DNA of 64,000 nucleotides from a virus: IMG/VR virus record IMGVR_UViG_3300045141_000130, positions 1-64,000 of that record, one strand, 5' to 3'. Positions 1 through 64,000 of this stretch are shown here, piece by piece. How positions within the stretch are numbered: the stretch's first letter is position 1; each line of letters begins with the position of its first letter. The translations under genes and the position numbers were made by a program. The notes below the pieces were generated by a model. That model searched no databases. It had not been told where the DNA came from and saw only the letters and a list, made by a program, of their open reading frames with translations.

Positions 1-58
1 TCGTTGCAGAACTGAAGCTCCAGGAAGAACTCGGAGTCGTACCTCAGCCTGCTTCGAT
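1..58 (-). CDS. Frameshifted C-terminal extension of the tail assembly chaperone (partial)
   Basis: After a -1 slip at the heptamer at 59-65, the reading frame stays open to the window edge and encodes YDSEFFLELQFCN near its end. This type of sequence is usual in the second reading frame (the T part) of siphovirus tail assembly chaperones. The gene is cut by the window edge. In the family the G-T fusion is made at low frequency and binds the tape measure protein during tail assembly. The frame is visible in the sequence; the function is inferred. Confidence 0.65.
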
Positions 59-457
59 AGGGTTTAGGTCCACCCGGGCATTGCACAGTTCCACGGCCTG
101 CCAGAACAGGGCGGAGACCTCCCCGCGGTTCCAGTTCTCCGCGGTCCACACCTCGGACCAGCCCTTGGCGTCGATGTCCGGCTCGACACACACAGCGGCC
201 AGCAGGGCCGGTGCGAACGTGTCGGTGTTGAACGTGGAGCCGTTGACCTTCTGGTCGCTCGTCGGGGGGTGCTTGGTCAGCAGTGCGTCGTAACGCCTGG
301 ACCCGATCGAGATGAACAGGAAGCTGATGTCCGAGGCGTCCGGCCCGAACGGGGCGGTGAACTCCAGTCGGGTCGGCTTCTTCCCGAGCAGGTCTTCCAG
401 GGTTGCGCGCTTGGGGGTGTCCGACCGTTGTTTGGTCGTCACCTGGGCTGATGCCAT
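44..457 (-). CDS. Tail assembly chaperone (G-type product)
   Basis: A 137-residue protein encoded directly after the tail tube gene, the usual place for the chaperone that coats the tape measure protein before tail tube polymerisation. The N-terminus is basic and low-complexity, followed by a compact alpha/beta region ending WQAVELCNARVDLNPIEAG. A slippery heptamer lies six codons before the stop, which supports the assignment more strongly than the protein sequence does. The tape measure gene should lie just beyond the left edge. Confidence 0.72.
   Translation of the reverse strand: MASAQVTTKQRSDTPKRATLEDLLGKKPTRLEFTAPFGPDASDISFLFISIGSRRYDALLTKHPPTSDQKVNGSTFNTDTFAPALLAAVCVEPDIDAKGWSEVWTAENWNRGEVSALFWQAVELCNARVDLNPIEAG
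59..65 (-). promoter_or_regulatory. -1 ribosomal slippery heptamer AAACCCT
   Basis: On the minus strand the sequence A AAC CCT fits the X XXY YYZ rule exactly, and its first base is the third position of a Leu codon of the upstream chaperone gene. The zero-frame stop lies 13-15 nt further on. A slip of -1 would read AAA CCC and enter the open frame that runs off the window edge. This is the classical arrangement in long-tailed phages. Confidence 0.7.
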
Positions 458-539
458 GGGGTTCCCTTCGATGCCCGACGCGAGACGCGCCGAGCATATC
501 CGGGACTATCTGCACAAAGTCCACACCGGCATCAGGAGA

Positions 540-1004
540 TCAGGTCAGAACCGAGTCCTCGCTCGGTTCGACAGGGACCGAGAACGTGGTGGTGAAGGTC
601 TGCACGGTGTTGTTGGTCATGTTGGAGGCGGTGCGGCTGATCACCCGGATCGGCCAGACCTCCAGCTTGTCGCCCGCCACCGAGGGCTTGCCGCCGTAGC
701 GCGAGACGAACACGCAGCCCTCCGTGGCACGGGGCAGCGTCTCCCAGGCGAGGTCGTCCTCGTCATCCCGATAGGCGTCCAAGGTCGCCGTCGCCGTGGT
801 GGTGCCCGGGATCGAGGTCTCGAACAGGGTGGCGAGACTCGGTGTGGGCAGAGCACTGCCGGTGGCGGAGAAGTTCAGGCCGGAAATGTAGTCGGTCAGG
901 TCGACCGCAGCCGTGACCTCGGAGACCGAGGGCTTCGAGAGGTCGGCAGGGACCGTGGGCGAGAACCCGATGTAGCTGTTCTCGTTCGGGATGAAGCGGG
1001 ACAT
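540..1004 (-). CDS. Major tail (tail tube) protein
   Basis: A 154-residue protein of mainly beta character, starting MSRFIPNENSYIGF. It lies between the tail terminator/small tail genes and the chaperone, which is the standard place of the tube monomer that polymerises around the tape measure. Residues include LETLPRATEG-like and CVFVSRYGG stretches that resemble the beta-sandwich tube proteins of actinophages. The start follows an AGGAG-type site at good spacing. The call rests on length, position and composition. Confidence 0.68.
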   Translation of the reverse strand: MSRFIPNENSYIGFSPTVPADLSKPSVSEVTAAVDLTDYISGLNFSATGSALPTPSLATLFETSIPGTTTATATLDAYRDDEDDLAWETLPRATEGCVFVSRYGGKPSVAGDKLEVWPIRVISRTASNMTNNTVQTFTTTFSVPVEPSEDSVLT

Positions 1005-1024
1005 TGTCTACTCCTCGCTCTGGG

Positions 1025-1261
1025 CTAGCCTGCTGAGTCCAGTGTCTCGGCGCTGTCACTACGCGCCGAGACCCGCTTCACCGGCGCCTTGGCAGCCTTT
1101 TTGGCGGTCGACGTCGGTGCCACCCGCTTCACCGGGGCCTTCTTGGCGGGCTTCTCCTTGGCCAGCGACCAGCCGTTGCGCTCCCAGGCCTCCAGCGAGG
1201 ACTCGTTGACGACGCCCTTCTCGCCGTTGGGACCGACGATGTGGACGGTGGGGATTGCCAT
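1025..1261 (-). CDS. Small Lys/Ala-rich protein between tail terminator and tail tube
   Basis: A 78-residue protein whose first 35 residues (MAIPTVHIVGPNGEKGVV) look folded and whose remainder is a Lys/Ala/Pro/Ser-rich tail with the repeated unit APVKRV, seen twice about 17 residues apart. The start overlaps the previous stop in an ATGA junction. The basic tail resembles DNA-binding or disordered tails on small virion proteins. Function unknown; probably a virion or assembly component given its place. Confidence 0.6.
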   Translation of the reverse strand: MAIPTVHIVGPNGEKGVVNESSLEAWERNGWSLAKEKPAKKAPVKRVAPTSTAKKAAKAPVKRVSARSDSAETLDSAG

Positions 1262-1716
1262 CACAGTTCCTTTCCGATCCAGACGGTGAGCCCGTCCTGT
1301 TGATGCCAAAACGGCGGGTTGGTGACGCTGATGCGCTGCGGCTGCCCGATGCTGTCGTGGCGCACCTGGATGATTTTGTAGTCGCTGACGCCCAGTTGGA
1401 TCTTGGTGAACCGCAGCGAGTCCACCGCCCCGCGCAACGTGTCGGCAGTCCAGCTGCACTGGTCGCGGCGGATGCCGAAGCACTCCACCATGTACGGCAT
1501 CCGCCAGTCGGCCTGACTGTCGGACAGCGGGCCGTCGGAGCGGTCCGCTGTGAGTTCGGAGAGCACCGCGAACGGCTCGTAGGTGGCGCCGGGCAGGTTC
1601 GGCTGCCCGATCCAGGAGGCGTCCGGCAGTTCCCCGTCGCCGACGTCCGGCAGCAGGTCCCGCAGGGCGGTCAGCACCGCCGCAGTCAGCGGGGAGCGGG
1701 CCAGGGTGGTGGCCAT
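1261..1716 (-). CDS. Tail terminator protein
   Basis: A 151-residue alpha/beta protein. The start ATG at 1716 shares a base with the preceding TGA. It follows the HK97-gp10-like gene and precedes the tail tube gene, as tail terminators do. The segment with paired Cys and Trp (ECFGIRRDQCSWTADTLRGA) and the final WIGKEL strand are compatible with the minor-tail/terminator fold that caps the tube and joins it to the head. Assigned by order more than by motif. Confidence 0.6.
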   Translation of the reverse strand: MATTLARSPLTAAVLTALRDLLPDVGDGELPDASWIGQPNLPGATYEPFAVLSELTADRSDGPLSDSQADWRMPYMVECFGIRRDQCSWTADTLRGAVDSLRFTKIQLGVSDYKIIQVRHDSIGQPQRISVTNPPFWHQQDGLTVWIGKEL

Positions 1717-1976
1717 CAATGCCCCGCCAGCTTGTCGACGACCTCGTCGGCCATTGACTGCGCCATGGCGTTGGCGATGACACTTGCGGTGTCGGTGGTG
1801 GGCTGGGTGAACGTCCGGCCCGAGAGCGCCTGCCGCAGGGCGGGCCCCGCCTTATAGGGCACCGCCGAGCCGGTTGACTCCATGGCCTTGCCCTGCGCGA
1901 TGGCGTCCGACTTGGCCCGCGCTGCTATGCCGCCGGACAGCTGCAGATCCTTGATCAGGTCTTCGAGATCGTTCAT
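1716..1976 (-). CDS. HK97-gp10-like head-tail joining/tail component
   Basis: An 86-residue, mostly helical protein starting MNDLEDLIKDL, whose ATG overlaps the previous stop (ATGA). Small helical proteins at this point, between head-tail stopper and tail terminator, are typically HK97 gp10-like neck components. The family is usually longer (about 110-140 residues), so this is a short member or a different small neck protein. Confidence 0.5.
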   Translation of the reverse strand: MNDLEDLIKDLQLSGGIAARAKSDAIAQGKAMESTGSAVPYKAGPALRQALSGRTFTQPTTDTASVIANAMAQSMADEVVDKLAGH

Positions 1977-2431
1977 GGCGTGTACCCCGTGCCCTTGCCG
2001 GTCCAGTACTCGCTGTACCCCCAGGCGACGCACTGCATCCGGCGGGCATCGCCGAACAGGCCGCCGCCCTCCACCTCGATGACGCGCAGCGCCACCCCGT
2101 TCATGGTCTGGTCGGCCCCGCCGTCCACCACTTCGATGACGTCGTCCTGCTGTGGCAGCGGCGAGGACCAGGGGATGGAGACGGTGACGGCCCGCTGGTC
2201 GAACTCGCCCGGACCCACCGAGATGCTGCCCTGCCCGGACACCAGGTGCAGGCGGGCGATGCCGGTGTAGACCTCGGTGGCCCCGGCCATGCCGGACACC
2301 ACACCGGTGGCCGGGTTCAGCGCGCCCCGCCCGCCGCGGCGGATGGTGACCTGGCCGTCCATGTTGGATTCGGTGAAGGCCCGGACGTGACGGCGGGCGT
2401 CGTCGAGCAGGAACGTGCCGGGCCCGGTCAT
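1973..2431 (-). CDS. Head-tail stopper/connector (second neck ring)
   Basis: A 152-residue beta-rich protein with the IRRGGRGALNPATGVVSG segment (residues about 30-48) and a C-terminal RVIEVEGGGLFGDARRMQCVAWG region, reminiscent of the DUF6093-type head-tail stoppers of actinophages. It overlaps its neighbours in ATGA junctions. It should close the portal channel before tail joining. Assigned by family resemblance and order. Confidence 0.55.
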   Translation of the reverse strand: MTGPGTFLLDDARRHVRAFTESNMDGQVTIRRGGRGALNPATGVVSGMAGATEVYTGIARLHLVSGQGSISVGPGEFDQRAVTVSIPWSSPLPQQDDVIEVVDGGADQTMNGVALRVIEVEGGGLFGDARRMQCVAWGYSEYWTGKGTGYTP

Positions 2432-2943
2432 GGCGACTGCTCGATGTCTCCGTTGTTGGGCCCGTAGTAGCCGCCAGCGCCCGAGTAGAAGTACTCGGCG
2501 TTCCAGCCGCCGTCCTGACGGAAGGCCTCCGGGTTGTCGTTCATGCCGACACCGAAGTTCGGCGGGTCCACACCCGGCGGGGGACCCTCGTTGGCGAGGA
2601 TGCCGCCCACGTAGGGGAAGGCACCGGCCTCGGTGAGACGCTTCTCCGTCTTGCGCAACTCGGCCGCCAGGGCGTTGTAACGCTGCTGCAGCTGATCGCC
2701 GGAGTAGGACACGCCGTCGGCGTTGATGTTGACCCAGCCGACGTACTTGGCGGCGATCATGTCGCAGCAGGCCGCGGCGATCAGCACCGGCGACACGGTG
2801 GTGTTACCGCTGGAGTCGTTCTCGTAGAAGCTGATGACGTAGGTGATCTCGGGGTCCGACAGGAACGGCGTCGCGCCGGTGTCCTGCGCCCAGAACCGAA
2901 CCGCGTCGAGTTCGGAGTCGGAGGGGTCGCCGCTGTACGGCAT
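2428..2943 (-). CDS. Head-tail adaptor (gp6-like connector)
   Basis: A 171-residue protein. Its helical N-terminal part (about residues 1-110) has the pattern of gp6-like adaptors, including CCDMIAAKYVGW, and GVSYSGDQLQQRYNALAAEL is a typical signature of these proteins. The Pro/Gly/Asn/Tyr-rich C-terminus appears unstructured. It follows the capsid genes and precedes the stopper, in keeping with the first neck ring on the portal. Confidence 0.62.
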   Translation of the reverse strand: MPYSGDPSDSELDAVRFWAQDTGATPFLSDPEITYVISFYENDSSGNTTVSPVLIAAACCDMIAAKYVGWVNINADGVSYSGDQLQQRYNALAAELRKTEKRLTEAGAFPYVGGILANEGPPPGVDPPNFGVGMNDNPEAFRQDGGWNAEYFYSGAGGYYGPNNGDIEQSP

Positions 2944-3296
2944 CAGCCCTCCAGCGGCTCGGGAAGCTCGACGAGGATGGGCTCCTTACGGGCACGCCGC
3001 ACACGGGGTGCCGGGGCGGGCTCGGCCTCGGAGGGCTCCTGCATCACCGTCGCCTCGGAGGCGGGCGGGTCGTAGGCCGCGACACCCAGCTGGGCGTAGA
3101 TCGCGTCGGCCTGCTCCGGGCAGTACTTCTGGACGGCGGCCGACAGGTCCTTGAGGGTGGTGTCGACCTCGACCATCTCCCCGGCCCGGACCAGGGACTC
3201 CACCAGTCGCCAGGTGTGCGCCTCGGGTACCGGCTCCCCCGGCTCCCGGTACGTCGTACCGATCAGCAACCGGCGGCGAGCCTCGTAGCTTCTCAC
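2943..3296 (-). CDS. Head protein of unknown function after the major capsid gene
   Basis: A 117-residue protein with a GTG start 4-5 nt behind AAAGGAGGT, an unusually tight spacing. The first 80 residues look folded; the last 40 are rich in Glu, Pro, Ala and Arg (APAPRVRRARKEPIL). Small genes between major capsid and the first connector often encode adaptor or disordered head components. No family recognised. Confidence 0.6.
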   Translation of the reverse strand: MRSYEARRRLLIGTTYREPGEPVPEAHTWRLVESLVRAGEMVEVDTTLKDLSAAVQKYCPEQADAIYAQLGVAAYDPPASEATVMQEPSEAEPAPAPRVRRARKEPILVELPEPLEG

Positions 3297-3317
3297 CGGT
3301 ACCTCCTTTGGCGCACT

Positions 3318-3359
3318 CCGGGCCGCGGCCTCCCCGAGGGGGAGAAGGACGCGGCCCGG
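3318..3359 (-). terminator. Strong stem-loop downstream of the major capsid gene
   Basis: Outer arms CCGGGCCGCG and CGCGGCCCGG (10 bp) enclose an inner CTCCCC/GGGGAG hairpin. It lies in the 76-nt gap after the capsid stop. There is no U-tract, so it is more likely an attenuator or 3'-end stabiliser than a full terminator. Such placement would let the capsid mRNA accumulate above the distal connector genes. Confidence 0.6.
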
Positions 3360-3372
3360 GGTACGTGCTGAG

Positions 3373-4374
3373 TCAGGAGACGACGCTGTTGTAGAAGATG
3401 CCGCAGTCCCGGCTGACCTGCTTCAAGGCGTATGCGGCCTCGCCCTCGATCCGGTCCGACTTGATCTTCGGGTCGTAGAAGTTGGACATCGAGAGCCCGG
3501 CGCCGTTGCCTGCGCCATATCCGCGCCAGTTGAACGTGTAGCCCGCGCTGGGTTCCAGCAGGGACGGACGGTCCGGCGCGTAGCCGATCAGCATCGACTT
3601 GCTGTTCAGGATGAAGCTGTAGGTCGCGGCGGCGTCCTGCGCCTTCGCGTCCGGGATCTTCGGCCCGGTGGCCTGGGATGAGTAGGCGATGTAGAGCTTC
3701 GGGATGCCCAGGAACTCCGCCACCAGGTCCTGCGTGACGACGCCCTTCTGGGTGTACTTGATCCTGTCCAGGATCGCCGGGTGGTTCTGTAGCGCCTTCC
3801 ACACATCGGTGCCGAGCACCCCGAAGGAGACGCCGCGGCCCACCGACAGGCGGAAGGCGATCAGCCACGCGGTGGAGTCCTTCAGCGGGTCCGAGGAGGC
3901 CTGGTCCCACTGGACGAACTGGCCTGCCGTGGGGGCTGTAGTTACACCCGTGTACTCCAGGCCCCACACCCCGGTCTTGAAGAAGGTGCTGGCCCACAGC
4001 TGGTCCTTCTGCCGCAGCAGATGCTGCGTGACCAGGCGGGAGGCGTCCGAGTCCAGGTTCCAGTTGCTGTCCGCATTGGCCCTGGTCTGCGCGTCGATGT
4101 CGACGTGCGCGGCGTAGACGTCGCAGTAGAAGTTGTCGGTCTGGTTGGACCAGCCGATCCCAGCCGACTCGGTGCCAGGGGCACGCTTCTCGGCGTCGCT
4201 GCGCCGCCAGTCGGACTTCGAGTACTTCCAGAACACGTCCGAGCGCTTGTCGACCGGCAGGGCCGGAAAGACCTTGTCGGCGATGAAGTCGTTCGTGTCC
4301 TGGAAATAGGCGACCGAGACACCGGTCAGCGCACCGTCGATGTGGAGGTCTGGCCCTCCGGGCGTCATAGGCAT
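3373..4374 (-). CDS. Major capsid protein
   Basis: A 333-residue protein starting MPMTPGGPDLHIDGALTGV behind a GAGAGGTA site. It lacks the long N-terminal scaffold seen in HK97 and instead follows a separate scaffold gene and a decoration gene. The segments FIADKVFPALPVDKRSDVF and FGVLGTDVWKALQNHPAI are characteristic of actinophage capsid proteins of the HK97 fold that carry a free-standing decoration protein. It should form the icosahedral shell. Confidence 0.85.
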   Translation of the reverse strand: MPMTPGGPDLHIDGALTGVSVAYFQDTNDFIADKVFPALPVDKRSDVFWKYSKSDWRRSDAEKRAPGTESAGIGWSNQTDNFYCDVYAAHVDIDAQTRANADSNWNLDSDASRLVTQHLLRQKDQLWASTFFKTGVWGLEYTGVTTAPTAGQFVQWDQASSDPLKDSTAWLIAFRLSVGRGVSFGVLGTDVWKALQNHPAILDRIKYTQKGVVTQDLVAEFLGIPKLYIAYSSQATGPKIPDAKAQDAAATYSFILNSKSMLIGYAPDRPSLLEPSAGYTFNWRGYGAGNGAGLSMSNFYDPKIKSDRIEGEAAYALKQVSRDCGIFYNSVVS

Positions 4375-4387
4375 GTCGGGCTACCTC

Positions 4388-4798
4388 TCAGATCCTGATC
4401 AGCACGGCGGCGAGGGCACCGGCGGCGCCCGCTTCGATGCAGGTCCCGAGGATCGTGTCGGTGCCCGGCGTCCCGACAATCCCGTTGCCGCTCGCGTCGG
4501 ACTTGACCGGGTTCCCAGCGACCAGACCGCCCGCCCCGGCCATCAACAGGGTGACCCCCGAAATGGCGATGCTGGATGCCTCGCCGACCTTCTGCGGCTT
4601 GTTCTGCAGTACCCCGATCGCGTCGCCACCGGCGGCGGAAACGGAGCCTGCGATGTGGCTGCCGGTCACCTTCACGAAGGTGAACTGCTTGCCGAAGTTC
4701 GGGTCGGTGGACCCGGCCATGCCGGGAACGCCGGTGCGAATGCCGATGGAGGCATCGGCATCCAGCGAGATCCGGCGCTGGGTTTCGTCGTAGGCCAT
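4388..4798 (-). CDS. Head decoration protein
   Basis: A 136-residue Gly/Ala-rich protein with the segments GDAIGVLQNKP and GNPVKSDASGNGIV, which resemble the small beta-barrel capsid decoration proteins (DUF2190-like) encoded just before a major capsid gene. These trimers cement the shell lattice. Good AGGAG site before the ATG. Position between scaffold and capsid supports the call. Confidence 0.72.
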   Translation of the reverse strand: MAYDETQRRISLDADASIGIRTGVPGMAGSTDPNFGKQFTFVKVTGSHIAGSVSAAGGDAIGVLQNKPQKVGEASSIAISGVTLLMAGAGGLVAGNPVKSDASGNGIVGTPGTDTILGTCIEAGAAGALAAVLIRI

Positions 4799-4809
4799 GA
4801 CTCAGCTCC

Positions 4810-5637
4810 TCAGCGGTTTCGCTCTGACCGGTAGGCGTCGTACGCCTCCGGGTTGCTGTCGAAGAAGGCCGAGATGGCCCCGGCCTTGGAGAGCCCGCCG
4901 TCGGACTTGGAGACCTGCTCGTCCAGGAAGGCGTCGATCTGTGAGATCGGGTCGTCCGGGATGCCGGAGGAGTCGAAACCGGCCTCCATGTAAAGCATCT
5001 CGCCCGCGGCGGCCAGCGCCTTGTGGATGACGGCGCAGTCGTCGTAGGACATGACCTCGGCCATGCGCATGATGACGGGGCCGAGTTCCTCCGGGTCGAT
5101 CGGCACGTTGTACTCGGCCGCCTTGGAGATGTACTCCCGCTGGAGGCGGAGGTCCCGCTCGCTCTTGGCGATCTCGGTTGCGTGGTTCAGCTGCGCCTCG
5201 GCGTACTCGGCACGCTTGCTCAGCGTGCTGAACGCCTTGGACAGCACCGCATCCCGGTCGTCCTCGCTGACCGCCTTGGCGAGTTCGGAGCGGATCCCGG
5301 CGACTACCGGGTCGAAGCCGAATGCCGACTTGCCGACCGCCACCAGTTCCCCGTCCTCGTCTTCGACGAGGTACTCGTCCTCGTCCCCGTCACCGTCGTC
5401 GTCTTCCTCGAAGACGATCTGGTACTGGTTGCCGTCCTCGTCCTCGATGACGTCACCCTCATCGAAATCGCTCAGGTCGACGGGGTTTCCGTACTCGTCG
5501 TAGAACTCCTCGTCCATCCCTACCTCCGAGTCGGCGCGCTTGGCGATCACGATCGCTGCCGGTGGGCAGGCTGCCCGATCGACGAGAGAGATCTCGTCAA
5601 TCTCCATGTCCTTGACTATCTGGACTGGCCGCGGCAT
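4810..5637 (-). CDS. Scaffolding protein
   Basis: A 275-residue acidic protein; I take the ATG at 5637, seven nt behind AAGGAGG, rather than an upstream start. The N-terminus (DEISLVDRAACPPAAIVIAK) resembles the edge of actinophage capsid-maturation proteins. Residues about 40-105 are extremely rich in Asp/Glu, and the rest is helical (about 115-260). It carries a KSAFGF motif related to KSAFGVED in the two proteins encoded just upstream. As a scaffold it would template capsid assembly and then leave, possibly after proteolysis. Confidence 0.6.
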   Translation of the reverse strand: MPRPVQIVKDMEIDEISLVDRAACPPAAIVIAKRADSEVGMDEEFYDEYGNPVDLSDFDEGDVIEDEDGNQYQIVFEEDDDGDGDEDEYLVEDEDGELVAVGKSAFGFDPVVAGIRSELAKAVSEDDRDAVLSKAFSTLSKRAEYAEAQLNHATEIAKSERDLRLQREYISKAAEYNVPIDPEELGPVIMRMAEVMSYDDCAVIHKALAAAGEMLYMEAGFDSSGIPDDPISQIDAFLDEQVSKSDGGLSKAGAISAFFDSNPEAYDAYRSERNR

Positions 5638-5693
5638 CTGTTCGCCTCCTTGGTTCAAGTCTCAGAGGCTTCGCAACACGCAGGGAAACGACT

Positions 5694-6818
5694 TCAGTTG
5701 TTGCGACGGCTCGCGCCGTACGCGGCACCACCACCGGCCAGACCGGCGCCACCGGCGCCGTACAGGACCGGCTTCACGCCGGGCACATGCGTGTACTGGC
5801 GGGCCAGTCCGCCCATGGCGCGCACGCTGTCGCCAGCGGTGTTCAACTGCCCGGCAGCCTTCGCACCACCGACGTAGGCGTTGGTGGTGGCACCCAGACG
5901 GCCCGGCATCTGCTTCAGGGTGGGCACGATCGCCTTCGCCCTGGCCTTCAACGGGCCTCCCACGTCGCCCGCGACCTTCTTACCGGCGCCGACCAGCGGC
6001 TTGAGCAGGTCGCCACCCACGCCCTTCTTGACCTGGCGGTTGTGGTAGGCGGCGTAGCCACCTGCGCCACCGGCCGCCGCGGCTGCGCCACCGGCGGTGT
6101 ACAGGGCGGGCTTCACGCCGGGGACCTGCAGGGCCTGACGTCCGGCGTAACCGGCGGTCCGGACAGCGGCGCCCGGGGTTTCCATCCGTCCGGCCTTCTC
6201 CTCCCCGCGCACCGCGGCGTTGACCGTCCTGCCGACACGTCCCGGCATGGCGCGAACATCCCTGACCGCGCCACGGAGGGCATTCGGCACCTGCCGGTGC
6301 TTCCCGCCGCCCCGGAGTTCTGCAGCGGCGCTCCGGCCGACCACGCGGGCCTTCCTGGCCGCGACACGGGCGGGACGGGTGAGCGGCCGAACCAGATCGC
6401 CCGCCGCCGACTTGAAGATCCGGTCGTCTTCGACGCCGAACGCGCTCTTTGCCATGCCGTTTGCCTCTCCGCTCGGGTGTGACTTGTGCCAAGCCGTGAT
6501 GGCGCCCGCTGCGCCCCCGGCGACGCCGATGGTTCCTGCTGCAACGGCGCCCAACTTGCCGTGGATGCGAGCACCTTCGTGACGCGAGATGTCCTTGATC
6601 GCCTGCCGTGAGGCAGCCAGGTTCTTGGGCTGCTGCCACACCTTCCAGGTGCGCTTCGGCTGGGGCATCGAAGACCGGATTTTCTGCGCCGCCTGGCCGT
6701 GATGCCGGGCGTACAGCGCCGCACCGGTCGCGCCTGCCGCACCTGCCGCGCCTGCACCGGCGCCGCCGTACTCGATGTCCTGGTCGGTGATGGCCTTGTA
6801 GACCTGGTAGACAGCCAT
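5694..6818 (-). CDS. Gly/Ala-rich repetitive head-region protein with glycine-zipper segments
   Basis: A 374-residue basic protein not recognised as any family. It has at least three Gly/Ala-rich hydrophobic stretches (about 18-38, 88-110, 260-280 and again at the end) and the motif KSAFGVED near residue 125. The C-terminal two thirds contain a tandem duplication of about 105 residues: each copy has GDL(V/L)(R/K)PL, then MPGR(V/L)G, then VPGVKP(A/V)LY and a final Gly/Ala segment. Encoded between the protease/scaffold genes. Could be an internal head protein that enters the host membrane during DNA ejection; this is inference. Confidence 0.6.
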   Translation of the reverse strand: MAVYQVYKAITDQDIEYGGAGAGAAGAAGATGAALYARHHGQAAQKIRSSMPQPKRTWKVWQQPKNLAASRQAIKDISRHEGARIHGKLGAVAAGTIGVAGGAAGAITAWHKSHPSGEANGMAKSAFGVEDDRIFKSAAGDLVRPLTRPARVAARKARVVGRSAAAELRGGGKHRQVPNALRGAVRDVRAMPGRVGRTVNAAVRGEEKAGRMETPGAAVRTAGYAGRQALQVPGVKPALYTAGGAAAAAGGAGGYAAYHNRQVKKGVGGDLLKPLVGAGKKVAGDVGGPLKARAKAIVPTLKQMPGRLGATTNAYVGGAKAAGQLNTAGDSVRAMGGLARQYTHVPGVKPVLYGAGGAGLAGGGAAYGASRRNN

Positions 6819-6829
6819 GGCGACTCCTC

Positions 6830-8845
6830 TCAGTAGACGTAGCTGGCGCCGCTGGTGCGGTCGCGTTCGTGGAGCCCGTAGGCGGTGGCCCCCAGGGCGG
6901 CAGCAGCGGCTCCGGCCCCCAGGGCACCGCCGCGCAGCTTGCGGGCGGCGGTGAGCGACCTGCGGGATGCGTTTCCGGCCCTGACGGCGGCTTCGTGTGC
7001 GGTGATGTTGCCTTTGAGGTGGCCCTGGCCGGGGAGCTTGCCCGCGGGCACAGGTGGCGTCTTCTGCTTGAAGGTCGCCATCTGCCGTCCCTGACGGCGT
7101 GTCAGTACGGCGTTTTCGTGCCTTTCGACCTTCGCCTGGCCGGTGCCCAGGATGTGCTTCGACCTGCTGGCCGCACCCAGGCCGATCCCGGCGGACCCGG
7201 CCACCGCCGCACCGCCCGCAGCCGCACCCGAGTACAGGTTCTGGCGGCGGTGCCGCTGCGTCTCCGGGTCGTAGGCCTTCTGCACCCCCTGGGGTGACCT
7301 TCTGTTCTCCCAGGAGATCTGATTGCGCCGGACCCTCGTCGCAATCCGCGTCAGCTTGCCAGGGTCGGGCTTCAGGTGACCTTGCTTCACGTTGTGCTGC
7401 AGCCCCATCAGCGCACCGAAGGTTCCACCACCGGCGCCCAGGGCGGCGGCCGACGGTGCGAACCTGCCCCTACTCAAGGCCATCCCGGCCGCAGTACCGG
7501 CGAGGCCACCCAGCGCCGCCCCGCCGCCCTCGTTGGCAGCGGCCCGGAGCTTGTGTCCCGGCTTTCCAGCGACGGCGCCATGGATTGCGGGGAAGCTGGC
7601 CGCCGTGTAGATCCGTCCCGGGCTCGCCTCGCCCCGTGAGGGGATCGGCTTGCGCTCCTCGTCGGTGACCGGACCCGACGCCTTGCCAACTACCTTCCTG
7701 TCCTGCGCCTCCCCTGCTCGCCGCAGGTGCCTGCGCTGCACGGCGGCACCGCCCCGGCGGGCGCCTGCGTAGGTGGCACCCGTCAGGGCCGCACCGGCGA
7801 GACCGGCACCGATCGCCGCCTGGCGCTTCGTGGGCACCAAGGCGTTGATCTTGCCGGTCGTCTCGGAGAGGTTCCTGGCGCTGTCCTCGGCGTGCTGTCC
7901 GGCCGCCTCGGCGTGCTGTGCGGCCGACGCCGAGGCCCTCTCCGCATGGGCGGTGACCTGGCGGACGTTGCCGTAGATGCCTTTGCCCGGGAACTTCCAG
8001 GCCTTGGCGAGCCGGATGTCTTCGACGCCGAACGCAGACTTGACCATCGGGATGTTGCTCCCCTGTAGCTGGTTGCGGATGTGCTTCTGGGCGCGGGGGA
8101 TCACACCTCTGGCATGCCAGTCCTGGGCGAGTCCGGCACCGGCGGCAAGCAGGCCGCCCGCGGCGAGCACGGCACCGGCCTTCCCTGCGGTGTGCTCGAA
8201 CCTCTCCGCCCGGCGGGTCACCTTGGCCGCATGCTCCGCCTCGGTGAGCTTTCCGCTCTTGGGGGTGACCAGGCCGACCGTGCCGGGGGCCATCTCCTTC
8301 CCGCGGGTGGCGATCAGGGCGCCGACACCGGCGGTGGCCAGTCCGGCCTTCTCGCGGTTGCGCCCCCTACGGGCCGCACGGTTGTCGCCGGGGTAGTCGT
8401 AGTCGGCCGGGCGGAGGGAAGGGATCTCATCGCCCTTGCTGACGGCCTTGGGGGCGTTTCCGGCGGCCAGGCCTTCCACGTACTGACGGTGCTGCTTGAC
8501 GTCGAACAGGACCCCCTCGTTGTGGGCCGCCGTCTGGGCTCTGCCGACATGGTGCGCCATGTGCACCAGACCACCCGCGGCGAGCGCCCCGCCGCCCATC
8601 ACGCCCGCCATACCGGCGCGGGGGAGGTGGTACAGCGTCAGGCCGCTGCCACCGGCGATCAGACCACCGGCAACAACCGCGGCGCGACCCTGCTTCGCCT
8701 TCTTCGTGTGGTACTGGCGCGACACGTCGGCCGTCTTGATGGCGCGGTTCAGGCCTGCCGAGGTGTTCAGGGTGTTGATGTCGATGTCGCTGTTCGGAGC
8801 CTTCTTGGAGAGGTCGTTGCGTTCCACGCCGAAAGCGTCACGCAT
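6830..8845 (-). CDS. Large Gly/Ala-rich head-region protein with KSAFGVED motifs
   Basis: A 671-residue protein with ATG at 8845 behind AAGGA. It starts MRDAFGVERNDLSKK and repeats the related motif KSAFGVED near residue 270, which is shared, even at the DNA level, with the neighbouring 374-residue protein. It has several predicted hydrophobic Gly/Ala segments separated by basic, charged regions, and a KAYDPE motif near residue 520 like the KAYDPQ of the minor head protein. No enzymatic motif seen. Possibly an internal virion or ejection protein matured by the adjacent protease. Confidence 0.6.
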   Translation of the reverse strand: MRDAFGVERNDLSKKAPNSDIDINTLNTSAGLNRAIKTADVSRQYHTKKAKQGRAAVVAGGLIAGGSGLTLYHLPRAGMAGVMGGGALAAGGLVHMAHHVGRAQTAAHNEGVLFDVKQHRQYVEGLAAGNAPKAVSKGDEIPSLRPADYDYPGDNRAARRGRNREKAGLATAGVGALIATRGKEMAPGTVGLVTPKSGKLTEAEHAAKVTRRAERFEHTAGKAGAVLAAGGLLAAGAGLAQDWHARGVIPRAQKHIRNQLQGSNIPMVKSAFGVEDIRLAKAWKFPGKGIYGNVRQVTAHAERASASAAQHAEAAGQHAEDSARNLSETTGKINALVPTKRQAAIGAGLAGAALTGATYAGARRGGAAVQRRHLRRAGEAQDRKVVGKASGPVTDEERKPIPSRGEASPGRIYTAASFPAIHGAVAGKPGHKLRAAANEGGGAALGGLAGTAAGMALSRGRFAPSAAALGAGGGTFGALMGLQHNVKQGHLKPDPGKLTRIATRVRRNQISWENRRSPQGVQKAYDPETQRHRRQNLYSGAAAGGAAVAGSAGIGLGAASRSKHILGTGQAKVERHENAVLTRRQGRQMATFKQKTPPVPAGKLPGQGHLKGNITAHEAAVRAGNASRRSLTAARKLRGGALGAGAAAAALGATAYGLHERDRTSGASYVY

Positions 8846-11015
8846 GGCGCACCGTCCTTGTAGCAACGAGGCGGACCGCTGACTTCTCGACGGGGTCCGC
8901 GAGCAGCCGGGCGCGGCCTATCGGGCCCACACCGGTGGACCGCTTCGCCTGATTCTTGACGTGCTCGTTGTAGAAGCTGCCGGGACTGTCGGCCTCCACC
9001 GCGGCCTGGCCCATCGACGGCTTGGCCTTGTAGGTGTACTCGCTGCCGTTGCGCATCCGGTAGACGAGCCGCCGGGTCTGCTTCTGATAGCCGACCTTCG
9101 ACGCCATCGACGAGGCAACCCGGTGCAGCTTCACCGCGGGCGGGTGCACGGCCTGGCCGACGCGCTCCCCCAGGCCCCGCGCACTACGCCGCGCCTCGTC
9201 CTTGACCCTGTCAACCGACGTGTCGTCACGCTTTTCGATCGCCCATCGCAGGACCTTGCCGGGCAGCGGGTACTTGTCCTCCAACATCTGTCCCGAGATG
9301 CCGACCCGCTGGATGGTCCGCTTCACCGGGTTCATCGCGTTGGTGATCTTCGACGAGGAATGCTTCGGAGTGGTCAGGCTCCACGGGGTCTTACGAGACT
9401 CGGCGACCCGGTGCCTCCCACCGCCGTAGACGGTCCTCTCGGCCGTACTGCGGGGGGTGCGGTGCCGACCGATGTAGGTGTCGTCGGCCTTGGCGAGGTG
9501 CTTCGGCCCGACCGGTCCCCACGAATGTTCCGACTTCCGCTCGATCTGACGCCACTTGTTGGTCTCAGTGGAGGCCTGATGCCTTGCACCGCCAGGGTTG
9601 ACCGCCATCAGGCGATGCCTTCCAGGCGGCTTCGGCAGGGCCCTCGGACCGGCAGTGGGGATGGGCCCCTTACCCAGGAACCGGAGCACCGGCATGTCGG
9701 CCTTGGTGAGCAGCATCGCAGGTATGCCGTGCAGCCCGGGTGGCATGCCCGCGTCCATGCTGCCGAGGTAGTCGTTGACGCCAGCGATCTTGTCGGCGTG
9801 CAGGTGCAGCAGGCCGCGCACCTTGTTGGCCCGCCTCACGCCGGGGTCGGAGGAATGCCTCGGACCGTAGGCGATCCGGTGCAGGATCGGCTTGGCAGCC
9901 GCCTCGCCCGGCGCACTGTGCGCGCCCTTGGCGACGCTGTTGGCGATGCGGGCCGCGGAGCCTTTGCTGTGGCCCTTGCGCCGCAGCGCGTGGTAGGTGT
10001 CCCAGTCCTTGACCTCCGGCCCCATCTTGGCGACCGTGGTGCGCGTACCGGTGCCGTGAATGGAGAAGCCGGTGCGTTCGCCGGACTTCACCATCGCCCA
10101 CTGCGCGTCGTCGTTGACGTGGAAGCCCACCCACCAGCCGATCGGCAGGGCGTCGGGCGGCAGGCCCATCTTGGACAGCTTCTCCGGGGTGACGACGAAG
10201 GACTCGATCAGGTCGGAGGTGTGCTTCGGGGAGTCGTAGGCCTTCGCTACCCGGGCGTGCATGTCGCCGCCCTTGCGGGACTCCAGCACATAGCGGTAGG
10301 CGGCCTTCTCCGTCTCCTCGATGGGGACGATGTCGCCCTGCAGGTCCAGCACCGGCCTGCCGCCCATCGAGGACACCGACGCCCAACCGAACACCTGACG
10401 CTTGTCGGCGTCGACCTTGGAGATGGTGCCGGTCCAGGTGACCGACTTGCCGAACAGGCGGCCCGGTGCGGTGGGGGTGATGCTCGGCCTGCGCGCCCGC
10501 AGGCTCGGCACCCGCGCACCCATCGGGTTGAGCGGCCGCAGCCGGAATGCCTTCGCAACGCCCGCGGGCTGCACGCCCGGCTTCGGCTGCTTGTTCAACG
10601 CCTGGATCTGGGCCCGGGCACCCAAGGTGTCGCCCAGCAACTCCACGCCGTGTAGGGCCAGGGCCCCACCGCCCACCACCGCGGCGGCCTTTGCCGGGTT
10701 GAGACGAGTCACCCTAGCCACGGCCCGGGTGACCCGCCCCGTCTTACCGGCCACGGCTTCGCCAGAACGGACCTTGTTCTCTACCGTGGTGGCCTTGATG
10801 GCGTGCAACCCGGCCACACCGGCCAGGCCGGTGGACGCCAGGCCCACACCGGCCAGGACCTTCTCGCGTCGGGCCTTCTTGGCGTTGACGTCCCCGTCGA
10901 TGTGCACATCGGGGCTGTCCGACATGAACTTGGCGAGTTCACGCGGGTCGACACCATCTCCGTAGATCGCCTTGGCGATCTCGGCGAACACCGGCGACAC
11001 CGGCATGCGTGGCAT
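8838..11015 (-). CDS. XkdF-type phage protease with KTSC-like C-terminal domain
   Basis: A 725-residue multidomain protein. Residues about 190-330 match the XkdF phage serine-protease family: VFGWASVSSMGG, LQGDIVPIEETEKAAYRYV, ESFVVTPEK and GWWVGFHVNDD. The C-terminus (about 650-700; VYRMRNGSEYTY and SFYNEHVKN) resembles a KTSC-type domain. Two hydrophobic segments lie at about 50-130 and the middle is basic and low-complexity. XkdF proteins are thought to act in capsid maturation. The start could be either of two close ATGs (11015 or 11006). Confidence 0.72.
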   Translation of the reverse strand: MPRMPVSPVFAEIAKAIYGDGVDPRELAKFMSDSPDVHIDGDVNAKKARREKVLAGVGLASTGLAGVAGLHAIKATTVENKVRSGEAVAGKTGRVTRAVARVTRLNPAKAAAVVGGGALALHGVELLGDTLGARAQIQALNKQPKPGVQPAGVAKAFRLRPLNPMGARVPSLRARRPSITPTAPGRLFGKSVTWTGTISKVDADKRQVFGWASVSSMGGRPVLDLQGDIVPIEETEKAAYRYVLESRKGGDMHARVAKAYDSPKHTSDLIESFVVTPEKLSKMGLPPDALPIGWWVGFHVNDDAQWAMVKSGERTGFSIHGTGTRTTVAKMGPEVKDWDTYHALRRKGHSKGSAARIANSVAKGAHSAPGEAAAKPILHRIAYGPRHSSDPGVRRANKVRGLLHLHADKIAGVNDYLGSMDAGMPPGLHGIPAMLLTKADMPVLRFLGKGPIPTAGPRALPKPPGRHRLMAVNPGGARHQASTETNKWRQIERKSEHSWGPVGPKHLAKADDTYIGRHRTPRSTAERTVYGGGRHRVAESRKTPWSLTTPKHSSSKITNAMNPVKRTIQRVGISGQMLEDKYPLPGKVLRWAIEKRDDTSVDRVKDEARRSARGLGERVGQAVHPPAVKLHRVASSMASKVGYQKQTRRLVYRMRNGSEYTYKAKPSMGQAAVEADSPGSFYNEHVKNQAKRSTGVGPIGRARLLADPVEKSAVRLVATRTVRHA

Positions 11016-11037
11016 ACCCCCAGTCTCGGAAGGCCCG

Positions 11038-12822
11038 CTAGACGCGGGGGTCGGGTCGCACCTTGACCTCACGGAGCCCGATGATCCCCGGAGGGGCCTG
11101 CGAACCGAGTTCGCCCAGCGCCGATCGGTAGCGCACCCAAGCGGTCTGGTACCTGCCGGTGAGGTCGTGCTTGCGGTTGACGTCGCGGGGGGTGAAACCG
11201 CCTGCGAAGCTGATGAAGCTGGGTATCTGGGCGTCGAGCAGCGCCTTGTAGCCGGGCCGCATGTCCCGCCACTCCCGCACGTTGTCGATGATGTCCCCGG
11301 CCTGTGCGACCACCTGCTGACGCTTCCCCTCCTGCGACATGGGCAGGTCGTCGACGTCTCTCATCATCTGGCGACCGAGTTCGACAAACACCTGCGGCTT
11401 GTGCCAGACCGCGTAGTCGCACATGGCCTCGATCGCGCTGCCGTCGTACTTCTCCGGGTGGTGCTCATAGTTGGCGGTGTTCTCGGTGATCTCTTTCTTG
11501 ATCGTGTCGAGGGACGCCTTGTCGGAGAATCCGGCCCACTCCCCGAAGGTGTGGATCTCGGCGGGCGTCATCTGCTGCAGCACCTGTGCGGTATGCGCCA
11601 ACGCGGTCGACCACAGCGAATGCATGACGTCGGAGATGTCCTCCCAGCCCTTCGGGTCGACGTAGGGCCGCGACTCCACGTCCACCCCCCACGGGTCGGG
11701 CGCCCGATGCGTGCCGATCTGCGCACCCTGGGCGTTGCGACCTTGGGCCAGGTGCAGGCCGATCTCACTGAAGTCGATGGGCTCCCCGTAGGCGTCCCCG
11801 GCGTTGGCGAACTCGCCACCCTTTCCGGTGAAGTAGCCCCCCAGGCTGGCCACCGGGACGTAGTGCTTGTCCAGGTGCCGTTCCCTCGGGTCCTCCTTCA
11901 GGTCCTCCGGCTCCACATCGCCGGGCTGCTTGCGCATGAAGTAGACGTAGTTCTGCTGCTTCGGCTTGGCCTCGGCGAACAGGTCCTCCCCGGCAGCAGA
12001 GAAGTCGGCCTGCTTCTGCGACGGCCCGGCAGCGGCGAACGGGTCGGTCTTGGTCCTGGCCGCGGCGAACGGATCACCCCTGGCGGCAGCGAACGAGTCC
12101 CTCCGGGCGGCGGCGGCGAACGGGCCCGCGCCTGCGGCGGCGAACGGGTTGGCCCTGGCCGCGGTGAACGGATCGACCTGCGGCCTCTCCTCGGCGATCT
12201 GGATCCCGGCCAGCGGATCCTTCTCCTTCACCCTCTCCTTCACCGGCTTCCCGACCGGACCGCGGGTCCACTTGCCATCACTGTCGCGGCGCTCCTGTGG
12301 GTCATAGGCCTTGGCGACGGCATCTCGGGCGCCGTCCCAGGCCTTGATCTCGGTGCGCGCCAACGTTTCTGCGTACGCGAGTGTGGTACGCACAGCGGTG
12401 CGGGCGAGGGAGTCGGGAGCCGCGCCCGCACCACTGGCGTTCGGGGTCGGCATGGCCCCGCCTAACAGGCCGCGCAGCCTGCGGGCGTCCAGGCCGTACC
12501 CGGCCAGGACCCGCTGCCATGCAACCTCGGGATTCCAGCCACGATCGAGGAGGACGTCCATGCCGACGGCCAGACCTTTCGCCGCTGAGTCGGACAGCAG
12601 GTTGGCCAGCTGGTCGGCGTACTCCTCGGCTGCGAATCCGGCCAGATGTGCCGATGCACCTTCGACCAGCTTCAGCCAGTGGGGCAGACACCGGTTGAAC
12701 GTCGTCTTGGCCTGCGCCTCGATGCGACCCACCTCGGGCCGCTGCTCCTGCAGGTGCTGACGCACGACCTGCCACATCGCCAGGATCGACGCGGCCAGGT
12801 CGTCGTCAACGGCGGTCGTCAC
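11038..12822 (-). CDS. Minor head protein (MuF-like position) with DPFAAA repeats
   Basis: A 594-residue protein. Its helical N-terminal part (about 1-190) ends with KAYDPQERRDSDGKW, a signature found in many actinophage minor head proteins next to the portal. Residues about 215-275 hold six or so copies of a (D/N)PFAAA-like unit, at about 7-13-residue spacing. The C-terminal half is well folded in appearance but not recognised. It probably sits at the portal or inside the head. Overlaps the gene before it in an ATGA junction. Confidence 0.6.
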   Translation of the reverse strand: MTTAVDDDLAASILAMWQVVRQHLQEQRPEVGRIEAQAKTTFNRCLPHWLKLVEGASAHLAGFAAEEYADQLANLLSDSAAKGLAVGMDVLLDRGWNPEVAWQRVLAGYGLDARRLRGLLGGAMPTPNASGAGAAPDSLARTAVRTTLAYAETLARTEIKAWDGARDAVAKAYDPQERRDSDGKWTRGPVGKPVKERVKEKDPLAGIQIAEERPQVDPFTAARANPFAAAGAGPFAAAARRDSFAAARGDPFAAARTKTDPFAAAGPSQKQADFSAAGEDLFAEAKPKQQNYVYFMRKQPGDVEPEDLKEDPRERHLDKHYVPVASLGGYFTGKGGEFANAGDAYGEPIDFSEIGLHLAQGRNAQGAQIGTHRAPDPWGVDVESRPYVDPKGWEDISDVMHSLWSTALAHTAQVLQQMTPAEIHTFGEWAGFSDKASLDTIKKEITENTANYEHHPEKYDGSAIEAMCDYAVWHKPQVFVELGRQMMRDVDDLPMSQEGKRQQVVAQAGDIIDNVREWRDMRPGYKALLDAQIPSFISFAGGFTPRDVNRKHDLTGRYQTAWVRYRSALGELGSQAPPGIIGLREVKVRPDPRV

Positions 12823-15800
12823 GGACCAATCCGCCTGCGCGATGGGTTCGCGTCATCGTCCGCGTCGACGACGTTCTGGCGGTACATCTGCCCGGCCTGC
12901 TGGAGGTACGGGGCCAGCGCATCAGGGTCGTTCGGGTCGATCTTGTCCTGGACGACGACCGTGACGTTGGGCTGGGGCAGACGCTGGGTGGGCGCAGGTG
13001 CTGGTGCGGCACGCTTGGCACGGTCGTGCAGCCGGTTCAGCTGGGTGCCGCGCATGAACCCTTCGGCGGTTTCGAGGACCATCTTCTCGTCGTCCGGTCC
13101 GACGTTCCCGCTGCGATAGTCCTGCAGGTACTTCCCGTGCATGGTCCGGAGCGACTTCTCCGCGGTGCCGCGCTGGGTGACGAAGTTGGGATCGTCGACC
13201 TCCTTGGGTAGCCATCCGGCGCCGATGAGTGGGGCAATCACCGGATCGGTGCGATAGACGTTCGCAATGTGTTCCGGGGTGGGCTGCTGTGCGGCGTCGT
13301 AGGCGATGGGGTCGGCACCGGGGAAGTTGTGGTCCTCGTGCAGTTCCATCATTCGCAGAGGTAGGGCCTTCGGGAGTTCCTTCGCTGCCGCACCCCTGCC
13401 ACCGCCGAGATACTCCTGCTTGATCCCCGGATCGACGGCGACCGGGGGGTTCGGTCCGGTCGCCAGGGCGAGGACGTGATCCATCAGGGCGCGGGTCGCC
13501 GGTGCCGTCGCCGGGTTGGCGAGGTTTGCGGCATGGGTCTCCTTCGGGGTCTCGAAGAAGGTCTTGAAGCCCGCATAGTGCCCCCCGACAGGGAAGTACT
13601 GGTCGGCAATCGCGGCTCGGATGGGGGTGTTGCTCACCTGGATGGCGGCCTGGTTGTCGGCAGTAACCACCGCACCGTCTGCGAAGTTCTCCTGGTCCCG
13701 CAGGTGGTCCAGCATGTTCATGTCGGCGGCGTAGCGGGCCTGTTCCGCGGCCCGCTGAGCGGTAGGCGATGCAGCACGAGCACCGCCAGCGGCGGGCGCA
13801 GCAGCGCCAGCACCAGCACCAGCAGCAGCAGCGCCACCGGCCACCGGACGTGCGACAGCATGCTTGGGGGCTTTCGCGCCGCCGTGCACCCGGCGGTTCT
13901 GGTAGCGGATCGTCTGCGCCGACACCTTGCCGCTGTGCGTGTCGCCGACCTCGCCGAACACGTCCATGGAGAAGTACCCGGCCTCGGCCTTCTCCGGCCG
14001 GTTGTGTCGGGGCTGCACGTAGCCGGTGTCGGGGGTGTTCTTGTGCGACTTGGCCGAAGGTTCCAAGCCGAACGCATCGGCCCACGGCTGGAACTTCACG
14101 CTGGCGATGTAGTAGGGGAACTGCTCCTGCAGGGCGTGCAGGGCGTCGTCGTATCCGCTGCCGTTCAGCGCCAGCGGGTGCACGCGCTGGATGTTCGCCT
14201 GCCGTGCCTTGTCCAGGGCGAGGTCCAGGCCCTTCAGGTTGCGCTCGCTGTTGGGCAGTTCCGCGACGATGTTGCGGATGCTGGCCTCGTCGTCACCTGG
14301 AACGATCAACCGCTCGGCCGCCAGGGCCTTGTAATGCTCCGGGCCGCCCTGTATCCGCTGGCCGCCCATCGTGTCGTTGAGGGCGAGCTTGGCCGCCATG
14401 GACGTGGCGGCACGGCTCGTCAGTTCCTCGGGTGTCGACCAGCCCTTGTTGCCGTCGTCGTAGCGCATGCCCAGCTGGTCCATCCATTCCCGGGCCGTCT
14501 CCCCCCTCTCCTCCCTGGACAGGATGGGATCCACCCGCTCGCCCTGCACCCGGCGCCTGACCTCGTCCTTGAACTCCTCGGAGTCCGGCGGCATCCGGGT
14601 CTCCCGGCCCACCTGGTCCCTGATCTCGGCGCGACGGGAGCCGGAGATGTCACCGCGGCCCACCTTGCCGCTGCGCAGCGCATCCAGCAGCTGGCCGTAG
14701 CGGCCCACCATCCGGGCAGCCTTGTCGTTGAACCGGCGGCCGCCGCGCAGGTTGCGGTCGAACTCGACGTTGTAGACGCCGTTGTGGCTGACCACCGTCA
14801 ACTTGCGGGCACCGGAGATCAGACCGGTGTACAGGTCCTCGGTGGTGGGGCCGCCGAAGGTGCGGGTGCGGATGTAGTCGCCGCCCTTCAGCGACGCCAG
14901 GTGCTTGAGGTTGAACGGCAGGTACCAGTCATCGGCGTAGCCGACCGACTGGTGCTGCAGTGCACCCTCACGGGTGATGACGACACCCTCGCTGGGCGGG
15001 ATCACCCCGGAGCGGCGCTGCAGTTCGTTCAGGTCCGGGTTGGGGAGGTGCTCGCGGAAGTAGTTCAGCACCTGACCGGGATCCCAGCCGATCTCCCGCT
15101 TCTCCGGGTCGGTGCCCCGGATGTGCCCACCCTCGGTGCGGGTGATGGTGGCGCCCCGGATCATGCTGCCCTCGGTGGCGGTCCGTCGGACGCCGTTGTG
15201 GCTCTGATCCCTGGAGGTGCGCTTGACCGCACCGAAGGCGTCCAGCAGGGCCCTGTCCGGGGTTCTCTCCGTGCCCCGGTAGCGGTAGGCGGTGCGGTCG
15301 GCGATGGGGCCGATCACCTTCTGCGCCTCCGGGCCGAACTGCCCGACGTGGTTGGCGACCTCCAGGGCGTACTGCAGCTTCAGCGGGGCGTTCGGACCCA
15401 GGCCTTCCTGCAGCAGCTTGGTGCCGTGCTGCAGATGTCCGAAGGCCCGACTCGTCGCCGAATAGGGCTCGTTGCTGCCCGGCGCGTATTCCGCACCTTC
15501 TTCCGCGGCGAAGGTGTGGAACGCCTGGCCGGGCTTGCTGGCGGTGACGCCAGCGAGCCCCCGGGCGTTGTAGGCGGCCCCAGGTTGCGATGCGCCGATG
15601 CCCTGCAAGCCCATCATCATCGCGGAGGCCGGGGTGACGCTCGGCTGGACCGTGACGCCTGCCCCGACGACCCGCGAGTTCGCCTTCAGCTGGTCGTGGA
15701 AGGCCCCCATCTTGCCGTCCTTGTCGACATGGACGACGTGCTCGACCTGGGTCCCGTCCCCGTGCTCGATGTTCAGGTGGAGCATCGGGTTCATGCCCGC

Positions 15801-16373
15801 GCCCGAGTAGGGATGCAGCATGTCCCGGACCTGTTGGTATGCCTGCTGGTAGTGGGACAGGTCCTTACCCTGCAGGTTGGCCTTCGGGACGCCGTACGCG
15901 GCCTTCATGGCGTCCTGGTCCTTGGCGGGCATTCCCTCGTGGGTGACGATCTCCTTCGGTCCCTCCGGGGCGAAACGGCCCTGGATGCGCCTACGGCTGG
16001 AGGCGTTCTCCTGCGAGTACTTGGACCGCTGTCCGAACGACCAGTCGAACGCCTTGCCGATCTCCACCAGGCAGGCGATCTCGTGGGTGTTGTCCTCCCC
16101 GCGGCGCTGCTTGGCCACGGCCTGGCGGCTGTAGTACCGGCGCAGCCGATCCGCCCGGTCGGCCGCACCAGCCTCGGCGGCCTTGGCGAGTTCCACGTAG
16201 TTGTGCCAGTAGTCGAAGTTGTTGCAGGCGGCCAGGACGATGTTGCCGAACAGCTGTGACTCGCCCTCGTCCATCGCGGCCATCGCCTTATAGATGACCT
16301 CGGCGGCCTGCCGGTTGAACCCCCGGGGCTGCCCGCCCCACGGGTCGTGGCGAACCAGGGTGGCGCGTGTCAT
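12819..16373 (-). CDS. Unrecognised 1184-residue protein between portal and minor head genes
   Basis: One of the largest genes of the window, joined by ATGA overlaps to the portal gene before it and the minor head gene after it. The product is soluble in composition, with an Ala/Gly/Pro linker (about residues 845-880) dividing a large N-terminal part from a C-terminal domain. It contains no Walker motif, protease motif or collagen-like repeat that I can see. Its place among head genes suggests a virion or head-assembly protein, for example an ejected internal protein. Function unknown. Confidence 0.65.
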   Translation of the reverse strand: MTRATLVRHDPWGGQPRGFNRQAAEVIYKAMAAMDEGESQLFGNIVLAACNNFDYWHNYVELAKAAEAGAADRADRLRRYYSRQAVAKQRRGEDNTHEIACLVEIGKAFDWSFGQRSKYSQENASSRRRIQGRFAPEGPKEIVTHEGMPAKDQDAMKAAYGVPKANLQGKDLSHYQQAYQQVRDMLHPYSGAGMNPMLHLNIEHGDGTQVEHVVHVDKDGKMGAFHDQLKANSRVVGAGVTVQPSVTPASAMMMGLQGIGASQPGAAYNARGLAGVTASKPGQAFHTFAAEEGAEYAPGSNEPYSATSRAFGHLQHGTKLLQEGLGPNAPLKLQYALEVANHVGQFGPEAQKVIGPIADRTAYRYRGTERTPDRALLDAFGAVKRTSRDQSHNGVRRTATEGSMIRGATITRTEGGHIRGTDPEKREIGWDPGQVLNYFREHLPNPDLNELQRRSGVIPPSEGVVITREGALQHQSVGYADDWYLPFNLKHLASLKGGDYIRTRTFGGPTTEDLYTGLISGARKLTVVSHNGVYNVEFDRNLRGGRRFNDKAARMVGRYGQLLDALRSGKVGRGDISGSRRAEIRDQVGRETRMPPDSEEFKDEVRRRVQGERVDPILSREERGETAREWMDQLGMRYDDGNKGWSTPEELTSRAATSMAAKLALNDTMGGQRIQGGPEHYKALAAERLIVPGDDEASIRNIVAELPNSERNLKGLDLALDKARQANIQRVHPLALNGSGYDDALHALQEQFPYYIASVKFQPWADAFGLEPSAKSHKNTPDTGYVQPRHNRPEKAEAGYFSMDVFGEVGDTHSGKVSAQTIRYQNRRVHGGAKAPKHAVARPVAGGAAAAGAGAGAAAPAAGGARAASPTAQRAAEQARYAADMNMLDHLRDQENFADGAVVTADNQAAIQVSNTPIRAAIADQYFPVGGHYAGFKTFFETPKETHAANLANPATAPATRALMDHVLALATGPNPPVAVDPGIKQEYLGGGRGAAAKELPKALPLRMMELHEDHNFPGADPIAYDAAQQPTPEHIANVYRTDPVIAPLIGAGWLPKEVDDPNFVTQRGTAEKSLRTMHGKYLQDYRSGNVGPDDEKMVLETAEGFMRGTQLNRLHDRAKRAAPAPAPTQRLPQPNVTVVVQDKIDPNDPDALAPYLQQAGQMYRQNVVDADDDANPSRRRIGP

Positions 16374-17953
16374 GACTTCCCCTTCTTCGCCGGGGCCTTG
16401 CCGTTGGTCGCAGCGGTCTTCTTCGCTTCGGCCTTCTTCGCGTCGGCGGCATCCTGGCGACCAGCGACGAACTGGGCGCCCTTCAGGTCCTGGTCCTGTG
16501 CCGTCCCAGCGATCTGCTGCTCGCCCTGCGCGGCCTGCTGCTCCATTTGCAGGCCCTGCATCTTCATCTGCGCCAGTTGCATGACGGCCTGGTCGCGGGC
16601 CGCCTGGTCGTGCGCCGCGGTGATGTCCGGCCCCTGTTGCGGCAGCCGGGCCGCGTCGCGGATGAACTTCTCCAGTTCGCCGTCGGGGAACCAGGTCATG
16701 CCCGCCGAGGCGGTGGACATGATGAACTGCGCCAGCTGCGTCAGGTCCGGCGGGTCGACGTCACTGGGCACCAGCTTGGGCAGCTTCTCCGGCTGGATGC
16801 CGTTGAGCTTGAGCAGCTGCGGGATCGCCTTGCGGTTGATCGGGTCGGCGATGGCCTTGGCGATGCCGTTCACACCGGTGCGGAAGATCCCCGACTTGTC
16901 GGTGTGCAGGGCGTAGGAGCCGCCGTTGTTCTCGTGCCCGGTCATGATGAAGTCGGCCATGACCGACATCAGCATCCGGGTCTCGTAGCGCTCGATGATG
17001 CCGTCGATGTTGAACTGGCGGGACCCGCCGGAGGCCAGCAGCTTGAAGTCGTACTGCAGGTTGCGGTCGTCGTCGTAGGACAGCGGCCACACCAGTCCGT
17101 CCTGCTCGTTGCGACGAACCGCCGTCACGGCCTGCTTCACGGCCTGCAGCATCTTGGCCTCGTCGCTGCCGGGCCGCGGGTTCAGCACGTTGGGCGGCAC
17201 GTAGGCGACCGGCAGACCGGCCAGGTCGCGCTCGGCGCCGATGGCCTCGATCTCCTCCAGGCGCTTGATCATGAACCAGGGCCGGTAGGCGGTGCGGAGC
17301 AGCGACTTGCCCTCGGGCGAGCCCTTGTTGACCTGCGGTCGGAACAGCAGGCACCGCTTCATCGGCAACGTGATGCGCTGGTAGCGGGGTGCGGGCATCT
17401 GCACCATGGCCAGCACTTCGCCGGTTTCGCTGAACACCCAGCGCAGCATCGAATCCTGGGTGCGTGGGGAGAACTTGCGCCACCCCATGCGCCCGTCGGC
17501 GTGCTTGGAACGGTTCATCGGGTTCGGCGCCCACATCCCCATGCGGCGCTTGTAGACGATCTCGTTCAGGGACCAGCCGTAGGTGAGGCAGGTGCAGGCC
17601 TCGGAGACGACGTCGGCGAACCCGACGTCCAGGTCGTCCAGGCATTCCTCGACGAACTCGGCGATGGCCTTGTCGTTCGGGTCATCACTGGCCGGTTCGA
17701 CCCGCCACTCGATCTGGCGCAGCAGTTGGGTGACCGTGTACAGCCAGGCCCCCAGCACTGGACTGTTCTCGGACATCTCCCGGTAGACCTTGATGGCCTG
17801 CCGTCCGCGCAGCTGCGGCAGGAACTCATCCTGGACATATCCACCGGAGCGCTTCAGCCCGGTACGGCCGACCTCCAGCTGCGGCGGGAAGTTCTTGATC
17901 TCGTCGCCGAGGTCGGCATCAAGGATCTGATCGCCCGCAAAAGGTCGGGTCAC
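16370..17953 (-). CDS. Portal protein
   Basis: A 527-residue protein with a GTG start 8 nt from AGGAGG. It resembles DUF935/gp29-type portals: MSENSPVLGAWLYTVTQLLR near the N-terminus, EACTCLTYGWSLNEIVYKRR, and a long helical, Gln-rich C-terminus (QMKMQGLQMEQQAAQGEQQ) as in portal barrels. It follows the terminase gene directly. The dodecamer would form the DNA channel at one capsid vertex and bind the terminase during packaging. Confidence 0.85.
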   Translation of the reverse strand: MTRPFAGDQILDADLGDEIKNFPPQLEVGRTGLKRSGGYVQDEFLPQLRGRQAIKVYREMSENSPVLGAWLYTVTQLLRQIEWRVEPASDDPNDKAIAEFVEECLDDLDVGFADVVSEACTCLTYGWSLNEIVYKRRMGMWAPNPMNRSKHADGRMGWRKFSPRTQDSMLRWVFSETGEVLAMVQMPAPRYQRITLPMKRCLLFRPQVNKGSPEGKSLLRTAYRPWFMIKRLEEIEAIGAERDLAGLPVAYVPPNVLNPRPGSDEAKMLQAVKQAVTAVRRNEQDGLVWPLSYDDDRNLQYDFKLLASGGSRQFNIDGIIERYETRMLMSVMADFIMTGHENNGGSYALHTDKSGIFRTGVNGIAKAIADPINRKAIPQLLKLNGIQPEKLPKLVPSDVDPPDLTQLAQFIMSTASAGMTWFPDGELEKFIRDAARLPQQGPDITAAHDQAARDQAVMQLAQMKMQGLQMEQQAAQGEQQIAGTAQDQDLKGAQFVAGRQDAADAKKAEAKKTAATNGKAPAKKGKS

Positions 17954-18001
17954 TTCGGAAGCCTCCTCATGGCCTGATTGTCACCGGGGGTTCACGACGC
18001 A

Positions 18002-19570
18002 CTAGACGACGAGACTCATCGGCTGCAGCGGCTCCGATTCCAGTTCGTGCGCCACGTCCTTGGTCAGGTCCGGCACCAACTCGCCCTGCTGCTCGCCCTC
18101 GATCTCCTTCTGCAGATGCCCCAGCGGGTCGGTGCGCTTCACCGTCACCGGCCCGGCCTGGCCGGTGAACCGCTTGGCGGCGTACTCGGCCAGTGCGGCG
18201 GCGCACACCGTGTCCGGCAGGTGGTAGTCCTCCTTGTTGGAGTACAGGTCGCCGGTACGGCAGTACTTGTGCTCGTAGAAGACGGCCGGGATGCGCGGGA
18301 TACGCCAGGAGCCCTTCTCGATGGCGTTGACGTAGTCGGACAACAGCTTGGCCCGCTTGTCCCCGGTCATCGGGAACGGCCTGGCCCGGACGTCGAGGTA
18401 GTCGTTGACGACGTTGCCGAGGCCGGTCGAGTCGTGCCACACCCCTTTGACGGGCACCCGGTAGTACCGGATCGCCTTGTTGAGGAAGCCGATCATCTGC
18501 GGATAGGGGCGACGGTTCACCCGGAGGAAGTAGACCAGTTGCCGCTTGTCACCGTCCATCCGAGCCACCCAGATGACCGTCTTGTCCTGCTCCTTGGCCC
18601 AGTCGGCACCGGCGATGTAGTCGCCCAGTCGCTCCCGCTCGGCGAAGCGGTACTCCTCGAAGTCTTTGCCGACCTTGTGTTCGATGTAGCCCTTGCCCTG
18701 CCCGATCGGGTCCTCCGGCTTGAACTTCAGGCTGAACGCCGCCTCCACCGCGTCGGAGTCGAAGGCCCGGTTGCCGATGCTGGGCTCGCCGAGGTCGTAC
18801 TCGATGCGGAACATCTCCGTCGAGACGCTGGCGCGCTTCTCCTCGATGGTGGCCTCGGTCAGCCAGCCGTCCACCAGGTTGGCACTCTCGCGGTAGCACC
18901 ACTTGTAGACCGGCTGGTGGGCCTCCTCCGCCCGCCGCAGGATCTCCGTGAAGGTGCCGTCGCTGTTCTGCCAGGTCGAGGACACGACGGTGAAGGTGTC
19001 GACGGTGCGGCCCAGGTAGTTCTTCTGCGGCATCGGCTGGCCCAGCGCCGCGTCGTAGACCTCCTGCTCCATCTCGTCGGCCTCGTCGCACAGGAGTATC
19101 GAAGGGTGCGGCCCCCGGACGTTGCGCTGGGAGGCGGGCAGCGGGCGGATGCGCCCTGCGTTGGTGAGCTTGATCTTGGTGGCCGTCTGGTCGACGGTCA
19201 TCGAGTCGGGGATGCCCTCGTACTCCATCGCCCGGGTCATGTACTCGTGCACGTTGGTGGACTGCGCGAGCGACCCACCGAGGATGGTGATGTCCGCACC
19301 GTCGATGTAGGCGAACGTCAGACCCAGCGTCGACATGGTGTAGCTCTTGCCTGCCAGGCCACGCGAGGCGTGCCACACCGCCCGGCTGATCGGTCCCTCG
19401 TAGCCGGGCAGTGTGCAGGTGCGGAAGTAGGCGTCGGCGAAGGCGTCGAACGGGGCGCAGTGGTCGGGGCACACCCGGGTGCGGGGGATCGTCACCCCGA
19501 ACAGGACCTTCACCGCCCACCACAGCTGCTCCCGGTCGGTCGGCGGATACGGCAGGATGATGCGGCGCAT
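18002..19570 (-). CDS. Terminase large subunit
   Basis: A 522-residue packaging motor. The ATPase has a P-loop RGLAGKS near residue 70 and a Walker B ILLCDEADEME near residue 160. The RNase H-like nuclease begins near GADWAKEQDKTVIWV (about 325), whose first Asp is the expected metal ligand, with HDST (about 380) and a later Asp as further candidates. The start overlaps the previous stop (ATGA). A terminase small subunit is not adjacent; the 178-residue HTH protein near 49 kb is a candidate. Confidence 0.9.
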   Translation of the reverse strand: MRRIILPYPPTDREQLWWAVKVLFGVTIPRTRVCPDHCAPFDAFADAYFRTCTLPGYEGPISRAVWHASRGLAGKSYTMSTLGLTFAYIDGADITILGGSLAQSTNVHEYMTRAMEYEGIPDSMTVDQTATKIKLTNAGRIRPLPASQRNVRGPHPSILLCDEADEMEQEVYDAALGQPMPQKNYLGRTVDTFTVVSSTWQNSDGTFTEILRRAEEAHQPVYKWCYRESANLVDGWLTEATIEEKRASVSTEMFRIEYDLGEPSIGNRAFDSDAVEAAFSLKFKPEDPIGQGKGYIEHKVGKDFEEYRFAERERLGDYIAGADWAKEQDKTVIWVARMDGDKRQLVYFLRVNRRPYPQMIGFLNKAIRYYRVPVKGVWHDSTGLGNVVNDYLDVRARPFPMTGDKRAKLLSDYVNAIEKGSWRIPRIPAVFYEHKYCRTGDLYSNKEDYHLPDTVCAAALAEYAAKRFTGQAGPVTVKRTDPLGHLQKEIEGEQQGELVPDLTKDVAHELESEPLQPMSLVV

Positions 19571-19764
19571 CAGGCCTCGTCCTCGTCCTTCGCCTTGTCC
19601 TCGGTCACCAGCGGGACCGACAGTTTCCCCTCCAGGTGCGCGACCCGTTCGGCCAGCGTCGACACCCGTGCCCCGGTGTGCAGGACAGCCCGGGCGGTGA
19701 TGATCCAGCCGATGAGCACCAGCGACACCGAACCGGCCCAGGCGACGATGTCGGGAGTCGTCAC
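19570..19764 (-). CDS. Small membrane protein with coiled-coil tail
   Basis: A 64-residue protein; the GTG at 19764 sits behind GGAGGT at good spacing, better than the upstream ATG. One transmembrane helix (about 7-27; WAGSVSLVLIGWII) is followed by a heptad-like stretch (LAERVAHLEGKL) and an acidic end. The topology fits a small holin-like or spanin-accessory protein, but it lies beside terminase and about 10 kb from the endolysin, so function is open. Confidence 0.6.
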   Translation of the reverse strand: MTTPDIVAWAGSVSLVLIGWIITARAVLHTGARVSTLAERVAHLEGKLSVPLVTEDKAKDEDEA

Positions 19765-19804
19765 GGCCCACCTCCCCCTTGATCGTCCCCGGGGAGGCAC
19801 GACG

Positions 19805-20182
19805 CTAGAAGCTGACGGCGATGTCGCCCACCGCCACCCGCACCTGGCCGTAGGGCGCGGTCGTCAACGGTGTCGCCAACTGGATGACGTAGATGGCGTG
19901 CCCGCCGGACAGGGCCGTCCACACCGCGAAGTAGGGGATGGCGGCCGGGAGCAGGCCGGTGAACACCTGGGCGTTGACGCTGACCTTGGACCGGCTCGCC
20001 GACGCCGCGAACGAGATCGGCTGACGTGCGTACCCGCCGCCCACCAGTTCGGAGGAGGGGCTGCCCAGCGGGCTGGGGTCGTCGGTGTTCAGGCCCAGCC
20101 AGGTGGGCGCCTGCAGGGCCGCCTCCAAGGCGGTGTTGGCGCCCCAGTTGGTCAGATAGCCGACGACCGTGGGTGTGGTCAT
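19805..20182 (-). CDS. Small tail-fibre-associated protein, paralogue of the 140-residue protein at 23.6 kb
   Basis: A 125-residue beta-rich protein beginning MTTPTVVGYLTNWGANTALE. It shares plan with the product at 23622-24044: an N-terminal helix, then W(I/L)GL(T/N), a Gly-Gly-Tyr segment (GGGYARQP versus GGGYQRQV), a phase predicting sugar-binding-type strands, and a hydrophobic ending. Such pairs are common beside minor tail genes in actinophages. Function unknown, likely baseplate or fibre tip. Confidence 0.6.
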   Translation of the reverse strand: MTTPTVVGYLTNWGANTALEAALQAPTWLGLNTDDPSPLGSPSSELVGGGYARQPISFAASASRSKVSVNAQVFTGLLPAAIPYFAVWTALSGGHAIYVIQLATPLTTAPYGQVRVAVGDIAVSF

Positions 20183-22401
20183 CCCTCGCTCCCGGTGATC
20201 TGGTGGAAGAGGCGGCCCATGAAGTAGACCGTCTGCGGTGCGGGGCTCGGCGGTGCGGCACCGGCCGGGATCTGACAGAAGAACATCGCCCAGACCTGCA
20301 GGGCGTCGTCGCTGACCGTGCCGACCGGGGCCTGCGGGTCGTACTCCAGGTTGTTGTTGTCGGTCTTGTCGTAGTTCCAGGACAGGGCGTCCACCAGCAG
20401 TCCGGTGGGCTGGCCGCCGTCGGCCTCGCTGCCCGGGGAGAACCCGGCGCCGTTGTAGTGGGTGTTGCTCCGGTTGCCCCAGCCGACGATCAGGCTCTGC
20501 GGCGGCCCGAGCGTGGAACCGGGCGGCCACTCCTGGCCGGTGGAGGGGTCGACGGACTCGAAGGCGTTGTCGATGAACGGGTCGGGCCCCAGCGCCGACG
20601 TGCCCTCCGGCATGTCGTCGGTGGTGACGTCCAGGTTGTAGATCGAGACGTGGTAGCGGGTCTTGAGCACGTTGCCGTACTTGTCGTAGAGGGCGAACTC
20701 GGTGCGGCTTATAGCGCCCTTTAGCGAGACTCGGATCGGGATCGGCCCCGCCCAGCAGCCTTCGTTGGTGGAGGCCTGCGCGGTGACCTTGACGTAGTAC
20801 TCCGGGTAGTACACCGGGGGCCGCAGCTTGGTGAAGGCCGCGTAGGGGAACAGCAGGTTCGCGGGCCGGGCGACGTGGAAGTCGCGGGAGGGCCGCGGCA
20901 CGTAGCCGCACCCGGCAGTGTCGTCCCACGGTGCCTGCATGTCGGGCACCTGGACGGACTGCTTGTTGACCTGCAGCATCTTGACCGGCGTCAACGGGTC
21001 CCGGGTGCGGTTGATGGCCTCCTGCACGGTGAGCAAGTCCCGGTAGCGGGTATCGACGGTGAGCGTCACAGTCCCGGCCTCGGGCGACACGCTGACCTCG
21101 GCGATGTGGAGCCGAACACCTCTGACACCTGAGCCCAGGAAGCCTTGGAGCACCATCGTCATCCCCGCCCTGACCTGCCAGCGCGACAGGCTGGCGCTGG
21201 GATCGGTGGCCAGGGTGACGCTGCCGGTCCAGCCCGGGTCCCGGTCGCGGGCCAGGAAGATCTGGGCCAGGCCGGTGGCGTCGGCCTGGCTGATGCCGGA
21301 CTCGAACTTGGCGTTCACCTCGGTGACGAAGGCACCGGGCACCAGCAGTGGGTTGCTGTCGTAGGGCCAGACCGCCGGGTCCGCGGCCAGCGGCGTGTAG
21401 TCGGTCCGCGTGCCGTCCACGCTGATCTGGTTGTTGTTCCAGACCACGCCGTGCAGGTCGGTGCCCTGGCCGTAGATGACGTTCCCGGCCTGGGTGGAGT
21501 CGCCGGACATCTGCACCTGCACCCCGGGGGTGCCGACCCAGACGGAGAAGTCGGGGGGCCGGGACCGGGCCCGCACATACAACTGCGGTTGGCGGCCCAT
21601 CGCGCTGTTGATCGTCCACGCATCGCCGGGCTGCACCGCGTCCCCATCACCCGGTCGGGTGATCATGCTGCCGAGCATGTCCTGGATGTAGCTGGTCAGC
21701 GAGGCGTCCCATGAGCCGGTGGAGCGAGACACGTACTCCGTCCAGTTCGCACCCGAAGGGATGACGGGGGCGTAGACCGCTGGGCTGGCGTCGGTGTACG
21801 GCGGTGCGGTGCGGGTCCAGCCGTCCGGCCAGATGACCTGCAGCGGCTGGGTGCGCAGGTTGGGCCGCCTGGTGTGGTCGAACTCCTGCGCGATCAGCGC
21901 CTCGATCGGCCACGGCCGGGCCGGGTAGAACGGCTTGGACTGGTAGCGGTCAAGCTGGAAGGTCGCCCCCTGGCACTGCACCTCGAAGCCGTCGTCGGAG
22001 AAGTCCATGGAGGCGATGAAGCCCTCCCAGACCTTGATCGCCCCGGCGTAAGGGTTCTGCACCGACCTGGTGTTGGTGATCGGGTCGAACACCCTGTCGG
22101 CGGGGGCGGTCGCACCGTCGGCGGGGATCGAGGGCGACCAGTAGACGTCGATGTCGGAGAAGAAGCGCAGCCAACGGCGCAACTCGATGGAGGTCGGGTC
22201 GTCCATCAGCGTGATGCCACCGAACTTCAGCACCGCGGTGGAATCACCGAACGGGTCCGCGTTGGAGTAGCTCTCCAGCACCGTCTGCACACCGCGCACC
22301 TGCGTGATGTCGACGTTGGCACCTTCCAGGCCGTGACCGGTGGCACTGATGAGGAACCGGCCCGATCCGGGCCGGTCCTCGGAGAAGGTCCAGAGACCCA
22401 T
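20179..22401 (-). CDS. Minor tail protein (740 residues)
   Basis: A large beta-rich protein starting MGLWTFSEDRPGSGRFLIS, with ATGA overlaps at both ends. It contains WPYDSNPLLVPGAFVTEVNAKF-like and RLHIAEVSVSPEAGTVTLTVD segments typical of actinophage minor tail proteins that build the tail tip. No enzymatic motif seen. Belongs to a block of six to eight tail genes that ends just upstream of the terminase operon. Confidence 0.65.
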   Translation of the reverse strand: MGLWTFSEDRPGSGRFLISATGHGLEGANVDITQVRGVQTVLESYSNADPFGDSTAVLKFGGITLMDDPTSIELRRWLRFFSDIDVYWSPSIPADGATAPADRVFDPITNTRSVQNPYAGAIKVWEGFIASMDFSDDGFEVQCQGATFQLDRYQSKPFYPARPWPIEALIAQEFDHTRRPNLRTQPLQVIWPDGWTRTAPPYTDASPAVYAPVIPSGANWTEYVSRSTGSWDASLTSYIQDMLGSMITRPGDGDAVQPGDAWTINSAMGRQPQLYVRARSRPPDFSVWVGTPGVQVQMSGDSTQAGNVIYGQGTDLHGVVWNNNQISVDGTRTDYTPLAADPAVWPYDSNPLLVPGAFVTEVNAKFESGISQADATGLAQIFLARDRDPGWTGSVTLATDPSASLSRWQVRAGMTMVLQGFLGSGVRGVRLHIAEVSVSPEAGTVTLTVDTRYRDLLTVQEAINRTRDPLTPVKMLQVNKQSVQVPDMQAPWDDTAGCGYVPRPSRDFHVARPANLLFPYAAFTKLRPPVYYPEYYVKVTAQASTNEGCWAGPIPIRVSLKGAISRTEFALYDKYGNVLKTRYHVSIYNLDVTTDDMPEGTSALGPDPFIDNAFESVDPSTGQEWPPGSTLGPPQSLIVGWGNRSNTHYNGAGFSPGSEADGGQPTGLLVDALSWNYDKTDNNNLEYDPQAPVGTVSDDALQVWAMFFCQIPAGAAPPSPAPQTVYFMGRLFHQITGSEG

Positions 22402-23621
22402 CACTTGCCCTTGTAGGCGTCGAACTTGAACGAACTGGACAGCTGCGCGTACTGGTCGGCCATGTCGGACTCGGTCAGCGCCCGGTGCCAGAAGCGCATC
22501 TCGAAGACGTACATCTCGCAGCCCAGGTCCGGCGACAGCCACCCGTTGCGCCGCCCCAGGACGTAGTACCGGTGCTGGAAGCCGGTACCGCCCGCCACGG
22601 TGCCGTGCACCACCTGGGCGATGTCGGTGCCCTTCACCCACAGCATCGACTTGTTGCCGTTGTAGACCATCCCGTACATCCGTGGGGCCAGCAGCAGCGC
22701 CTTCGGTGGCAGCTGGAAGAACACCCCGTAGCCCTGGTTCTGGTTGACCGCGGTGTTCATCGAGGCGGTGGTCTGCCCGGCGACGCTCAAGGTGGTGCGG
22801 TAGGCCAGCCCGTCGTTGACGGTCAGCGGGTCGCCGAGCATCGACTCCTTGTAGGCCGGGGCGCCGGGGATGGTGATCGGGTTCTTGCCGCTGTCCAGGA
22901 TGGTGTGCAGGCTGTTCGCGTCGTCGCACTGCATCGCCACGATGACCCAGGTGAACGGCTGCGCCACGACGGCGCCCATGTCCAGCCACATGTGGGCGTC
23001 CGACGCCATGGAGAAGTGCACCCCGGCCGGGTGCTTGTACGTCTGGCCGCTGACGGTGACGACGTCGCGGGCCGCCACGACGGGCTTGAACGGCGTCGCC
23101 GACTTCCACGGCGGGCCCCCGGTGGACAGGTCCGCGTCCCACTGCAGGCAGTTCAGCCCGTTCGCGCCGTTCGGGTAGTTGACCGAGTCGTCGTTGGGGT
23201 CCAGGTCGCCCAGCAGGTACATGCCGTCGGTGAAGGCCGGGAGCGAGTTCGGATCGGGCAGCGTGTAGACCGTCCAGCGCATGTCCCCCACCCCGGAGGC
23301 GGGAGGCGGGAACTTCCAGGTACCGCTGTCCGAGTTCCACTCCGGGTTCGGGTCGGCCCTGACGTAGATGTGGTTCGGATCCCCCTGGGTCGCCTTGGCC
23401 GTCGTCGGCAGCACGGCCGAATAGGCCGGTGTGGTGGGCACGCCACGCACCACGACCGGCTGGTCGTCGGCGGTCAGCACCACCGTCGGGGTGGCCCGCA
23501 GGTCCAGCGGCAGTGGCAGCAGCGGCTCGGTGAAGCGTTCGGAGGTGTCGCTGTAGAGCCGCCCGGCGACCCCGAAGTGGACAGGGATCGGTGCGTTGCC
23601 GAGGTCGACGGGATTGGTCAC
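22401..23621 (-). CDS. Minor tail protein with LamG/concanavalin-like domain
   Basis: A 406-residue protein. Residues about 195-400 look like a concanavalin-A/LamG-like jelly roll: FTWVIVAMQ, the MYGMVYNGNKSMLWVKG strand pair and the closing EMRFWHRALTESDMADQYAQL, which is the usual end of Laminin_G_3 domains. It could bind a cell-wall glycan. The N-terminal 190 residues are a separate beta domain. ATGA overlap with the next gene. Confidence 0.65.
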   Translation of the reverse strand: MTNPVDLGNAPIPVHFGVAGRLYSDTSERFTEPLLPLPLDLRATPTVVLTADDQPVVVRGVPTTPAYSAVLPTTAKATQGDPNHIYVRADPNPEWNSDSGTWKFPPPASGVGDMRWTVYTLPDPNSLPAFTDGMYLLGDLDPNDDSVNYPNGANGLNCLQWDADLSTGGPPWKSATPFKPVVAARDVVTVSGQTYKHPAGVHFSMASDAHMWLDMGAVVAQPFTWVIVAMQCDDANSLHTILDSGKNPITIPGAPAYKESMLGDPLTVNDGLAYRTTLSVAGQTTASMNTAVNQNQGYGVFFQLPPKALLLAPRMYGMVYNGNKSMLWVKGTDIAQVVHGTVAGGTGFQHRYYVLGRRNGWLSPDLGCEMYVFEMRFWHRALTESDMADQYAQLSSSFKFDAYKGK

Positions 23622-24044
23622 CTAACCGCCCAACGGCATGGTGAGCACCAGGGCCCCAGGCGGGAAGTCCACCGCGATGTCCTGCACCACGTTCTGCGGG
23701 TTGCGTAGCTCCCCGAAGGCGTACAGGTTCCCGGCCCCGGCGTTGCTGCACACGATGACGTGTGTCAGGTAGCCCCAGTCGGCGGAGGGACGGGGGAACA
23801 GGACCTGCGTGGCGTTGGACAGCACGCCGTTGGAGTCGACGCTCCAGTAGTTGGTGCCGGTGCTCATCACCTGGCGCTGATAGCCGCCGCCCTGCGGTTC
23901 GATCGCCATCACCGTGGTGCCGTCGTAGGACGACAGCGGTGCCGCGCTGGTCAGACCGATCCAGTACTGGGTGGGTGCGACGCCGATGCCGAACAGCTGC
24001 GGCAGCCACACCCCGGCGGCATAGGTGGTGATCCCGTTGGGCAT
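23622..24044 (-). CDS. Small tail-fibre-associated protein
   Basis: A 140-residue protein starting MPNGITTYAAGVWLPQLFGIG, with PTQYWIGLTS and GGGYQRQVMSTG. Similar in plan to the 125-residue protein encoded at 19.8-20.2 kb, suggesting duplication. Lies between a short tail gene and the LamG-like minor tail gene. Probably a tail tip component. Confidence 0.6.
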   Translation of the reverse strand: MPNGITTYAAGVWLPQLFGIGVAPTQYWIGLTSAAPLSSYDGTTVMAIEPQGGGYQRQVMSTGTNYWSVDSNGVLSNATQVLFPRPSADWGYLTHVIVCSNAGAGNLYAFGELRNPQNVVQDIAVDFPPGALVLTMPLGG

Positions 24045-24045
24045 G

Positions 24046-24489
24046 TCAGACGCCGACCGCGGCTACCGGCCGCCTCGGCACTGTCAGCTGGACCTGGCCC
24101 TGCGCGGCCACCAGGCGGGGCGTCGTCCACATCAGGTTGGTGTAATCGGCCGCCTCGCAGTTGTAGATCCACAACTCGCCATCGACCCTGATTGTCATCG
24201 TGTAGGCGTCCTGGCAGAACGCCTCGATCAGGGTCTGGACGTAGTCCTTCAGGGTGGCCATGTCGGGGGCCATGATCTCGACGGCGAGCGGCTCCATCAC
24301 CGTGCCGCGCCTACGGGAGGTGGTGGTGTCACCGTCGACCCAGCGGCTGGACACGGTCTGCCGGTCCCAGGACACCGAGGCGCCCAGGAACGGGGTGGCG
24401 GCCAGGTAGTACGGCGAGACCGCGATGTCCAGCGGCTGCAGCGCCAGTGCGTCCCGGTTGATCACTACTGACAGGTCGATGTCAGCCAT
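24046..24489 (-). CDS. Minor tail protein, short
   Basis: A 147-residue protein; ATG at 24489 preferred over an adjacent GTG. Starts MADIDLSVVINRDALALQPLDI and contains a SRWVDGDTTTSRRRGTVMEP loop. This resembles the small beta-sandwich tail components found with minor tail proteins in actinophages. No enzymatic motif. Confidence 0.6.
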   Translation of the reverse strand: MADIDLSVVINRDALALQPLDIAVSPYYLAATPFLGASVSWDRQTVSSRWVDGDTTTSRRRGTVMEPLAVEIMAPDMATLKDYVQTLIEAFCQDAYTMTIRVDGELWIYNCEAADYTNLMWTTPRLVAAQGQVQLTVPRRPVAAVGV

Positions 24490-24685
24490 CACCCACCGCT
24501 CTCGGCTTGCGGTGCGGGGTGTTCTCCTCGGCCTGTGCCGCCAGGGCCCGGCGCAGCGCGGCGTTGAGCGCCTCCAACTCGGCGTTGCGGCGCATCAGCG
24601 CGGCGATCTGCTGCGCGCTGATGTTGGACTGCGCGTTCAGCAGGTCCTGGACGTCGATCTTCAGGTCGTCGTCGGGCATGGTCAT
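24482..24685 (-). CDS. Small helical protein of unknown function
   Basis: A 67-residue protein in ATGA overlap with its upstream gene. Heptad-like Leu/Ala spacing (NAELEALNAALRRALAAQ) predicts one coiled coil. Could be an oligomerisation or chaperone peptide for the adjacent tail proteins. Confidence 0.6.
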   Translation of the reverse strand: MTMPDDDLKIDVQDLLNAQSNISAQQIAALMRRNAELEALNAALRRALAAQAEENTPHRKPRAVGDG

Positions 24686-25146
24686 GCTTCACCTTCCGGA
24701 TCTGGGTGGTCGTCTGTGACGAGGTGCGGCACCCGGACCGGTGGTTCGGCCCGGGGGTTGTCGACCTCGTACCGCCGCGCCCGAACGAAGGCGGCGAACT
24801 GCCGGTCGTCCTCCTCCTGTCGTTTGACCGCGGTCTGACTGGCCAACAAGGCCTCGGCTGCCTCGACTCGCGCAAGCACCTTGGCGACGACGGTCAGCAC
24901 CGCATCACGGATCATCCCGTCGCCGATGACCGTCTCGTCGGCGCCTGGCTTGTAGCCTTCATCGTTGGCAATCGCATCAGCCGCCTTTGCCCATGCCCCC
25001 TCCCAGCCGGAGGTGGAGCAGATGCGCCAGATGTTGTCCTCCACGAAGCCCAGCACGCCGTCATCCTGTTCGGCCGCAACGCAGGCGACAATGCGCATCC
25101 GCAGATCCCAGTCGCCCACCATGGCGACGATGTCGGAGTAACTCAT
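24682..25146 (-). CDS. Unknown protein downstream of the large S74-type fibre
   Basis: A 154-residue, mostly helical, acidic protein starting MSYSDIVAMVGDWDLRMRI, with a long helix around LARVEAAEALLASQTAVKRQEEDDRQ. Its ATG overlaps the fibre gene stop (ATGA). Proteins in this position can be fibre-assembly chaperones; no family recognised. Confidence 0.6.
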   Translation of the reverse strand: MSYSDIVAMVGDWDLRMRIVACVAAEQDDGVLGFVEDNIWRICSTSGWEGAWAKAADAIANDEGYKPGADETVIGDGMIRDAVLTVVAKVLARVEAAEALLASQTAVKRQEEDDRQFAAFVRARRYEVDNPRAEPPVRVPHLVTDDHPDPEGEA

Positions 25147-28100
25147 GCGTGCGCTCCCTCCAGGGCGGCCACCCGGGCCCGTAGCTCGTTGACCTCGTCG
25201 ACCAGCCACTGGGTGTACCGGACGGTGTGGGCCATGATCGCAGGCTGCTGGATGGTCATCGGCCTGCGATGCACGTCGTAGACGACGGTGTCCCGCAGAC
25301 CGATCTTGTGCAGGTTCTCGGCGAGAAAGCCGGTGGACCGATCCCTGCCATTGGGGTGGCTGACCCGGACCGACATGGAGGCCAGGTTCGGCTTGTCCGA
25401 CCAGGTCGAGGTCTCGATCGCCATGAACGCCGGGTCGAGGTCCAGGCTCTTGACCTTGGACTTGTACCGGCCGGAACTGGTGTAAGCGCCCACGTATCCG
25501 GCACCCGTGAGGGAGACGTACAGCTGCCCGTACCCGGCAATGGCCGGTACGGAGGAGTCCCGCAAGGCGGCAGAGGTGATCGACCCCTGGGCGCCGGTAC
25601 CGTTGGCGACCTGGAACTGTCCGCCGCCGTTGTGGCTGTTGTAGCCGAACCACACCGAGTCGGAGGAGGTGTAACCGCGCAGCGTGACGTCGTTGGATGC
25701 GGTGTAGGCGTACAGCAGCCCGCGAAGGTTGCCGCCGGACCAGACCTGGATCTCGTCACCGACCAGCACGATCCGGTTCGGACCGGTCGAGGTTTCGAGA
25801 TAACCGTTGCCGATGCCGATGCTCGGGCTGTTGTAGGCCCCGCCACCCCAGGACGACCCGGGGTTGTTGACGTTGCCCCCGCTCGCGTTGACGCCGTTGA
25901 TCGTGCCGGTGATGATGCCGTTGAAGCTGCCGGTGGCGGCGGAGATGCTGCCACTGAAGCTGCCGTCGGCAGCGGTGAGGGTGCCGCCGAAGGTGCCATC
26001 CGCGGCGGTGATCGAGCCGGTGAAGTGGGCGCTGCCGTTGGAGGCGTACAGCGCCACGTTGGGCGTCGACCCGGTGCTCGGATAGAGGAACAGGCCGGTG
26101 CTGGAGAGCACCACTCGGGCACCACTGGTGTCGGTCTTGAAGTTGATGCCCGCGGTCGCCGACCAGCTGGATAGGGCCACACCGCCCAGGTAGTGGGTGA
26201 TCCCGGCATCGGCCATCTCGATGCGACTGGTACCGGAACTGGTGCGGACCACCGCGCCGGTGATCGTGGAGGTGGTGTCGATCGTGGAGCCGATGATCGC
26301 GGAGGCGGTCAGCGTCCCGATCATGGTGACGCTGCCGCTCTTGAAGTCGATCTGGAACGGGATGATCCAGTTACCGGAGGAGTTCTTCTTCCCGCTGTAG
26401 AACCGGAAGTAGTTGAGGGAGTCGATCAGAAGCCGAGGCTGGTCGTGACCGACATTGGCAGCGACCGTCATCTGCGGGTTGCTGTCGAGAGTGAACGATG
26501 CGTTCGTGGCGACCTTGTCGGCCTTGAACAACACCAGGGTCGAGCCGTACTGGTCCTGCACCCAGAGGTTTGCGACCTGCGTCGCCCCATCACCGGTGGT
26601 GTTCATCGAGATCCGCGGGTTGTCCCCGGACTTGCTGGTCTGGATCAGCGAACCGGTGATGGTGGACAGCGCGTCGATGTTGCTGGCGGTGATGGTCCCC
26701 CGGAAGATCGCATCCCCGGCGGCGTGCCCGCTGGCAGCCGCGGCATAGACCCCGAAGGTCATGTGGGTGCCGTCGTACATGAACAGACCGGCGTCGGACA
26801 GCACCCACCCGGCGTCGAAACTGTTGGTGCGCCCCGGCTTGCTGGTCAGCATGACGTAGGGGGAGTTCGCGGCCGGGACATTCGTGAGGGCGAAGACCGG
26901 ACTGCCCTTGGTGTTGTACATCTGCAGGCCGGTGGAGTCCATGACCACCCGCATCCCGCTACTGCCGGTCTGCAGGTAGCTGGAGGCAGGAGTGGCGCCC
27001 GCGGTGAACTTCGAGCCGGAGAGGTCGCCCTGGAAGAAGGCGCTGCCGTCCTTGGTGATCAAGTTGATCGTCGGCGGGGCGGCGGTGCCCTGGGAGCCGT
27101 AGAACCGGATCCCGGCAGTGTCAAGCTGCCATTTGGACACGGTGCCGCTGGCGCTCGACTGGAAGGACATCGCGCCGGTGCCGAAGAGGAACTGGAACAG
27201 CGGTGGAGCCGGAAGCGCGTCCTTCTGCCAGATCATCTGGGTCGCACTCAACTCGAAATACGGGGGGACCGGCTTGGCGCTCGGAATCGGGACCGGCGGG
27301 TCCACCGTCGTATCCATGGGCATGTTGACGGTGCGGATCACCCCGGCGTTGACAAGGAATGCGCTCAGCGCATCGGCCCGCATGTCCCCGGCTTGGATCG
27401 TCCCGGTCTTGATGTGCTTGCTGTAGATCGAGTCGACACCGATGTTGGTGGCGCTGATCGCCCCGGCTGCGATCTCCCCGCTGGTGATCGTGCCCGCCTC
27501 GATGTGGTCGGCGGTGATCGCGCCGTCCACGATGAGTTGGCCGGTGCCCTTGCGCCGCACCCACACCGAGGCGATCTGGATCTCCTGACCCAGTGCCAGG
27601 TTGGTGACGATGATCGACGCCCGGCCCTGGAAGGAGCCGGTAGGCAGTGTCTGGGTGACCGGGGTCCACGGCTTGGACGGGTCTGACGGCTTGGGGTTGC
27701 CGCTCTGGTCCGGGGAGATGCTGCCGTTCTGCCCCAGCGGCGTCGCCACCCCCTGCGCGTCGAACAGGATCGGCAGCTGCGTCCAGGTCGTCGGCTTGTC
27801 AGCGGCGAGGAAGGTCTTGGAGAAGAAGACCGTCTTCGGGGTGGACAGGGTCGGGTCCGGGCTGGTGCCGCCAGCCTTGAGGTCCACCTCCAGCGCGAAC
27901 GTGACCGTGCCGGTGGTCGCGGCACCGATCTTGCGGACCCACAGCTGACCGAAGAACTGGTCGGTGCTCAACGCCGGGAAGGTGCGGACGTTGCGGATGG
28001 TCTGCTTGCTGGCGCCGGACAGACCGATGACCGAGTACACGTAGCCGGTGGAGGCGTTCGCCGTCGGGTGGTCGGTGATGGAACGTCGACCGTTCAGCCC

Positions 28101-29537
28101 GGCCGGGGCCGCGTTCGGGTCGTTCCACCCGAGGGGCTTCCACGGCGGGCTCAGCGGCAGGCCCTTGACCCGGTTCGGCGGCTTGGCGGTGTCGAAGGTG
28201 TCGGGGCCGACCGGGATGGCCCCGTCGAACTCCGGCTCGTCACACAGGTTGGCCAGGTCGGCGACGATCAGCTTCGTGGAGTCGATCGAGTCGGCATGGA
28301 TGCGGCCCGCGTCGATGTAGCCGGTGTTGAGGATGGCGGCGTCCACCGTGCCGAACAGGCCCACGTTGGACGTGATCGAGTTGGTGGCGATGATGTCCGG
28401 CGCCTGGATCAGCTTCGTGGCCAGCAACAGCTGGGTCTGCACCACGTCCGGCAACAGGTAGGGGGCCGAGATGGCGATATGCCCGGAGGTGGTGTCGGAG
28501 AAGGCGTCGTTGACGATCTTGTCCCGATAGGGGATCCAGTTCGCCAGCTTGGTCGGATCGACCCCCTGCAGGACGTACGGGATGTTGTTGTCGTTCGGGT
28601 TGAACCACAGGTCGCCGATCACGGCATGGGAGTCAGGGCTGGTGCCGTAGAAGATGTGGTTGCCCGGCAACGCGCCGCCCGGCGGTGGCGCGTTGGCTGC
28701 TGCCTGATTGACCAGCGCCATCAGGTCGGCGTTCATCTGGTCGGTGGTGATCGACCCGTTGGTGATGCTGTCGCCGTCGATGGTGCCCACGGTGGCCGGA
28801 TTCGAGCCGCCCGGGGCGCCCGGCTGATCCAGCACGTTGTAGGCGACCAGCCGGTAGTACCAGGTGTCGCCCGGGGTCAGCGGGCCGTCGTAGAGGTCCC
28901 CCGCGCCGAGCAGTGCGCCGACCGGGACGATGTCGGACGTGGTGAACGCGGCCGAGTGCGCCCGCTGCACCTCGCAGTACTGGAAGTCGGCGGGCATCGG
29001 GACACCGCCCACCGCCAGACCGTCCCACCGGACCCGGATGACGATGCCCTCCGGGTCCACCGCAGGGGTGGACGGCGTCAGCGGCGTCCCGGCTGCCGAA
29101 CTGTTCGGCATGTCCACGACGACGATGTTGGAGAACGCCGAGACCTTGCCGTTGGCGGCGACGCAGCGCACCTTGAACTGCCAGGTCGAGTCCGGCGCAT
29201 ACCCTGCGACGACCGTCGAGCGGTCCGGGTAGTCCAGCACCGTGACCTGGGAGAAGGCGCCCGGGGTCCCGGCGCCGCCGTACTGGTAGAGGTGGCTGGT
29301 CGCCGGGGCCATCGCAGAACCGTCGGTGGCCGTGGTGGGCAGCACCCAGGTCAGCGTCACGGTGCCCAGATAGGCACCGGCCTGGTAGCGGACCCCGAGG
29401 TTGCTGGGGGTCAGCGTGACCGGGCCGCTGGGCACCCGGTTGTCGCTGCCACTGGTGCCACCGCCACCGCCGCTCTGGGTGTTGGCAGCGGTGACGGTGC
29501 TGACGGCCTGCGTGCCGACCCGGTTACGTGTGACCAA
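25143..29537 (-). CDS. Large tail fibre with FN3-like domains and a peptidase-S74-type C-terminus
   Basis: A 1464-residue protein from a TTG start behind AAGGTGG. A Gly/Ser-rich linker (about 20-35) leads to FN3-like domains (about 40-240; WQFKVRCVAANGKVSAFSNI), then a long repetitive beta region with recurring TG(S/T)LI and ITA(S/A)-type units. The last 130 residues (SSGRYKSKVKSLD, STGFLAENL, a final coiled coil VDEVNELRARVAALE) fit the intramolecular chaperone of peptidase S74, which trimerises fibres and then cleaves itself off, with Ser of SGRYKS as candidate nucleophile. Confidence 0.72.
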   Translation of the reverse strand: MVTRNRVGTQAVSTVTAANTQSGGGGGTSGSDNRVPSGPVTLTPSNLGVRYQAGAYLGTVTLTWVLPTTATDGSAMAPATSHLYQYGGAGTPGAFSQVTVLDYPDRSTVVAGYAPDSTWQFKVRCVAANGKVSAFSNIVVVDMPNSSAAGTPLTPSTPAVDPEGIVIRVRWDGLAVGGVPMPADFQYCEVQRAHSAAFTTSDIVPVGALLGAGDLYDGPLTPGDTWYYRLVAYNVLDQPGAPGGSNPATVGTIDGDSITNGSITTDQMNADLMALVNQAAANAPPPGGALPGNHIFYGTSPDSHAVIGDLWFNPNDNNIPYVLQGVDPTKLANWIPYRDKIVNDAFSDTTSGHIAISAPYLLPDVVQTQLLLATKLIQAPDIIATNSITSNVGLFGTVDAAILNTGYIDAGRIHADSIDSTKLIVADLANLCDEPEFDGAIPVGPDTFDTAKPPNRVKGLPLSPPWKPLGWNDPNAAPAGLNGRRSITDHPTANASTGYVYSVIGLSGASKQTIRNVRTFPALSTDQFFGQLWVRKIGAATTGTVTFALEVDLKAGGTSPDPTLSTPKTVFFSKTFLAADKPTTWTQLPILFDAQGVATPLGQNGSISPDQSGNPKPSDPSKPWTPVTQTLPTGSFQGRASIIVTNLALGQEIQIASVWVRRKGTGQLIVDGAITADHIEAGTITSGEIAAGAISATNIGVDSIYSKHIKTGTIQAGDMRADALSAFLVNAGVIRTVNMPMDTTVDPPVPIPSAKPVPPYFELSATQMIWQKDALPAPPLFQFLFGTGAMSFQSSASGTVSKWQLDTAGIRFYGSQGTAAPPTINLITKDGSAFFQGDLSGSKFTAGATPASSYLQTGSSGMRVVMDSTGLQMYNTKGSPVFALTNVPAANSPYVMLTSKPGRTNSFDAGWVLSDAGLFMYDGTHMTFGVYAAAASGHAAGDAIFRGTITASNIDALSTITGSLIQTSKSGDNPRISMNTTGDGATQVANLWVQDQYGSTLVLFKADKVATNASFTLDSNPQMTVAANVGHDQPRLLIDSLNYFRFYSGKKNSSGNWIIPFQIDFKSGSVTMIGTLTASAIIGSTIDTTSTITGAVVRTSSGTSRIEMADAGITHYLGGVALSSWSATAGINFKTDTSGARVVLSSTGLFLYPSTGSTPNVALYASNGSAHFTGSITAADGTFGGTLTAADGSFSGSISAATGSFNGIITGTINGVNASGGNVNNPGSSWGGGAYNSPSIGIGNGYLETSTGPNRIVLVGDEIQVWSGGNLRGLLYAYTASNDVTLRGYTSSDSVWFGYNSHNGGGQFQVANGTGAQGSITSAALRDSSVPAIAGYGQLYVSLTGAGYVGAYTSSGRYKSKVKSLDLDPAFMAIETSTWSDKPNLASMSVRVSHPNGRDRSTGFLAENLHKIGLRDTVVYDVHRRPMTIQQPAIMAHTVRYTQWLVDEVNELRARVAALEGAHA

Positions 29538-29601
29538 GCGACACCACCTTCGGCAGGCTGGGAATCATCCAGACCATACCTTTGGTGATGAATGGCCTTC
29601 G

Positions 29602-29934
29602 CTATTCGGCGACCGGCCCCTCGACCACCACGGTGTCGTGACCCTCGACGACAGCGTCCTCGTCCTCCGCGGCGTTCGCCTCGTCGGAACGGATGGCGGC
29701 CTCGACGCCGACGGGGTTCTCCGGGTCGGGCTCTACGCCGGAGTCGTAGGCGGAGTATCCGCCGATGTTCCGCGCCGTGATCTCGGGTGCCTCGGCGTCG
29801 TTGGCCTCGGCCTCATCGGCCTCCTTGGCCTCCAACTCCTCCTGCGTGAGTTCACCCTCCGCGCCGTAGACGACGGCGGTGCCCTCCTCGGCGGCCTTGC
29901 CCTGGGGCTCGTCCTTGCTGCTCTTGCTGGCCAT
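29602..29934 (-). CDS. Small acidic protein between fibre and endolysin genes
   Basis: A 110-residue protein with a strong GAAGGAG site. Very rich in Glu, Ala and Asp (LTQEELEAKEADEAEANDAEA), probably largely disordered. The context, next to the endolysin, leaves open a regulatory or structural role. No family recognised. Confidence 0.6.
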   Translation of the reverse strand: MASKSSKDEPQGKAAEEGTAVVYGAEGELTQEELEAKEADEAEANDAEAPEITARNIGGYSAYDSGVEPDPENPVGVEAAIRSDEANAAEDEDAVVEGHDTVVVEGPVAE

Positions 29935-29973
29935 GTCTGGTCTCCTTCGTCCTTCGGTGGGGTGGGGCTCTGG

Positions 29974-30873
29974 TCAGCGATCCTTCATCAGGTGGGCGAA
30001 GTCGTCACGCCAGACCTCGCCGAACCGGGTGGTGGTCTTCAGGTAGCGAGCACGCTGCCACTTGGTGACCGCGGCCTTGGTGGTCGGGCCGAAGTCGCCA
30101 TCCACCCGTAGGCCCGCGTACTTGAGTTCGTTCATCCGGGTCTGGATCCACTTCACCCACGGCACGTCCTTGGCGACCCCGCCGCCATGGCTCTGCGGTG
30201 GACCCGACTTCAGTCCGAAGTAGTGGTTGGTCGGCAGCGGCCACGAGGTGCTGGGCGGCGGGGTGTACGGCGCCTTGACCGGAGGCTTGGCGACCGGAGG
30301 CTTGACCGGAGGCTTGGTGGCGACCCCGAGGATCGCCTTGGCCTTGACGATGTACGCGGCGACGGTGTTGGGCTTGCGGCAGAAGCCGTAGTGCATGCTG
30401 TCGTACTTCTGGCCCTGGTAACGCCCGCCCCAGTACAGGCCCAGGGATTCCAGGTCCTTGACCATCGCCGGGGGCATGTCGCACTGGAACGTGGTGCTGT
30501 ACGGATTGAACGGAGCGTTCTCGTCCACCGAGAGCGCCCCGGAATGGCCGCTGGCGCGCTGGGTGCCAGCGATCGGACGGTTGCTGTACCCCCACGGACC
30601 CCAGGACTCGTTGTTCTTCCGCGCCCACACCGCGTAGTGGTACTTGCGGTCCTGGATCTCGAAGATCAGGTTCCACAGCGGCACCAACTCCTTGCGCATG
30701 GTGACGCGCAACGTCTGGCCGGTAGTGCCGGAGGTGTAGTTGGTGGTGCCCAGCAGACTGGCCGGGACACCCTTGGGCCAGGAGTGTCCGCCCCACGCGG
30801 CGAAGTCACCGTTGGCCGGATAGCCAGCGTTGGGGTTGCTCGTGCCATAGGCAGATCGGGCGTAGTTGGTCAT
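29974..30873 (-). CDS. Endolysin: M15-type peptidase with peptidoglycan-binding domain
   Basis: A 299-residue lysin. The N-terminal 185 residues look like a D-Ala-D-Ala carboxypeptidase/L-Ala-D-Glu endopeptidase of the M15 group: HSGALSVD fits the HxxxxxxD metal motif, and DSMHYG provides the second His, although the usual Glu after it is Gly here. A Pro/Lys linker (about 186-215) joins a PG_binding_1 domain (WIQTRMNELKYAGLRVDGDF). It would cleave the peptide stems of the actinobacterial wall. A holin is not obvious nearby. Confidence 0.75.
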   Translation of the reverse strand: MTNYARSAYGTSNPNAGYPANGDFAAWGGHSWPKGVPASLLGTTNYTSGTTGQTLRVTMRKELVPLWNLIFEIQDRKYHYAVWARKNNESWGPWGYSNRPIAGTQRASGHSGALSVDENAPFNPYSTTFQCDMPPAMVKDLESLGLYWGGRYQGQKYDSMHYGFCRKPNTVAAYIVKAKAILGVATKPPVKPPVAKPPVKAPYTPPPSTSWPLPTNHYFGLKSGPPQSHGGGVAKDVPWVKWIQTRMNELKYAGLRVDGDFGPTTKAAVTKWQRARYLKTTTRFGEVWRDDFAHLMKDR

Positions 30874-30949
30874 CGAGGTGATCCTCCCACTCGTACAAAG
30901 ACGCGGACCCGGCTAAAGTGTGAGCGTCCTCCCAAGGAGCATGGGGTTG

Positions 30950-30983
30950 ACAACAGGGCCCGCTGAAGAGCGGGTCCTGTTGT
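30950..30983 (-). terminator. 15-bp hairpin between collagen-like fibre and endolysin genes
   Basis: Arms ACAACAGGGCCCGCT and AGCGGGTCCTGTTGT pair over 15 positions with one wobble around a GAAG loop, directly after the fibre stop. No clear U-tract on the leftward side. Likely a partial terminator or an mRNA-end stabiliser that sets the expression of endolysin relative to the fibres. Confidence 0.6.
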
Positions 30984-30986
30984 GTC

Positions 30987-33900
30987 TCAGGCTCCGACGT
31001 ACTGCACCGAGATGTATGCCGTGCCCGTGCTGGCGGTGGCCTGTCCGGTTTGGTAGAGGAACAAGCTGATCTTGTCGCCCGCGTTCAACGCGACGACCCC
31101 GGAACCGTTGCTGTACCAGGCGTAGGACGCTGCCATGTTGGCGTTGACCACGTAGATCTGGGTGTTGGTGGCACTGTTGACCCCCAGCACCAGCTGCCTG
31201 ATTCCGGCGGCAGAGGTGTTCTGCATGGACGCCTGCAGGGCGATCAGATACTTGCCAGCGACCGGTACGACGATCCGGCCGCTGTTCAGGCCCAGGCCGC
31301 CAGCCTGGAAGACGGCGGTGTTCATCAACTTCTCGGTGAACACCCCGGTGTTGATGTCGTTCGACCCGGCGGTTGCGCTGTAGTTGCCGTAGGCATTGGC
31401 CCCGTCCATCGACCAGTTGCCCCAGGTCGTCACGAACTGGCGGGTCCAGTGGCGGACACCGCTGCTCGTGGGGACGTAGACGTCCTGGATGTAGAACTGT
31501 CCGCCGTTCAGCGACCGGTGTTCGAGGAGCCCGCTGGAGGCTGCGGCCTCCGGCCCGTTGGCGGGCATGCTGCCGTTGATCCAGTCGTACCAACCGGACA
31601 CGGTGAGCGAGTTGCAGTCGTTCCCCGAGAGCAGCCTGACCGGCGCGAAGGTGGTCGGCACCTGGTTGACCATTGGCACCCAGGGACTGGACGAGGCCGA
31701 CAGCAACGTGCGGAACCAGATGTCCGGAGTCGAACTGGACTGCCGGACCCAGAACTGCCAGCACTGCGTGCCGTTCGAGTTGATCGTCGTGACCGAGGCT
31801 GCGTTGCCGAAGGGGAAGCCACCGTCCGCACCTCCCTGTGCGGTCGAGAGGGTGAAGACCGACACTCCCAGCGGGTACGCGCCACCGAAGGATGCCGACG
31901 GAACCGGCGCTGGCAGGAGGACGACGTTGGCGCCGTTCCCGGAGAACTGCTGCCACGCCGTCCAACCGGAGGTGTTGCCCGAGCGGACGTAGCCAGCCGT
32001 GATCGCACCGGCGGTACCGGCGGCGTAGGTGACCATCTGCGTGGTCGAGGACGAACCGGGGACCCGCCAAGTGGTGACGATGCTGGTCATGCCCTGCGGC
32101 CAGCCACCGGTGGTGGCCTGGGTGTTCGTCAGGGACCAGCAGGAGATGCCGGTCGGATAGGTCGAGTAGTCGTCGGTGGCGTTCTTGTCGCCCGAGAACC
32201 ACACCGTGACACCAGGGTCGATGGCGGTCGCCAACGCCTGGATAGCCGCCGGACCGGCCTGCACCGCGTCCGTACTCAGCGGGTAGGGCAGGCCCTTCGT
32301 CGTCGCACCGCGGACGTCCGCACCCGCAGGCTGCGCACCCCACGAGTTCGAGGTCAGCGCGATCGCCCCCACGCTGGCGGCGGTGAGCGTGGACCACGCG
32401 GTGGCGAAGTCGGTGGCCGAGGTCTTGGTGAGCGCCTGACCGGTGGTGCCGCCTGCGGCCACGCCCGGCCCTGCCGGACCCGTCGTGCCCTGCGGCCCGG
32501 TGGAACCGGTAGGCCCGGTCGGTCCGGTGGCGCCGGTCGTCCCCTGCGCGCCCTGCACGCCCTGCGTGCCCTGCGGTCCGGTCGGCCCCGGCACCGGCCG
32601 GGAGAACGTCATGAAGATCACTTGGGACTCGGGCGGGAAAGAGCCCACCATGCTGTCGACCGGGATCTTCCAGCTGGCGTTCGCCGCCGAGACGGCCACC
32701 CCGGTGACCCGGGCGGTGATCGTGCTGGTTCCCCAGGTGACGGTGACCCAGTCGCCGGACTTCAACGCCTGGATCTGGATGGACCGGTCGATGCCGCCGT
32801 TCTGCTTCCCCACCATCCACAGCTGGGGGGTGGTGATCTGCACCTGGCCGTTCTGGGCGGGACTGGACCCGCTGGTGTAGTTCCAGTAGTCCTGGAGCAT
32901 CAGCGCGTCCGGCGGCCCCTGCGGGCCGGTGGGGCCGGTGGCGCCCGGATTCCCCTGCGTCCCCTGACTTCCCGTGGGGCCCGTGCTGCCCGTCGGACCC
33001 TGGGTGCCGATCGGGCCCTTGAGGTTGCCCGCCAGGGTCCAGGTGCTCGCCCCGGTCTTGACGTAGGTGTCCCCGTTGGCGGTGTTCAGGTAGTGGTCGT
33101 TGACCACGCCCGTACCGGTGCCCGGCACGCCCGAACCCTGGAACCACACCGAACCCGCGGTGCCGGTGGTGCCGGTCGGGCCAGGGTTGCCCTGCGGCCC
33201 CTGGCTTCCCGTCGCGCCACCACTGCCGGTGGCACCGGCGGGACCCTGCGGCCCGACAGGCAGTCGCATGAACGTCACGGCGACGAACGTGCCGGAGCCG
33301 TAGTTCTTCCAGCCGACGATCGACGTCAGGCTGACGGTCCAGACACTGCCCGCCACCGTCGGCTTGACGGACAGGACACCCGACATCACGTCGTTGTTCG
33401 ATCCGGCCACGAACAGGGCCGTGTCGCCGATCGCAAGGCCGTTGAACTGGGCGGTGTGGTCGACGGCGTAGAGGTCGGTGCGGTTGAAGGTCAGGACCGC
33501 ACCAGTGGCGCTCCAGACCACGACACCGGAGACACTCGCGTCGCCCTGCGTGCCCCATGAACCCGTGAGGATGGTGCCACCGGGATTGCCCTGGACTCCC
33601 TGGACCCCCTGGGCCCCGGTGGTGCCCGCAGTGCCCTGCGGCCCCTGGGTGCCCTGCGGGCCCTTGATGCTCCCGCTGTAGGACCAACTACCGCTGTGGT
33701 AGTTGAAGACGTCGCCGCTGGCCGGGTAGATGAACTGGTCGCCCTCGTGCGGACTGGGCACGTTGCCGTAGTCGCCGTACGGGTTGCCGGAGGTGTACCA
33801 CACCGCACCGGGCGTTCCGATTGGACCCTGCGGCCCGGTGAGGTTGCCCTGCTTGGTCCAGGTGCTCGCCGCCGTCTTGGTGTAGGTGTCGCCGTTGGCG

Positions 33901-35318
33901 GTGTTCAGGTACAGGTCGCCCACCACGCCGGTGGCCGGGTTGGGGGCGGAGGTGCCGTAGTACCAGGTCGATCCGCTCGGTCCGGCCGGGCCGGTCGTGC
34001 CGGTGGCACCTGCCGGGCCCTGCGGCCCGGCACCACCCGTCGTGCCGGGCGGGCCCTGGATCCCCTGACTGCCGGTCGGCCCGGTCGGGCCGGTCGGGCC
34101 CGGGTCGCCCTTCGTGCCGGTGCCAGCCGGGCCGATGTCGCCCTGTGGTCCCTGCGAGCCAGCCGGGCCGACAGGCCCGAGCGGTCCCTGGTCGCCGGTC
34201 GGCCCTGCGGCGCCCGTCGCACCGGTGGTGCCTGCCGGGCCGACCGCGCCCGCGTTGCCCTGCGCGCCGGGGGGGCCGATGGCGCCGGTGGCGCCGGTGG
34301 GGCCGGTGCTGCCCTGCGGGCCGGTCGGTCCTGCCGGTCCGGTCGCCCCCGGCGGGCCGACGATGACGCCCGCGTCCACCCACTTGGTGCCGTCCCACAC
34401 CCACAGGTGGCCGGTGTCGACGGTGATGTAGGCGACGCCCGTCGAGGTGGCGTCCAGCCCGGCGGGCAGCGACGCCTGGTTGGGCACCGAACCCTTGATG
34501 TTGACACCGGTGCCGGGCGCACCGGTAGCCCCGGTCGGACCCTGCAGGCCGGTCGGCCCGGCAGGGCCCTGCACACCGGGATCGCCACGAGGGCCCTGGG
34601 TGCCGACACTGCCGGTGGCGCCCTGCGGACCTTGGGCCCCGGTCTGCCCGGTGGTGCCGGGCGGCCCGGCCGGTCCCTGGACGCCCGTCCCGGTGGCGCC
34701 GGTATTGCCCTGCGGCCCCTGGGCTCCGGTGCTACCGGTCGGCCCGGCAGGACCGGTCGCACCCGGAGGCCCGAGTGGGCCGACCGGACCTTGCGAGCCG
34801 GTCGGCCCGGCAGGACCTGTCACGCCCGGAGGGCCGGGCACCGGGGCGACGACCCGCGAGACCTGCATCAGCGTGGCGGGCGCCGGGACCGTGCCCTGCT
34901 GGGTGACGGTGCCGGTGTAACGGCTCATACCCGCGGCACCGGCCGTCACCACCGTCGCCGCGGTGATCACCATGACGAAGCCCTCGCGGACCGGGTCACG
35001 CACCACCAGGTACTCGCCGACCTGGGCGTCGGCGCTCCACATCACGCCGTGGAAGTCGGTGTGGTGCAGATAGACGTCGACGACGGAGTTGAGGGGGGCG
35101 TTGCTCGGCACCACGCCGACCTGGCCCGTCGCGGGCGCCTGATTGTTTGCGACGTAGCCCCACTGGCCGGACTCGACGGTGTTGCCGGGAGGGCCGATGG
35201 GGCCGTTCGGGCCCTGCAGGTTACCGGCCAGTACGGGGTTGTTGGCCGAGTCCAACGGATTGATCGCGTAGCCCAGTGCACTGCGCATCGGGCCGATCAG
35301 TGTGGGCGCCGCCATCAC
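30987..35318 (-). CDS. Giant collagen-like tail fibre with pyocin-knob-like and C1q-like ends
   Basis: A 1443-residue protein. Residues about 160-950 are mainly Gly-X-Y collagen-type repeats ([10 protein letters not shown] style) broken by several copies of a beta module with [18 protein letters not shown] and TW. Then come two to three pyocin-knob-like domains (about 1040-1290; [18 protein letters not shown]) and a C-terminal C1q/TNF-like domain (about 1310-1443; [32 protein letters not shown]). Such trimers bind host surface glycans. Overlaps the preceding collagen gene (ATGA). Confidence 0.75.
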
Positions 35319-35989
35319 AGCGTCCAGACGTTGCCGGTGTCGACGTCGAGGTACAGGTCACCTGCGATCGAGCCGTGCACCGGCGGCACCGGTGCGCCGT
35401 GCCCGGTGAACCAGGCGGTGCCACGCGGACCTGTCGGCCCCGGTGGGCCCGCCAGCCCGGTCGGCCCGGTCGGTCCCGGCGGACCGCCGGACGGACCGGG
35501 GACGCCCTGCGGACCCGGCGCACCGGCAGGGCCGACCGTCACCGACTGCCCGGTACTGGACGGCACCGGCGAGTTCAAGGTGATGTCGTAGCTGCCGTCC
35601 GGGCTGGCGTTGTTGAACCCCATCGAGAAGTTGGCCGGGCTGCGGCCCGGGATGTCCACGGTGACGCCCAGTGTGTACTTGTTCGGCGTCAGGTCGGTGT
35701 CGTTGGGGTTGATCACCCACACGCCCTGGTTGCCCTCGGCGTCGAGCATGTAGCCCTGGTTATCCACCTGACAGACGATCTTCTGCAGGTAGATCGTGGC
35801 CGGTGGGACGCTGCCGATGTCGAACACCCGGTCCACCGGGAACTTCAGCGTGACCGTGGACCCGGCGGGCACCGCCTTCCAGTCCGGGTTCGCATCCGGG
35901 TCTGCAGGCGAGTCGGCCCATACGTCCAGCAGCCGGTAGGTGATCTTGACGTAGCTGACGTTCGGGTCGGGTGTCACAGGCGAGGACAC
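35315..35989 (-). CDS. Collagen-like fibre protein, short, ending inside a beta module
   Basis: A 224-residue protein from GTG at 35989 behind GGGGAG. The first 150 residues are a beta domain ([19 protein letters not shown]), followed by about 45 residues of Gly-X-Y repeats. It then stops after [15 protein letters not shown], half-way through the beta module that is complete several times in both neighbouring fibres. The next gene starts in an ATGA overlap. It could be a fibre base partner or the N-terminal piece of a split fibre. Confidence 0.65.
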
Positions 35990-36044
35990 GAGCACTCCCC
36001 TTCCGACGAACCTGCCCCTATCGTCGCGGCGCCAGCCAGACGCA

Positions 36045-38087
36045 CTAGCTGGCGACCCGCTGCACCGACAGGCGCCGGTTGCCGAGCGTCGCGTTCGCGG
36101 CGGCGTTGTGGAAGAACCAGACACCTATCGTGTCGCCGATGTTGTAGGGGATCAGCCACGACCCGCAGGCCACCCAGGAACTGGCGTCGCAGAAGTTGCT
36201 GACCCGATAGAAGCCGCTGCCCACGGCCGACAGGGAGCCCAGGCTGACGGTGGCGGTGACGTTGCCCCCGGCGTTGCCGTTCATGGTGAGCACCAGGTCC
36301 ACCCGGTACATCCCGGCCCGGTTGATCTGGAAGCCGTTGCCGCTGGGCACTATGTCGGTGCCGTTGTTGGCCTCATTGGTCGTAGCGATCGGCACCACGA
36401 CGTAGGCACCGGGCGCGATCGACGGCGCGGTGGTGGAGTTGCGGCTGTAGTAGGACGGATCGCCCAGCTGGATCCACGGGGCGTTGCTGGCGGACAGCAT
36501 GTTGCGGTACCACATGTCGGTGGCGGTCGTGTCCTGCCGCGCCCAGATCTGGTAGCCCGCAACGGTACTGCTCTGCCGCCAGGTCACCACCTGGCCCGCG
36601 GTGGAGGTGGCACCGAGCGGCCAGCCGCCATCGGTGGCCGACTGGGCTGCGGTCAGCGCGAACATCGACATGCCGACCGGATAGGCGCTGATGGACGCCG
36701 CGCTGGCGAGCACAGCCTGGTTCGGGATGACGAACTGACCGTCCGTGGTGGACCACACCATCGCGTAGTCCGTGCCGGAGGACTTGATCAGCGGCCTGCC
36801 CACCGAGCCGCCTGCGGGGACCCCCTGGGTGGCCAACGCCGCAGCCGGGGTGAGGTCGCCGGGCGCCAAGGTGTGCCAGACCGAGTCGTAGCCAGCGGCC
36901 GAGTTCTTCATCAGGAACTGACCGGCGCTGCCCGCGGGATAGGTGGGCGGTCCCGGCAGGCCCTGGCCGGACGGTGTGGCGCCGACGTCGACCGGGCCCA
37001 GGATCTTCCACAGCGTGTCGAAGTCGGCCGAGGTGTTCTTGATCAGCGAGGCGGCCGGTACGCCGCCCGTCTTCACCCCCGGCCCGGCCGGGCCGACCGA
37101 GCCGGTGGGGCCGGTGGGACCTGCCGCACCGGTGGAGCCGACAGGGCCCTGGTTGCCCTGCGCGCCCTTGATGTTGCCCTGCAGGCTCCAGGTGCTGGAC
37201 CCGGTCTTGAGGTACAGGTCGCCGTTGGTGTTGTTGACGTACACGTCGCCGGTGGCACCCAGCGTCCCGGCCGGAACGCCGGTGCCGAACAGCCAGCGCG
37301 AGCCGGGCGTGCCCGGTGCCCCGGTGAGCCCGGCCGGGCCCTGGCCGCCGGGCGCACCCAGCATCGAGCCCTGGCCCACCCAGGTGGTGCCCGACTTGGC
37401 GTAGACGTTGCCGGTGTCGTTGGCCATGTAGGCATCGCCACTGGTGCCCAGGCCTGTGGCCGGTGCGCCGGTGCCGAACCACCACACGGAGCCGGGCACA
37501 CCGGGCGCCCCTGATGCACCCGGCGGCCCGGCCGTTCCAGGTGGGCCCTGCGGTCCCGGCACACCTGGCGACCCGTCCTGCCCGTCCTGCCCGTCGACGC
37601 CGGAAGGGCCGGGTGGACCTGTGGGACCGGTGGGCCCTGTGGGCTTGGCACCCTCGACCATGAACACGCCGGTGACCGGATCGAAGGTGATGGTGAACGG
37701 CCCGCCGGTGTTGACCACGTCCTGCTGTGCGGTGTCCAGCAGGACCGCAGCGATGAGCGGCGAGGTGGCCGGGTCGCCGGTCTGCTTGTAGACCAGCGCC
37801 CAGTAGCAGGTCAGCGTCGCGCCGCCGGGCACCGTCCAGGACGCCGGGCCGGACAGCCATGCCGTGAAGCCGGGCGGGTTGGTGACGGTCCGGTTGGGCA
37901 ACGCAACGCCGCCCGCGGTGTAGCCCGCGCCGTCGGCGATCTCGACCGCACCCAGGTCGGCGAAGAACTCGTCGGTGTGGTCCAGGGCGTAGCCGTGGGT
38001 GAGCAACGCGCAGCGCACGTCGTCGTTGACCCAGTCGACGTCGGCGTCCAGGTGGAATACCGCACGGTCGTAGACGTAGGTCTGCAT
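36045..38087 (-). CDS. Collagen-like tail fibre with pyocin-knob-like and C1q-like ends
   Basis: A 680-residue paralogue of the giant fibre further left. The N-terminal 150 residues are unique and may attach to the tail. Two collagen stretches (about 152-200, 255-345) alternate with [17 protein letters not shown]-type modules. One pyocin-knob-like domain follows (about 450-545; [19 protein letters not shown]), then a C1q-like head (about 555-680; [24 protein letters not shown]). Same domain order as the 1443-residue protein, so the two arose by duplication. Confidence 0.75.
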
Positions 38088-38088
38088 G

Positions 38089-38328
38089 TCAGGTCCTGAT
38101 CACACCGAGCCGCGAGGCGACCCCATCCACCCGCAGCCACACCTGATGGCCGGTGTATTCGCTGCGGAAGACGATGGCGGCGGTGCGCCTGCCCCGGCCG
38201 TCGTAGTCGCGGAACGCGGACTGCCAGTCGTTGTCCTTGGGGTCGTCGGACACCGCGATGTGCACCACCGCGATGTCGTCGGCGTCGCAGGGCACGGAGA
38301 GCCAGCCGCCGTCCACGGCTGGGCGCAT
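38089..38328 (-). CDS. Small protein upstream of the collagen-like fibres
   Basis: A 79-residue, beta-rich protein ([19 protein letters not shown]) preceding the first collagen fibre gene with one base between stop and next start. Likely a small fibre-associated structural protein. No family recognised. Confidence 0.6.
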
Positions 38329-38651
38329 CAGAGCACCGTCACGGTGTCGAGCTTGCGCACGATGTTCTCGGTGGCGGTCTTGACCAGGGCCCAGCGCTGG
38401 TAGACGCCCGCCACCAACTGGATGTCGCCACCGGGGCCGACGAGGGTGAGGATGTCGATGTTGCTGCCGTCGGCCATGGGGTTGGGCGGCACGACGAGGG
38501 TGGACTGCTGGAAGTCGGCCAGCGTCGGCGTGTGGTTGGGGTCGACGCCGTGGTAGACGCCCACCCAGGTGATGTCGGCGGCGGAGCCGCGCTTCATGGT
38601 GATCGCGTTGGCGGTGTACTCGGTTCCCGGCGAGTACAGGGTGATGGCCAT
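38328..38651 (-). CDS. Small beta-rich protein near the fibre cluster
   Basis: A 107-residue protein (MAITLYSPGTEYTANAITMK) with Ig-like strand alternation, for example YQRWALVKTATENIVRKLD at the end. TGATG-type overlap with the next gene. Probably a virion component of the fibre region. Confidence 0.6.
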   Translation of the reverse strand: MAITLYSPGTEYTANAITMKRGSAADITWVGVYHGVDPNHTPTLADFQQSTLVVPPNPMADGSNIDILTLVGPGGDIQLVAGVYQRWALVKTATENIVRKLDTVTVL

Positions 38652-38654
38652 CGT

Positions 38655-38978
38655 CTAGCTCCTGTTCCGCTGCACTCGGGTGCTGCCGATGTCGGCACTG
38701 AGGCGGGTGCCGCCCATGCCGAACTGGGCTGAACTACTGGTATTCGGGTCCACGGCCCAGCTGATGCGCGTCTCGGCGATGTCGGCCGAGCTTGTCCGTG
38801 TGGGGGCTACGGACAGCGCCGCCCGTAGGCGGGCGTAGTCGATGGCGGTGGACGGGCGCGTGGGACCGATGTCGACGGTGACGTCCCGGCCGCGGGAGGT
38901 GTACAGCAGCGGCGGCTGCGGCGCCGAGTACTCCACGACGCCCGAGGTGACGTGGATGTTCAGGGTGGACTGGGTCAT
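38655..38978 (-). CDS. First gene of the late block; small protein with internal repeat
   Basis: A 107-residue protein starting MTQSTLNIHVTSGVVEYSAP. It contains a loosely repeated unit around I-G/A-x-TR (DIGPTRPS, VAPTRTSSADIAETR, SADIGSTRV). It is the first leftward gene after the 39.03-kb hairpin and so may open the late transcript. Function unknown. Confidence 0.6.
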   Translation of the reverse strand: MTQSTLNIHVTSGVVEYSAPQPPLLYTSRGRDVTVDIGPTRPSTAIDYARLRAALSVAPTRTSSADIAETRISWAVDPNTSSSAQFGMGGTRLSADIGSTRVQRNRS

Positions 38979-39029
38979 CGGTCCCTACCTCTCAGCACCG
39001 ATCGTCCCAGCAGCGACCAGACGCAAAGA

Positions 39030-39055
39030 CGCCCCCGACCCGAAAGCCGAGGGCG
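39030..39055 (-). terminator. Terminator-like hairpin between small/replication genes and late genes
   Basis: On the leftward transcript CGCCCTCGGC pairs with GTCGGGGGCG (10 bp, two G-U pairs) around a six-base loop, followed by TCTTTGCGT. It lies in a 150-nt gap, the longest in the leftward block apart from the divergent control region, and separates replication-type genes from virion genes. Confidence 0.55.
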
Positions 39056-39128
39056 CCACCCAGGGCGGTGAGCCGCTCACGCGCTCGAAGGCGACAGGCG
39101 GACTAGACGGCCCCAGGCACGAAGAAGG

Positions 39129-39296
39129 CTAGCCCTCTTCGCCTTCCGGCCCCCGCACGGAGTCGAGCAGGTCACGGAAGGCGTCGAGCAGCCGTCCGGC
39201 TGCGGCCTCGGCCTCCTGGTACCGCTCGGTGTAGTCGCGCAGCGCGTCCTCGGCCCGGCCGAGAAGGTCTTGCACGGGGGTGGCGGGATCGGTCAT
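39129..39296 (-). CDS. Small helical protein
   Basis: A 55-residue protein starting MTDPATPVQDLLGRAEDAL, entirely helical and Glu/Arg/Ala rich. Its ATG overlaps the TGA of the membrane peptide gene before it (ATGA). Function unknown. Confidence 0.6.
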   Translation of the reverse strand: MTDPATPVQDLLGRAEDALRDYTERYQEAEAAAGRLLDAFRDLLDSVRGPEGEEG

Positions 39297-39394
39297 GGCA
39301 CTCTCCGGTGTCCGAGGATGAACAGGATGCAGGCGATGGCGAACAGTACTCCCCAAATGACGCCTACGACGTAGAAGGTCGTCTGCCAGTTCAT
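39293..39394 (-). CDS. Small membrane peptide (33 residues)
   Basis: Starts MNWQTTFYVVGVIWGVLFA and has a single transmembrane helix ending before GHRRVP. Both ends form ATGA overlaps with neighbouring genes, which strongly supports that it is a real gene despite its size. Could be a membrane-active early peptide; function unknown. Confidence 0.7.
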   Translation of the reverse strand: MNWQTTFYVVGVIWGVLFAIACILFILGHRRVP

Positions 39395-39750
39395 GCCTTC
39401 ACGCTCCCACCGGTGTCCACCCGCACGGGCCAATCCCACTGGCCGAGCCCTCCGCCCTGGGCGACGGAGTATTCGCGGTAGTCGCGGCCCAGGCCGTGCA
39501 CGAGGAGGTCGACGGTGGTGTCGTCGGGCAGCACGTCTTCGACGCCGGGCGGGCGGGGCGTGGTGGCGTGCCGGACGTCGGGGTCGGTGGCGGATTGCAC
39601 GGTGCGCGGCTCCGGCCCCCAGCGTTGCGACACGGCGGGCACGCAGGTGTCCTTGGTGCGGATCACCACGGCGGGCGAGAGGACGTCATTGCCGGGCCCG
39701 TTGTCGATCTTGGAGCGGTACAGCACGATGCGGCCGAGGGTGGGGTTCAC
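39391..39750 (-). CDS. Hypothetical protein of a common actinophage type
   Basis: A 119-residue protein from a GTG start that overlaps the preceding TGA by four bases. It starts GTG-NPTLGRIVLYRSK and contains a V-H-G-x-G loop (LLVHGLGRDYREY). Proteins beginning with RIVLYRS are common small genes in actinophages. Function unknown. Confidence 0.6.
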   Translation of the reverse strand: MNPTLGRIVLYRSKIDNGPGNDVLSPAVVIRTKDTCVPAVSQRWGPEPRTVQSATDPDVRHATTPRPPGVEDVLPDDTTVDLLVHGLGRDYREYSVAQGGGLGQWDWPVRVDTGGSVKA

Positions 39751-40010
39751 GTGGGCTCCTTGGGTCGGGTGACGGCGCAGCAGATCTCGATGGTGACGGG
39801 CACGGTGAGCGCGTTGGCGCCGTCGAGCAGGATCAGGCTGTCCTCGCCGTAGCGGTACTCGTAGCCTCGCAGGCGTAGGTGGCATTCGGTGCGGGCGCCG
39901 AGGGTGACCAGCTGGCTGCTGGTGATCTCCCAGGTGCCGACCTGGACGCTGCCGAGCCCCATCGCCGTGGTGAGTTCGTGGGGCCCGCCCGGATCACAGG
40001 GGGAGTGCAT
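39747..40010 (-). CDS. Hypothetical protein
   Basis: An 87-residue beta-rich protein (QVGTWEITSSQLVTLGART, YEYRYGEDSLILLDG). TGATG overlap with the gene before and GTGA overlap with the gene after. No family recognised. Confidence 0.6.
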   Translation of the reverse strand: MHSPCDPGGPHELTTAMGLGSVQVGTWEITSSQLVTLGARTECHLRLRGYEYRYGEDSLILLDGANALTVPVTIEICCAVTRPKEPT

Positions 40011-40195
40011 CAGTCCTCCGTGATCTTGAGTGCGTCGACGGCGGCAAGCAGTGCCAGTTCGGTGCGATCCAGGTCGGCGTAGGCCGCATCGAGGGGGCTA
40101 TCGCCGCGCATGACGGACCGGTGGGCCTTGGCCCACTCCTGCGCAGCCACCACGACGGCGGAGACCGAGTTCACGAACGGGACTCCGGTCAACAT
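40010..40195 (-). CDS. Hypothetical small helical protein
   Basis: A 61-residue helical protein (MLTGVPFVNSVSAVVVAAQ) with a GGAAGGA site six bases before its ATG. Opens the small-gene string that ends at 39.1 kb. Function unknown. Confidence 0.6.
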   Translation of the reverse strand: MLTGVPFVNSVSAVVVAAQEWAKAHRSVMRGDSPLDAAYADLDRTELALLAAVDALKITED

Positions 40196-40250
40196 CAGTA
40201 GTCCTTCCGACGCGGGTGCCTCTGGTTGTCATGCCCCCAGGGTCGCCCTG

Positions 40251-40757
40251 TCAGCCGGGGCGATAGACCCATGCGAGGCTTGTGGGCGAGACCCAGTCGC
40301 GCTTGTAGCGGCTGGTGTGGGCGGCCTCGACGGGGTAGTTCTCGTAGTTCTTGGTCCACCTGAGCGGTTCGCTCTGCTCGGGCAGGACGATCTCGGGCGG
40401 TGGCCAGCCGCGGTTGTTGCGCCGCAGTCCGTCGATGCGCATGCCGTCGCTGCGCCCGCCCCAGATCTCGACGGGCAGGAAGCCTTTGGTCTGGGCGACG
40501 ATGACGCGGGCGACGGCTTCGCGCACGTCTTCGGGGATGAGTTGGGCGAGTGCCTGGTCGACGACGGTGAGGGTGGCCTCGTCGGGGAGGTCTTCGACGG
40601 TGACCGCGGTGAGGTGTTGCACGGTGGTGGTGCCGCGTGCGATCCAGGCGACGTCGATGATGTCGGCGTGCTTGGAGCGATCGTGTTGGCGGGTGACGTT
40701 GAGTTGGTGTCCCATCGCATTGAGGGCGTCGAGCACGAGTTGGCCGTTGATATCCAT
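40251..40757 (-). CDS. Hypothetical protein downstream of the RuvC-like gene
   Basis: A 168-residue protein (MDINGQLVLDALNAMGHQL) with a clear AGGAGG site. It is folded in appearance, with no catalytic motif visible. Context among replication and recombination genes suggests a DNA-related role, but this is inference. Confidence 0.6.
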   Translation of the reverse strand: MDINGQLVLDALNAMGHQLNVTRQHDRSKHADIIDVAWIARGTTTVQHLTAVTVEDLPDEATLTVVDQALAQLIPEDVREAVARVIVAQTKGFLPVEIWGGRSDGMRIDGLRRNNRGWPPPEIVLPEQSEPLRWTKNYENYPVEAAHTSRYKRDWVSPTSLAWVYRPG

Positions 40758-40793
40758 GCGGTAAGGCCTCCTGACCGATGTTTCGTCGGTCTG

Positions 40794-41297
40794 CTAAGCG
40801 ATCTTGTCTGGTTGGGCGGTCTTGTCGGCGGCGAGGACGGCGAGCGCGTAGGCACTCCAGACGTCCTGGGCGAAGCCGTAGAACCACCCTGGTGCCCCTT
40901 TTGTCCCTTTGCCGTGGTTGCGCGTGCCGGTGGCGAACCTGTCGACGAGGGCCTGACGGATGGTGGCGTCCCCGGCGTTGACGGAGTGGCAGAAGTGCAT
41001 CTTGACGGCCATCCGTTCGATGAGTTCGCAGGGCACCCTGGCACGGTCGAGGGCCTCGAAGAACCGGCCGATCCACAGCACGGTGGTGAAGACCTCCTTG
41101 CCGACGGGCATGCCGTAGCTGGCGACCATCTCGATGACGGCGATGTCGGGCTGTTCGGCCCTGGGCCGGTAGCGCAGCATGGGCAGCAGTTCGGAGTTGG
41201 GGATCTTGGCGTGGGCGAGCGGCCGGTAGCTGTCGGTGTCGAGGTAGGCGTAGCCGCTCTGGGTGGGGCCTGGGTCGATGGCCAGGACGATGGACAT
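40794..41297 (-). CDS. RuvC-like Holliday junction resolvase
   Basis: A 167-residue RNase H-fold nuclease. Acidic residues fit RuvC: Asp in VLAIDPGPTQSGYA (about 7), Glu in IAVIEMVASYGMPVGKEVF (about 60), and a C-terminal Asp in FGFAQDVWSAYALAVLA. AIDPG near the N-terminus and the glycine-rich turn after it are typical. It would cut branched DNA during recombination or before packaging. ATG follows GAGGAG closely. Confidence 0.8.
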   Translation of the reverse strand: MSIVLAIDPGPTQSGYAYLDTDSYRPLAHAKIPNSELLPMLRYRPRAEQPDIAVIEMVASYGMPVGKEVFTTVLWIGRFFEALDRARVPCELIERMAVKMHFCHSVNAGDATIRQALVDRFATGTRNHGKGTKGAPGWFYGFAQDVWSAYALAVLAADKTAQPDKIA

Positions 41298-41305
41298 CGT
41301 GCTCC

Positions 41306-41839
41306 TCAAAACGGGATGTCGTCGAATGTGTGGACGGGCTTCGGGGGCTCTTTGAGCATCGTCGCAGCCCAGGGAAGTGGCGGGGGGACGCCGCACTGGT
41401 GGGCGGCGAGCACGTCCACGCCGGGGCTGGCACCCGCGGGGCGTTCCTTGCGCCGCCACTGGTCACGGCTGTCCAGGTCGTAGTGGGGGTGCAGGTGTCG
41501 CAGTTCGTAGGTGGCACGCCCCATGAGCAGGCACACGGCCTCGGCTGCCGCCGTCAGCGGCCAGGGGTCCACGTCCACCGAGATGGCCATGGGGAAGGCG
41601 GTGAGCCCGCGCAGGACTGGTTTGCGGCAGCCGGTGCAGGTGCGTGCCGCGGTGTTGCGGGAGGCCGCTGTGGCCGCGTCGATCCAGCCCGCCTGGTCGA
41701 GGCGGTCCACGAGCCATTGCGGCATTTCTTGTGATTCACGATTCTTGTTGAATGCGGCGGACAACTGGACGCTCCTAACGAGTCGGATGAGGCCATTTCG
41801 TGGTGCCCGCCATTTGTCCGGCGGTTTGGCCCGGGGCAC
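41306..41839 (-). CDS. Hypothetical protein with CxxC, downstream of the helicase gene
   Basis: A 177-residue protein with a GTG start sharing its G with the TAG of the helicase gene (TAGTG). A CTGC motif near residue 68 could be half of a zinc site, and the AHQCGVPPPLPWAA stretch recurs in actinophage proteins of unknown function. An in-frame ATG at 41725 is a possible alternative start. Confidence 0.6.
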   Translation of the reverse strand: MPRAKPPDKWRAPRNGLIRLVRSVQLSAAFNKNRESQEMPQWLVDRLDQAGWIDAATAASRNTAARTCTGCRKPVLRGLTAFPMAISVDVDPWPLTAAAEAVCLLMGRATYELRHLHPHYDLDSRDQWRRKERPAGASPGVDVLAAHQCGVPPPLPWAATMLKEPPKPVHTFDDIPF

Positions 41840-44292
41840 TATTCCTCCGCTGCGGGGTCGATGACCTCACCGGTGTCGGCGTTGATGAGGTGACCCTCGT
41901 CGTCGATGGTGACGTTGTCGTAGGTCCGCTGGCCCGCTTCTGAGGCGAGGTCAGGCCCTTCAAGATCATCAAACAGACCCCCGGGACCTCGCCTCTCGCC
42001 TCTCGACGAAGTCGAGGTTAGGCGAGGTGGGCGAGAAGACCCTCCGGCGACCTCGCCCGGCGAGGTCGAGGCGAGGTCAGGCGAGGTAGGCGAGGTGGTC
42101 CTGCCACTGAAGGGATCTATCCGGTATGCCCGGATCGAGGTGTGCTCGATGGAGCGCCCGACACGCTCCTGACCGATGTAGCCCTCGATGACCAGCCGGT
42201 CGATGGCATCGCGTTTGGTGTCGGTGGCAGCACCCCGGACCGCCCTTTCTATGGCCGCACCGGATACCGGTCCATCCATTCTTTCGAGGAACTCGGAAAT
42301 GGCCTGCATCAATGGCTGCAGGGCCGGGTCGGTGCCGCGCACCGGTATGCGGGTGGCCGGTTCGATGCGGATGGTGACGTGGCCGGTGACGGGGTCGGAG
42401 TTGAGGTGTGCGGTGCCCAGGACGCTGGTGCCCGGCGGGCAGTGGCCACGGACCACACCGGAGCGGTCCTTGTCGACGGTCAGTTGCACCTCGCCGTGCT
42501 GACCCTCCCCGAACACCCGTTCCACTTTGACCTTGATGGCACAGCCGGTGGTCATGGCCCTCTTGGCCTGGGCGCCGATGGCACCGGCCAGGTCGTTGTC
42601 CGCCTTGGGCAGGTGGTCGACGTAGGACACGGCCGCCCCGGTGCGGGCGATGGGCTTGAGGATCTTCTGGCTGAACATGGTGGCGTCCTTGTTGGACAGC
42701 AGGTCCCAGCCGTTGAGCGTCATACAGGCGTTCACACCGTCCATCACGACCAGCTGTGGCCGGAAGTCGCCGAGCATCTCGGCGAGCATCCGCTCGGCGA
42801 CGGCGTCGAAGGCCCGGTCCGGGTTGATGTAGGCGATGCCCGACCAGATCTGCTCCCTGGTCAGGCCCAGGTGGACCAGGCGCCCGGTGATGCCACGCCA
42901 GCCGTCCTCGAAGTCGACGTAGGCGACGGGTATCCCGGCCTCGACGGCCTGCCTGACGCCTTCGAGCATGATCCAGGTCTTGGCCGATTCGGAGGCTCCG
43001 ATGATGCCGTTGACCCTGCCCGGATAGAACAGGGCCAGGCCGTTGGTGAGGCGGAGGAACTCGGGTGGCGGCTCGGAGATGTCGCCCTGCAGGAGGCTCT
43101 GAAGGTCGGCCCGGGCCCAGCTGTCAGGCTCCGCGACCTCGCCTGGGACTTCAGGCGAGGTCGGGCGAGGTTGGGTGGTGGTTGTGGCTGTATTCGCAGC
43201 TAGGAGCATTGCGATGACCTCGCCTGTCGGGTCAGGCGAGGTCGAGGCGAGGTCAGGCGAGGTCGAGTCGACCACCCGTTGGGTTCGTGGTGGCACCCGC
43301 AGCGTGGCGATGACAGGTGGGCAGGGGTCGCCCTCGGTCATGGTGATCTCGGGGTTGCCTGCGACGATGCGCACCGCACCGGTGACGATGCGGCCCCACT
43401 CGCTGCTGGCCTCGCGCAGGGTGCGGGAGTTGTCCCCGACGACGTTGCGGATGAAGCTGGCCCGCAGCCTGTCCAGGGCGACGCTGGTGCCGGTGTGCCC
43501 CTGCTCCCCGAAGCGGATGACGGCCAGCACCTGGTTACGGGTGGTGTCGTGGCGTGAGTCGCCGTGGGTGGTGATGGCCTGGACCGCCCTGGCCGTCCAC
43601 TCGGCCATGAACGTGCACATGGCGGTGTTGTGGTTGGGCAGCTGCCCGATCCACGTCCAGGACTGGTCGTTGTCAAGGTCGGCCCTGGCCTGCGCGACGT
43701 GCTGGCCCAGGGACAGGCCGATGATCCATTCCACCGGCAGCGGCGGCATGTCGGCGGGGCCGGGGATGGTGGTGGAGGTCAGGCCCTCCCGGGTGATCCA
43801 GCGGTAGGGCCGCTGCTCCGGGTGCAGCGAGGGTGCCACCACCGCGTACCGGTGTCCGCGATGGACGAGTTCGACACCACCGCCGGGCAGCACACCCGGC
43901 CATTCGAGGCCTGGCGGCACCCGGAAGAACCGGATGCCAGAGATGCCATCGTCACGGCTGGTGGACCGCCAGGTGGGTGGCAGGACCCCCCACTTGGCCT
44001 CACACTCCTCCAACGTCAACCGGCCGCGCTTGTCGCCGTAGGAGTCCACGTCGATGCCGAGCACGTCGGGGGGCATGCGCAGTCCCACGTTGGAGTGGGG
44101 GCGGTCCTCGGTCCAGGCCATGACATCGGCGTAGCTGGGCTCGTCGCCCTCCCAGCCGGTCCAGCCTTCCGGTGGTGGGCTCTTGCGCCCGAACGGCAGG
44201 GGCAGGATGCCCCGCCACCCGGCGGTCCAGTACTGCTCGGCGGCTGACTCGTAGGGGCGTGCTGCCGGTTGGTCGGCGGTCGGTTTGGTCAT
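41839..44292 (-). CDS. Primase-polymerase fused to a RepA/DnaB-like helicase
   Basis: An 817-residue replication protein. The N-terminal part (about 14-200) is a bifunctional primase/polymerase domain: LGIDVDSYG supplies acidic metal ligands and HPEQRPYRWIT lies near its end. A Pro/Thr/Ser linker (about 345-385) holds TSPDLAST repeats. The AAA-type recombinase/RepA ATPase follows, with P-loop GASESAKT (about 431-438) and Walker B LVVMDG (about 515). A second repeat-rich Ser/Pro/Arg linker precedes the C-terminus. It likely primes and unwinds phage DNA. Confidence 0.82.
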   Translation of the reverse strand: MTKPTADQPAARPYESAAEQYWTAGWRGILPLPFGRKSPPPEGWTGWEGDEPSYADVMAWTEDRPHSNVGLRMPPDVLGIDVDSYGDKRGRLTLEECEAKWGVLPPTWRSTSRDDGISGIRFFRVPPGLEWPGVLPGGGVELVHRGHRYAVVAPSLHPEQRPYRWITREGLTSTTIPGPADMPPLPVEWIIGLSLGQHVAQARADLDNDQSWTWIGQLPNHNTAMCTFMAEWTARAVQAITTHGDSRHDTTRNQVLAVIRFGEQGHTGTSVALDRLRASFIRNVVGDNSRTLREASSEWGRIVTGAVRIVAGNPEITMTEGDPCPPVIATLRVPPRTQRVVDSTSPDLASTSPDPTGEVIAMLLAANTATTTTQPRPTSPEVPGEVAEPDSWARADLQSLLQGDISEPPPEFLRLTNGLALFYPGRVNGIIGASESAKTWIMLEGVRQAVEAGIPVAYVDFEDGWRGITGRLVHLGLTREQIWSGIAYINPDRAFDAVAERMLAEMLGDFRPQLVVMDGVNACMTLNGWDLLSNKDATMFSQKILKPIARTGAAVSYVDHLPKADNDLAGAIGAQAKRAMTTGCAIKVKVERVFGEGQHGEVQLTVDKDRSGVVRGHCPPGTSVLGTAHLNSDPVTGHVTIRIEPATRIPVRGTDPALQPLMQAISEFLERMDGPVSGAAIERAVRGAATDTKRDAIDRLVIEGYIGQERVGRSIEHTSIRAYRIDPFSGRTTSPTSPDLASTSPGEVAGGSSRPPRLTSTSSRGERRGPGGLFDDLEGPDLASEAGQRTYDNVTIDDEGHLINADTGEVIDPAAEE

Positions 44293-44404
44293 GTCAGGGG
44301 GATCCGATGTTCGATGGCGTGCCGCCGGGGTGGAGCGGGCCCTCGACGGCGGAAACCCTCATCCTCATCCCCGAAACCGTCGGTGGCAACCGACGGACGG
44401 GTGA

Positions 44405-44512
44405 CTACAGATGGGTCAAGGTGTAGGCGATGCCGAGTCCCAGACAGATGCAGGCCGTGCAGAGCAGCACCCACAGGGCTGCCTGCACGGCCCGCCCCCG
44501 CCAGGGGGGCAC
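44405..44512 (-). CDS. Small membrane peptide (35 residues)
   Basis: GTG start sharing its G with the upstream TAG (TAGTG). It reads PPWRGRAVQAALWVLLCTA and continues as one Cys-containing transmembrane helix, ending in LTHL. Basic N-terminus and hydrophobic core suggest an N-in membrane peptide. Same junction type as the gene pair at 41839, which supports translation by coupling. Confidence 0.65.
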   Translation of the reverse strand: MPPWRGRAVQAALWVLLCTACICLGLGIAYTLTHL

Positions 44513-45222
44513 TACTGGGGGATGGAGCGCACCGCTGCCAGCACGTCCGGCGTGGCCTGCGGCACCGCCGCCCTGATCTGTGCGTCGTCCAGGCCCAGCC
44601 CGATCAGGCCCTTGATCTGGGTGAGCAGCGCCATCGCCTGGTCGTTGGGCACCGGCGCCGGGGTGGCCGTCGGCTGGAGTGCGCTAGCTGTAGCGAACGG
44701 TGCAGCCGGGGTAGACGCGGTAACCCCGGCGTTCGGAGGGTCCGACACCGCGGGTGCAGCAGCCGCCACGGCGTGGCCGTTGCTGGTGTTCTGCTGTACC
44801 GAGAACGGGTCGTGCGGGGCGATCTTGACGGCGTACTGCTTGGCCGGGTTGAGCCGCGGGTTGGTCTCGTTGGGCCGCTCGCCGACGAAGCTGATGGTGA
44901 TGGTGTCGCCGATGGCCATCCGCTGGCCGTTGTCGCCCTGGGCGGAGACCACCGCTGCGAACAGCGAGGACGGCTTGGGGCACCACACGGAGCGCTCCTC
45001 GCCGTTGATCTCGACGTGGAACACGGCGGTCATCATCGGGTTGCCGTCCGGCCAGAACTTCAACTCGTTGGACTCGAAGTCCCGCTGCTGCACCAGGCTG
45101 GGCAGCCGCACCACCTTGCCGACGTAGGTGGTGCCGATGGGGGCGTCCCGGAAGGACAGCGACGGCACGCTCGGCGGCACGTCGAACGGGTCGGGGGGCA
45201 GCGTGGTGTTGGGACTGGTCAT
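44512..45222 (-). CDS. Possible OB-fold single-strand DNA-binding-like protein
   Basis: A 236-residue protein; ATG at 45222 lies nine bases from GGAGGA, better than the upstream GTG. Residues about 25-130 form a beta-rich domain (IGTTYVGKVVRLPS, FWPDGNPMMTAVFHVEI) compatible with an OB fold. An Ala/Pro/Thr linker and a short helical C-terminus follow. Its place between the exonuclease and helicase genes suggests it binds single-stranded DNA. No firm family match. Confidence 0.5.
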   Translation of the reverse strand: MTSPNTTLPPDPFDVPPSVPSLSFRDAPIGTTYVGKVVRLPSLVQQRDFESNELKFWPDGNPMMTAVFHVEINGEERSVWCPKPSSLFAAVVSAQGDNGQRMAIGDTITISFVGERPNETNPRLNPAKQYAVKIAPHDPFSVQQNTSNGHAVAAAAPAVSDPPNAGVTASTPAAPFATASALQPTATPAPVPNDQAMALLTQIKGLIGLGLDDAQIRAAVPQATPDVLAAVRSIPQ

Positions 45223-45244
45223 GGTCTGTGTTCCTCCCACGGAA

Positions 45245-45982
45245 CTAGAACGAGAGCGCGAACGGATTGTCCGCGCTCGCCACCCGGGGCTGTCCCGGGC
45301 GGATCTTGCTGGGGTCGTGGCAGGTGCGGCACCACTCGTCGTCGCACGGCGGGTAGGCCTCCATCGCCGCCTTCGCCCCCAAGGTCTGGGCCTGCCGCAG
45401 CAGGCCGTCGGCTCGCAGCAGGGCGAGCAGGCCGAGCAGCGGTTCGTACGGTGCGGACCAGGAGAAGCCGTCGTGCAACTCCCCGTCCCGCGGCAGGAAC
45501 TCGATCATCACCCGTTTGACGGTGTAGCCGAGGGTGGCATATCCGAGTCCGTACAGCTGGGCCTGGGTGATGTACTTGGCGCCCGGTCCGAACCGCTTGT
45601 GCTTGTTCATGGTGGTCTTGCCCTTGGACTTCCAGTCGACGACCGTGCCCGAGGGGATGTGGAACAGGTCGCACCGTCCGACGATGGGCTCGCCGCCGAT
45701 GTAGCCGACCATCACGTCCTTCTCGGTGATGAAGTCCGGGTCGTTGAACATGGGTTCCAGGTCGGCATGGATCGCAGTCCCCACCTCTGCTTTCCAGTTT
45801 GGTTTCTCCGGCTTCTGGGGCGTGTTCGTCAGCCTGGCGATCAGGGCCCGGTTGCAGGGGTCCCCGACCTCCGATGGGCCTATCGCCTTCTGCACGTCGC
45901 GGGGCCGGGACTTGACGAAGTGCCCGATCCGCCCGATCAGTAGCTCGTGCAGGTCTAGCCCCTGCGGCGCAGGACTATCCAT
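45245..45982 (-). CDS. Cas4/RecB-like PD-(D/E)XK exonuclease
   Basis: A 245-residue nuclease. Metal-binding residues sit in VGRCDLFH and VVDWKSKG (D-x12-DxK pattern, about 105-125), followed by the QAQLYGLGYATLGY helix. One Cys in DPCNRALI and a C-terminal CDDEWCRTC cluster would bind a 4Fe-4S cluster, as in Cas4 and AddB enzymes. It probably resects DNA ends for phage recombination. Confidence 0.78.
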   Translation of the reverse strand: MDSPAPQGLDLHELLIGRIGHFVKSRPRDVQKAIGPSEVGDPCNRALIARLTNTPQKPEKPNWKAEVGTAIHADLEPMFNDPDFITEKDVMVGYIGGEPIVGRCDLFHIPSGTVVDWKSKGKTTMNKHKRFGPGAKYITQAQLYGLGYATLGYTVKRVMIEFLPRDGELHDGFSWSAPYEPLLGLLALLRADGLLRQAQTLGAKAAMEAYPPCDDEWCRTCHDPSKIRPGQPRVASADNPFALSF

Positions 45983-46275
45983 GTCGTCTCCCCCTTCTGG
46001 CACCGCGAGGCGATCCTCTCGGTGAGCCACTCTGCCGCAGCGGGCAGACAGACCGGCAATGCGAACAGCCGGGCCGCCTCCCACTCGGTGTCCGCCGTCA
46101 AGGTTTTGACGATGTAGAAGTCGGCCCGCTTCGGCCAGTCCTTCTCGCTGTCGTGGACGGACAGGGTGGCCCGGCCCGGGATGCATTCCCGCACCATGGG
46201 CGGCACGGAGGCCTTGGGCCCCCACACGCTGACCCGGCCCAGTTTCAGGTCGACGGACGGCTGGTAGCTGGGCAT
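45955..46275 (-). CDS. Hypothetical protein
   Basis: A 106-residue protein (MPSYQPSVDLKLGRVSVWG) in the coupled string; its stop lies 28 bases inside the nuclease gene. No motif recognised. Confidence 0.6.
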   Translation of the reverse strand: MPSYQPSVDLKLGRVSVWGPKASVPPMVRECIPGRATLSVHDSEKDWPKRADFYIVKTLTADTEWEAARLFALPVCLPAAAEWLTERIASRCQKGETTWIVLRRRG

Positions 46276-46694
46276 CAGATGGTCCCGAGCGCACCGAAGT
46301 TGGGCATCATGGGCTCGCCTGATGCCTTGCCCCACAGGTGCAGGGCGTCGGCCCGGAGGTTGACGTGCTCGTCCTCCGGTGCGAACACCTGGTAGGCCCA
46401 GCGCCGCCGCCCGTACACGGCCCGGTGCAGCAGGCACAGGTCCTCGTAGGTGGGTATGCCTGGCAGGCTGATGCTGGCGTGCAGGTACTCGGTGGGGTCG
46501 CCCAAGGCGTCGGACTGGGACACGATGATGGAGCCCATCCGCCCGTCGGGCATCATCACGGTCAGCGCGATCCCGGACGGGCCGTAGTTCAGACGCTGGC
46601 GGATCTTCACCCCCGCAGCGGCCAACTCGTCGAAGAAGCTGTGGTTGAGGGCGAAGGGCAGGACCGGGGTGACCGCGGCCTTACCTTTGGTCAT
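46275..46694 (-). CDS. DUF7694-like protein
   Basis: A 139-residue protein with the C-terminal signature YEDLCLLHRAVYG, RRWAYQVFAPEDEHVNL and ALHLWG, which resembles DUF7694-type proteins of actinophages. ATGA overlap on the upstream side. Role unknown, though such genes sit among replication genes. Confidence 0.65.
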   Translation of the reverse strand: MTKGKAAVTPVLPFALNHSFFDELAAAGVKIRQRLNYGPSGIALTVMMPDGRMGSIIVSQSDALGDPTEYLHASISLPGIPTYEDLCLLHRAVYGRRRWAYQVFAPEDEHVNLRADALHLWGKASGEPMMPNFGALGTI

Positions 46695-46906
46695 CGGGTC
46701 TCCTTGTGGATGTAGGGGCCGGTGAGGTCCCGCCAGGTGGTCTGCGGGACGTAGTCGGCCGGGTAGCCCCACACGTCGTGGTCGCTGTAGTCCTCGACGG
46801 CCGGGGTCTGCCGCTCCCCGCAGGTGAGGCACTGGGTGTACTGGTCGAAGGTCTTCCAGGTGTGGGCCCAGAAGTGCATGCAGAAGCTCTCGCGCTCGAC
46901 GCTCAT
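46691..46906 (-). CDS. Small protein with CxxC motif
   Basis: A 71-residue protein rich in Trp, Tyr and His, with CLTCG near residue 26 that could bind zinc with nearby His. ATGA overlaps at both ends. Function unknown. Confidence 0.6.
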   Translation of the reverse strand: MSVERESFCMHFWAHTWKTFDQYTQCLTCGERQTPAVEDYSDHDVWGYPADYVPQTTWRDLTGPYIHKETR

Positions 46907-47226
46907 CCAGCGACCCACACGGCCAGGACGCGGGCGTGACTGGACGGTCGGGCGCATTTGGCGTACCCGATGCGACGTATCAGCCGGGCCTTCGCCGCCG
47001 CGGAGAACACCGCGCCGACGGCATTGTTCCGGTTGGTGCCCTCGGCGGGACGGGGCAGCCCGACCAGCCGGACCAGGTCCTCGGAGGTGAACGCCGCCCC
47101 GGTGGCGACGAGCGCCACGATCCCGGCCCGGGCGACGTCGGACCAGTCGGGGACGGCGTTGCGGGCCAGTTCCATCCCCGAATCCTTCAGCGCCTCCCCG
47201 TCCGGGTCGAACAGCGGGTAGGTCAC
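46903..47226 (-). CDS. Winged-helix-like DNA-binding protein of a common actinophage type
   Basis: A 107-residue protein with DWSDVARAGIVALVATG, FTSEDLVRLVGLP, NAVGAVFSAAAKARLI and IGYAKCARPSSHARVLAVW. These have the order seen in many small phage HTH proteins and fit a winged helix. Could be a replication or transcription accessory factor. ATGA overlaps on both sides. Confidence 0.6.
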   Translation of the reverse strand: MTYPLFDPDGEALKDSGMELARNAVPDWSDVARAGIVALVATGAAFTSEDLVRLVGLPRPAEGTNRNNAVGAVFSAAAKARLIRRIGYAKCARPSSHARVLAVWVAG

Positions 47227-47507
47227 GTCATCACGCCTTCCATCGCCTCGGCGATCGGCACCAAGCAGAGGAAGATGCGGTCGACCGCCTCGGTGTAGCT
47301 GTCGGGTACCGGGGACAGGGACAGGATCTTCAGGTCGATGAGGGCCTGCAGGACGGCGTCGCCGACCTTGCGCAGCGCAGCGTTCTCGGCCCGCAGCCGG
47401 TCCAGTTCGCTGGGCACCGGGGGTCCGGCACCCAGCGCGTTGACAGCCTGCTGGGCGCGGGCCGACCGGGTGAAGGCGTCCATGAACTGGTTCAGGTCGT
47501 CAGGCAT
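47223..47507 (-). CDS. Hypothetical helical protein
   Basis: A 94-residue protein with a coiled-coil segment (ELDRLRAENAALRKVGDAV). Start and stop both in four-base overlaps. Function unknown. Confidence 0.6.
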   Translation of the reverse strand: MPDDLNQFMDAFTRSARAQQAVNALGAGPPVPSELDRLRAENAALRKVGDAVLQALIDLKILSLSPVPDSYTEAVDRIFLCLVPIAEAMEGVMT

Positions 47508-47878
47508 CAGATGCGCCGCACGACGGGGCGGTCGCCCGCCACCAGGCACAGTTCGACCAGGGCGCCGGGCAGCAGCGCATCGGCCTGCTTGCGGTCGGGC
47601 ACCATGACGCTGATGGCCTGCAGTTGCGCGGGGGTGAGCACCTTGCGGGCCTGGTTGACGTCCCAACGCCGGGCCGGGCGGGACACGGTGACGCCGACGC
47701 CTTTCACGACCTCGTGGCGTCCGCCGGGGCCGAGGATGCTGGCGATCTCGCCTGCGATCTCGCGCTTGCGGTCCTCGTACTTCTCCAGCGCGGACGAGAC
47801 GTCCAGGTATTCGTTGACGATGTCGTCGAGCAGTTGCCTGTGGGCGCGCTCGGCGAGTTGTTCGACGGTCTCGGTCAT
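47507..47878 (-). CDS. Hypothetical helical protein
   Basis: A 123-residue protein. A long N-terminal helix (QLAERAHRQLLDDIVNEYL, ALEKYEDRKREIAGEIA) is followed by a small beta region (GVGVTVSRPARRWDVNQA). Similar plan to small phage proteins of unknown role. ATGA overlap upstream. Confidence 0.6.
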   Translation of the reverse strand: MTETVEQLAERAHRQLLDDIVNEYLDVSSALEKYEDRKREIAGEIASILGPGGRHEVVKGVGVTVSRPARRWDVNQARKVLTPAQLQAISVMVPDRKQADALLPGALVELCLVAGDRPVVRRI

Positions 47879-48069
47879 GATGTGGGCTCCTTGAAGGCGT
47901 CGTAGGTGCCGTTGGATCGGATGAGGTGTTCGATGGCGTCGACGATGGCCAGCAGGGCGTTGACCTGGGCGCGGGCCATCATGATCTGGATGACTGCCGT
48001 GCTGGCGGTCATCCGGGTGGAGTCCATCTCCATCTGGGCGAGGGTGTAGTGGTCCTCGGGGTCGGTCAT
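47875..48069 (-). CDS. Hypothetical small protein
   Basis: A 64-residue helical protein (MTDPEDHYTLAQMEMDSTR). The ATG at 48069 overlaps the previous TGA, which decides the start over an upstream codon. Function unknown. Confidence 0.55.
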   Translation of the reverse strand: MTDPEDHYTLAQMEMDSTRMTASTAVIQIMMARAQVNALLAIVDAIEHLIRSNGTYDAFKEPTS

Positions 48070-48191
48070 CGGTCTGACTCCCTGTGTCGGGTTTGGGCGT
48101 TGATGTGGACGAGCACGTCGTGCCAGCCCGCCATCGCCCGGTAACGGCGGCGCCGTCGATGCCAAATCTTCATACGTGAAAGCCACGACAT
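48066..48191 (-). CDS. Very basic small protein (41 residues)
   Basis: Starts MSWLSRMKIWHRRRRRYRAM behind AAAGGA at seven bases. Strong positive charge and aromatic residues suggest nucleic acid or membrane association. In the coupled string; function unknown. Confidence 0.6.
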   Translation of the reverse strand: MSWLSRMKIWHRRRRRYRAMAGWHDVLVHINAQTRHRESDR

Positions 48192-48281
48192 TGGGTTATC
48201 CTTTCCTCGGAGCGCAGTGGCACTTAGGCCCCGCAGTGGTATGAGCCCGACCGGTTTCATCCGATGGATCGGTCACCGGCC

Positions 48282-48482
48282 TCACTGGGGGGCCTTCGTG
48301 TTTTCGCGGTACTCCCACACCTGGGGGGCGGACAGCAGAAACGGCCCGGTCGCCGTGTCGAGCGGCTTCCAGGCCGTGAGTGTCCCTCGGTGGATGAGTC
48401 TGCGGACGGTTTGCGTGCTGCAGCCCAGGAGGACGGATGCCTGCTGCACCGTCATCGTGGACTTCGGGGGGGAGTGAGTCAT
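48282..48482 (-). CDS. Excisionase-like helix-turn-helix protein
   Basis: A 66-residue MerR/excisionase-type (HTH_17) protein: TVQQASVLLGCSTQTVRRLI is the HTH, followed by HRGTLTAWKPLDT as a wing. No Shine-Dalgarno is seen and a TATATATA stretch lies about 15 bases before the ATG, so the mRNA may be leaderless. Probably a phage transcription regulator, since no integrase accompanies it here. Confidence 0.72.
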   Translation of the reverse strand: MTHSPPKSTMTVQQASVLLGCSTQTVRRLIHRGTLTAWKPLDTATGPFLLSAPQVWEYRENTKAPQ

Positions 48483-48483
48483 C

Positions 48484-48512
48484 CGTCGAGGCTATATATA
48501 TGTGTTGCAGCT
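48484..48512 (-). promoter_or_regulatory. AT-rich promoter-like stretch before the HTH gene
   Basis: The leftward sequence has TGCAAC, then ACATATATATAG, then a short GC spacer and the ATG. TATATA is strikingly AT-rich for this genome. If it is the -10 box, transcription would begin within a few bases of the ATG. Confidence 0.45.
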
Positions 48513-48542
48513 GCGACAGCCCCGAACGGGTGATTTTGAGGA

Positions 48543-49079
48543 CTACCCCTCGCGCTCCTTCGCAGCAGCCTGCAACTGCTTGACGTACTCGACCGGGTCC
48601 GCACTGATCACCAGCGTCTCGCGGGTGATGACCGTGTCGCCGTCCGTCAGCCGCTGCACCCGCTCCAGCTGCTGCAAGGTGCGCAGCAACACCGCGGCTG
48701 CCTTCTCGTCATGGCCCTTGGTGCCCAACTCCCACCACTCGTTGAGGATCACCTCGTAGCGGTCCACCTGCATCTGCAGGGCCTCCGCCAGGTGGGTGAC
48801 CGAGGCGTTGCGGGCCGCCTTCTGCAGGTAGGTGGACACCGCCATGGCCGCCGAGTTGCCGCTGCCGTAGCCGGTCTTCTTCGCCACCTCCGGCCAGGCC
48901 ACCCCCGCCATGCGCAGCTTGTAGGCCTCGAACGGGGCGTCGAACGGCGCGTCGCCGTTCAGGCCCGCCATCTTGTCGCGGTCCGCGTCGCTGATCTCCC
49001 GGCCCTTCGCCGAGATCGCCACCGGTCCCACCGTGGCGATCGGCTCCACGCCCCGCTTCCCGGCGCCTACCCGAGCCAT
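48543..49079 (-). CDS. HTH protein, candidate terminase small subunit
   Basis: A 178-residue protein; start ATG at 49079, overlapping the WhiB-like gene by 13 bases. The middle part (DAPFEAYKLRMAGVAWPEVA, KKTGYGSGNSAAMAVSTYLQ) looks like the HTH of small terminase or transposase-like proteins, followed by a long helix (TLQQLERVQRLTD). Terminase small subunits have this plan. It is 29 kb away from the large subunit gene, so a regulatory role is also possible. Confidence 0.5.
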   Translation of the reverse strand: MARVGAGKRGVEPIATVGPVAISAKGREISDADRDKMAGLNGDAPFDAPFEAYKLRMAGVAWPEVAKKTGYGSGNSAAMAVSTYLQKAARNASVTHLAEALQMQVDRYEVILNEWWELGTKGHDEKAAAVLLRTLQQLERVQRLTDGDTVITRETLVISADPVEYVKQLQAAAKEREG

Positions 49080-49609
49080 CTGTCCACCAGGTCGGTGATC
49101 CGCACGCCGGTGGCGATCTGGAGGCGCATCTTCTCCCGCTGCTTGCCGCTGGTGCCGCCCCACACCCCGTAGCGCATGTCGTGCTCCAAGGCGTACGTCA
49201 GGCACTCCAGGTCCACCGGGCACACGGCGCACACCCGGCGGGCCGTCTCCACCGCCACGATCAGGTCCTCCGGCGCCTGCCGGTCCTCCGTCCCGAAGAA
49301 CAGCGGCTCCGACAGGTCCAGCGGCAACTTGCGGCACAACGCCCGGCCATGCCAGGACGCCTGGGAGTACCGGGACCGTGGGGCCGGAGGGTCCGCGTCA
49401 GGAAGGTCCGGCAGGTCGGCCGCTGTATCGACACTCCCAGGCGTCGACCAGTGACGGTATCGGATCGTCCACACCCCGAGCGCGATCTGCACCCGGTCCC
49501 CGGGGCTGTCACCCTCGGGTGGTGCCGACAGCCATCGCATGTCGACCGACACGTCAAGCACCGGACCCGGGTGGAATGCGACAGGGTCCGCGCCGAGGGT
49601 GGCGAGCAT
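49067..49609 (-). CDS. WhiB-like iron-sulfur regulator with long N-terminal extension
   Basis: A 180-residue protein with the four-cysteine WhiB pattern: ALCRK (about 105), then RRVCAVCPVDLECL (about 137-150), and the GVWGG turn followed by a basic GKQREKMRL tail. The family is usually 80-120 residues; here about 95 extra residues precede the domain. WhiB proteins bind a 4Fe-4S cluster and contact the principal sigma factor. A phage copy may redirect host transcription. Confidence 0.85.
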   Translation of the reverse strand: MLATLGADPVAFHPGPVLDVSVDMRWLSAPPEGDSPGDRVQIALGVWTIRYRHWSTPGSVDTAADLPDLPDADPPAPRSRYSQASWHGRALCRKLPLDLSEPLFFGTEDRQAPEDLIVAVETARRVCAVCPVDLECLTYALEHDMRYGVWGGTSGKQREKMRLQIATGVRITDLVDRWLG

Positions 49610-49620
49610 CGAGGGTTCCC

Positions 49621-49872
49621 CTAACGGGTAGCCCGAAGCGTGATGGTTCCCTCGGCGTCCCGCCAGGCCATCAGGTCCGGCTGATCCACCACCGCGCTGT
49701 CGGAGACCTGAATCTCATTGCTGTGCGAAAGCTGCTGGACCATCTCCACCAGAACGGCGAGGACTTGGATAGTCACTGCGTACTCGACTTCCAGGTCGCA
49801 CAACCGCTCAACGCTTTTGAGTAGCTGGTCGTCACGCTTCACTAGACGTGAGGGTAACGGATTGATGATCAA
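49621..49872 (-). CDS. Hypothetical small protein
   Basis: An 83-residue helical protein (MIINPLPSRLVKRDDQLLK, then VLAVLVEMVQQLSHS) fitted between two regulator genes in the same direction, 11 bases from the WhiB-like gene. Function unknown. Confidence 0.55.
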   Translation of the reverse strand: MIINPLPSRLVKRDDQLLKSVERLCDLEVEYAVTIQVLAVLVEMVQQLSHSNEIQVSDSAVVDQPDLMAWRDAEGTITLRATR

Positions 49873-49879
49873 TCAGGCG

Positions 49880-50365
49880 CTACGCCTCCGAACCTTTCGC
49901 CAACTCGGCGACCCGGCGGGCCTTCCCCTCGTCCAGTTCGGCCTCCACGGCAACGGCCATGTCGAGCAGCCGCACCGACTTCTCGACCTTCCCCGCCTCC
50001 GCGTACTCCTTGCCCCGCTTCCGGTAGTCGCGCACCCGCCCCGCCAGGCGACGGCGGTGCTGCAACTCCGATGCCGTGAACATCCGCTGGCGACCCCGCA
50101 GTCCGCCCTCCCGTCGTGTGGTGAGGAACTGACGGATGTGCTCGACGCGATCCGGTGTGTACAGCAGTATCTCGACGTCCTCGTAGCTGGCCCGGTGGGT
50201 GGCCCCCAGGTTGTCCTCGGGGTAGGTCTTGGCGAGGTAGGACAGCATCGACAGGGTGATGCCGAGGCTCTCGGCCACCTCATATCGCAGGAAGAAGGGG
50301 TGTTCCAGCGATCTGACCCACTGGACCATGGGGTGGTCGGCGTACGGGGACCCTAATCTGGGCAT
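49880..50365 (-). CDS. HTH-type regulator, first leftward gene
   Basis: A 161-residue protein with RYEVAESLGITLSMLSYLAK as a probable HTH, then a VEILLYTPDRVEHIRQFL helix and a basic C-terminal half (RRRLAGRVRDYRKRGKEY). AAGGAG lies eight bases before the ATG. As the first leftward gene beside the divergent promoter region, it may control that region. Confidence 0.6.
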   Translation of the reverse strand: MPRLGSPYADHPMVQWVRSLEHPFFLRYEVAESLGITLSMLSYLAKTYPEDNLGATHRASYEDVEILLYTPDRVEHIRQFLTTRREGGLRGRQRMFTASELQHRRRLAGRVRDYRKRGKEYAEAGKVEKSVRLLDMAVAVEAELDEGKARRVAELAKGSEA

Positions 50366-50408
50366 TCCTGAGACTCCTTGTCTCCCAACGGGTCTGGCGA
50401 CCCGAACG

Positions 50409-50438
50409 TTGCATTACTGCACAAAAGGATGCTACAAT
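50409..50438 (+). promoter_or_regulatory. Rightward promoter P1
   Basis: TTGCAT and TACAAT are separated by 18 bases. It faces the rightward gene set, with the first gene 146 bases downstream. The same TACAAT, followed eight to nine bases later by the same 17-base element, is found at 53.24 kb. Confidence 0.7.
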
Positions 50439-50446
50439 AGAGATAT

Positions 50447-50507
50447 GCGTTGCGGCGTGCCCAAAAACAGGGCCGCCGGGGCCCACGGAGCAGATCTCCG
50501 TGGGCCC
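50447..50507 (+). promoter_or_regulatory. P1 leader: shared 17-base element and 12-bp hairpin
   Basis: GCGTTGCGGCGTGCCCA (50447-50463) is identical to 53254-53270 and related to 62375-62387. It is followed by a hairpin with arms GGGCCCACGGAG and CTCCGTGGGCCC (50479-50507). The element can pair partly with the GGGCCGC just after it. Could be an operator or an antitermination/attenuation RNA element. Confidence 0.6.
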
Positions 50508-50532
50508 TTCCCATATCGGGGCGCACACCCAC

Positions 50533-50579
50533 AAGCCGTCCGGCTCACCCCGGGCGGCTTTCGTGTCTGGAGAGGACAC
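50533..50579 (+). promoter_or_regulatory. Two-hairpin translation-initiation element before the 207-residue gene
   Basis: An 11-bp hairpin (50533-50560; arms AAGCCGTCCGG and CCGGGCGGCTT) is followed by a small hairpin GTGTC/GACAC (50563-50579) whose loop and 3' arm hold GGAGAGGA, the ribosome binding site. The ATG lies five bases after the small hairpin. Confidence 0.6.
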
Positions 50580-50583
50580 TGCA

Positions 50584-51207
50584 ATGTTCAAGTTCCACCG
50601 CAGCAACGGCAAGCACGTCGCCGCCGAGCACACCTGCCCGCTGGCCGTCACCCTCCCCACCGTCGGCCGCCACGTCGACGCCCGGACCACCGCGAAGTTC
50701 ATCGTGGCCGGTGCCAAGGTGCAGGCCGAGGCGATCATCGCCGAGGGCAAGGCGCAGGCCGAGTCGGTCCTCAAGGCCGACGCGGAGTTGCGCGTCAAGC
50801 TGGCCCAGATGACCGCTGACGCCAAGGCCGAGGCTGACGCCAAGGCCAAGGCGCAGCGCGACGCCCAGAGGGCGGCGGACAACGCCATCGCCGACTGGCG
50901 CTACGAGGCAGCCCGCGCCGACCGCCGCGAGCGCAAGCACCAGGTGCGTCTTGCCAAGGCGCAGAACGCCACCGCGGCGATGAGGGCCGCTGCCGACGAG
51001 AAGATCGCGGCGTTCAACGCCCAGGCCGCGAGCGCGGCAGCCGCGAACGACACGATCGACCTGGCCTTCCAGGCGAGCGAGATCCAGATGCTTGCCGAGC
51101 AGGTTGCGAAGCTCGCTGGTGACCTGGCTGCCAAGCAGGTCGAGAAGGACCTCGCCGACCTGGCGATCCAGCACCTGATCGACCGGACGGTCCCTGCGGC
51201 CGCCTGA
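50584..51207 (+). CDS. Coiled-coil protein, first rightward gene
   Basis: A 207-residue protein starting MFKFHRSNGKHVAAEHTCPL. From about residue 30 it is almost entirely Ala/Lys/Glu/Asp helix (AEAIIAEGKAQAESVLKADA and similar), a long coiled coil. No membrane segment. Such proteins may be structural or sequester host factors. Followed directly by the first GGYNN array. Confidence 0.68.
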   Translation: MFKFHRSNGKHVAAEHTCPLAVTLPTVGRHVDARTTAKFIVAGAKVQAEAIIAEGKAQAESVLKADAELRVKLAQMTADAKAEADAKAKAQRDAQRAADNAIADWRYEAARADRRERKHQVRLAKAQNATAAMRAAADEKIAAFNAQAASAAAANDTIDLAFQASEIQMLAEQVAKLAGDLAAKQVEKDLADLAIQHLIDRTVPAAA

Positions 51208-51212
51208 GACTT

Positions 51213-51330
51213 GGCGTGGCACGGCACGGCTGGGCTTGGCCTGGCGTGGCGTGGCCGGGCAAGCCATGGCTTGGCAAGGCATGGTTTGGCTGGGTCCGGC
51301 CTGGCAAGGCACGGCGCGGCAAGGTAAGGG
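51213..51330 (+). repeat. GGYNN pentanucleotide array 1
   Basis: About 23 units in a 5-base phase (for example TTGGCAAGGCATGG), ending GGTAAGGG. Not coding: five is not a multiple of three and the unit is not conserved as peptide. It follows the coiled-coil gene stop and runs into a hairpin with a GCAA loop. Confidence 0.75.
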
Positions 51331-51347
51331 TCCCTCGCAAGGGGGAC
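51330..51347 (+). ncRNA. Array-end hairpin with GNRA loop
   Basis: GTCCCTC and GGGGGAC pair around GCAA. The first G is the last base of the array, as in the other array-end hairpins, and an ACAAG tail follows. Confidence 0.5.
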
Positions 51348-51364
51348 AAGTAGTACCCGCAATA

Positions 51365-51407
51365 CAGCAGCCCCCCAGCATCCGTGCTGGGGGGCTGCTG
51401 GCGTTTT
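51365..51407 (+). terminator. Intrinsic terminator
   Basis: A perfect 16-bp stem (CAGCAGCCCCCCAGCA / TGCTGGGGGGCTGCTG) with TCCG loop, then GCGTTTTT. The clearest intrinsic terminator of the right arm near P1. If it works fully, genes beyond it need readthrough or antitermination. Confidence 0.75.
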
Positions 51408-51419
51408 TCGGCGTATTAC

Positions 51420-51468
51420 CCCCAGGCCAACCGGTCTGGGGTCCCTGCGTTTCTCCTGAGAGGAGAAA
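51420..51468 (+). promoter_or_regulatory. Two-hairpin translation-initiation element
   Basis: CCCCAG/CTGGGG hairpin (51420-51441) followed by TTTCTCC/GGAGAAA (51450-51468) with loop TGAGA; GGAG in the 3' arm is the ribosome binding site, seven bases before a TTG start. Confidence 0.55.
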
Positions 51469-51472
51469 GCAG

Positions 51473-51841
51473 TTGAGCGACACCAGTGGTATCCAGCCCT
51501 TCTTCCAAGGCCTGGGGTCCTACCTCGGCGACTACGTCCGCCAGGCGACCGAAGCGTCCTCCTTCCACGTCGGTGACGGGGTGCGCTACCACGGCTCGAA
51601 GGTGGCCGACCACGGCTACTGGAGAGTCCAGGCCGTCCCCGGCAATGGGACGGTCGAGATCGGGCGGCGCGGGGAGCGCCGGTACCTGGTCGTTCGGCCG
51701 CAGTCGATCGACAACCTCCGCGACGAGGTCTGCCGACACTGCGACGCTGCCGAGGTCTGGCACTACGCGATGCGCGTCGACGACATCGTCGACGGGGATC
51801 TGCCGGTGCAGGACCTCTGCTACTCCTGCGAAAACAGGTAG
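51473..51841 (+). CDS. Protein with paired CxxC motifs
   Basis: A 122-residue protein with a TTG start chosen for the AGGAG seven bases before it. The first 85 residues are beta-rich (FHVGDGVRYHGSKVADHGY). The C-terminal part has CRHC, then a His, and CYSC, enough for a zinc site (two CxxC about 31 residues apart). Function unknown; zinc-binding small proteins are common among early phage genes. Confidence 0.65.
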   Translation: MSDTSGIQPFFQGLGSYLGDYVRQATEASSFHVGDGVRYHGSKVADHGYWRVQAVPGNGTVEIGRRGERRYLVVRPQSIDNLRDEVCRHCDAAEVWHYAMRVDDIVDGDLPVQDLCYSCENR

Positions 51842-51863
51842 CAAACAGCAGCAACGCTTCAAG

Positions 51864-51910
51864 CCCCCCGGCCGCTCGGCCGGGGGGTTCCTGCGTGTCT
51901 GGAAAGGACA
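51864..51910 (+). promoter_or_regulatory. Two-hairpin translation-initiation element
   Basis: CCCCCCGGCC/GGCCGGGGGG hairpin (51864-51887), then a TGTC/GACA hairpin (51896-51910) around TGGAAAG. The spacer CTGC(G) and the small hairpin are nearly identical to those at 52.4 kb. Confidence 0.55.
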
Positions 51911-51915
51911 TGGCA

Positions 51916-52374
51916 ATGAGCAACACCAAGAAGCACCGAGGAAGGTTCGCCTTCCTCCTGGCGGGCATCATCACGGCCCTGCTGATCGCGTCGGCGTTCA
52001 GCGTCGGGTGGGTGTCCAACGCGGCGCCCGACCCGGTGCTGAGGCCGCAGCCCGCCGTCACCGTGCTGACCCACACGGTGCCCACCACCGTGCCCACCAC
52101 CGTGGTCCACACCCAGGTGGAGACGCAGACCAAGACGGTGACGCGGGTCAGCGCCTACTGCGCGGCGGCCATCGCGGATGCCGACGGCATCCAGGCCGAG
52201 TGGCTGCAGGTCGCCACCGACATGGGCAACGCCACCTCCGACATGGTCTACGGGGGGGCGAACGCCGCCAGCAACAGCGAGGTCGAGTCGGCCACCGCGC
52301 TGTTGAAGAAGTTGAACGACACCGACATCCCGCAGTACACCGCCGACAAGATCAAGTGCCAGGCGGGCGAGTAG
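51916..52374 (+). CDS. Membrane-anchored secreted protein
   Basis: A 152-residue protein: basic N-terminus, one membrane segment (about 13-33; FLLAGIITALLIASAFSVGW), a Thr/Val/Pro-rich stretch with repeated TVPTTV, then a helical extracytoplasmic domain (about 75-150) with two Cys (SAYCAAAI and IKCQAG) that could pair. The plan fits a surface-exclusion or membrane-modifying protein; this is inference. Confidence 0.65.
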   Translation: MSNTKKHRGRFAFLLAGIITALLIASAFSVGWVSNAAPDPVLRPQPAVTVLTHTVPTTVPTTVVHTQVETQTKTVTRVSAYCAAAIADADGIQAEWLQVATDMGNATSDMVYGGANAASNSEVESATALLKKLNDTDIPQYTADKIKCQAGE

Positions 52375-52390
52375 CACTCGCAGTTTCAAG

Positions 52391-52438
52391 CCCCCCGGCC
52401 GACCGGCCGGGGGGTTCCTGCGTGTCTGGAAAGGACAC
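52391..52438 (+). promoter_or_regulatory. Two-hairpin translation-initiation element
   Basis: CCCCCCGGCC/GGCCGGGGGG hairpin (52391-52414; loop GACC) followed by GTGTC/GACAC (52422-52438) with TGGAAAG loop. ATG follows after four bases. Confidence 0.55.
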
Positions 52439-52442
52439 TGCA

Positions 52443-53018
52443 ATGCCCACAGAAGTTCAGCAGTTGAAGGCCGAGCTTGATGCCCTGCGTCTCCGGGTCA
52501 TCCGGCTTGAAAGCACCACCCGGGGTATGCAGCGCGGCATCACGGCGCTGAAGGCGGTCGACAAGCCCGACCTGTCGGTGGTCGACTCCCCGGACGTCGA
52601 GCACATGGTCAGCCGTCTCGCCGGTGACCTGGCGAAGCGCCTGGGGCTGACCGACATCACCCTCACCCCGGAGCAGCGGGAGGCGGAGGTCCAGTCGCGC
52701 CGCGACATCGAGCTTCGCGGGCTGCGGGTCGTCAACGAGCAGCTGCTCGCCGAGAATGCGAAGCTCCGCGGCGACATCGAGTACCTGCGCAACGAGGCGT
52801 CCAGGCTCCGCGGGCTGAAGCTCACCGCCGAGGACGCCCTGGCCAACGATCAGCATGTGATCGAGGCGCTGCGCAAGGAACTCCGGCAGTTGACGGCCGA
52901 GACGATGCGCAGGGTCAACGCCGACAGGCTCGTCACCGAGGCCCCGGTCCTGACCGACCCGTGGGAGGGTCTGACCGACCGGCAGCCCCGCAGCCACGGC
53001 AAGCCGGTCCGCGGCTGA
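52443..53018 (+). CDS. Coiled-coil protein
   Basis: A 191-residue protein starting MPTEVQQLKAELDALRLRVI. Two long heptad regions (about 1-35; about 90-150) flank a short non-helical part. No known family. Its last base overlaps the next ATG (TGATG). Confidence 0.65.
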   Translation: MPTEVQQLKAELDALRLRVIRLESTTRGMQRGITALKAVDKPDLSVVDSPDVEHMVSRLAGDLAKRLGLTDITLTPEQREAEVQSRRDIELRGLRVVNEQLLAENAKLRGDIEYLRNEASRLRGLKLTAEDALANDQHVIEALRKELRQLTAETMRRVNADRLVTEAPVLTDPWEGLTDRQPRSHGKPVRG

Positions 53019-53224
53019 TGAACCCCTACGAGCAGGTCAGCTTCCGCCTGGCCGTCGGCGACGTCGTCCACCTGTTCCTGCCCCAGTCGAAGCTGACCGG
53101 GGTGGTGGACAGGATCGAGCTTCGCCTCGGCGGGCTCGACTGGACCCGGATCCACGTACGGGTCGACGCGGACGGCGTCACCCGCGAATACCCCGTCGGG
53201 ATGGTCTTCCCGGCGGGCTGCTAG
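53018..53224 (+). CDS. Small beta-rich protein
   Basis: A 68-residue protein (MNPYEQVSFRLAVGDVVHLF) coupled to the coiled-coil gene. Could be a small barrel (VVDRIELRLGG, HVRVDADGV). Function unknown. Confidence 0.6.
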   Translation: MNPYEQVSFRLAVGDVVHLFLPQSKLTGVVDRIELRLGGLDWTRIHVRVDADGVTREYPVGMVFPAGC

Positions 53225-53238
53225 TCCGCAAAAAGCGG

Positions 53239-53270
53239 TACAATGGAGGAGTCGCGTTGCGGCGTGCCCA
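53239..53270 (+). promoter_or_regulatory. Rightward promoter P2 with shared element
   Basis: TACAAT at 53239-53244, then GCGTTGCGGCGTGCCCA at 53254-53270, the same 17 bases and nearly the same spacing as at P1. The -35 box is weak. The element is followed by GGGCCGC, which can pair back on it. Confidence 0.6.
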
Positions 53271-53305
53271 CTTTCGGGCCGCTGCGGCGCGATTTCTCGT
53301 TTCAC

Positions 53306-53352
53306 CCCCCGGCGACCGTCGGGGGTTTCTTCGTTTCTCGGGAAAGGGAAAC
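53306..53352 (+). promoter_or_regulatory. Two-hairpin translation-initiation element
   Basis: CCCCCG/CGGGGG hairpin, then GTTTC/GAAAC (53333-53352) around a GGGAAAGG-type loop; ATG five bases on. Confidence 0.5.
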
Positions 53353-53356
53353 AGCA

Positions 53357-53473
53357 ATGAACGTCCCAGCGCACCACCTCAGGACCGGCCTGATCGTCGC
53401 CGTGGTCATGGCGATCATCACCGCGATCTGGGCGGCCGTGTTCGGCCTCGGCCTGAAGGAGAAGCAGTCGTGA
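53357..53473 (+). CDS. Small membrane protein (38 residues)
   Basis: MNVPAHHLRTGLIVAVVMAI opens a single transmembrane helix (about 10-31), then GLKEKQS. Coupled by GTGA overlap to another membrane peptide. Two-gene membrane pairs can be toxins or membrane-altering early proteins; unknown. Confidence 0.65.
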   Translation: MNVPAHHLRTGLIVAVVMAIITAIWAAVFGLGLKEKQS

Positions 53474-53550
53474 TCAGGATCTTGGTCGTCCTCTTCATCA
53501 TCTGGGTCTTCGGCGATAAGGACCGCCCCGCCGAGCGCAACAACGACTGA
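53470..53550 (+). CDS. Small membrane protein (26 residues)
   Basis: GTG start in GTGA overlap with the preceding stop. IRILVVLFIIWVFG is one membrane span, followed by a charged end (DKDRPAERNND). Supported by the overlap and by the terminator-like hairpin 10 bases after its stop. Confidence 0.6.
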   Translation: MIRILVVLFIIWVFGDKDRPAERNND

Positions 53551-53560
53551 CGCATTCGGC

Positions 53561-53584
53561 GGGGCCCGGTTTCGACCGGGCCCC
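53561..53584 (+). terminator. Hairpin with UUCG loop
   Basis: GGGGCCCGGT/ACCGGGCCCC around TTCG, 10 bp perfect. No U-tract. Ends the membrane-peptide pair. Confidence 0.55.
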
Positions 53585-53612
53585 TGCCGTGGGTGCCAGT
53601 CACACCCAAACG

Positions 53613-53664
53613 GCCCCCCAGCACTCCCGCTGGGGGGCTTACTTCGTTCCCACGAAAGGGGAAC
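53613..53664 (+). promoter_or_regulatory. Two-hairpin translation-initiation element
   Basis: GCCCCCCAGC/GCTGGGGGGC hairpin (53613-53638), then GTTCCC/GGGAAC (53646-53664) with ACGAAAG loop. ATG six bases on. Confidence 0.55.
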
Positions 53665-53670
53665 AGCACC

Positions 53671-54000
53671 ATGAGCAACGCATTCACGCAGTACTGCCAG
53701 GCCCTCGGCAAGGGTCTGGGCCAGGGCACCACGGCGACCTGGCGCCAGACGAACACCCTGGCCGGGTTCGCCCAGGTCGTCCTCACCCCGATGGCCATGC
53801 GCCCCGCGGTGCTGGTGGGCAACCTGGCCACCAACGTGGTGATCCACTCCACCACGGCGTTCAAGGAGACGGCAGCGGTCCGCAAGGCCGCGGCGCCCGT
53901 CGCCGCCCTGCCCCAGGCGGCTGCCGCAGCCGCTGGCGCCCAGGCCCAGCCTGGGGCGATCTTCATCGTCCCGCCGGTCAAGACGGCCAGCGGGTCCTGA
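53671..54000 (+). CDS. Hypothetical Ala-rich protein
   Basis: A 109-residue protein (MSNAFTQYCQALGKGLGQGT) with an amphipathic first half and a moderately hydrophobic VVLTPMAMRPAVLVGNLATN stretch, then Ala/Pro-rich. Possibly membrane-peripheral. Function unknown. Confidence 0.62.
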   Translation: MSNAFTQYCQALGKGLGQGTTATWRQTNTLAGFAQVVLTPMAMRPAVLVGNLATNVVIHSTTAFKETAAVRKAAAPVAALPQAAAAAAGAQAQPGAIFIVPPVKTASGS

Positions 54001-54006
54001 AGTACC

Positions 54007-54059
54007 GCCGGGGGGCCGCCTGGCCCCCCGGCACCCTTCGTTCCCACAGAAAGGGGAAC
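54007..54059 (+). promoter_or_regulatory. Two-hairpin translation-initiation element
   Basis: GCCGGGGGGCC/GGCCCCCCGGC hairpin (54007-54032; note inverted strand order of G and C compared with the others), then GTTCCC/GGGAAC (54040-54059) around ACAGAAAG. Confidence 0.55.
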
Positions 54060-54066
54060 TTGCACC

Positions 54067-54396
54067 ATGTCCACTCCATCAACACCCACCACCGGCCCGG
54101 TCACGCTCATCCCGGCCGGGTCCATCGAGTGGGGCGTCATCCAGCAGAACGCCAAGGACGTCGTGGCGTTGCGCGCCGAGGTCGCCCTCCTCAAGGAGGC
54201 CAAGGAGATCCGCGACCGCCGCATCTCCTGGCTGGAGTCCACCCTCGGCGAGAAGATCGCCGAGGTGGTCGCCCTGCGTCGGGAGGCCGCAGTGGCCGGG
54301 CTGTCGCTCGACCGCTACCGCGGGCTGATCGACAGCCTCGCCGCACTCAGCAAGGCGCAGTCCCCGGAGACGGCCGCACCCGCGGCTGCCTCCTGA
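54067..54396 (+). CDS. Hypothetical coiled-coil protein
   Basis: A 109-residue protein; after a Thr/Pro-rich start it is helical (VVALRAEVALLKEAKEIRD). The short coiled coil suggests a dimer. Function unknown. Confidence 0.62.
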   Translation: MSTPSTPTTGPVTLIPAGSIEWGVIQQNAKDVVALRAEVALLKEAKEIRDRRISWLESTLGEKIAEVVALRREAAVAGLSLDRYRGLIDSLAALSKAQSPETAAPAAAS

Positions 54397-54402
54397 TCGA
54401 CA

Positions 54403-54435
54403 CCGTGGGGCGGGGAGCGCATCCCCGCCCCACGG
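54403..54435 (+). terminator. 14-bp hairpin
   Basis: CCGTGGGGCGGGGA/TCCCCGCCCCACGG around GCGCA, directly after the coiled-coil gene. No U-tract; likely a partial terminator or mRNA-end stabiliser. Confidence 0.55.
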
Positions 54436-54464
54436 CCCCAACCCACCAACTCCAAGGAGGAGTG

Positions 54465-54818
54465 ATGCGCAACCCGTTCCGCAGCAAGGCTGTCGCGTTC
54501 GACCCCGAACCGTGGCGGCCCGGTGAACTGTTCACCGAGTACCGCGCCGTCGTCAGTTCGTTCGACGACGACAAGCAGTTCCCGATCGTCTCGGTGTTGG
54601 CCGCCAACGCCGAGCAGGCCCAGCAGGCGATCACCCACGCGGTGAACGCCAAGGCGCTGGAGATGGGTGTGAGCATGGACTACCTGCAGGTCCAGATGCT
54701 GGCCTCCCCGGAGGTCGTCCGGGTCTGGAACCAGGACATCAACACCCGGTCGTGGGGCGTGTTCGCCACGCCCGCCAACCACGCCGCCATCGAGGCCCCG
54801 AAGAGGAAGGCCTCCTGA
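54465..54818 (+). CDS. Hypothetical protein
   Basis: A 117-residue alpha/beta protein (MRNPFRSKAVAFDPEPWRPG) with a plain AAGGAGG site and no small hairpin, unlike its upstream neighbours. Opens a four-gene run joined by TGATG and ATGA overlaps. Function unknown. Confidence 0.62.
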   Translation: MRNPFRSKAVAFDPEPWRPGELFTEYRAVVSSFDDDKQFPIVSVLAANAEQAQQAITHAVNAKALEMGVSMDYLQVQMLASPEVVRVWNQDINTRSWGVFATPANHAAIEAPKRKAS

Positions 54819-55273
54819 TGACGACCCCCCGGCGGAAGCTCCCCAAGATCAACCCCGCCATGGCGATCGCCGGGGGGATCGGCATGGGGGGACTTGCCCC
54901 GGTCCGCCCCCGCCGGTCCCTGGGGCGGGTCAAGGACGCGGCGTTCCAGCCCGTGGAGCGCAAGTACGTGGACGTGTCCGACAACCCGCAGTGGCTGGCC
55001 CTGGAACCCCAGCTAGACAGGGCACGCAAGGCCGTGGAGCGCTGGGAGGACAAGGAGGTCGACGCCAACACCGCCATGCGAGAGATCGCGGGCGACCAGG
55101 ATGTCGAAGGCCTCCGGTTCCGCCTGTTCCACAGCCACCCGCAAGGTCCCGTCAACCTGGAACTGCTGGCCGCCCACTTCGGCGTCAGCATCGGGTTCCT
55201 CGACAGGTTCCGGGACCCGCGGCGGCACAGCGTCACCATCCAGCGCATCGTCGGGCGGAGGCGGAAGCGATGA
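54818..55273 (+). CDS. Hypothetical basic protein
   Basis: A 151-residue protein: basic, Gly/Pro-rich first 45 residues, then a helical part (QLDRARKAVERWEDKEVDAN) and a basic end (RRHSVTIQRIVGRRRKR). Charge suggests nucleic-acid binding. Unknown. Confidence 0.6.
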   Translation: MTTPRRKLPKINPAMAIAGGIGMGGLAPVRPRRSLGRVKDAAFQPVERKYVDVSDNPQWLALEPQLDRARKAVERWEDKEVDANTAMREIAGDQDVEGLRFRLFHSHPQGPVNLELLAAHFGVSIGFLDRFRDPRRHSVTIQRIVGRRRKR

Positions 55274-55491
55274 CCGAGCACGTCTACACGGTCACCATCA
55301 CCCACCTCACCCTGGAGGCGAAGGAGGCCGACGCGATGATGACGACGGCCATCGAGGCGCTGGGCGGCATGCTGTACGAGTACTCCGGGGGCCTGGCGGC
55401 GTACGAGGTGACCGGCTTTCGCCACGGCGACGGCGAGGTCATCGGGTACGTCCACGACCCGGACGAGTTGGAAGATGAGGAGGGGACATGA
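55270..55491 (+). CDS. Hypothetical small alpha/beta protein
   Basis: A 73-residue protein (MTEHVYTVTITHLTLEAKEA) with a beta-alpha-beta plan and acidic end. ATGA overlaps on both sides. Confidence 0.6.
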   Translation: MTEHVYTVTITHLTLEAKEADAMMTTAIEALGGMLYEYSGGLAAYEVTGFRHGDGEVIGYVHDPDELEDEEGT

Positions 55492-55826
55492 ACGCCGCCC
55501 CCGCTGCCGATACCGGCGGCCTGTGCTGGGAGCAGCTGCCCAGCGACCAGGCCGCCGCGCTCGTCCTCGTCGACCTGTACCGGGCGCACCTGTCCACCAG
55601 CGAGTCCAGCCGCCGCTACCGCATCGTGGTGGCGGCGTACAACCAGTGGCTGGGCGCCGTCAAGGTGATGGGCTTCGTCTGGCACCGCAGTCCCGACGAC
55701 ATCCGCGATGCGGTCATCGACACCGTGATGGCCGTCGGCCGGGCCTACCACAGCGACGACAAGGCGCAGTGGCAGGACCGGGCGATGTACGGCGTGCTGG
55801 GAAAGCTGCACCTGCACGACGACTGA
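55488..55826 (+). CDS. Hypothetical helical protein
   Basis: A 112-residue, helical protein (YRIVVAAYNQWLGAVKVMG). Last gene of the coupled run, followed by a terminator. Function unknown. Confidence 0.6.
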   Translation: MNAAPAADTGGLCWEQLPSDQAAALVLVDLYRAHLSTSESSRRYRIVVAAYNQWLGAVKVMGFVWHRSPDDIRDAVIDTVMAVGRAYHSDDKAQWQDRAMYGVLGKLHLHDD

Positions 55827-55834
55827 CGCAGTCT

Positions 55835-55876
55835 CTGGCCCACCCTTCGGGGTGGGCCAGGGGTCTGCGATTTTTT
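55835..55876 (+). terminator. Intrinsic terminator
   Basis: CTGGCCCACCC/GGGTGGGCCAG (11 bp) around TTCG, extended at the base by GCAG/CTGC-type pairing, then ATTTTTT. Ends the four-gene run before the DUF932 gene. Confidence 0.72.
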
Positions 55877-55903
55877 GCGTTTCCGGGGAAAAGATGATCT
55901 TGA

Positions 55904-55927
55904 ACCCTCCGATTGGTGTCGGAGGGT
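55904..55927 (+). promoter_or_regulatory. Leader hairpin before the DUF932-type gene
   Basis: ACCCTCCGA/TCGGAGGGT, 9 bp perfect, loop TTGGTG. 50 bases before the GTG start, which has its own open CGAAAGGAGG site. Its role may parallel the two-hairpin elements. Confidence 0.5.
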
Positions 55928-55976
55928 CGATTCATGCTGTCCGGAACCACCGGCAGCACCCGAAAGGAGGGCCGCT

Positions 55977-57332
55977 GTGACAACAGCGAGTCCCGAGCGC
56001 ATCGGAAATGCGCACACCGCAGTAGCGCGAGGTGCCGAGTTCGGCGACATCCTCGCGTTGCTCAACAAGCAGCAGGCCAGGAAGGTCGACATCGTCATTC
56101 CTGGCAGCAAACTGCTCGTCCGGGACGGCATGCTCGTCGTCGCCGACGACGTCGTCGACATGAGCGACGAAGGGGTGACCCGGGTCGGCGGCGAGTATTG
56201 GCCCACCACCTGGTTCGACGCCCACGTCGCCGAACGGTTGGACATTCCTGTTGCCTATCTGCGCCGCCTGCGCAACGGCAGGGAGATCGTCGGCACCAGG
56301 GGTCGCAGCCGCACCCTCGGCCCGCGACTGGACCTGTACGACAGCAACGTCAACGGGTTGTTCCGCGGCAACGACGACGTCCCGCCGGACCTGCGGAACT
56401 TCTACGCCCGGCTGCTCGTCCCCGACGACCAGGACACCAACGGCATCGCCTACGCGCTGATGTCCTCCAAGTACTGGAGGCTGGACAACTACGACGCGAT
56501 CATGGCCACCCTGTCCGGCATCCGCAAGGCCGGGATCGACCCGCTGTCGTTGCACATCTACGGCGACCTGTCGGAGACGAAGCTGTACCTGCACGTCCAC
56601 GCGCCGCAGGTGCTCACCGCCGCACCCGAACTGCTGCGCAACTACCGCAGCCCGTTCGACATCCAGGGCGAGGCAAGCAAACGCCAGGTTCCGGCCTACA
56701 CGCTGGAGCAGAGGGTGGCCATGGGCCGCCAGTGGCGGGAGACCCACCGGCTGGACGAACACATCCAGCCCGGCTCCGAACCGCTCGTCCACTCCGGTTT
56801 CCTGATCACCAACTCGGAGATCGGGCAGGGCCGCTGGTCCATCCAGAAGGAGATCGTCTTCCTGGCGTGCACCAACGGGATGACCTTGACGGCGGGCCGT
56901 TTCGAGCGGCGGCACGTCGGCAGCGACCAGGAGGAGGGCCAGGTCGAATGGTCGGCGGAAACCCGTGACGCCGAGTTGCAGTGGATCGTCTCCTCGACCG
57001 CCGACATCGTGGCCGATGCGCTCAACCCGGAATCCCTGGAGAACACCGTCACCGCCCTGGAGCAGAAGGCGGGGCGCACCGTGGACGACCCGCGACGCAC
57101 CATCGCGGTCGTCGCCCAGAAGCACCTGTTCAACAAGGACGAGGAGGAGGCGATCCTCCGCCACTTCGAGTTGGGTCAGGCCTTCACCAGTGCCGGTGTG
57201 GCGCAGGCCATCTCGTCCGTCGCCCAGATGTACGAGGACCCGGACCGGGCGCACAAGCTGACCGACGCCGCCATCCCCGCGATGGAACTCGTCCACTCCC
57301 TGAGAAGTACCGGGAGTCGGGCATCCCTCTGA
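55977..57332 (+). CDS. DUF932-type phage/plasmid protein
   Basis: A 451-residue protein with GTG start behind AAAGGAGG. It resembles the DUF932 family of phage and plasmid proteins: RNFYARLLVPDDQDTNGIAY, ALMSSKYWRLDNYDAI in the N-half, then HSGFLITNSEIGQGRWSIQK and FLACTNGMTLTAGRFERRH in the middle. Biochemistry of the family is not well established. The largest rightward gene here, and the array that follows starts right after its stop. Confidence 0.75.
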   Translation: MTTASPERIGNAHTAVARGAEFGDILALLNKQQARKVDIVIPGSKLLVRDGMLVVADDVVDMSDEGVTRVGGEYWPTTWFDAHVAERLDIPVAYLRRLRNGREIVGTRGRSRTLGPRLDLYDSNVNGLFRGNDDVPPDLRNFYARLLVPDDQDTNGIAYALMSSKYWRLDNYDAIMATLSGIRKAGIDPLSLHIYGDLSETKLYLHVHAPQVLTAAPELLRNYRSPFDIQGEASKRQVPAYTLEQRVAMGRQWRETHRLDEHIQPGSEPLVHSGFLITNSEIGQGRWSIQKEIVFLACTNGMTLTAGRFERRHVGSDQEEGQVEWSAETRDAELQWIVSSTADIVADALNPESLENTVTALEQKAGRTVDDPRRTIAVVAQKHLFNKDEEEAILRHFELGQAFTSAGVAQAISSVAQMYEDPDRAHKLTDAAIPAMELVHSLRSTGSRASL

Positions 57333-57680
57333 GACCTGGCAAGGCCGGGAGAGGCCGGGCGAGGCATGGCTAGCTTTGGCACGCAAGGGCGAGGCTTGGC
57401 TTGGCTAGGCGTGGCAAGGCGTGGCTAGGCGGGGAATGGCAAGGCGAGGTATGGAATGCCGAGGCGGTGCATGGCCGGGCTAGGCCAGGTTCGGCGCGGT
57501 ATGGCTCGGCAAGGCATGGCGAGGCTCGGTTGGGTCGGCCATGGCGAGGCAAGGCTAGGCGAGGCGCGGTGTGGCAAGGCGGGGTTCGGCAAGGTCAGGT
57601 TCGGCGTGCTCCGGTTTGGTATGGCCAGGTCGGGCTAGGCACGGTCGGGTCCGGTTCGGCGGGCCTGGGCATGGTATGGG
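57333..57680 (+). repeat. GGYNN pentanucleotide array 2
   Basis: About 69 consecutive pentamers with GG at a fixed phase, the following base nearly always C or T, and two free bases. A few units have GC or TG in place of GG, but the phase is not lost. It ends CATGGTATGGG. No repeated longer unit could be seen, which argues against simple slippage expansion. Confidence 0.8.
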
Positions 57681-57713
57681 CTCCCCGTAAGTCCCTCATT
57701 TGGGCCGGGGAGC
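57680..57713 (+). ncRNA. GTAAGT RNA motif, copy 1
   Basis: Outer stem GCTCCCC/GGGGAGC (7 bp) and inner stem CCC/GGG, with GTAAGT on the 5' side and CC on the 3' side of the internal loop. Starts on the last G of array 2; tail AAACAAC. Confidence 0.65.
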
Positions 57714-57720
57714 AAACAAC

Positions 57721-57744
57721 AAATCCCTTGAGAGGAAAGGATTT
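57721..57744 (+). promoter_or_regulatory. Ribosome-binding hairpin
   Basis: AAATCC/GGATTT around a purine-rich loop (GAGAGGAAA). AGAGGAAAGGA carries the ribosome binding site. ATG four bases after the stem. Confidence 0.5.
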
Positions 57745-57748
57745 TCGC

Positions 57749-58159
57749 ATGACAGGAGGACCATCAGACGGGGCGTACGAAGTCCTGAACACGATGCTTC
57801 ACGACATGCTTCACAGCCCGGGGGCGCAGGCCACGTTCAACATGGACACGCCGATGGCGACACTCATCGACACGTTCGATCTGGCCTTGCCGCCGGACTC
57901 CGACGAGAACTTCACCTGCGATCTGTGCGACCAGGTACACCGGGAGGGCCTGGACCGCATCGTCACCGCATTCGAGCCTGGCGAGCCACCCACCGACGGC
58001 AGCCCCGGGTACGTCAAGATGATCGCCGCCGCGGGCAAGAGCCCCACAGATCTGGCCATGGAGAAACTCGACCGACCGAGGGTGATCCTGGTCCTGTACT
58101 CGTGCCGCAACTGCTCGCTGGAGATCCAGCAGGGGATGGACCGCCAGGAAACCTTCTGA
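57749..58159 (+). CDS. Protein with two CxxC motifs
   Basis: A 136-residue acidic protein starting MTGGPSDGAYEVLNTMLHDM. CDLCDQVH (about 58-65) and CRNC (about 120-123) could make a zinc site. The frame is open upstream through the array, but the start is set by the AGGAAAGGA site. It lies between arrays 2 and 3. Function unknown. Confidence 0.65.
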   Translation: MTGGPSDGAYEVLNTMLHDMLHSPGAQATFNMDTPMATLIDTFDLALPPDSDENFTCDLCDQVHREGLDRIVTAFEPGEPPTDGSPGYVKMIAAAGKSPTDLAMEKLDRPRVILVLYSCRNCSLEIQQGMDRQETF

Positions 58160-58164
58160 GACGT

Positions 58165-58553
58165 GCTGTGGCATGGCGTGACTCGGTGGGGCGAGGCGGG
58201 GCATGCTTTGGCGCGGCGAGGCGGGGCTAGGCGTGGCCAGGCACGGCGCGGTTCGGCTCGGCGGGGCGAGGCGAGACATGGCAGGCCAAGGCAGGGCACG
58301 GTGCGGTTCGGCTGGCCATGGCTTGGTGTTGGCACGGCTGGGCTCGGCAGGGAATGGCTAGGCCTGGTTTGGTGCGGCCGGGAGTGGCTCGGCTAGGCAA
58401 GGTCGGGTTAGGCGTGGCTCGGCGTGGCAAGCCTTGGCGCGGCGCGGTGTGATCAGGTTGGGTGTGCCGCGGTTTGGCTTGGTCGGGTTAGGCGCGGCGT
58501 GGCATGACTTGGCTCGGTGTGGCTCGGCATGGAAGGCCAGGGCACGGTTTGGG
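58165..58553 (+). repeat. GGYNN pentanucleotide array 3
   Basis: About 77 pentamers, with one visible insertion that shifts the phase by one base (near GGTGTTGG). Ends CACGGTTTGGG. Same base rules as array 2 but no shared order of units. Confidence 0.8.
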
Positions 58554-58583
58554 TTCTCCGTAAGTCCCTTCGGGCCGGAGAAC
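58553..58583 (+). ncRNA. GTAAGT RNA motif, copy 2
   Basis: Outer stem GTTCTCC/GGAGAAC, GTAAGT, inner CCC-TTC-GGG, CC. Stem sequences differ from copies 1 and 3 at several pairs while pairing is kept. Tail AAAGGGG. Confidence 0.65.
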
Positions 58584-58637
58584 AAAGGGGGATTGGGGGG
58601 GGCGTATACAACCTCGAAACTCTTTGGGAGAACAAGA

Positions 58638-59696
58638 ATGACGAGTACGGAAACACAGATACGTGCAGTGTCTGACGCACCGTTCGCAATGACGCCGCAT
58701 TTGTTGCGGATGCTGCGCGAGCGGCCTGTCGGGGTCCAGCGGATCCTGCGCAGGACCGACACCGGGGAGTTGAGGGCGTTCCTCGACCCCACCGCCGCAG
58801 ACCAGGGCTTCTGGACCGCCCTCCCCGTCTGGCGTTCGGCGGAATGGCGCTACGACGACAGCCGCTGGCTGGCCAGCACCGGCAGCCTGTCGTCGCCGGA
58901 GAACCTGGTGGACAACCTCGGCTGGTTCGACGTCCCGATCGTCTGGGCCATCACCGAGACCCCGTACTTCGCGGAGTTGCTCGCGGCCCGGTCGGACGAC
59001 ACGGTGCTGGTGATGGGTGACCCGCGGGACGGCGAACTGCGGTGCTACAAGGAGCGGAACTGGGACGAGTACCCCGCCCAGAGCGGCTGGCAGGCGTGGC
59101 CGACCGTCCGCGATCCCCTCAACCGGTCCTACGGCCCGGATCTCAACTGGCTGACCCACAACTTCGGCGCCGTCTCCCTGCAGCAGGTCAAGGACGCCGG
59201 TTTCATCAAGGTGTGGGAGAAGGCCGAGGAGAACCCCATCCTCGTCGAGGTCAACCCGGAGGTGAACCGGCTGCAACTGCGCATCACCGACCTGGAGTCC
59301 ACCCTGGCCACTCTGCGCACCCAGAACCAGACGCAGCAGCGGCGCCTGGAGCAGATGTCCAACGACCACGAGCGGTTCAAGGAGTTGGTGTCCTCCACCG
59401 CCACCAAGTACGCCCGGCGGCACGACTGGTGCTCCGTCGTCGACGAGGCGCTGGAGGAGATGGGACTGGAGAGGGAGCCGGTCAGCTTCAGCGGGGTCAT
59501 CAGCGTCCGCATCAACTTCACCGCCAACCGCACCGACGGTGAACGTGGCACCCCGAACGCCCGTGACGTCAACCGCTGGCTGTACGGCGAGGATGACGTG
59601 CGTGAAGCCATCGGCGAGAACCTCAGCCTCGACGAGGATTACGCCGGTGACTTCGAGATCGACAGCTACAGCTTCGAGGTCATCTCCACCTCGTAG
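58638..59696 (+). CDS. Unknown protein with coiled coil and a C-terminal domain shared with the next gene
   Basis: A 352-residue protein. N-terminal part about 1-210 (FDVPIVWAITETPYFAELLA), coiled coil about 210-260 (LQLRITDLESTLATLRTQNQ), C-terminal beta-alpha domain about 280-352 (FSGVISVRINFTAN ... YAGDFEIDSYSFEV). The last domain resembles the C-terminal half of the next gene. GGGAG lies ahead of the ATG. Function unknown. Confidence 0.65.
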   Translation: MTSTETQIRAVSDAPFAMTPHLLRMLRERPVGVQRILRRTDTGELRAFLDPTAADQGFWTALPVWRSAEWRYDDSRWLASTGSLSSPENLVDNLGWFDVPIVWAITETPYFAELLAARSDDTVLVMGDPRDGELRCYKERNWDEYPAQSGWQAWPTVRDPLNRSYGPDLNWLTHNFGAVSLQQVKDAGFIKVWEKAEENPILVEVNPEVNRLQLRITDLESTLATLRTQNQTQQRRLEQMSNDHERFKELVSSTATKYARRHDWCSVVDEALEEMGLEREPVSFSGVISVRINFTANRTDGERGTPNARDVNRWLYGEDDVREAIGENLSLDEDYAGDFEIDSYSFEVISTS

Positions 59697-59712
59697 TGCG
59701 CTACGCAGTAGC

Positions 59713-59769
59713 AGCCCCCCTGCCACCCGGCAGGGGGGCTTCCTTGTCCGCAAAAACACCTGAAAGGTG
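59713..59769 (+). promoter_or_regulatory. Two-hairpin translation-initiation element
   Basis: AGCCCCCCTGCC/GGCAGGGGGGCT hairpin (59713-59740; loop ACCC), then CACC/GGTG around TGAAA (59757-59769). GTG start follows after eight bases. Confidence 0.55.
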
Positions 59770-59777
59770 GTTCTGCT

Positions 59778-60398
59778 GTGCCAGACGTCGACGACGAAGA
59801 CCCGTCACGACACACGTACGAGAGCCGGGAGATGGCCGAACGGGAACTGGCGGGCTGGTTCCCGCCGTCGGTCCCCGAGGAGGCCAAACCGGAACTCATG
59901 CGCATCGCCATCGTCGAACACCCCGGGCAGGAACCCCTGCGCACCCTGTGGAGCATCCACCCGGAGTTCGTCTACCTGACGAACCCCGAACTGTGGATGC
60001 TCGTCACCTGGATCACCGGTGACGAGCGTTCCCGCGGCAGCCTCCGCGGGATACCGCTGCTACTGGTCCAGCTGGCAGCGCTGCGCGATCACCATGTCGC
60101 GCTCATCGGGCAACTCAACGAACTGACATCCAACCAGGAGGCAAACACCATGACCGAACCCATCAACGTCGACCCCAGCACCGTGATCCATCAGGGAACG
60201 ATCAGCATCGCCATCGACTTCCGGGCAACCTTGGCGCCCACCGAGTTCCTGGAGGGCGACGACATCGAGGAGGCGCTGAACAAGTTCGCCGACCTGGAGG
60301 CGATCAAGAACGCCATCAAGGCCGCTCCCCGGCTCGACGGCATCTCCATCGAGAGCATCTCGTTCGGTGCTCAGGTGGCCAGCTTTTTGACCAGCTGA
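59778..60398 (+). CDS. Unknown protein with a possible internal start
   Basis: A 206-residue protein from GTG. The first 115 residues are acidic and helical; the last 82 (from MTEPINVDPSTV) form a domain like the C-terminus of the previous protein (HQGTISIAIDFRAT, LDGISIESISFGAQV). An in-frame ATG at 60150 has a good CAGGAGG site eight bases ahead, so the C-terminal domain may also be made alone. Confidence 0.65.
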   Translation: MPDVDDEDPSRHTYESREMAERELAGWFPPSVPEEAKPELMRIAIVEHPGQEPLRTLWSIHPEFVYLTNPELWMLVTWITGDERSRGSLRGIPLLLVQLAALRDHHVALIGQLNELTSNQEANTMTEPINVDPSTVIHQGTISIAIDFRATLAPTEFLEGDDIEEALNKFADLEAIKNAIKAAPRLDGISIESISFGAQVASFLTS

Positions 60399-60404
60399 CC
60401 TTCT

Positions 60405-60548
60405 GACGTGGCCAGGGCTTGGCAAGCCGTGGCGGGGTCGGGTCGGCCGTGGCGTGGCTAGACAGGGCCGGGTTTGGTGTGGCTCGGAATGGTGCGGCGA
60501 GCCAGGGTTCGGCTCGGCATGGCATGGCCGGGTTCGGTGAGGTATGGG
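60405..60548 (+). repeat. GGYNN pentanucleotide array 4
   Basis: About 28 units starting soon after the stop codon and ending GAGGTATGGGG, where a strong hairpin starts. Same rules as the other arrays. Confidence 0.75.
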
Positions 60549-60575
60549 GCCCCCCAGCCTTCGGGCTGGGGGGCC
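60548..60575 (+). terminator. Array-end hairpin, 12 bp with UUCG loop
   Basis: GGCCCCCCAGCC/GGCTGGGGGGCC around TTCG, perfect. Followed by ATCCTCGTCGC with no U-tract. Lies at an array end but no gene follows; another array does. Confidence 0.6.
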
Positions 60576-60589
60576 ATCCTCGTCGCAGG

Positions 60590-60782
60590 GGGGTTGCGGC
60601 GAGGCTGGCTGAGGCGCGGCGCGGCGGGGCAGGGTCCGGCTTGGCCAGGCATGGCTGGGCGAGGTTGGGTGTGGGGTGGTTAGCCGAGGTCCGGCGCGGC
60701 TGGCTGGGGTTCGGCGGGGTGGGGCTTGGTCTGGCGTGCCCAGGCACGGTGAGGTATGGGGCCCGCCACGGGGGGTGTGGCG
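60590..60782 (+). repeat. GGYNN pentanucleotide array 5 and end hairpin
   Basis: About 34 units, ending GAGGTATGGGG and then a CGCCAC/GTGGCG hairpin (60764-60782). The hairpin runs straight into the next array. No gene is visible here on either strand; open frames exist only because the repeat lacks stops. Confidence 0.7.
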
Positions 60783-61100
60783 AGCCATGGATAGGACTGG
60801 CAAGGCTGGACCTGGCGGGGCAAGGTCGGACAGGGCAAGGCGTGGCCTGGTGCGGCTGGGTTAGGCACGGCCTGGTGCGGCTAGCTTCGGCGGGGCGTTG
60901 GCTCGGCATGGCCTGCCGTGGAAAGGTTGGCCGAGGCAAGGCGTGGCAAGGCGCGGCGAGGTGAGGCCTGGCAGGGCAGGGCGCGGCGAGGCGGGGCAGG
61001 CCACGGCGGGGCGAGGTGTGGTCAGGTTCAGGTGGGGTCTGGGTCTGGCGTGGCAGCGGCTGGGCCAGGCCCGGTTTGGCCAGGCGCGGCGTGGTATGGG
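60783..61100 (+). repeat. GGYNN pentanucleotide array 6
   Basis: About 63 units, with a few phase slips, ending CGTGGTATGGG on which RNA motif copy 3 starts. Part of a 915-base gene-free stretch. Confidence 0.75.
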
Positions 61101-61146
61101 CCGCCCGTAAGTCCTTAGCCGCCGGATGCGGCTAAGGCCGGGCGGC
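61100..61146 (+). ncRNA. GTAAGT RNA motif, copy 3
   Basis: Outer stem GCCGCCC/GGGCGGC, GTAAGT, inner stem CCTTAGCCGC/GCGGCTAAGG (10 bp) with CGGAT loop, CC. The inner stem is much longer than in copies 1 and 2 but the internal loop is identical. Tail GAAACAAG. Confidence 0.7.
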
Positions 61147-61170
61147 GAAACAAGTCTTCCTTCCAATCTC

Positions 61171-61268
61171 AGGCTAGGCATGCCGAGCACAGGCATGGCC
61201 TGGATAGGTGCGGCGCGCTGCGGTTGGCCGTGGCTCGGCAGGGAAAGGCTTGGCAAGGCGAGGTATGG
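61171..61268 (+). repeat. GGYNN pentanucleotide array 7
   Basis: About 19 units with some imperfect ones at the start, ending GAGGTATGGG. Leads into the array-end hairpin before the 227-residue gene. Confidence 0.7.
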
Positions 61269-61294
61269 GTCCCCAAGGAGAAGCCTTGCGGGAC
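61269..61294 (+). ncRNA. Array-end hairpin
   Basis: GTCCCCAAGG pairs with CCTTG-C-GGGAC (10 bp with one bulge). Starts on the last G of the array and has the A-rich tail AAGAACAAAGGAG, which includes the ribosome binding site. Confidence 0.5.
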
Positions 61295-61313
61295 AAGAAC
61301 AAAGGAGCACGCC

Positions 61314-61997
61314 GTGGTTACACGGAGCCGCAGTACCGCAGTGAAGCCGGACCCGGAGCCGAACGCTCTGGACGGTGATGTGAGCGACTCGGGCAACGCC
61401 ACGTACGAGGCCAACCGGCCCTTCCGGGCGGCCGTCGAGATCACCGGCGACTCGGTGATCCTGTTCCACCGTTGGCAGTCCGACGCGGTCGACGCGAAGG
61501 CCGCTGCCGCCAAGGGGTCCCGAGCGAAGAAGACCGATGATGTTGATTCTTACGTTTGGGAGAACGAGAACGGGGTGCTGTGCCTGCCCGGCGAGTACCT
61601 GCGTTGCTCGCTCACCAACCCGCAGAACGGTGCCGCGAAGTACCTTCAGGACCCGCGGTCCCCCCGCAAGTCGGCCTTGGATTTGTTCAAGGCTGGTGTT
61701 GTCAGCCTCACCGACCTGGCCCCGATCACCAAGGCGGACGGCACACCGGCCGAGGGCTGGGACCACCTGGACCGCCGCCGCGTGGTGGTGCAGAGGTCGG
61801 GCGTCACCCGCTCCCGGCCCGCATTCGCCACCGGCTGGAAGGCGGAGATCATTTTGATGTCTCTGCTGCCTCAATACATCAGCCCGTCATTGCTGCGGAC
61901 GACGCTGTCCGACGCTGGGAAACTCGTTGGGGTGGGCGACTTCCGGCCCACCTTCGGCCGGTTCAGCGTCACGAAGTTTGAGGTCCTCCAGGACTAG
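61314..61997 (+). CDS. Unknown conserved-looking phage protein
   Basis: A 227-residue protein with GTG start behind AAAGGAG. Folded throughout: FRAAVEITGDSVILFHRWQS, LCLPGEYLRCSLTNPQNG, DLFKAGVVSLTDLAPI, VGDFRPTFGRFSVTKFEVL. I recall similar unnamed proteins in actinophages but know no function. It lies between arrays 7 and 8. Confidence 0.65.
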   Translation: MVTRSRSTAVKPDPEPNALDGDVSDSGNATYEANRPFRAAVEITGDSVILFHRWQSDAVDAKAAAAKGSRAKKTDDVDSYVWENENGVLCLPGEYLRCSLTNPQNGAAKYLQDPRSPRKSALDLFKAGVVSLTDLAPITKADGTPAEGWDHLDRRRVVVQRSGVTRSRPAFATGWKAEIILMSLLPQYISPSLLRTTLSDAGKLVGVGDFRPTFGRFSVTKFEVLQD

Positions 61998-62238
61998 GCG
62001 AGGCTGGGCTGGGCATGGCGCGGCTGGGCGCGGCAAGGCCTGGCTAGGAATGGCAAGCCGGGGCGCGGCTAGGCGAGGCTGGGCGGGGTCAGGTGGGGCT
62101 AGGTTCGGCGTGGCATGGCGAGACATGGCTCGGCTGGGCAAGGCGTGCCTTGGCAAGGCGCGGCGCGGCTGGGAAAGGCAAGGTCGGGTGGGGCCTGGCG
62201 AGGTCCGGCCGGGTATGCCGAGGCTCGGTGAGGTATGG
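61998..62238 (+). repeat. GGYNN pentanucleotide array 8
   Basis: About 48 units from the stop codon to GAGGTATGGG. Ends with a hairpin that has a CTCG loop, and then promoter P3. Last array in the window. Confidence 0.78.
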
Positions 62239-62258
62239 GTTTCACCCTCGGGTGAGAC
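62239..62258 (+). ncRNA. Array-end hairpin
   Basis: GTTTCACC/GGTGAGAC (8 bp, one wobble) around CTCG, starting on the last G of array 8; tail GAGAAG. Confidence 0.5.
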
Positions 62259-62275
62259 GAGAAGTATTGGCCTGC

Positions 62276-62304
62276 TTGCGTTCTCGGTTTTGACCCCATA
62301 CAAT
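62276..62304 (+). promoter_or_regulatory. Rightward promoter P3
   Basis: TTGCGT and TACAAT at 17 bases. The best spaced of the three. It would start a transcript near 62311 with no credible open frame before the terminator at 62433. Confidence 0.68.
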
Positions 62305-62306
62305 GG

Positions 62307-62468
62307 GGACATGCCTTCCGAACAACTGGGCGCCGCTGAGGCGAACACCAGCGGGAGGCGAAGCACTGGATGTCCGTTGCGGGGTGCAAGTCCCCGGTTC
62401 CTGCAAAGAGCCACGGAGTCCGGTTCGACCTAGAGGCCCCGCCTGATTCGTCAGGCGGGGCCTCTTTC
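62307..62468 (+). ncRNA. Structured non-coding RNA of about 155 nt
   Basis: Between P3 and a terminator there is no good coding frame. GGACAT (62307-62312) pairs with ATGTCC (62370-62375), enclosing GCCTT/GAGGC and CCGCTG/CAGCGG helices. Then CGTTGCGGGGTGC, with GGGG/CCCC around TGCAAGT, and a GGTTCGACC T-loop-like sequence before the terminator. Not recognised as tRNA, tmRNA or any known small RNA. The promoter and terminator flank it exactly. Confidence 0.6.
62433..62467 (+). terminator. Intrinsic terminator of the ncRNA
   Basis: GAGGCCCCGCCTGA/TCAGGCGGGGCCTC, 14 bp perfect, TTCG loop, then TTTCGTT. The most regular terminator of the window. Confidence 0.8.
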
Positions 62469-62475
62469 GTTGTGT

Positions 62476-62525
62476 GCCCGGCAGCATTCCCGCTGCCGGG
62501 CTTTCGCATTTCTCCAAGGAGGAGA
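62476..62525 (+). promoter_or_regulatory. Two-hairpin translation-initiation element
   Basis: GCCCGGCAGC/GCTGCCGGGC (62476-62501), then TCTCC/GGAGA (62511-62525) with AAGGA loop; ATG two bases on. Confidence 0.55.
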
Positions 62526-62527
62526 GC

Positions 62528-62836
62528 ATGACAACAGCGGTTGTGAAGAAGGCAAAAGCGGGGACCGTGCTCGTCACGGCCGAGATGTACGCCGTGATCC
62601 GCGAGACGAAGAAGGGCCACGTCAAGGTGGACCTGATGCTCCGCCTGCCGAAGCCGAGCCAGCAGGGACTGGTACGGCTGTGCCGCCGCACCTTCTACGC
62701 CTACGGGCACACCGGCTACCGGTCCCAGGACGCACAGCGCTGGGCTGAGGCGGAGGCCTGGGCCAACGCCCGGCTGTACGCGCTGAGCACCGGCCCACGC
62801 CGCCAGTTCCTGTATCTCACCGGGGCGCAGAACTGA
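62528..62836 (+). CDS. Hypothetical small basic protein
   Basis: A 102-residue protein (MTTAVVKKAKAGTVLVTAEM), alpha/beta, basic, with an aromatic C-terminal part. Last base shared with the next ATG (TGATG). Function unknown. Confidence 0.62.
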   Translation: MTTAVVKKAKAGTVLVTAEMYAVIRETKKGHVKVDLMLRLPKPSQQGLVRLCRRTFYAYGHTGYRSQDAQRWAEAEAWANARLYALSTGPRRQFLYLTGAQN

Positions 62837-63231
62837 TGGCCGGGATGATCACCAGGCTGGACGGGACGCCGCTGGACGAGTCGGACTCGGCCATGGTCGC
62901 TGCGTGGTTGGGCAAACGGGCGGTGCAGCGTGGCCCCAGGGTGGGGGACCATGTCGAGTTCGCCGATGGCAAGACCCTGGTCATCGCCACCCGCTGGGGC
63001 AGCGGCATCCAGGTCACCACGGGGGGGACGTTCTATCTGCGAGACAACGGCAGGCTCGTCTGCGAGAGCCCGTCGTTCCAGTCCGTCAACGACCAGGGCC
63101 TCACCCGGTCGGCCAGGACGGTGTACACGAAGGTCTGGTTCTACCATCGCGGCGAGCCTGTCGCGGGCGGTGGGATCGAGATCAATGTTCCTTCACGGTG
63201 CTACCGCTCTCCGACGCGGTCGCCGAAATAA
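62836..63231 (+). CDS. Hypothetical protein
   Basis: A 131-residue beta-rich protein (VGDHVEFADGKTLVIATRWG, GGTFYLRDNGRLVCESPS). Coupled to the previous gene. Function unknown. Confidence 0.6.
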   Translation: MAGMITRLDGTPLDESDSAMVAAWLGKRAVQRGPRVGDHVEFADGKTLVIATRWGSGIQVTTGGTFYLRDNGRLVCESPSFQSVNDQGLTRSARTVYTKVWFYHRGEPVAGGGIEINVPSRCYRSPTRSPK

Positions 63232-63249
63232 TCCAACAGGAGAAGTTGA

Positions 63250-63483
63250 ATGACAGATGTTGAACCGCCGCTCGCACAGGTGATCCGGTTGGTGTTGGGG
63301 GAGGCGGCGCACGAGTCGACCCCGGAGGCCAACCCCAGGGATCGGATGTTGGTGGCGGCGACCCTGCTGGTCGTCGCCATAGTCGTGGCGTGGCCGAAGG
63401 ACCGTCCGGCACCGGCACCGGTGGCAGCGGCCTACCGGTTCGGGCAGGACGTGTGGACGCGCCGCGGTTGGTGGATGAACTGA
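63250..63483 (+). CDS. Small membrane protein
   Basis: A 77-residue protein with one membrane helix (about 32-48; MLVAATLLVVAIVVAW) between an acidic N-terminus and a C-terminal part with Arg/Trp. AGGAG site before the ATG. Followed by a 12-bp hairpin. Confidence 0.62.
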   Translation: MTDVEPPLAQVIRLVLGEAAHESTPEANPRDRMLVAATLLVVAIVVAWPKDRPAPAPVAAAYRFGQDVWTRRGWWMN

Positions 63484-63491
63484 TAGCCCTC

Positions 63492-63519
63492 GATGCCCCC
63501 GGGTCCGCCCGGGGGCATC
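63492..63519 (+). terminator. 12-bp hairpin
   Basis: GATGCCCCCGGG/CCCGGGGGCATC around TCCG. No U-tract. The next gene has a plain AAGGAGG site after it. Confidence 0.55.
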
Positions 63520-63539
63520 GCCACATCAAGGAGGAACAG

Positions 63540-63866
63540 ATGGGAAGACACAGCGCACCCGAGGGTGCGGAAGAGCCCGACGTCGTGACGGTGCTCTATC
63601 ACGGCAGGCATCGCAACGAGGAAGCGAACGCCGCGGAGGCGGAGGCGAACCACCGCCTGTTCCAGTGCGCCTGGTGCCTGCTCGGGGACGGTGACGGCCG
63701 GGACTGGGACACCAACCAGGAGTACGCCAGGGCGATCTACGAGTTGGTCGGCGACTTCTTCGAGTTCGACAAGACCGAGGTGCCCGCCCTGCTCAAGGCG
63801 GGCCGTTACATGAACGCCGAGGGTCTGGACTGGCTGCTACGGCTGCTCCAGGACGGTCGGCGGTGA
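63540..63866 (+). CDS. Hypothetical protein with CxxC
   Basis: A 108-residue acidic helical protein (MGRHSAPEGAEEPDVVTVLY) with a CAWC motif near residue 43. Overlaps the next gene by GTGA. Function unknown. Confidence 0.6.
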   Translation: MGRHSAPEGAEEPDVVTVLYHGRHRNEEANAAEAEANHRLFQCAWCLLGDGDGRDWDTNQEYARAIYELVGDFFEFDKTEVPALLKAGRYMNAEGLDWLLRLLQDGRR

Positions 63867-64000
63867 CCTACCCCAGGAACAGCCCGGACTTCGCCGGGCC
63901 TTGTCCCCGCTGCGGCGGGGGTGTGCCCAGCGACGGGCAGCCGGGCGCCTACCCGGGGGCGCTGTCCCGGCTGGACAACAAGACATACATCTGTTCCGGC
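63863..64000 (+). CDS. Zinc-ribbon-type small protein (partial)
   Basis: GTG start in GTGA overlap; runs off the window. CPRCGGGVPSDGQPGAYPGA and LDNKTYICSG give the first knuckle and the start of a second one, as in common small actinophage proteins of unknown role. Confidence 0.6.
   Translation, partial: MTYPRNSPDFAGPCPRCGGGVPSDGQPGAYPGALSRLDNKTYICSG

Follow-up and report, generated by a model that had tools for sequence, protein, structure and literature searches.

In bacteriophage T4, otherwise diverse internal proteins carry a conserved capsid-targeting signal, the CTS (PMC3012670), which is removed by the prohead protease (PMC7411985). In phage P1, the N-terminal ~30 residues of DarB suffice for entry into the capsid (PMC9024508). 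The protease and ejection proteins of SPN3US bear C- and N-terminal propeptides, 64 to about 130 residues long, which are cut by the phage's own protease at an AXE motif; for the C-terminal propeptide of the protease itself, a role in directing the enzyme into the prohead has been proposed (PMC7411985). Outside T4-like, T7-like and P22-like phages, the loading of internal or ejection proteins into siphophage heads is poorly known. Here, we describe a peptide of seven residues, with the overall form S-A-F-G-V-D/E-H/D, that recurs in uncultured soil-type phages. It is probably a portable, position-independent prohead-targeting tag that would be cut off by the maturation protease at an adjacent hydrophobic-x-Lys site, referred to below as the lysine site.

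Tag and lysine-site pieces in a head-gene module

The stretch of DNA analyzed (the window) comprises 64 kb out of a 73,357-bp IMG/VR record. Its head genes, and all window features given below, lie on the minus strand in the order portal, 1184-aa protein, MuF-like 594-aa protein, XkdF-type protease, 671-aa protein, 374-aa protein, acidic scaffold-like protein, cement and major capsid protein (MCP). The portal belongs to phrog_113 (Portal_Mu). The MCP (3373..4374) is of the gpE type, with a full-length match to the phrog_1005 profile (residues 4-332, E 3.3e-69), and the cement or decoration protein (4388..4798) matches PF09956; both are without a tag. PHROGs labels the protein at 4388-4798 'head scaffolding' (phrog_673), while Pfam calls it cement. 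The preceding 275-aa gene product (4810..5637) is termed scaffold-like from its position directly upstream of cement and MCP, its acidity (pI ~4; median 4.1 in five near-complete genomes) and its predicted helices, the AlphaFold model of this protein being poor (pLDDT 53). The maturation protease (8838..11015) contains a Peptidase_S78_2 domain (PF14550; 51.0 bits against a curated cut-off of 24) and a C-terminal KTSC domain (PF13619). At 725 aa it has an unusually long extension, with a DUF7218 match past the protease domain and KTSC near the C terminus. A search by sequence found no solved structures for it.

Between the protease and the scaffold lie two basic, Gly/Ala-rich proteins without a Pfam or PHROG family, one of 671 aa (6830..8845; pI 11.1) with hydrophobic, TM-like segments, and one of 374 aa (5694..6818; pI 11.0). 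In the latter, residues 133-252 and 262-365 form a tandem duplication that has diverged to 39% identity and ends in hydrophobic VPGVKP-LY-AGGA segments. A sequence-only reading of the window had pointed to an octapeptide common to the two proteins. KSAFGVED is indeed present in both, its K codon starting at 6449 in the 374-aa and at 8041 in the 671-aa protein, with the identical 18-nt core GCGTTCGGCGTCGAAGAC; one such shared 8-mer among six head proteins compares with 0.003 in within-protein residue shuffles. DAFGVERND, likewise reported near the start of the 671-aa protein, occupies residues 3-11 (8839). It forms part of an N-terminal tag, MRDAFGVERNDLSK (8804..8845), with core DAFGVER and lysine site LSK, and the same M-x-DAFGVxR form is found in relatives L017, L022, L100 and L107. 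The second, internal tag of the 671-aa protein, MVKSAFGVEDIRLAK (8003..8047), has core SAFGVED and lysine site LAK/A (the slash marks the putative cut), and the tag of the 374-aa protein, MAKSAFGVEDDRIFK (6411..6455), combines the core SAFGVED with IFK/S. An ATG opens each of these last two tags (8047 and 6455), with the Shine-Dalgarno-like stretches AGGGGAG and GGAGAGG, respectively, upstream. Thus, both positions may serve as internal starts yielding shorter N-tagged forms.

Other pieces noted in the same reading belong to the lysine site rather than to the tag. KSAFGF does occur in the scaffold (5331), as VGK/SAFGF (5314..5337) in a linker predicted to be disordered, and is kept in most relatives as VGK-SAF[GF], a lysine site that resembles the tag only partly. 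KAYDPE in the 671-aa protein (7279), KAYDPQ in the MuF-like protein (12312) and KAYDSP in the protease (10244) were also located as described, and their proposed kinship with the tag did not hold. They have only hydrophobic-x-Lys followed by Ala or Ser in common with it, and were rejected as variants of SAFGV in favor of further lysine sites: VQK/AYDPE (VQK/AYDP at 7265..7285), VAK/AYDPQ (VAK/AYDP at 12298..12318) and VAK/AYDSP. The first of these heads a segment conserved in relatives, KA[YF]D[PS]E.xRHxRQ..Y.GA. In MuF-like proteins, KAYDPQ is followed by a second, widespread motif, QPRDxxGRW (L007, for example, has VSKAYDPQENRDETGRW). The same motif is joined to a tag in a neck-region protein of L168 (10123-10821; MLSAFGVDHGEVYKGYQDQPRDDRGRW).

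Recurrence and dialects of the tag

Loci of the same lineage were collected from IMG/VR through a portal search and a scaffold-alignment search, and more were added by tag pattern. Of the 80 viral loci for which homology of the scaffold was the sole criterion, a search made without use of the tag, 64 have the core [SDNT]AFG[VI] in forward-strand open reading frames. Across all fetched loci, those found by tag pattern included, there are 243 dereplicated occurrences spread over 78 loci, compared with 1, 3, 5, 6, 7 and 21 for six letter-permuted control motifs in the same loci. The core is written in 171 distinct 15-nt encodings, which shows that selection acts on the peptide. This codon diversity rules out a DNA-level element, and the residue shuffles and permuted motifs do the same for chance similarity.

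When the 243 occurrences were reclassified by Met, 167 were found directly after this residue near the N terminus. Another 45 are C-terminal, no more than 25 residues from the stop codon, and in many of these the protein ends exactly in SAFGIEH or SAFGVDHE; the other 31 are internal. N-terminal tags of the larger clade follow the consensus M-x-S-A-F-G-[VI]-[DE]-H-G-x(0-3)-[IV]-[SE]-K-[AG], and those of the window's clade follow SAFGVEDxR[IL]xK; one form of the peptide reads SAFGVDHGEISK. A 705-residue open frame in L082 (4455-4520) differs from these single terminal tags by its clustered NAFGIKQSAF and KSAFGVPKKSAF pieces in a variable stretch.

Tags of one genome are more similar to each other than to those of other genomes, with a likeness of 0.657 against a null of 0.519 (shuffle maximum 0.567). 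In L088, SAFGV tags are absent and three SVWGVDH tags (7551, 8070 and 12325) are present; the form in L110 is SPWGVDH. SVWGVDH in L088 is another dialect of the same tag. Such a dialect, together with the likeness within genomes, is what would be expected if the tag co-evolves with a receptor.

Searching with the N-terminal DNA pattern mostly retrieved fragments with recognizable MCP, scaffold, protease or portal homologues. Among bacteria and archaea (84,980 genomes), the same pattern matched only four times, each match a single copy in its fetched locus, and the three with a full core lack hydrophobic-x-Lys after it at the usual distance. These matches look like chance, and a general prokaryotic motif was rejected. 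By MCP or portal, the nearest cultured relatives are Arthrobacter Laroye, Ottawa and Kovu, Microbacterium ValentiniPuff, Rhizobium RHph_Y60 and Pseudomonas KPP23. No tags were found in those scanned for them (L031-L036); the RHph_Y60 and KPP23 head regions were scanned for lysine sites only. The scaffold and the tagged proteins tried had no match among the cultured phages in the collection, and the genome contigs searched yielded no prophages with the same scaffold. SAFGVDH, SAFGVEH, SAFGVED, SAFGIDH and words starting with SAFGV were absent from the full-text literature searched.

Tagged proteins and the adjacent lysine site

With the tag masked, the bodies of the tagged proteins fall into 113 BLAST clusters at E 1e-4, and one of these (65 members) is probably held together by Gly/Ala-rich sequence. 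No known Pfam or PHROG family was found among 30 representatives. Their composition is shared: of the N-tagged proteins, the 163 that exceed 60 aa all have a pI above 9.5, versus 18% of untagged proteins, with Gly and Ala together accounting for about 31-33% of residues. A hydrophobic Gly/Ala segment often lies near a basic end of tagged proteins. A raw six-frame scan of five near-complete genomes matched the tag 28 times, always in a phage coding frame; 24 of the matches are in or adjoin the head module and four are beside tail-fibre genes. A few tagged proteins, encoded next to tail-fibre genes, are separated from the head genes by 15-20 kb, which counts against a role in head loading. Three near-complete genomes have one or two distant tagged basic proteins each (L171 4199-5259, L172 10236-10541 and L176 3539-3814), whose genes have as neighbors one for a collagen-like fibre and a small conserved one (PGVYKYDLFVTVNDG).

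Between tag and body, in both orientations, lies a further element of the form hydrophobic-x-Lys, which in most cases reads ISK or VSK. In 166 of the 167 N-tags, I, V, L or F stands two residues before the first Lys past the core; counted on the body-facing side, 162 of 166 N-tags have the element. In 43 of 45 C-tags, a Lys precedes the core, and the residue two positions ahead of this Lys is hydrophobic or aromatic. Of the internal tags, 16 out of 31 are flanked by the element at both ends. The background rate of hydrophobic-x before Lys is 14-15%. Tag and lysine element swap places between N- and C-tags, so the latter element marks the junction of tag and body and does not belong to a single motif as a constant part.

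The same site abounds in the scaffold and the protease. Counting hydrophobic-x-Lys with Ala or Ser next in the five near-complete genomes gave 35 sites in scaffolds (1.3 expected), 27 in proteases (4.6 expected), 19 in tagged proteins (9.2 expected) and 87 in the other 511 proteins (69 expected); the enrichment within tagged bodies, the tag itself aside, is weak. In the window, the scaffold has seven sites versus 0.25 expected, the protease seven versus 1.0, including VAK/AYDS at 10250-10230, and the MCP one versus 0.4. The conserved scaffold unit consists of VGK-SAF[GF] followed by ELSKAF. We infer that hydrophobic-x-Lys followed by Ala, Ser or Gly is the putative cleavage site of the maturation protease. 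The tag-free scaffolds of cultured relatives also score high, with 3-10 lysine sites versus 0.6-1.0 expected, so the Lys-Ala sites of scaffolds could partly be an effect of helical or coiled-coil composition. Several of the lysine sites in the window scaffold sit in helices predicted by the low-confidence model.

Possible roles of the tag and comparison with known systems

In the mechanism that we propose, basic Gly/Ala-rich proteins with a tag at the N terminus, the C terminus or a fusion joint would bind to some part of the head under assembly, the receptor presumably being one of the head proteins, and would be enclosed. The XkdF-type protease would cut the adjacent hydrophobic-x-Lys site, before Ala, Ser or Gly, between tag and body. 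The mature, tag-free proteins would stay in the head with the DNA and possibly be ejected later, and the same protease site would allow the scaffold and the protease to be chopped. The initial suggestion was that short tags next to an XkdF-type protease may be cleavage or targeting signals that load internal proteins into the prohead. Its targeting half finds good indirect support in conserved N- or C-terminal tags on many unrelated basic proteins, mainly of the head module, in which a lysine site faces the body; its cleavage half needs revision, as the cut would not fall in the tag but likely beside it, at hydrophobic-x-Lys. More tentatively, and with the odds somewhat against so general a scheme, the pair could amount to a seven-residue loading code and a hydrophobic-x-Lys release site serving an open-ended set of basic cargo, with tag and receptor co-evolving (SAFGVDH, SAFGVEDxR, SVWGVDH).

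Could the tag do no more than dock the maturation protease and signal cleavage, positioning the enzyme at the neighboring lysine, while the proteins reach the head through charge or other contacts? A lysine site almost always lies beside the tag, K-S-A-F is common to the tags and the scaffold VGK-SAF[GF], and the protease itself is rich in lysine sites. However, most lysine sites of the scaffold and the protease have no SAFGV nearby, which suggests that the enzyme does not need it, and removing a terminal tag would be purposeless unless the tag had an earlier role. We consider this explanation unlikely. Rather more improbable is a binding peptide for assembly at the portal or neck vertex, for instance of a stack of ejection proteins, that is not removed and of which the lysine forms part. 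Many tagged genes are among the neck genes after the MCP, and Gly/Ala-rich hydrophobic segments would suit ejection proteins that form a membrane channel, but C-tags reverse the order of the elements and the lysine is not fixed in one linear motif.

We give little credence to a function outside the virion, such as host-protein binding, membrane insertion or control of degradation. Some tagged genes are away from the head genes and the bodies contain TM-like segments, yet tagged genes are concentrated around scaffold and MCP, the tag is free to be N- or C-terminal, the proteins are strongly basic, and cellular genomes have no tag beyond chance. As for chance or a recent DNA duplication confined to the window, which the 18 identical bases of its two copies might suggest, the recurrence of the tag (243 occurrences, 171 encodings, 78 loci, 113 clusters) refutes it and leaves it a negligible probability.

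If the more general loading code is real, any protein tagged at its N or C terminus could be loaded and then released tag-free. The tag rule predicts two to eight candidate internal proteins per genome, along with their processing sites, in a large group of uncultured phages. These proteins and sites, and with them the contents of the heads and the route of loading, become directly testable by co-expression. If the targeting reading is right, the tag would also be a compact handle for putting chosen proteins into phage heads, and its dialects a natural experiment in tag-receptor specificity.

Encapsulin cargo-loading peptides are short and terminal and load unrelated proteins into an HK97-fold shell, with no proteolytic removal. 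They are not known to be related in sequence to the SAFGV tag, and the likeness is one of principle only. The P1 DarB signal is likewise N-terminal, but it belongs to one large protein and not to a family of repeated tags. SPN3US propeptides occur at N and C termini as here, and are long with an AXE motif where the present tag has seven residues and a Lys site. The T4 CTS of IPI-III and Alt is also a short conserved terminal peptide on diverse small head-internal proteins, and the point where it joins the body holds a putative protease site. As in T4, the peptide is found N-terminally on unrelated head-module proteins (167 N-tags, 113 tag-masked clusters). In contrast to T4, the junction residue is a Lys after hydrophobic-x in place of a Glu-ended cleavage motif, tags are not restricted to the N terminus (45 C-terminal, 31 internal), the sequence differs, and the protease is of the XkdF/Peptidase_S78_2 family, accompanied by a gpE-type MCP. 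In view of its sequence, junction residue, protease family and freedom of terminus, the SAFGV tag was not filed as a T4 CTS. On the best reading of this comparison, it would work like the T4 CTS without sharing its sequence or its cleavage motif.

Follow-up and report, generated by a model that had tools for sequence, protein, structure and literature searches.

What kind of element fills the gaps between genes with GGYNN pentanucleotides, so that GG recurs every five bases and is followed by a pyrimidine and two variable bases? This is the question raised by the window, a stretch of 64,000 nucleotides from a 73,357-base IMG/VR virus record. A five-base GG phase had been claimed in the earlier note, and the lag-5 autocorrelation of GG positions, set as the test beforehand, bore it out: across 57333-62238 it was 0.319 on the + strand and −0.01 on the − strand, compared with −0.0005 ± 0.0165 (maximum 0.045) in 200 dinucleotide shuffles (z = 19.4), and it reached 0.764 (z 8.2) in the block 51213-51330. 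The longest chain comprised 87 GG units, versus at most 12 in the shuffles. On the + strand, chained blocks were located at 51213-51332, 57338-57682, 58170-58555, 60416-60550, 60598-61102, 61192-61271 and 61997-62241, and the block 60598-61102 was found to consist of two arrays divided by a tail at about 60753-60786. This gives eight tail-delimited arrays with a total span of 1816 bp, in agreement with the about 1.8 kb in seven plus one blocks counted before. The previous statement that the arrays are confined to the sense strand between genes also held, as no chain of at least 9 units was found on the − strand and the only overlap with a listed gene was 1 base at the vipr stop; that they do not code for protein was likewise upheld. 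A further array, searched for with an exact 8-unit pattern, was not found in the last 9 kb of the record.

Within the blocks, C or T occupied position 3 in 79-96% of units, 13-33 distinct units were present per block, and GG was lost in roughly 5-20% of the units of each array. The phase had been described as held with few slips, which was the case for the longest single-phase run (69 units, 62 with GG) and for most of the blocks, where slips were rare, but not for 60598-61102, which contained five.

VIPR (Viral Interference Programmable Repeat) was described for Escherichia phage SUSP1 in a preprint of April/June 2026 (PMC13142463), the main text of which presents it as a Vipr RAMP protein plus vrRNAs, composed of 9-16 YNNGG repeats and a structured 3′ tail. 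The NN pairs are reported there to read double-stranded DNA with one base skipped and to act on competing phages, and scrambling NN while keeping GGY abolished the activity in SUSP1. The claim that no such phage element had been described is thus outdated. We consider it very probable that the window arrays are the genes for the vrRNAs (guide RNAs) of a VIPR system carried by the phage, with 61314-61997 encoding its Vipr protein. Both this partner gene inside the cluster and the hairpin tail ending each array were missed by the earlier note. The features are as follows:

51213..51347, + strand: candidate vrRNA array 1; 24 in-phase units, 23 with GG; hairpin tail 51330-51347
57338..57713, + strand: candidate vrRNA array 2; 69 in-phase units, 62 with GG; hairpin tail 57680-57713
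58170..58583, + strand: candidate vrRNA array 3; 67 GG units, one slip near 58330; hairpin tail 58553-58583
60416..60575, + strand: candidate vrRNA array 4; 23 GG units; hairpin tail 60548-60575
60598..60786, + strand: candidate vrRNA array 5; about 32 units; hairpin tail 60760-60786, the weakest (z −1.5)
60795..61146, + strand: candidate vrRNA array 6; about 55 units, several slips; hairpin tail 61100-61146
61192..61294, + strand: candidate vrRNA array 7; 16 in-phase units, immediately before vipr; hairpin tail 61269-61294
61314..61997, + strand: vipr gene, 227 aa, GTG start after an AAAGGAG site; putative Vipr RAMP-like guide-binding protein
61997..62258, + strand: candidate vrRNA array 8; 49 in-phase units (GG in 45), immediately after vipr; hairpin tail 62239-62258

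All eight arrays ended in GGUAUGGG (once GGUAAGGG and once GGUUUGGG), the last G of which opens a stem-loop, and their tail consensus, with all eight in one register, was GGUWWGGG followed by a hairpin. The stems varied in sequence while keeping their pairing, with 97.5% of cells paired over the first five pairs. Changes on both sides were found in four of the five stem pairs, and the covariation score was reached by none of 500 shuffles, as calculated on a hand-built outer-stem alignment with a dummy loop, in a register chosen by the analyst from the folds. The structured 3′ tail of VIPR is therefore represented in the window by hairpins with compensatory changes. In SUSP1, used as the positive control, the same array finder recovered three arrays (12, 16 and 15 in-phase units), which close with GGTATGGG or GGTGTGGG before a stem.

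The product of 61314-61997 falls in phrog_4652, annotated as ‘unknown function’ in PHROGs. Its family profile had one strong match in the PDB, 36pp ‘SUSP1 Vipr protein’ (E 1.7e-41), and the top Foldseek matches of its AlphaFold2 model (pLDDT 87) were Csm3 and type VII Cas7 chains (E 5e-7, probability 1.0). These matches identify it as a single-domain RAMP homologue with a predicted Csm3/Cas7-like fold. Like Csm3/Cas7 of Class 1 CRISPR-Cas, it is predicted to have an RRM core and a glycine-rich loop, whereas its identity to those RAMPs is only about 10-12%, and neither CRISPR repeats and spacers nor other cas genes were seen. No CRISPR direct-repeat array with spacers and no Rfam family at the gathering threshold was found, the unit being 5 bases, and searches of Rfam, Pfam and PADLOC returned nothing useful for the arrays or vipr. 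TIGR-Tas, as outlined in PMC12045711, likewise combines phage-encoded tandem guide arrays with a partner protein, but was found via a guide-RNA-binding domain of Cas9, while the window protein matches RAMPs.

The tree placed the window Vipr with 13 others, including that of Phage DSL-LC04, in a clade (support 100/98) separate from both the SUSP1 lineage and a lineage that includes cluster F1 mycobacteriophages. The DSL-LC04 protein (OR003939; L245:2971-3588), the closest annotated relative with 54% identity, has GGYNN arrays upstream of its gene and is labelled ‘helix-turn-helix transcriptional regulator’, which is likely a misannotation.

As in SUSP1, the Vipr homologue of the window is flanked by tandem intergenic sense-strand repeats with conserved GGY and variable NN, and the 3′ tails open with GGUAUGGG and a stem. 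Apart from the well-supported separation of the Vipr clades, the differences from SUSP1 concern the RNA genes. The window has eight arrays of 16-69 in-phase units at the DNA level, several of them with 45-69, as opposed to the 9-16 repeats of each SUSP1-type vrRNA given in the main text of PMC13142463, and its tails, as folded here, form hairpins that vary in sequence and are either simple or in two parts. The tail of the SUSP1 clade includes a pseudoknot. The VIPR accessory gene vap, which is typical though not universal, was not recognised in the window, and no window neighbour recurs in other VIPR loci.

The linkage between array and protein was evaluated from both sides. When IMG/VR was scanned for exact runs of ten GGYNN units, at least 119 contigs of 39-73% GC matched, in which the arrays were nearly always one-stranded with constant GGY and diverse NN, and an ORF search with the 61314-61997 protein found a Vipr homologue in 86 of 119 loci fetched by the DNA pattern alone. 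Reciprocally, among 83 loci fetched by the Vipr protein alone, 72 carried a sense array and 4 an antisense one (minimum length 8 units, maximum distance from vipr 2.5 kb), counts that overstate the independent cases owing to some near-identical copies. The presence of arrays in relatives, a point raised by the earlier note, was thus tested and borne out, and the array and the protein travel together across viruses with strong linkage. The 150 arrays of the Vipr-fetched set had a median of 19.5 GG units (longest 101) and near-uniform NN positions. More than 16 GG units were found in 91 of them and more than 30 in 40; long arrays are therefore usual in this Vipr subfamily.

How such long arrays are organized was then considered. 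GG intactness along arrays of at least 30 units was flat, at 83-90% in nearly all bins counted from either end, which argues against decayed distal units. We infer that several guides lie end to end behind one tail. Tentatively, and with less confidence than for the VIPR assignment itself, the stretches of 30-100 units without internal tails in the Vipr lineage of the window could be multi-guide cassettes, in which guides of about 12-16 units follow one another end to end, perhaps with overlaps, use a single 3′ hairpin in common and come and go in blocks, while the sister lineage with the mycobacteriophages would mark block borders by the 4-base GGCA. The ‘staggered arrays with overlapping vrRNAs’ mentioned in PMC13142463 may be this arrangement. 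GGCA accounted for 170 of the 204 four-base units over all loci and punctuates long arrays (L089, L052, L006, L072, L049, L128-L130 and others) at a spacing of mostly 7-13 units (34-64 bases), with 29 occurrences in the 289-unit array of L089; it may mark guide boundaries.

A less likely reading, though the strongest competitor, keeps VIPR but restricts the working guides to the 12-16 units beside each tail, the remainder being an archive or debris of past guides. It would agree with the published vrRNA of 9-16 repeats followed by a 3′ tail, as the main text of PMC13142463 has it, and with the single tail of each long array here. It is countered by the flat GG intactness, by the maintenance of long arrays across the Vipr subfamily, and by the location of the sole decoded guide at the 5′ end of a 60-unit array.

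That guide is found in L160, a locus of the Vipr subfamily of the window, whose 60-unit array at position 3119 directly follows its vipr. Units 3-14 (AG AC CG CC GC TT AA GC GG TG CA GC), read with a 1-nt skip per pair, yield [R/S]-T-R-P-A-[F/L]-[K/N]-A-G-W-[Q/H]-A, a conserved motif of Vipr. Against vipr of L185 and of L094, the decoded guide agreed at 22 of 24 bases; the reading is in frame, and the skipped base falls on the wobble position. Against vipr of L160 itself, the agreement was 18 of 24. None of 40 unit-order permutations reached 22, and hits of at least 21 numbered at most 2 in the permutations versus 8 for the real order. A perfect target of this guide was not found in IMG/VR with a 10-unit exact pattern. 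Because it concerns one guide with homologous, non-independent matches and no perfect target, the decode supports, but does not prove, that the start of the L160 array targets the vipr genes of rivals by the published 1-nt skip rule.

For the window guides, four patterns of 8-10 units gave only chance matches in IMG/VR, which stopped at the pattern edge, and a local target search over 1.26 and 2.37 Mb showed no excess over controls except the L160-to-vipr match. Decoded peptides had no match by hmmscan, and neither did the L160 positive control, so that this search had no power. Of the models compared for NN composition, codon positions 1-2 outdid the other frames and the background but were themselves outdone by a uniform model (321 × ln 16 = 890 vs 922), and the codon-like composition therefore proves nothing. 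The host is probably an actinobacterium, a view based on the GC content of 68%, on the WhiB homologue encoded in the record and on 84 bases that match Gordonia phages, and other phages of this host are probably poorly sampled.

Explanations outside VIPR fared much worse. TRAP binds NAG triplets about every 5 bases, and the array, as RNA or DNA, could analogously be a platform for a ring-forming protein, or form R-loops or two-tier G-quadruplexes regulating neighbouring genes. The period of 5, the restriction to the sense strand, the GG runs with 3-base gaps and the leader or intergenic position would all suit such a role. We regard it as very improbable, given that the linked protein is a RAMP, that NN is diverse and its order in L160 matches rival vipr genes, and that each array bears a vrRNA-like tail. 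TRAP-like binding, R-loops and G-quadruplexes, together with Rho sites and RNA polymerase pausing, were dropped when linkage of the array to a RAMP gene emerged. Slippage producing a neutral microsatellite expansion, suggested only by the tandem 5-base unit, can be dismissed, and the earlier note was right to propose selection on the spacing, because constant GGY with near-uniform NN recurs across relatives of 39-73% GC, and because each array holds tens of distinct units, nearly always in sense, and arrays are found with vipr in unrelated phages.

If the window locus functions as VIPR in this phage, extrapolation from the SUSP1 and P. fulva systems of the preprint would give the following course. 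The arrays would be transcribed, the long ones, as a related locus suggests, each carrying a row of several guides (about 12-16 units apiece); Vipr subunits would grip the GGY positions so that every NN pair is presented; the pairs would read double-stranded DNA with one base skipped between them (NNxNNx); and binding would repress transcription, for the most part that of rival phages or prophages. Because the sequence itself reveals the code, an array could serve as a record of the rival DNA that the phage has fought. VIPR itself was already known, whereas the long arrays, the L160 decode and the VIPR of F1 mycobacteriophages go beyond the main text of the preprint. VIPR, so far the subject of a single preprint focused on phages of E. 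coli and Pseudomonas, is common in uncultivated viruses and is also present in the cluster F1 mycobacteriophages examined, phages that can be grown in a laboratory strain, and the long arrays raise the question of how one hairpin-ended array serves many guides.

The mycobacteriophage examples are the Cheoctovirus phages Philus, Quico and Donkeykong, with Cheoctovirus corresponding to cluster F1. Each encodes a homologue of Vipr (E about 1e-42) under the annotation ‘hypothetical protein’, and the loci lie just after the antirepressor region (L128:6001-6987, L129:5989-6960 and L130:5969-7049, respectively). As in the window, an array lies just upstream of the Vipr gene, here made of GGCNN with 48-68 GG units; unlike in the window, their Vipr falls in another clade, the arrays are interrupted every 7-15 units by the 4-base GGCA, and no hairpin was seen at the array end. 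For Philus and Donkeykong, the annotation places a hypothetical protein across the array.

Several further observations were made around these loci. After array 8, 62300-62470 contains no long + strand gene and has a strong GC-rich inverted repeat, GAGGCCCCGCCTGA..TCAGGCGGGGCCTC, at its end; it is possibly another RNA or a terminator, and it had no Rfam family at the gathering score. Upstream of array 2, the product of the gene at 55875-57332 belongs to phrog_1362, shows a weak DUF932-like match and has no counterpart near the vipr genes of other loci. The 84-base match at 39448-39532, about 92% identical to Gordonia phages Aleemily, ObLaDi and Morgana, lies inside a small gene of unknown function and is the sole near DNA match of 39000-63900 in the phage collection. 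L132 (10599-14910) has two sense arrays and, far from vipr, two opposite-strand arrays (14 and 12 units), whose tails are very strong (z −8 and −6); these two are solitary vrRNA genes. In L002 (3081-3641, reverse-complement coordinates), which belongs to the subfamily of the window, five tandem vrRNAs of 12-17 units each form a clean tail-separated array, with a near-identical 50-base hairpin spacer after each of the first four.
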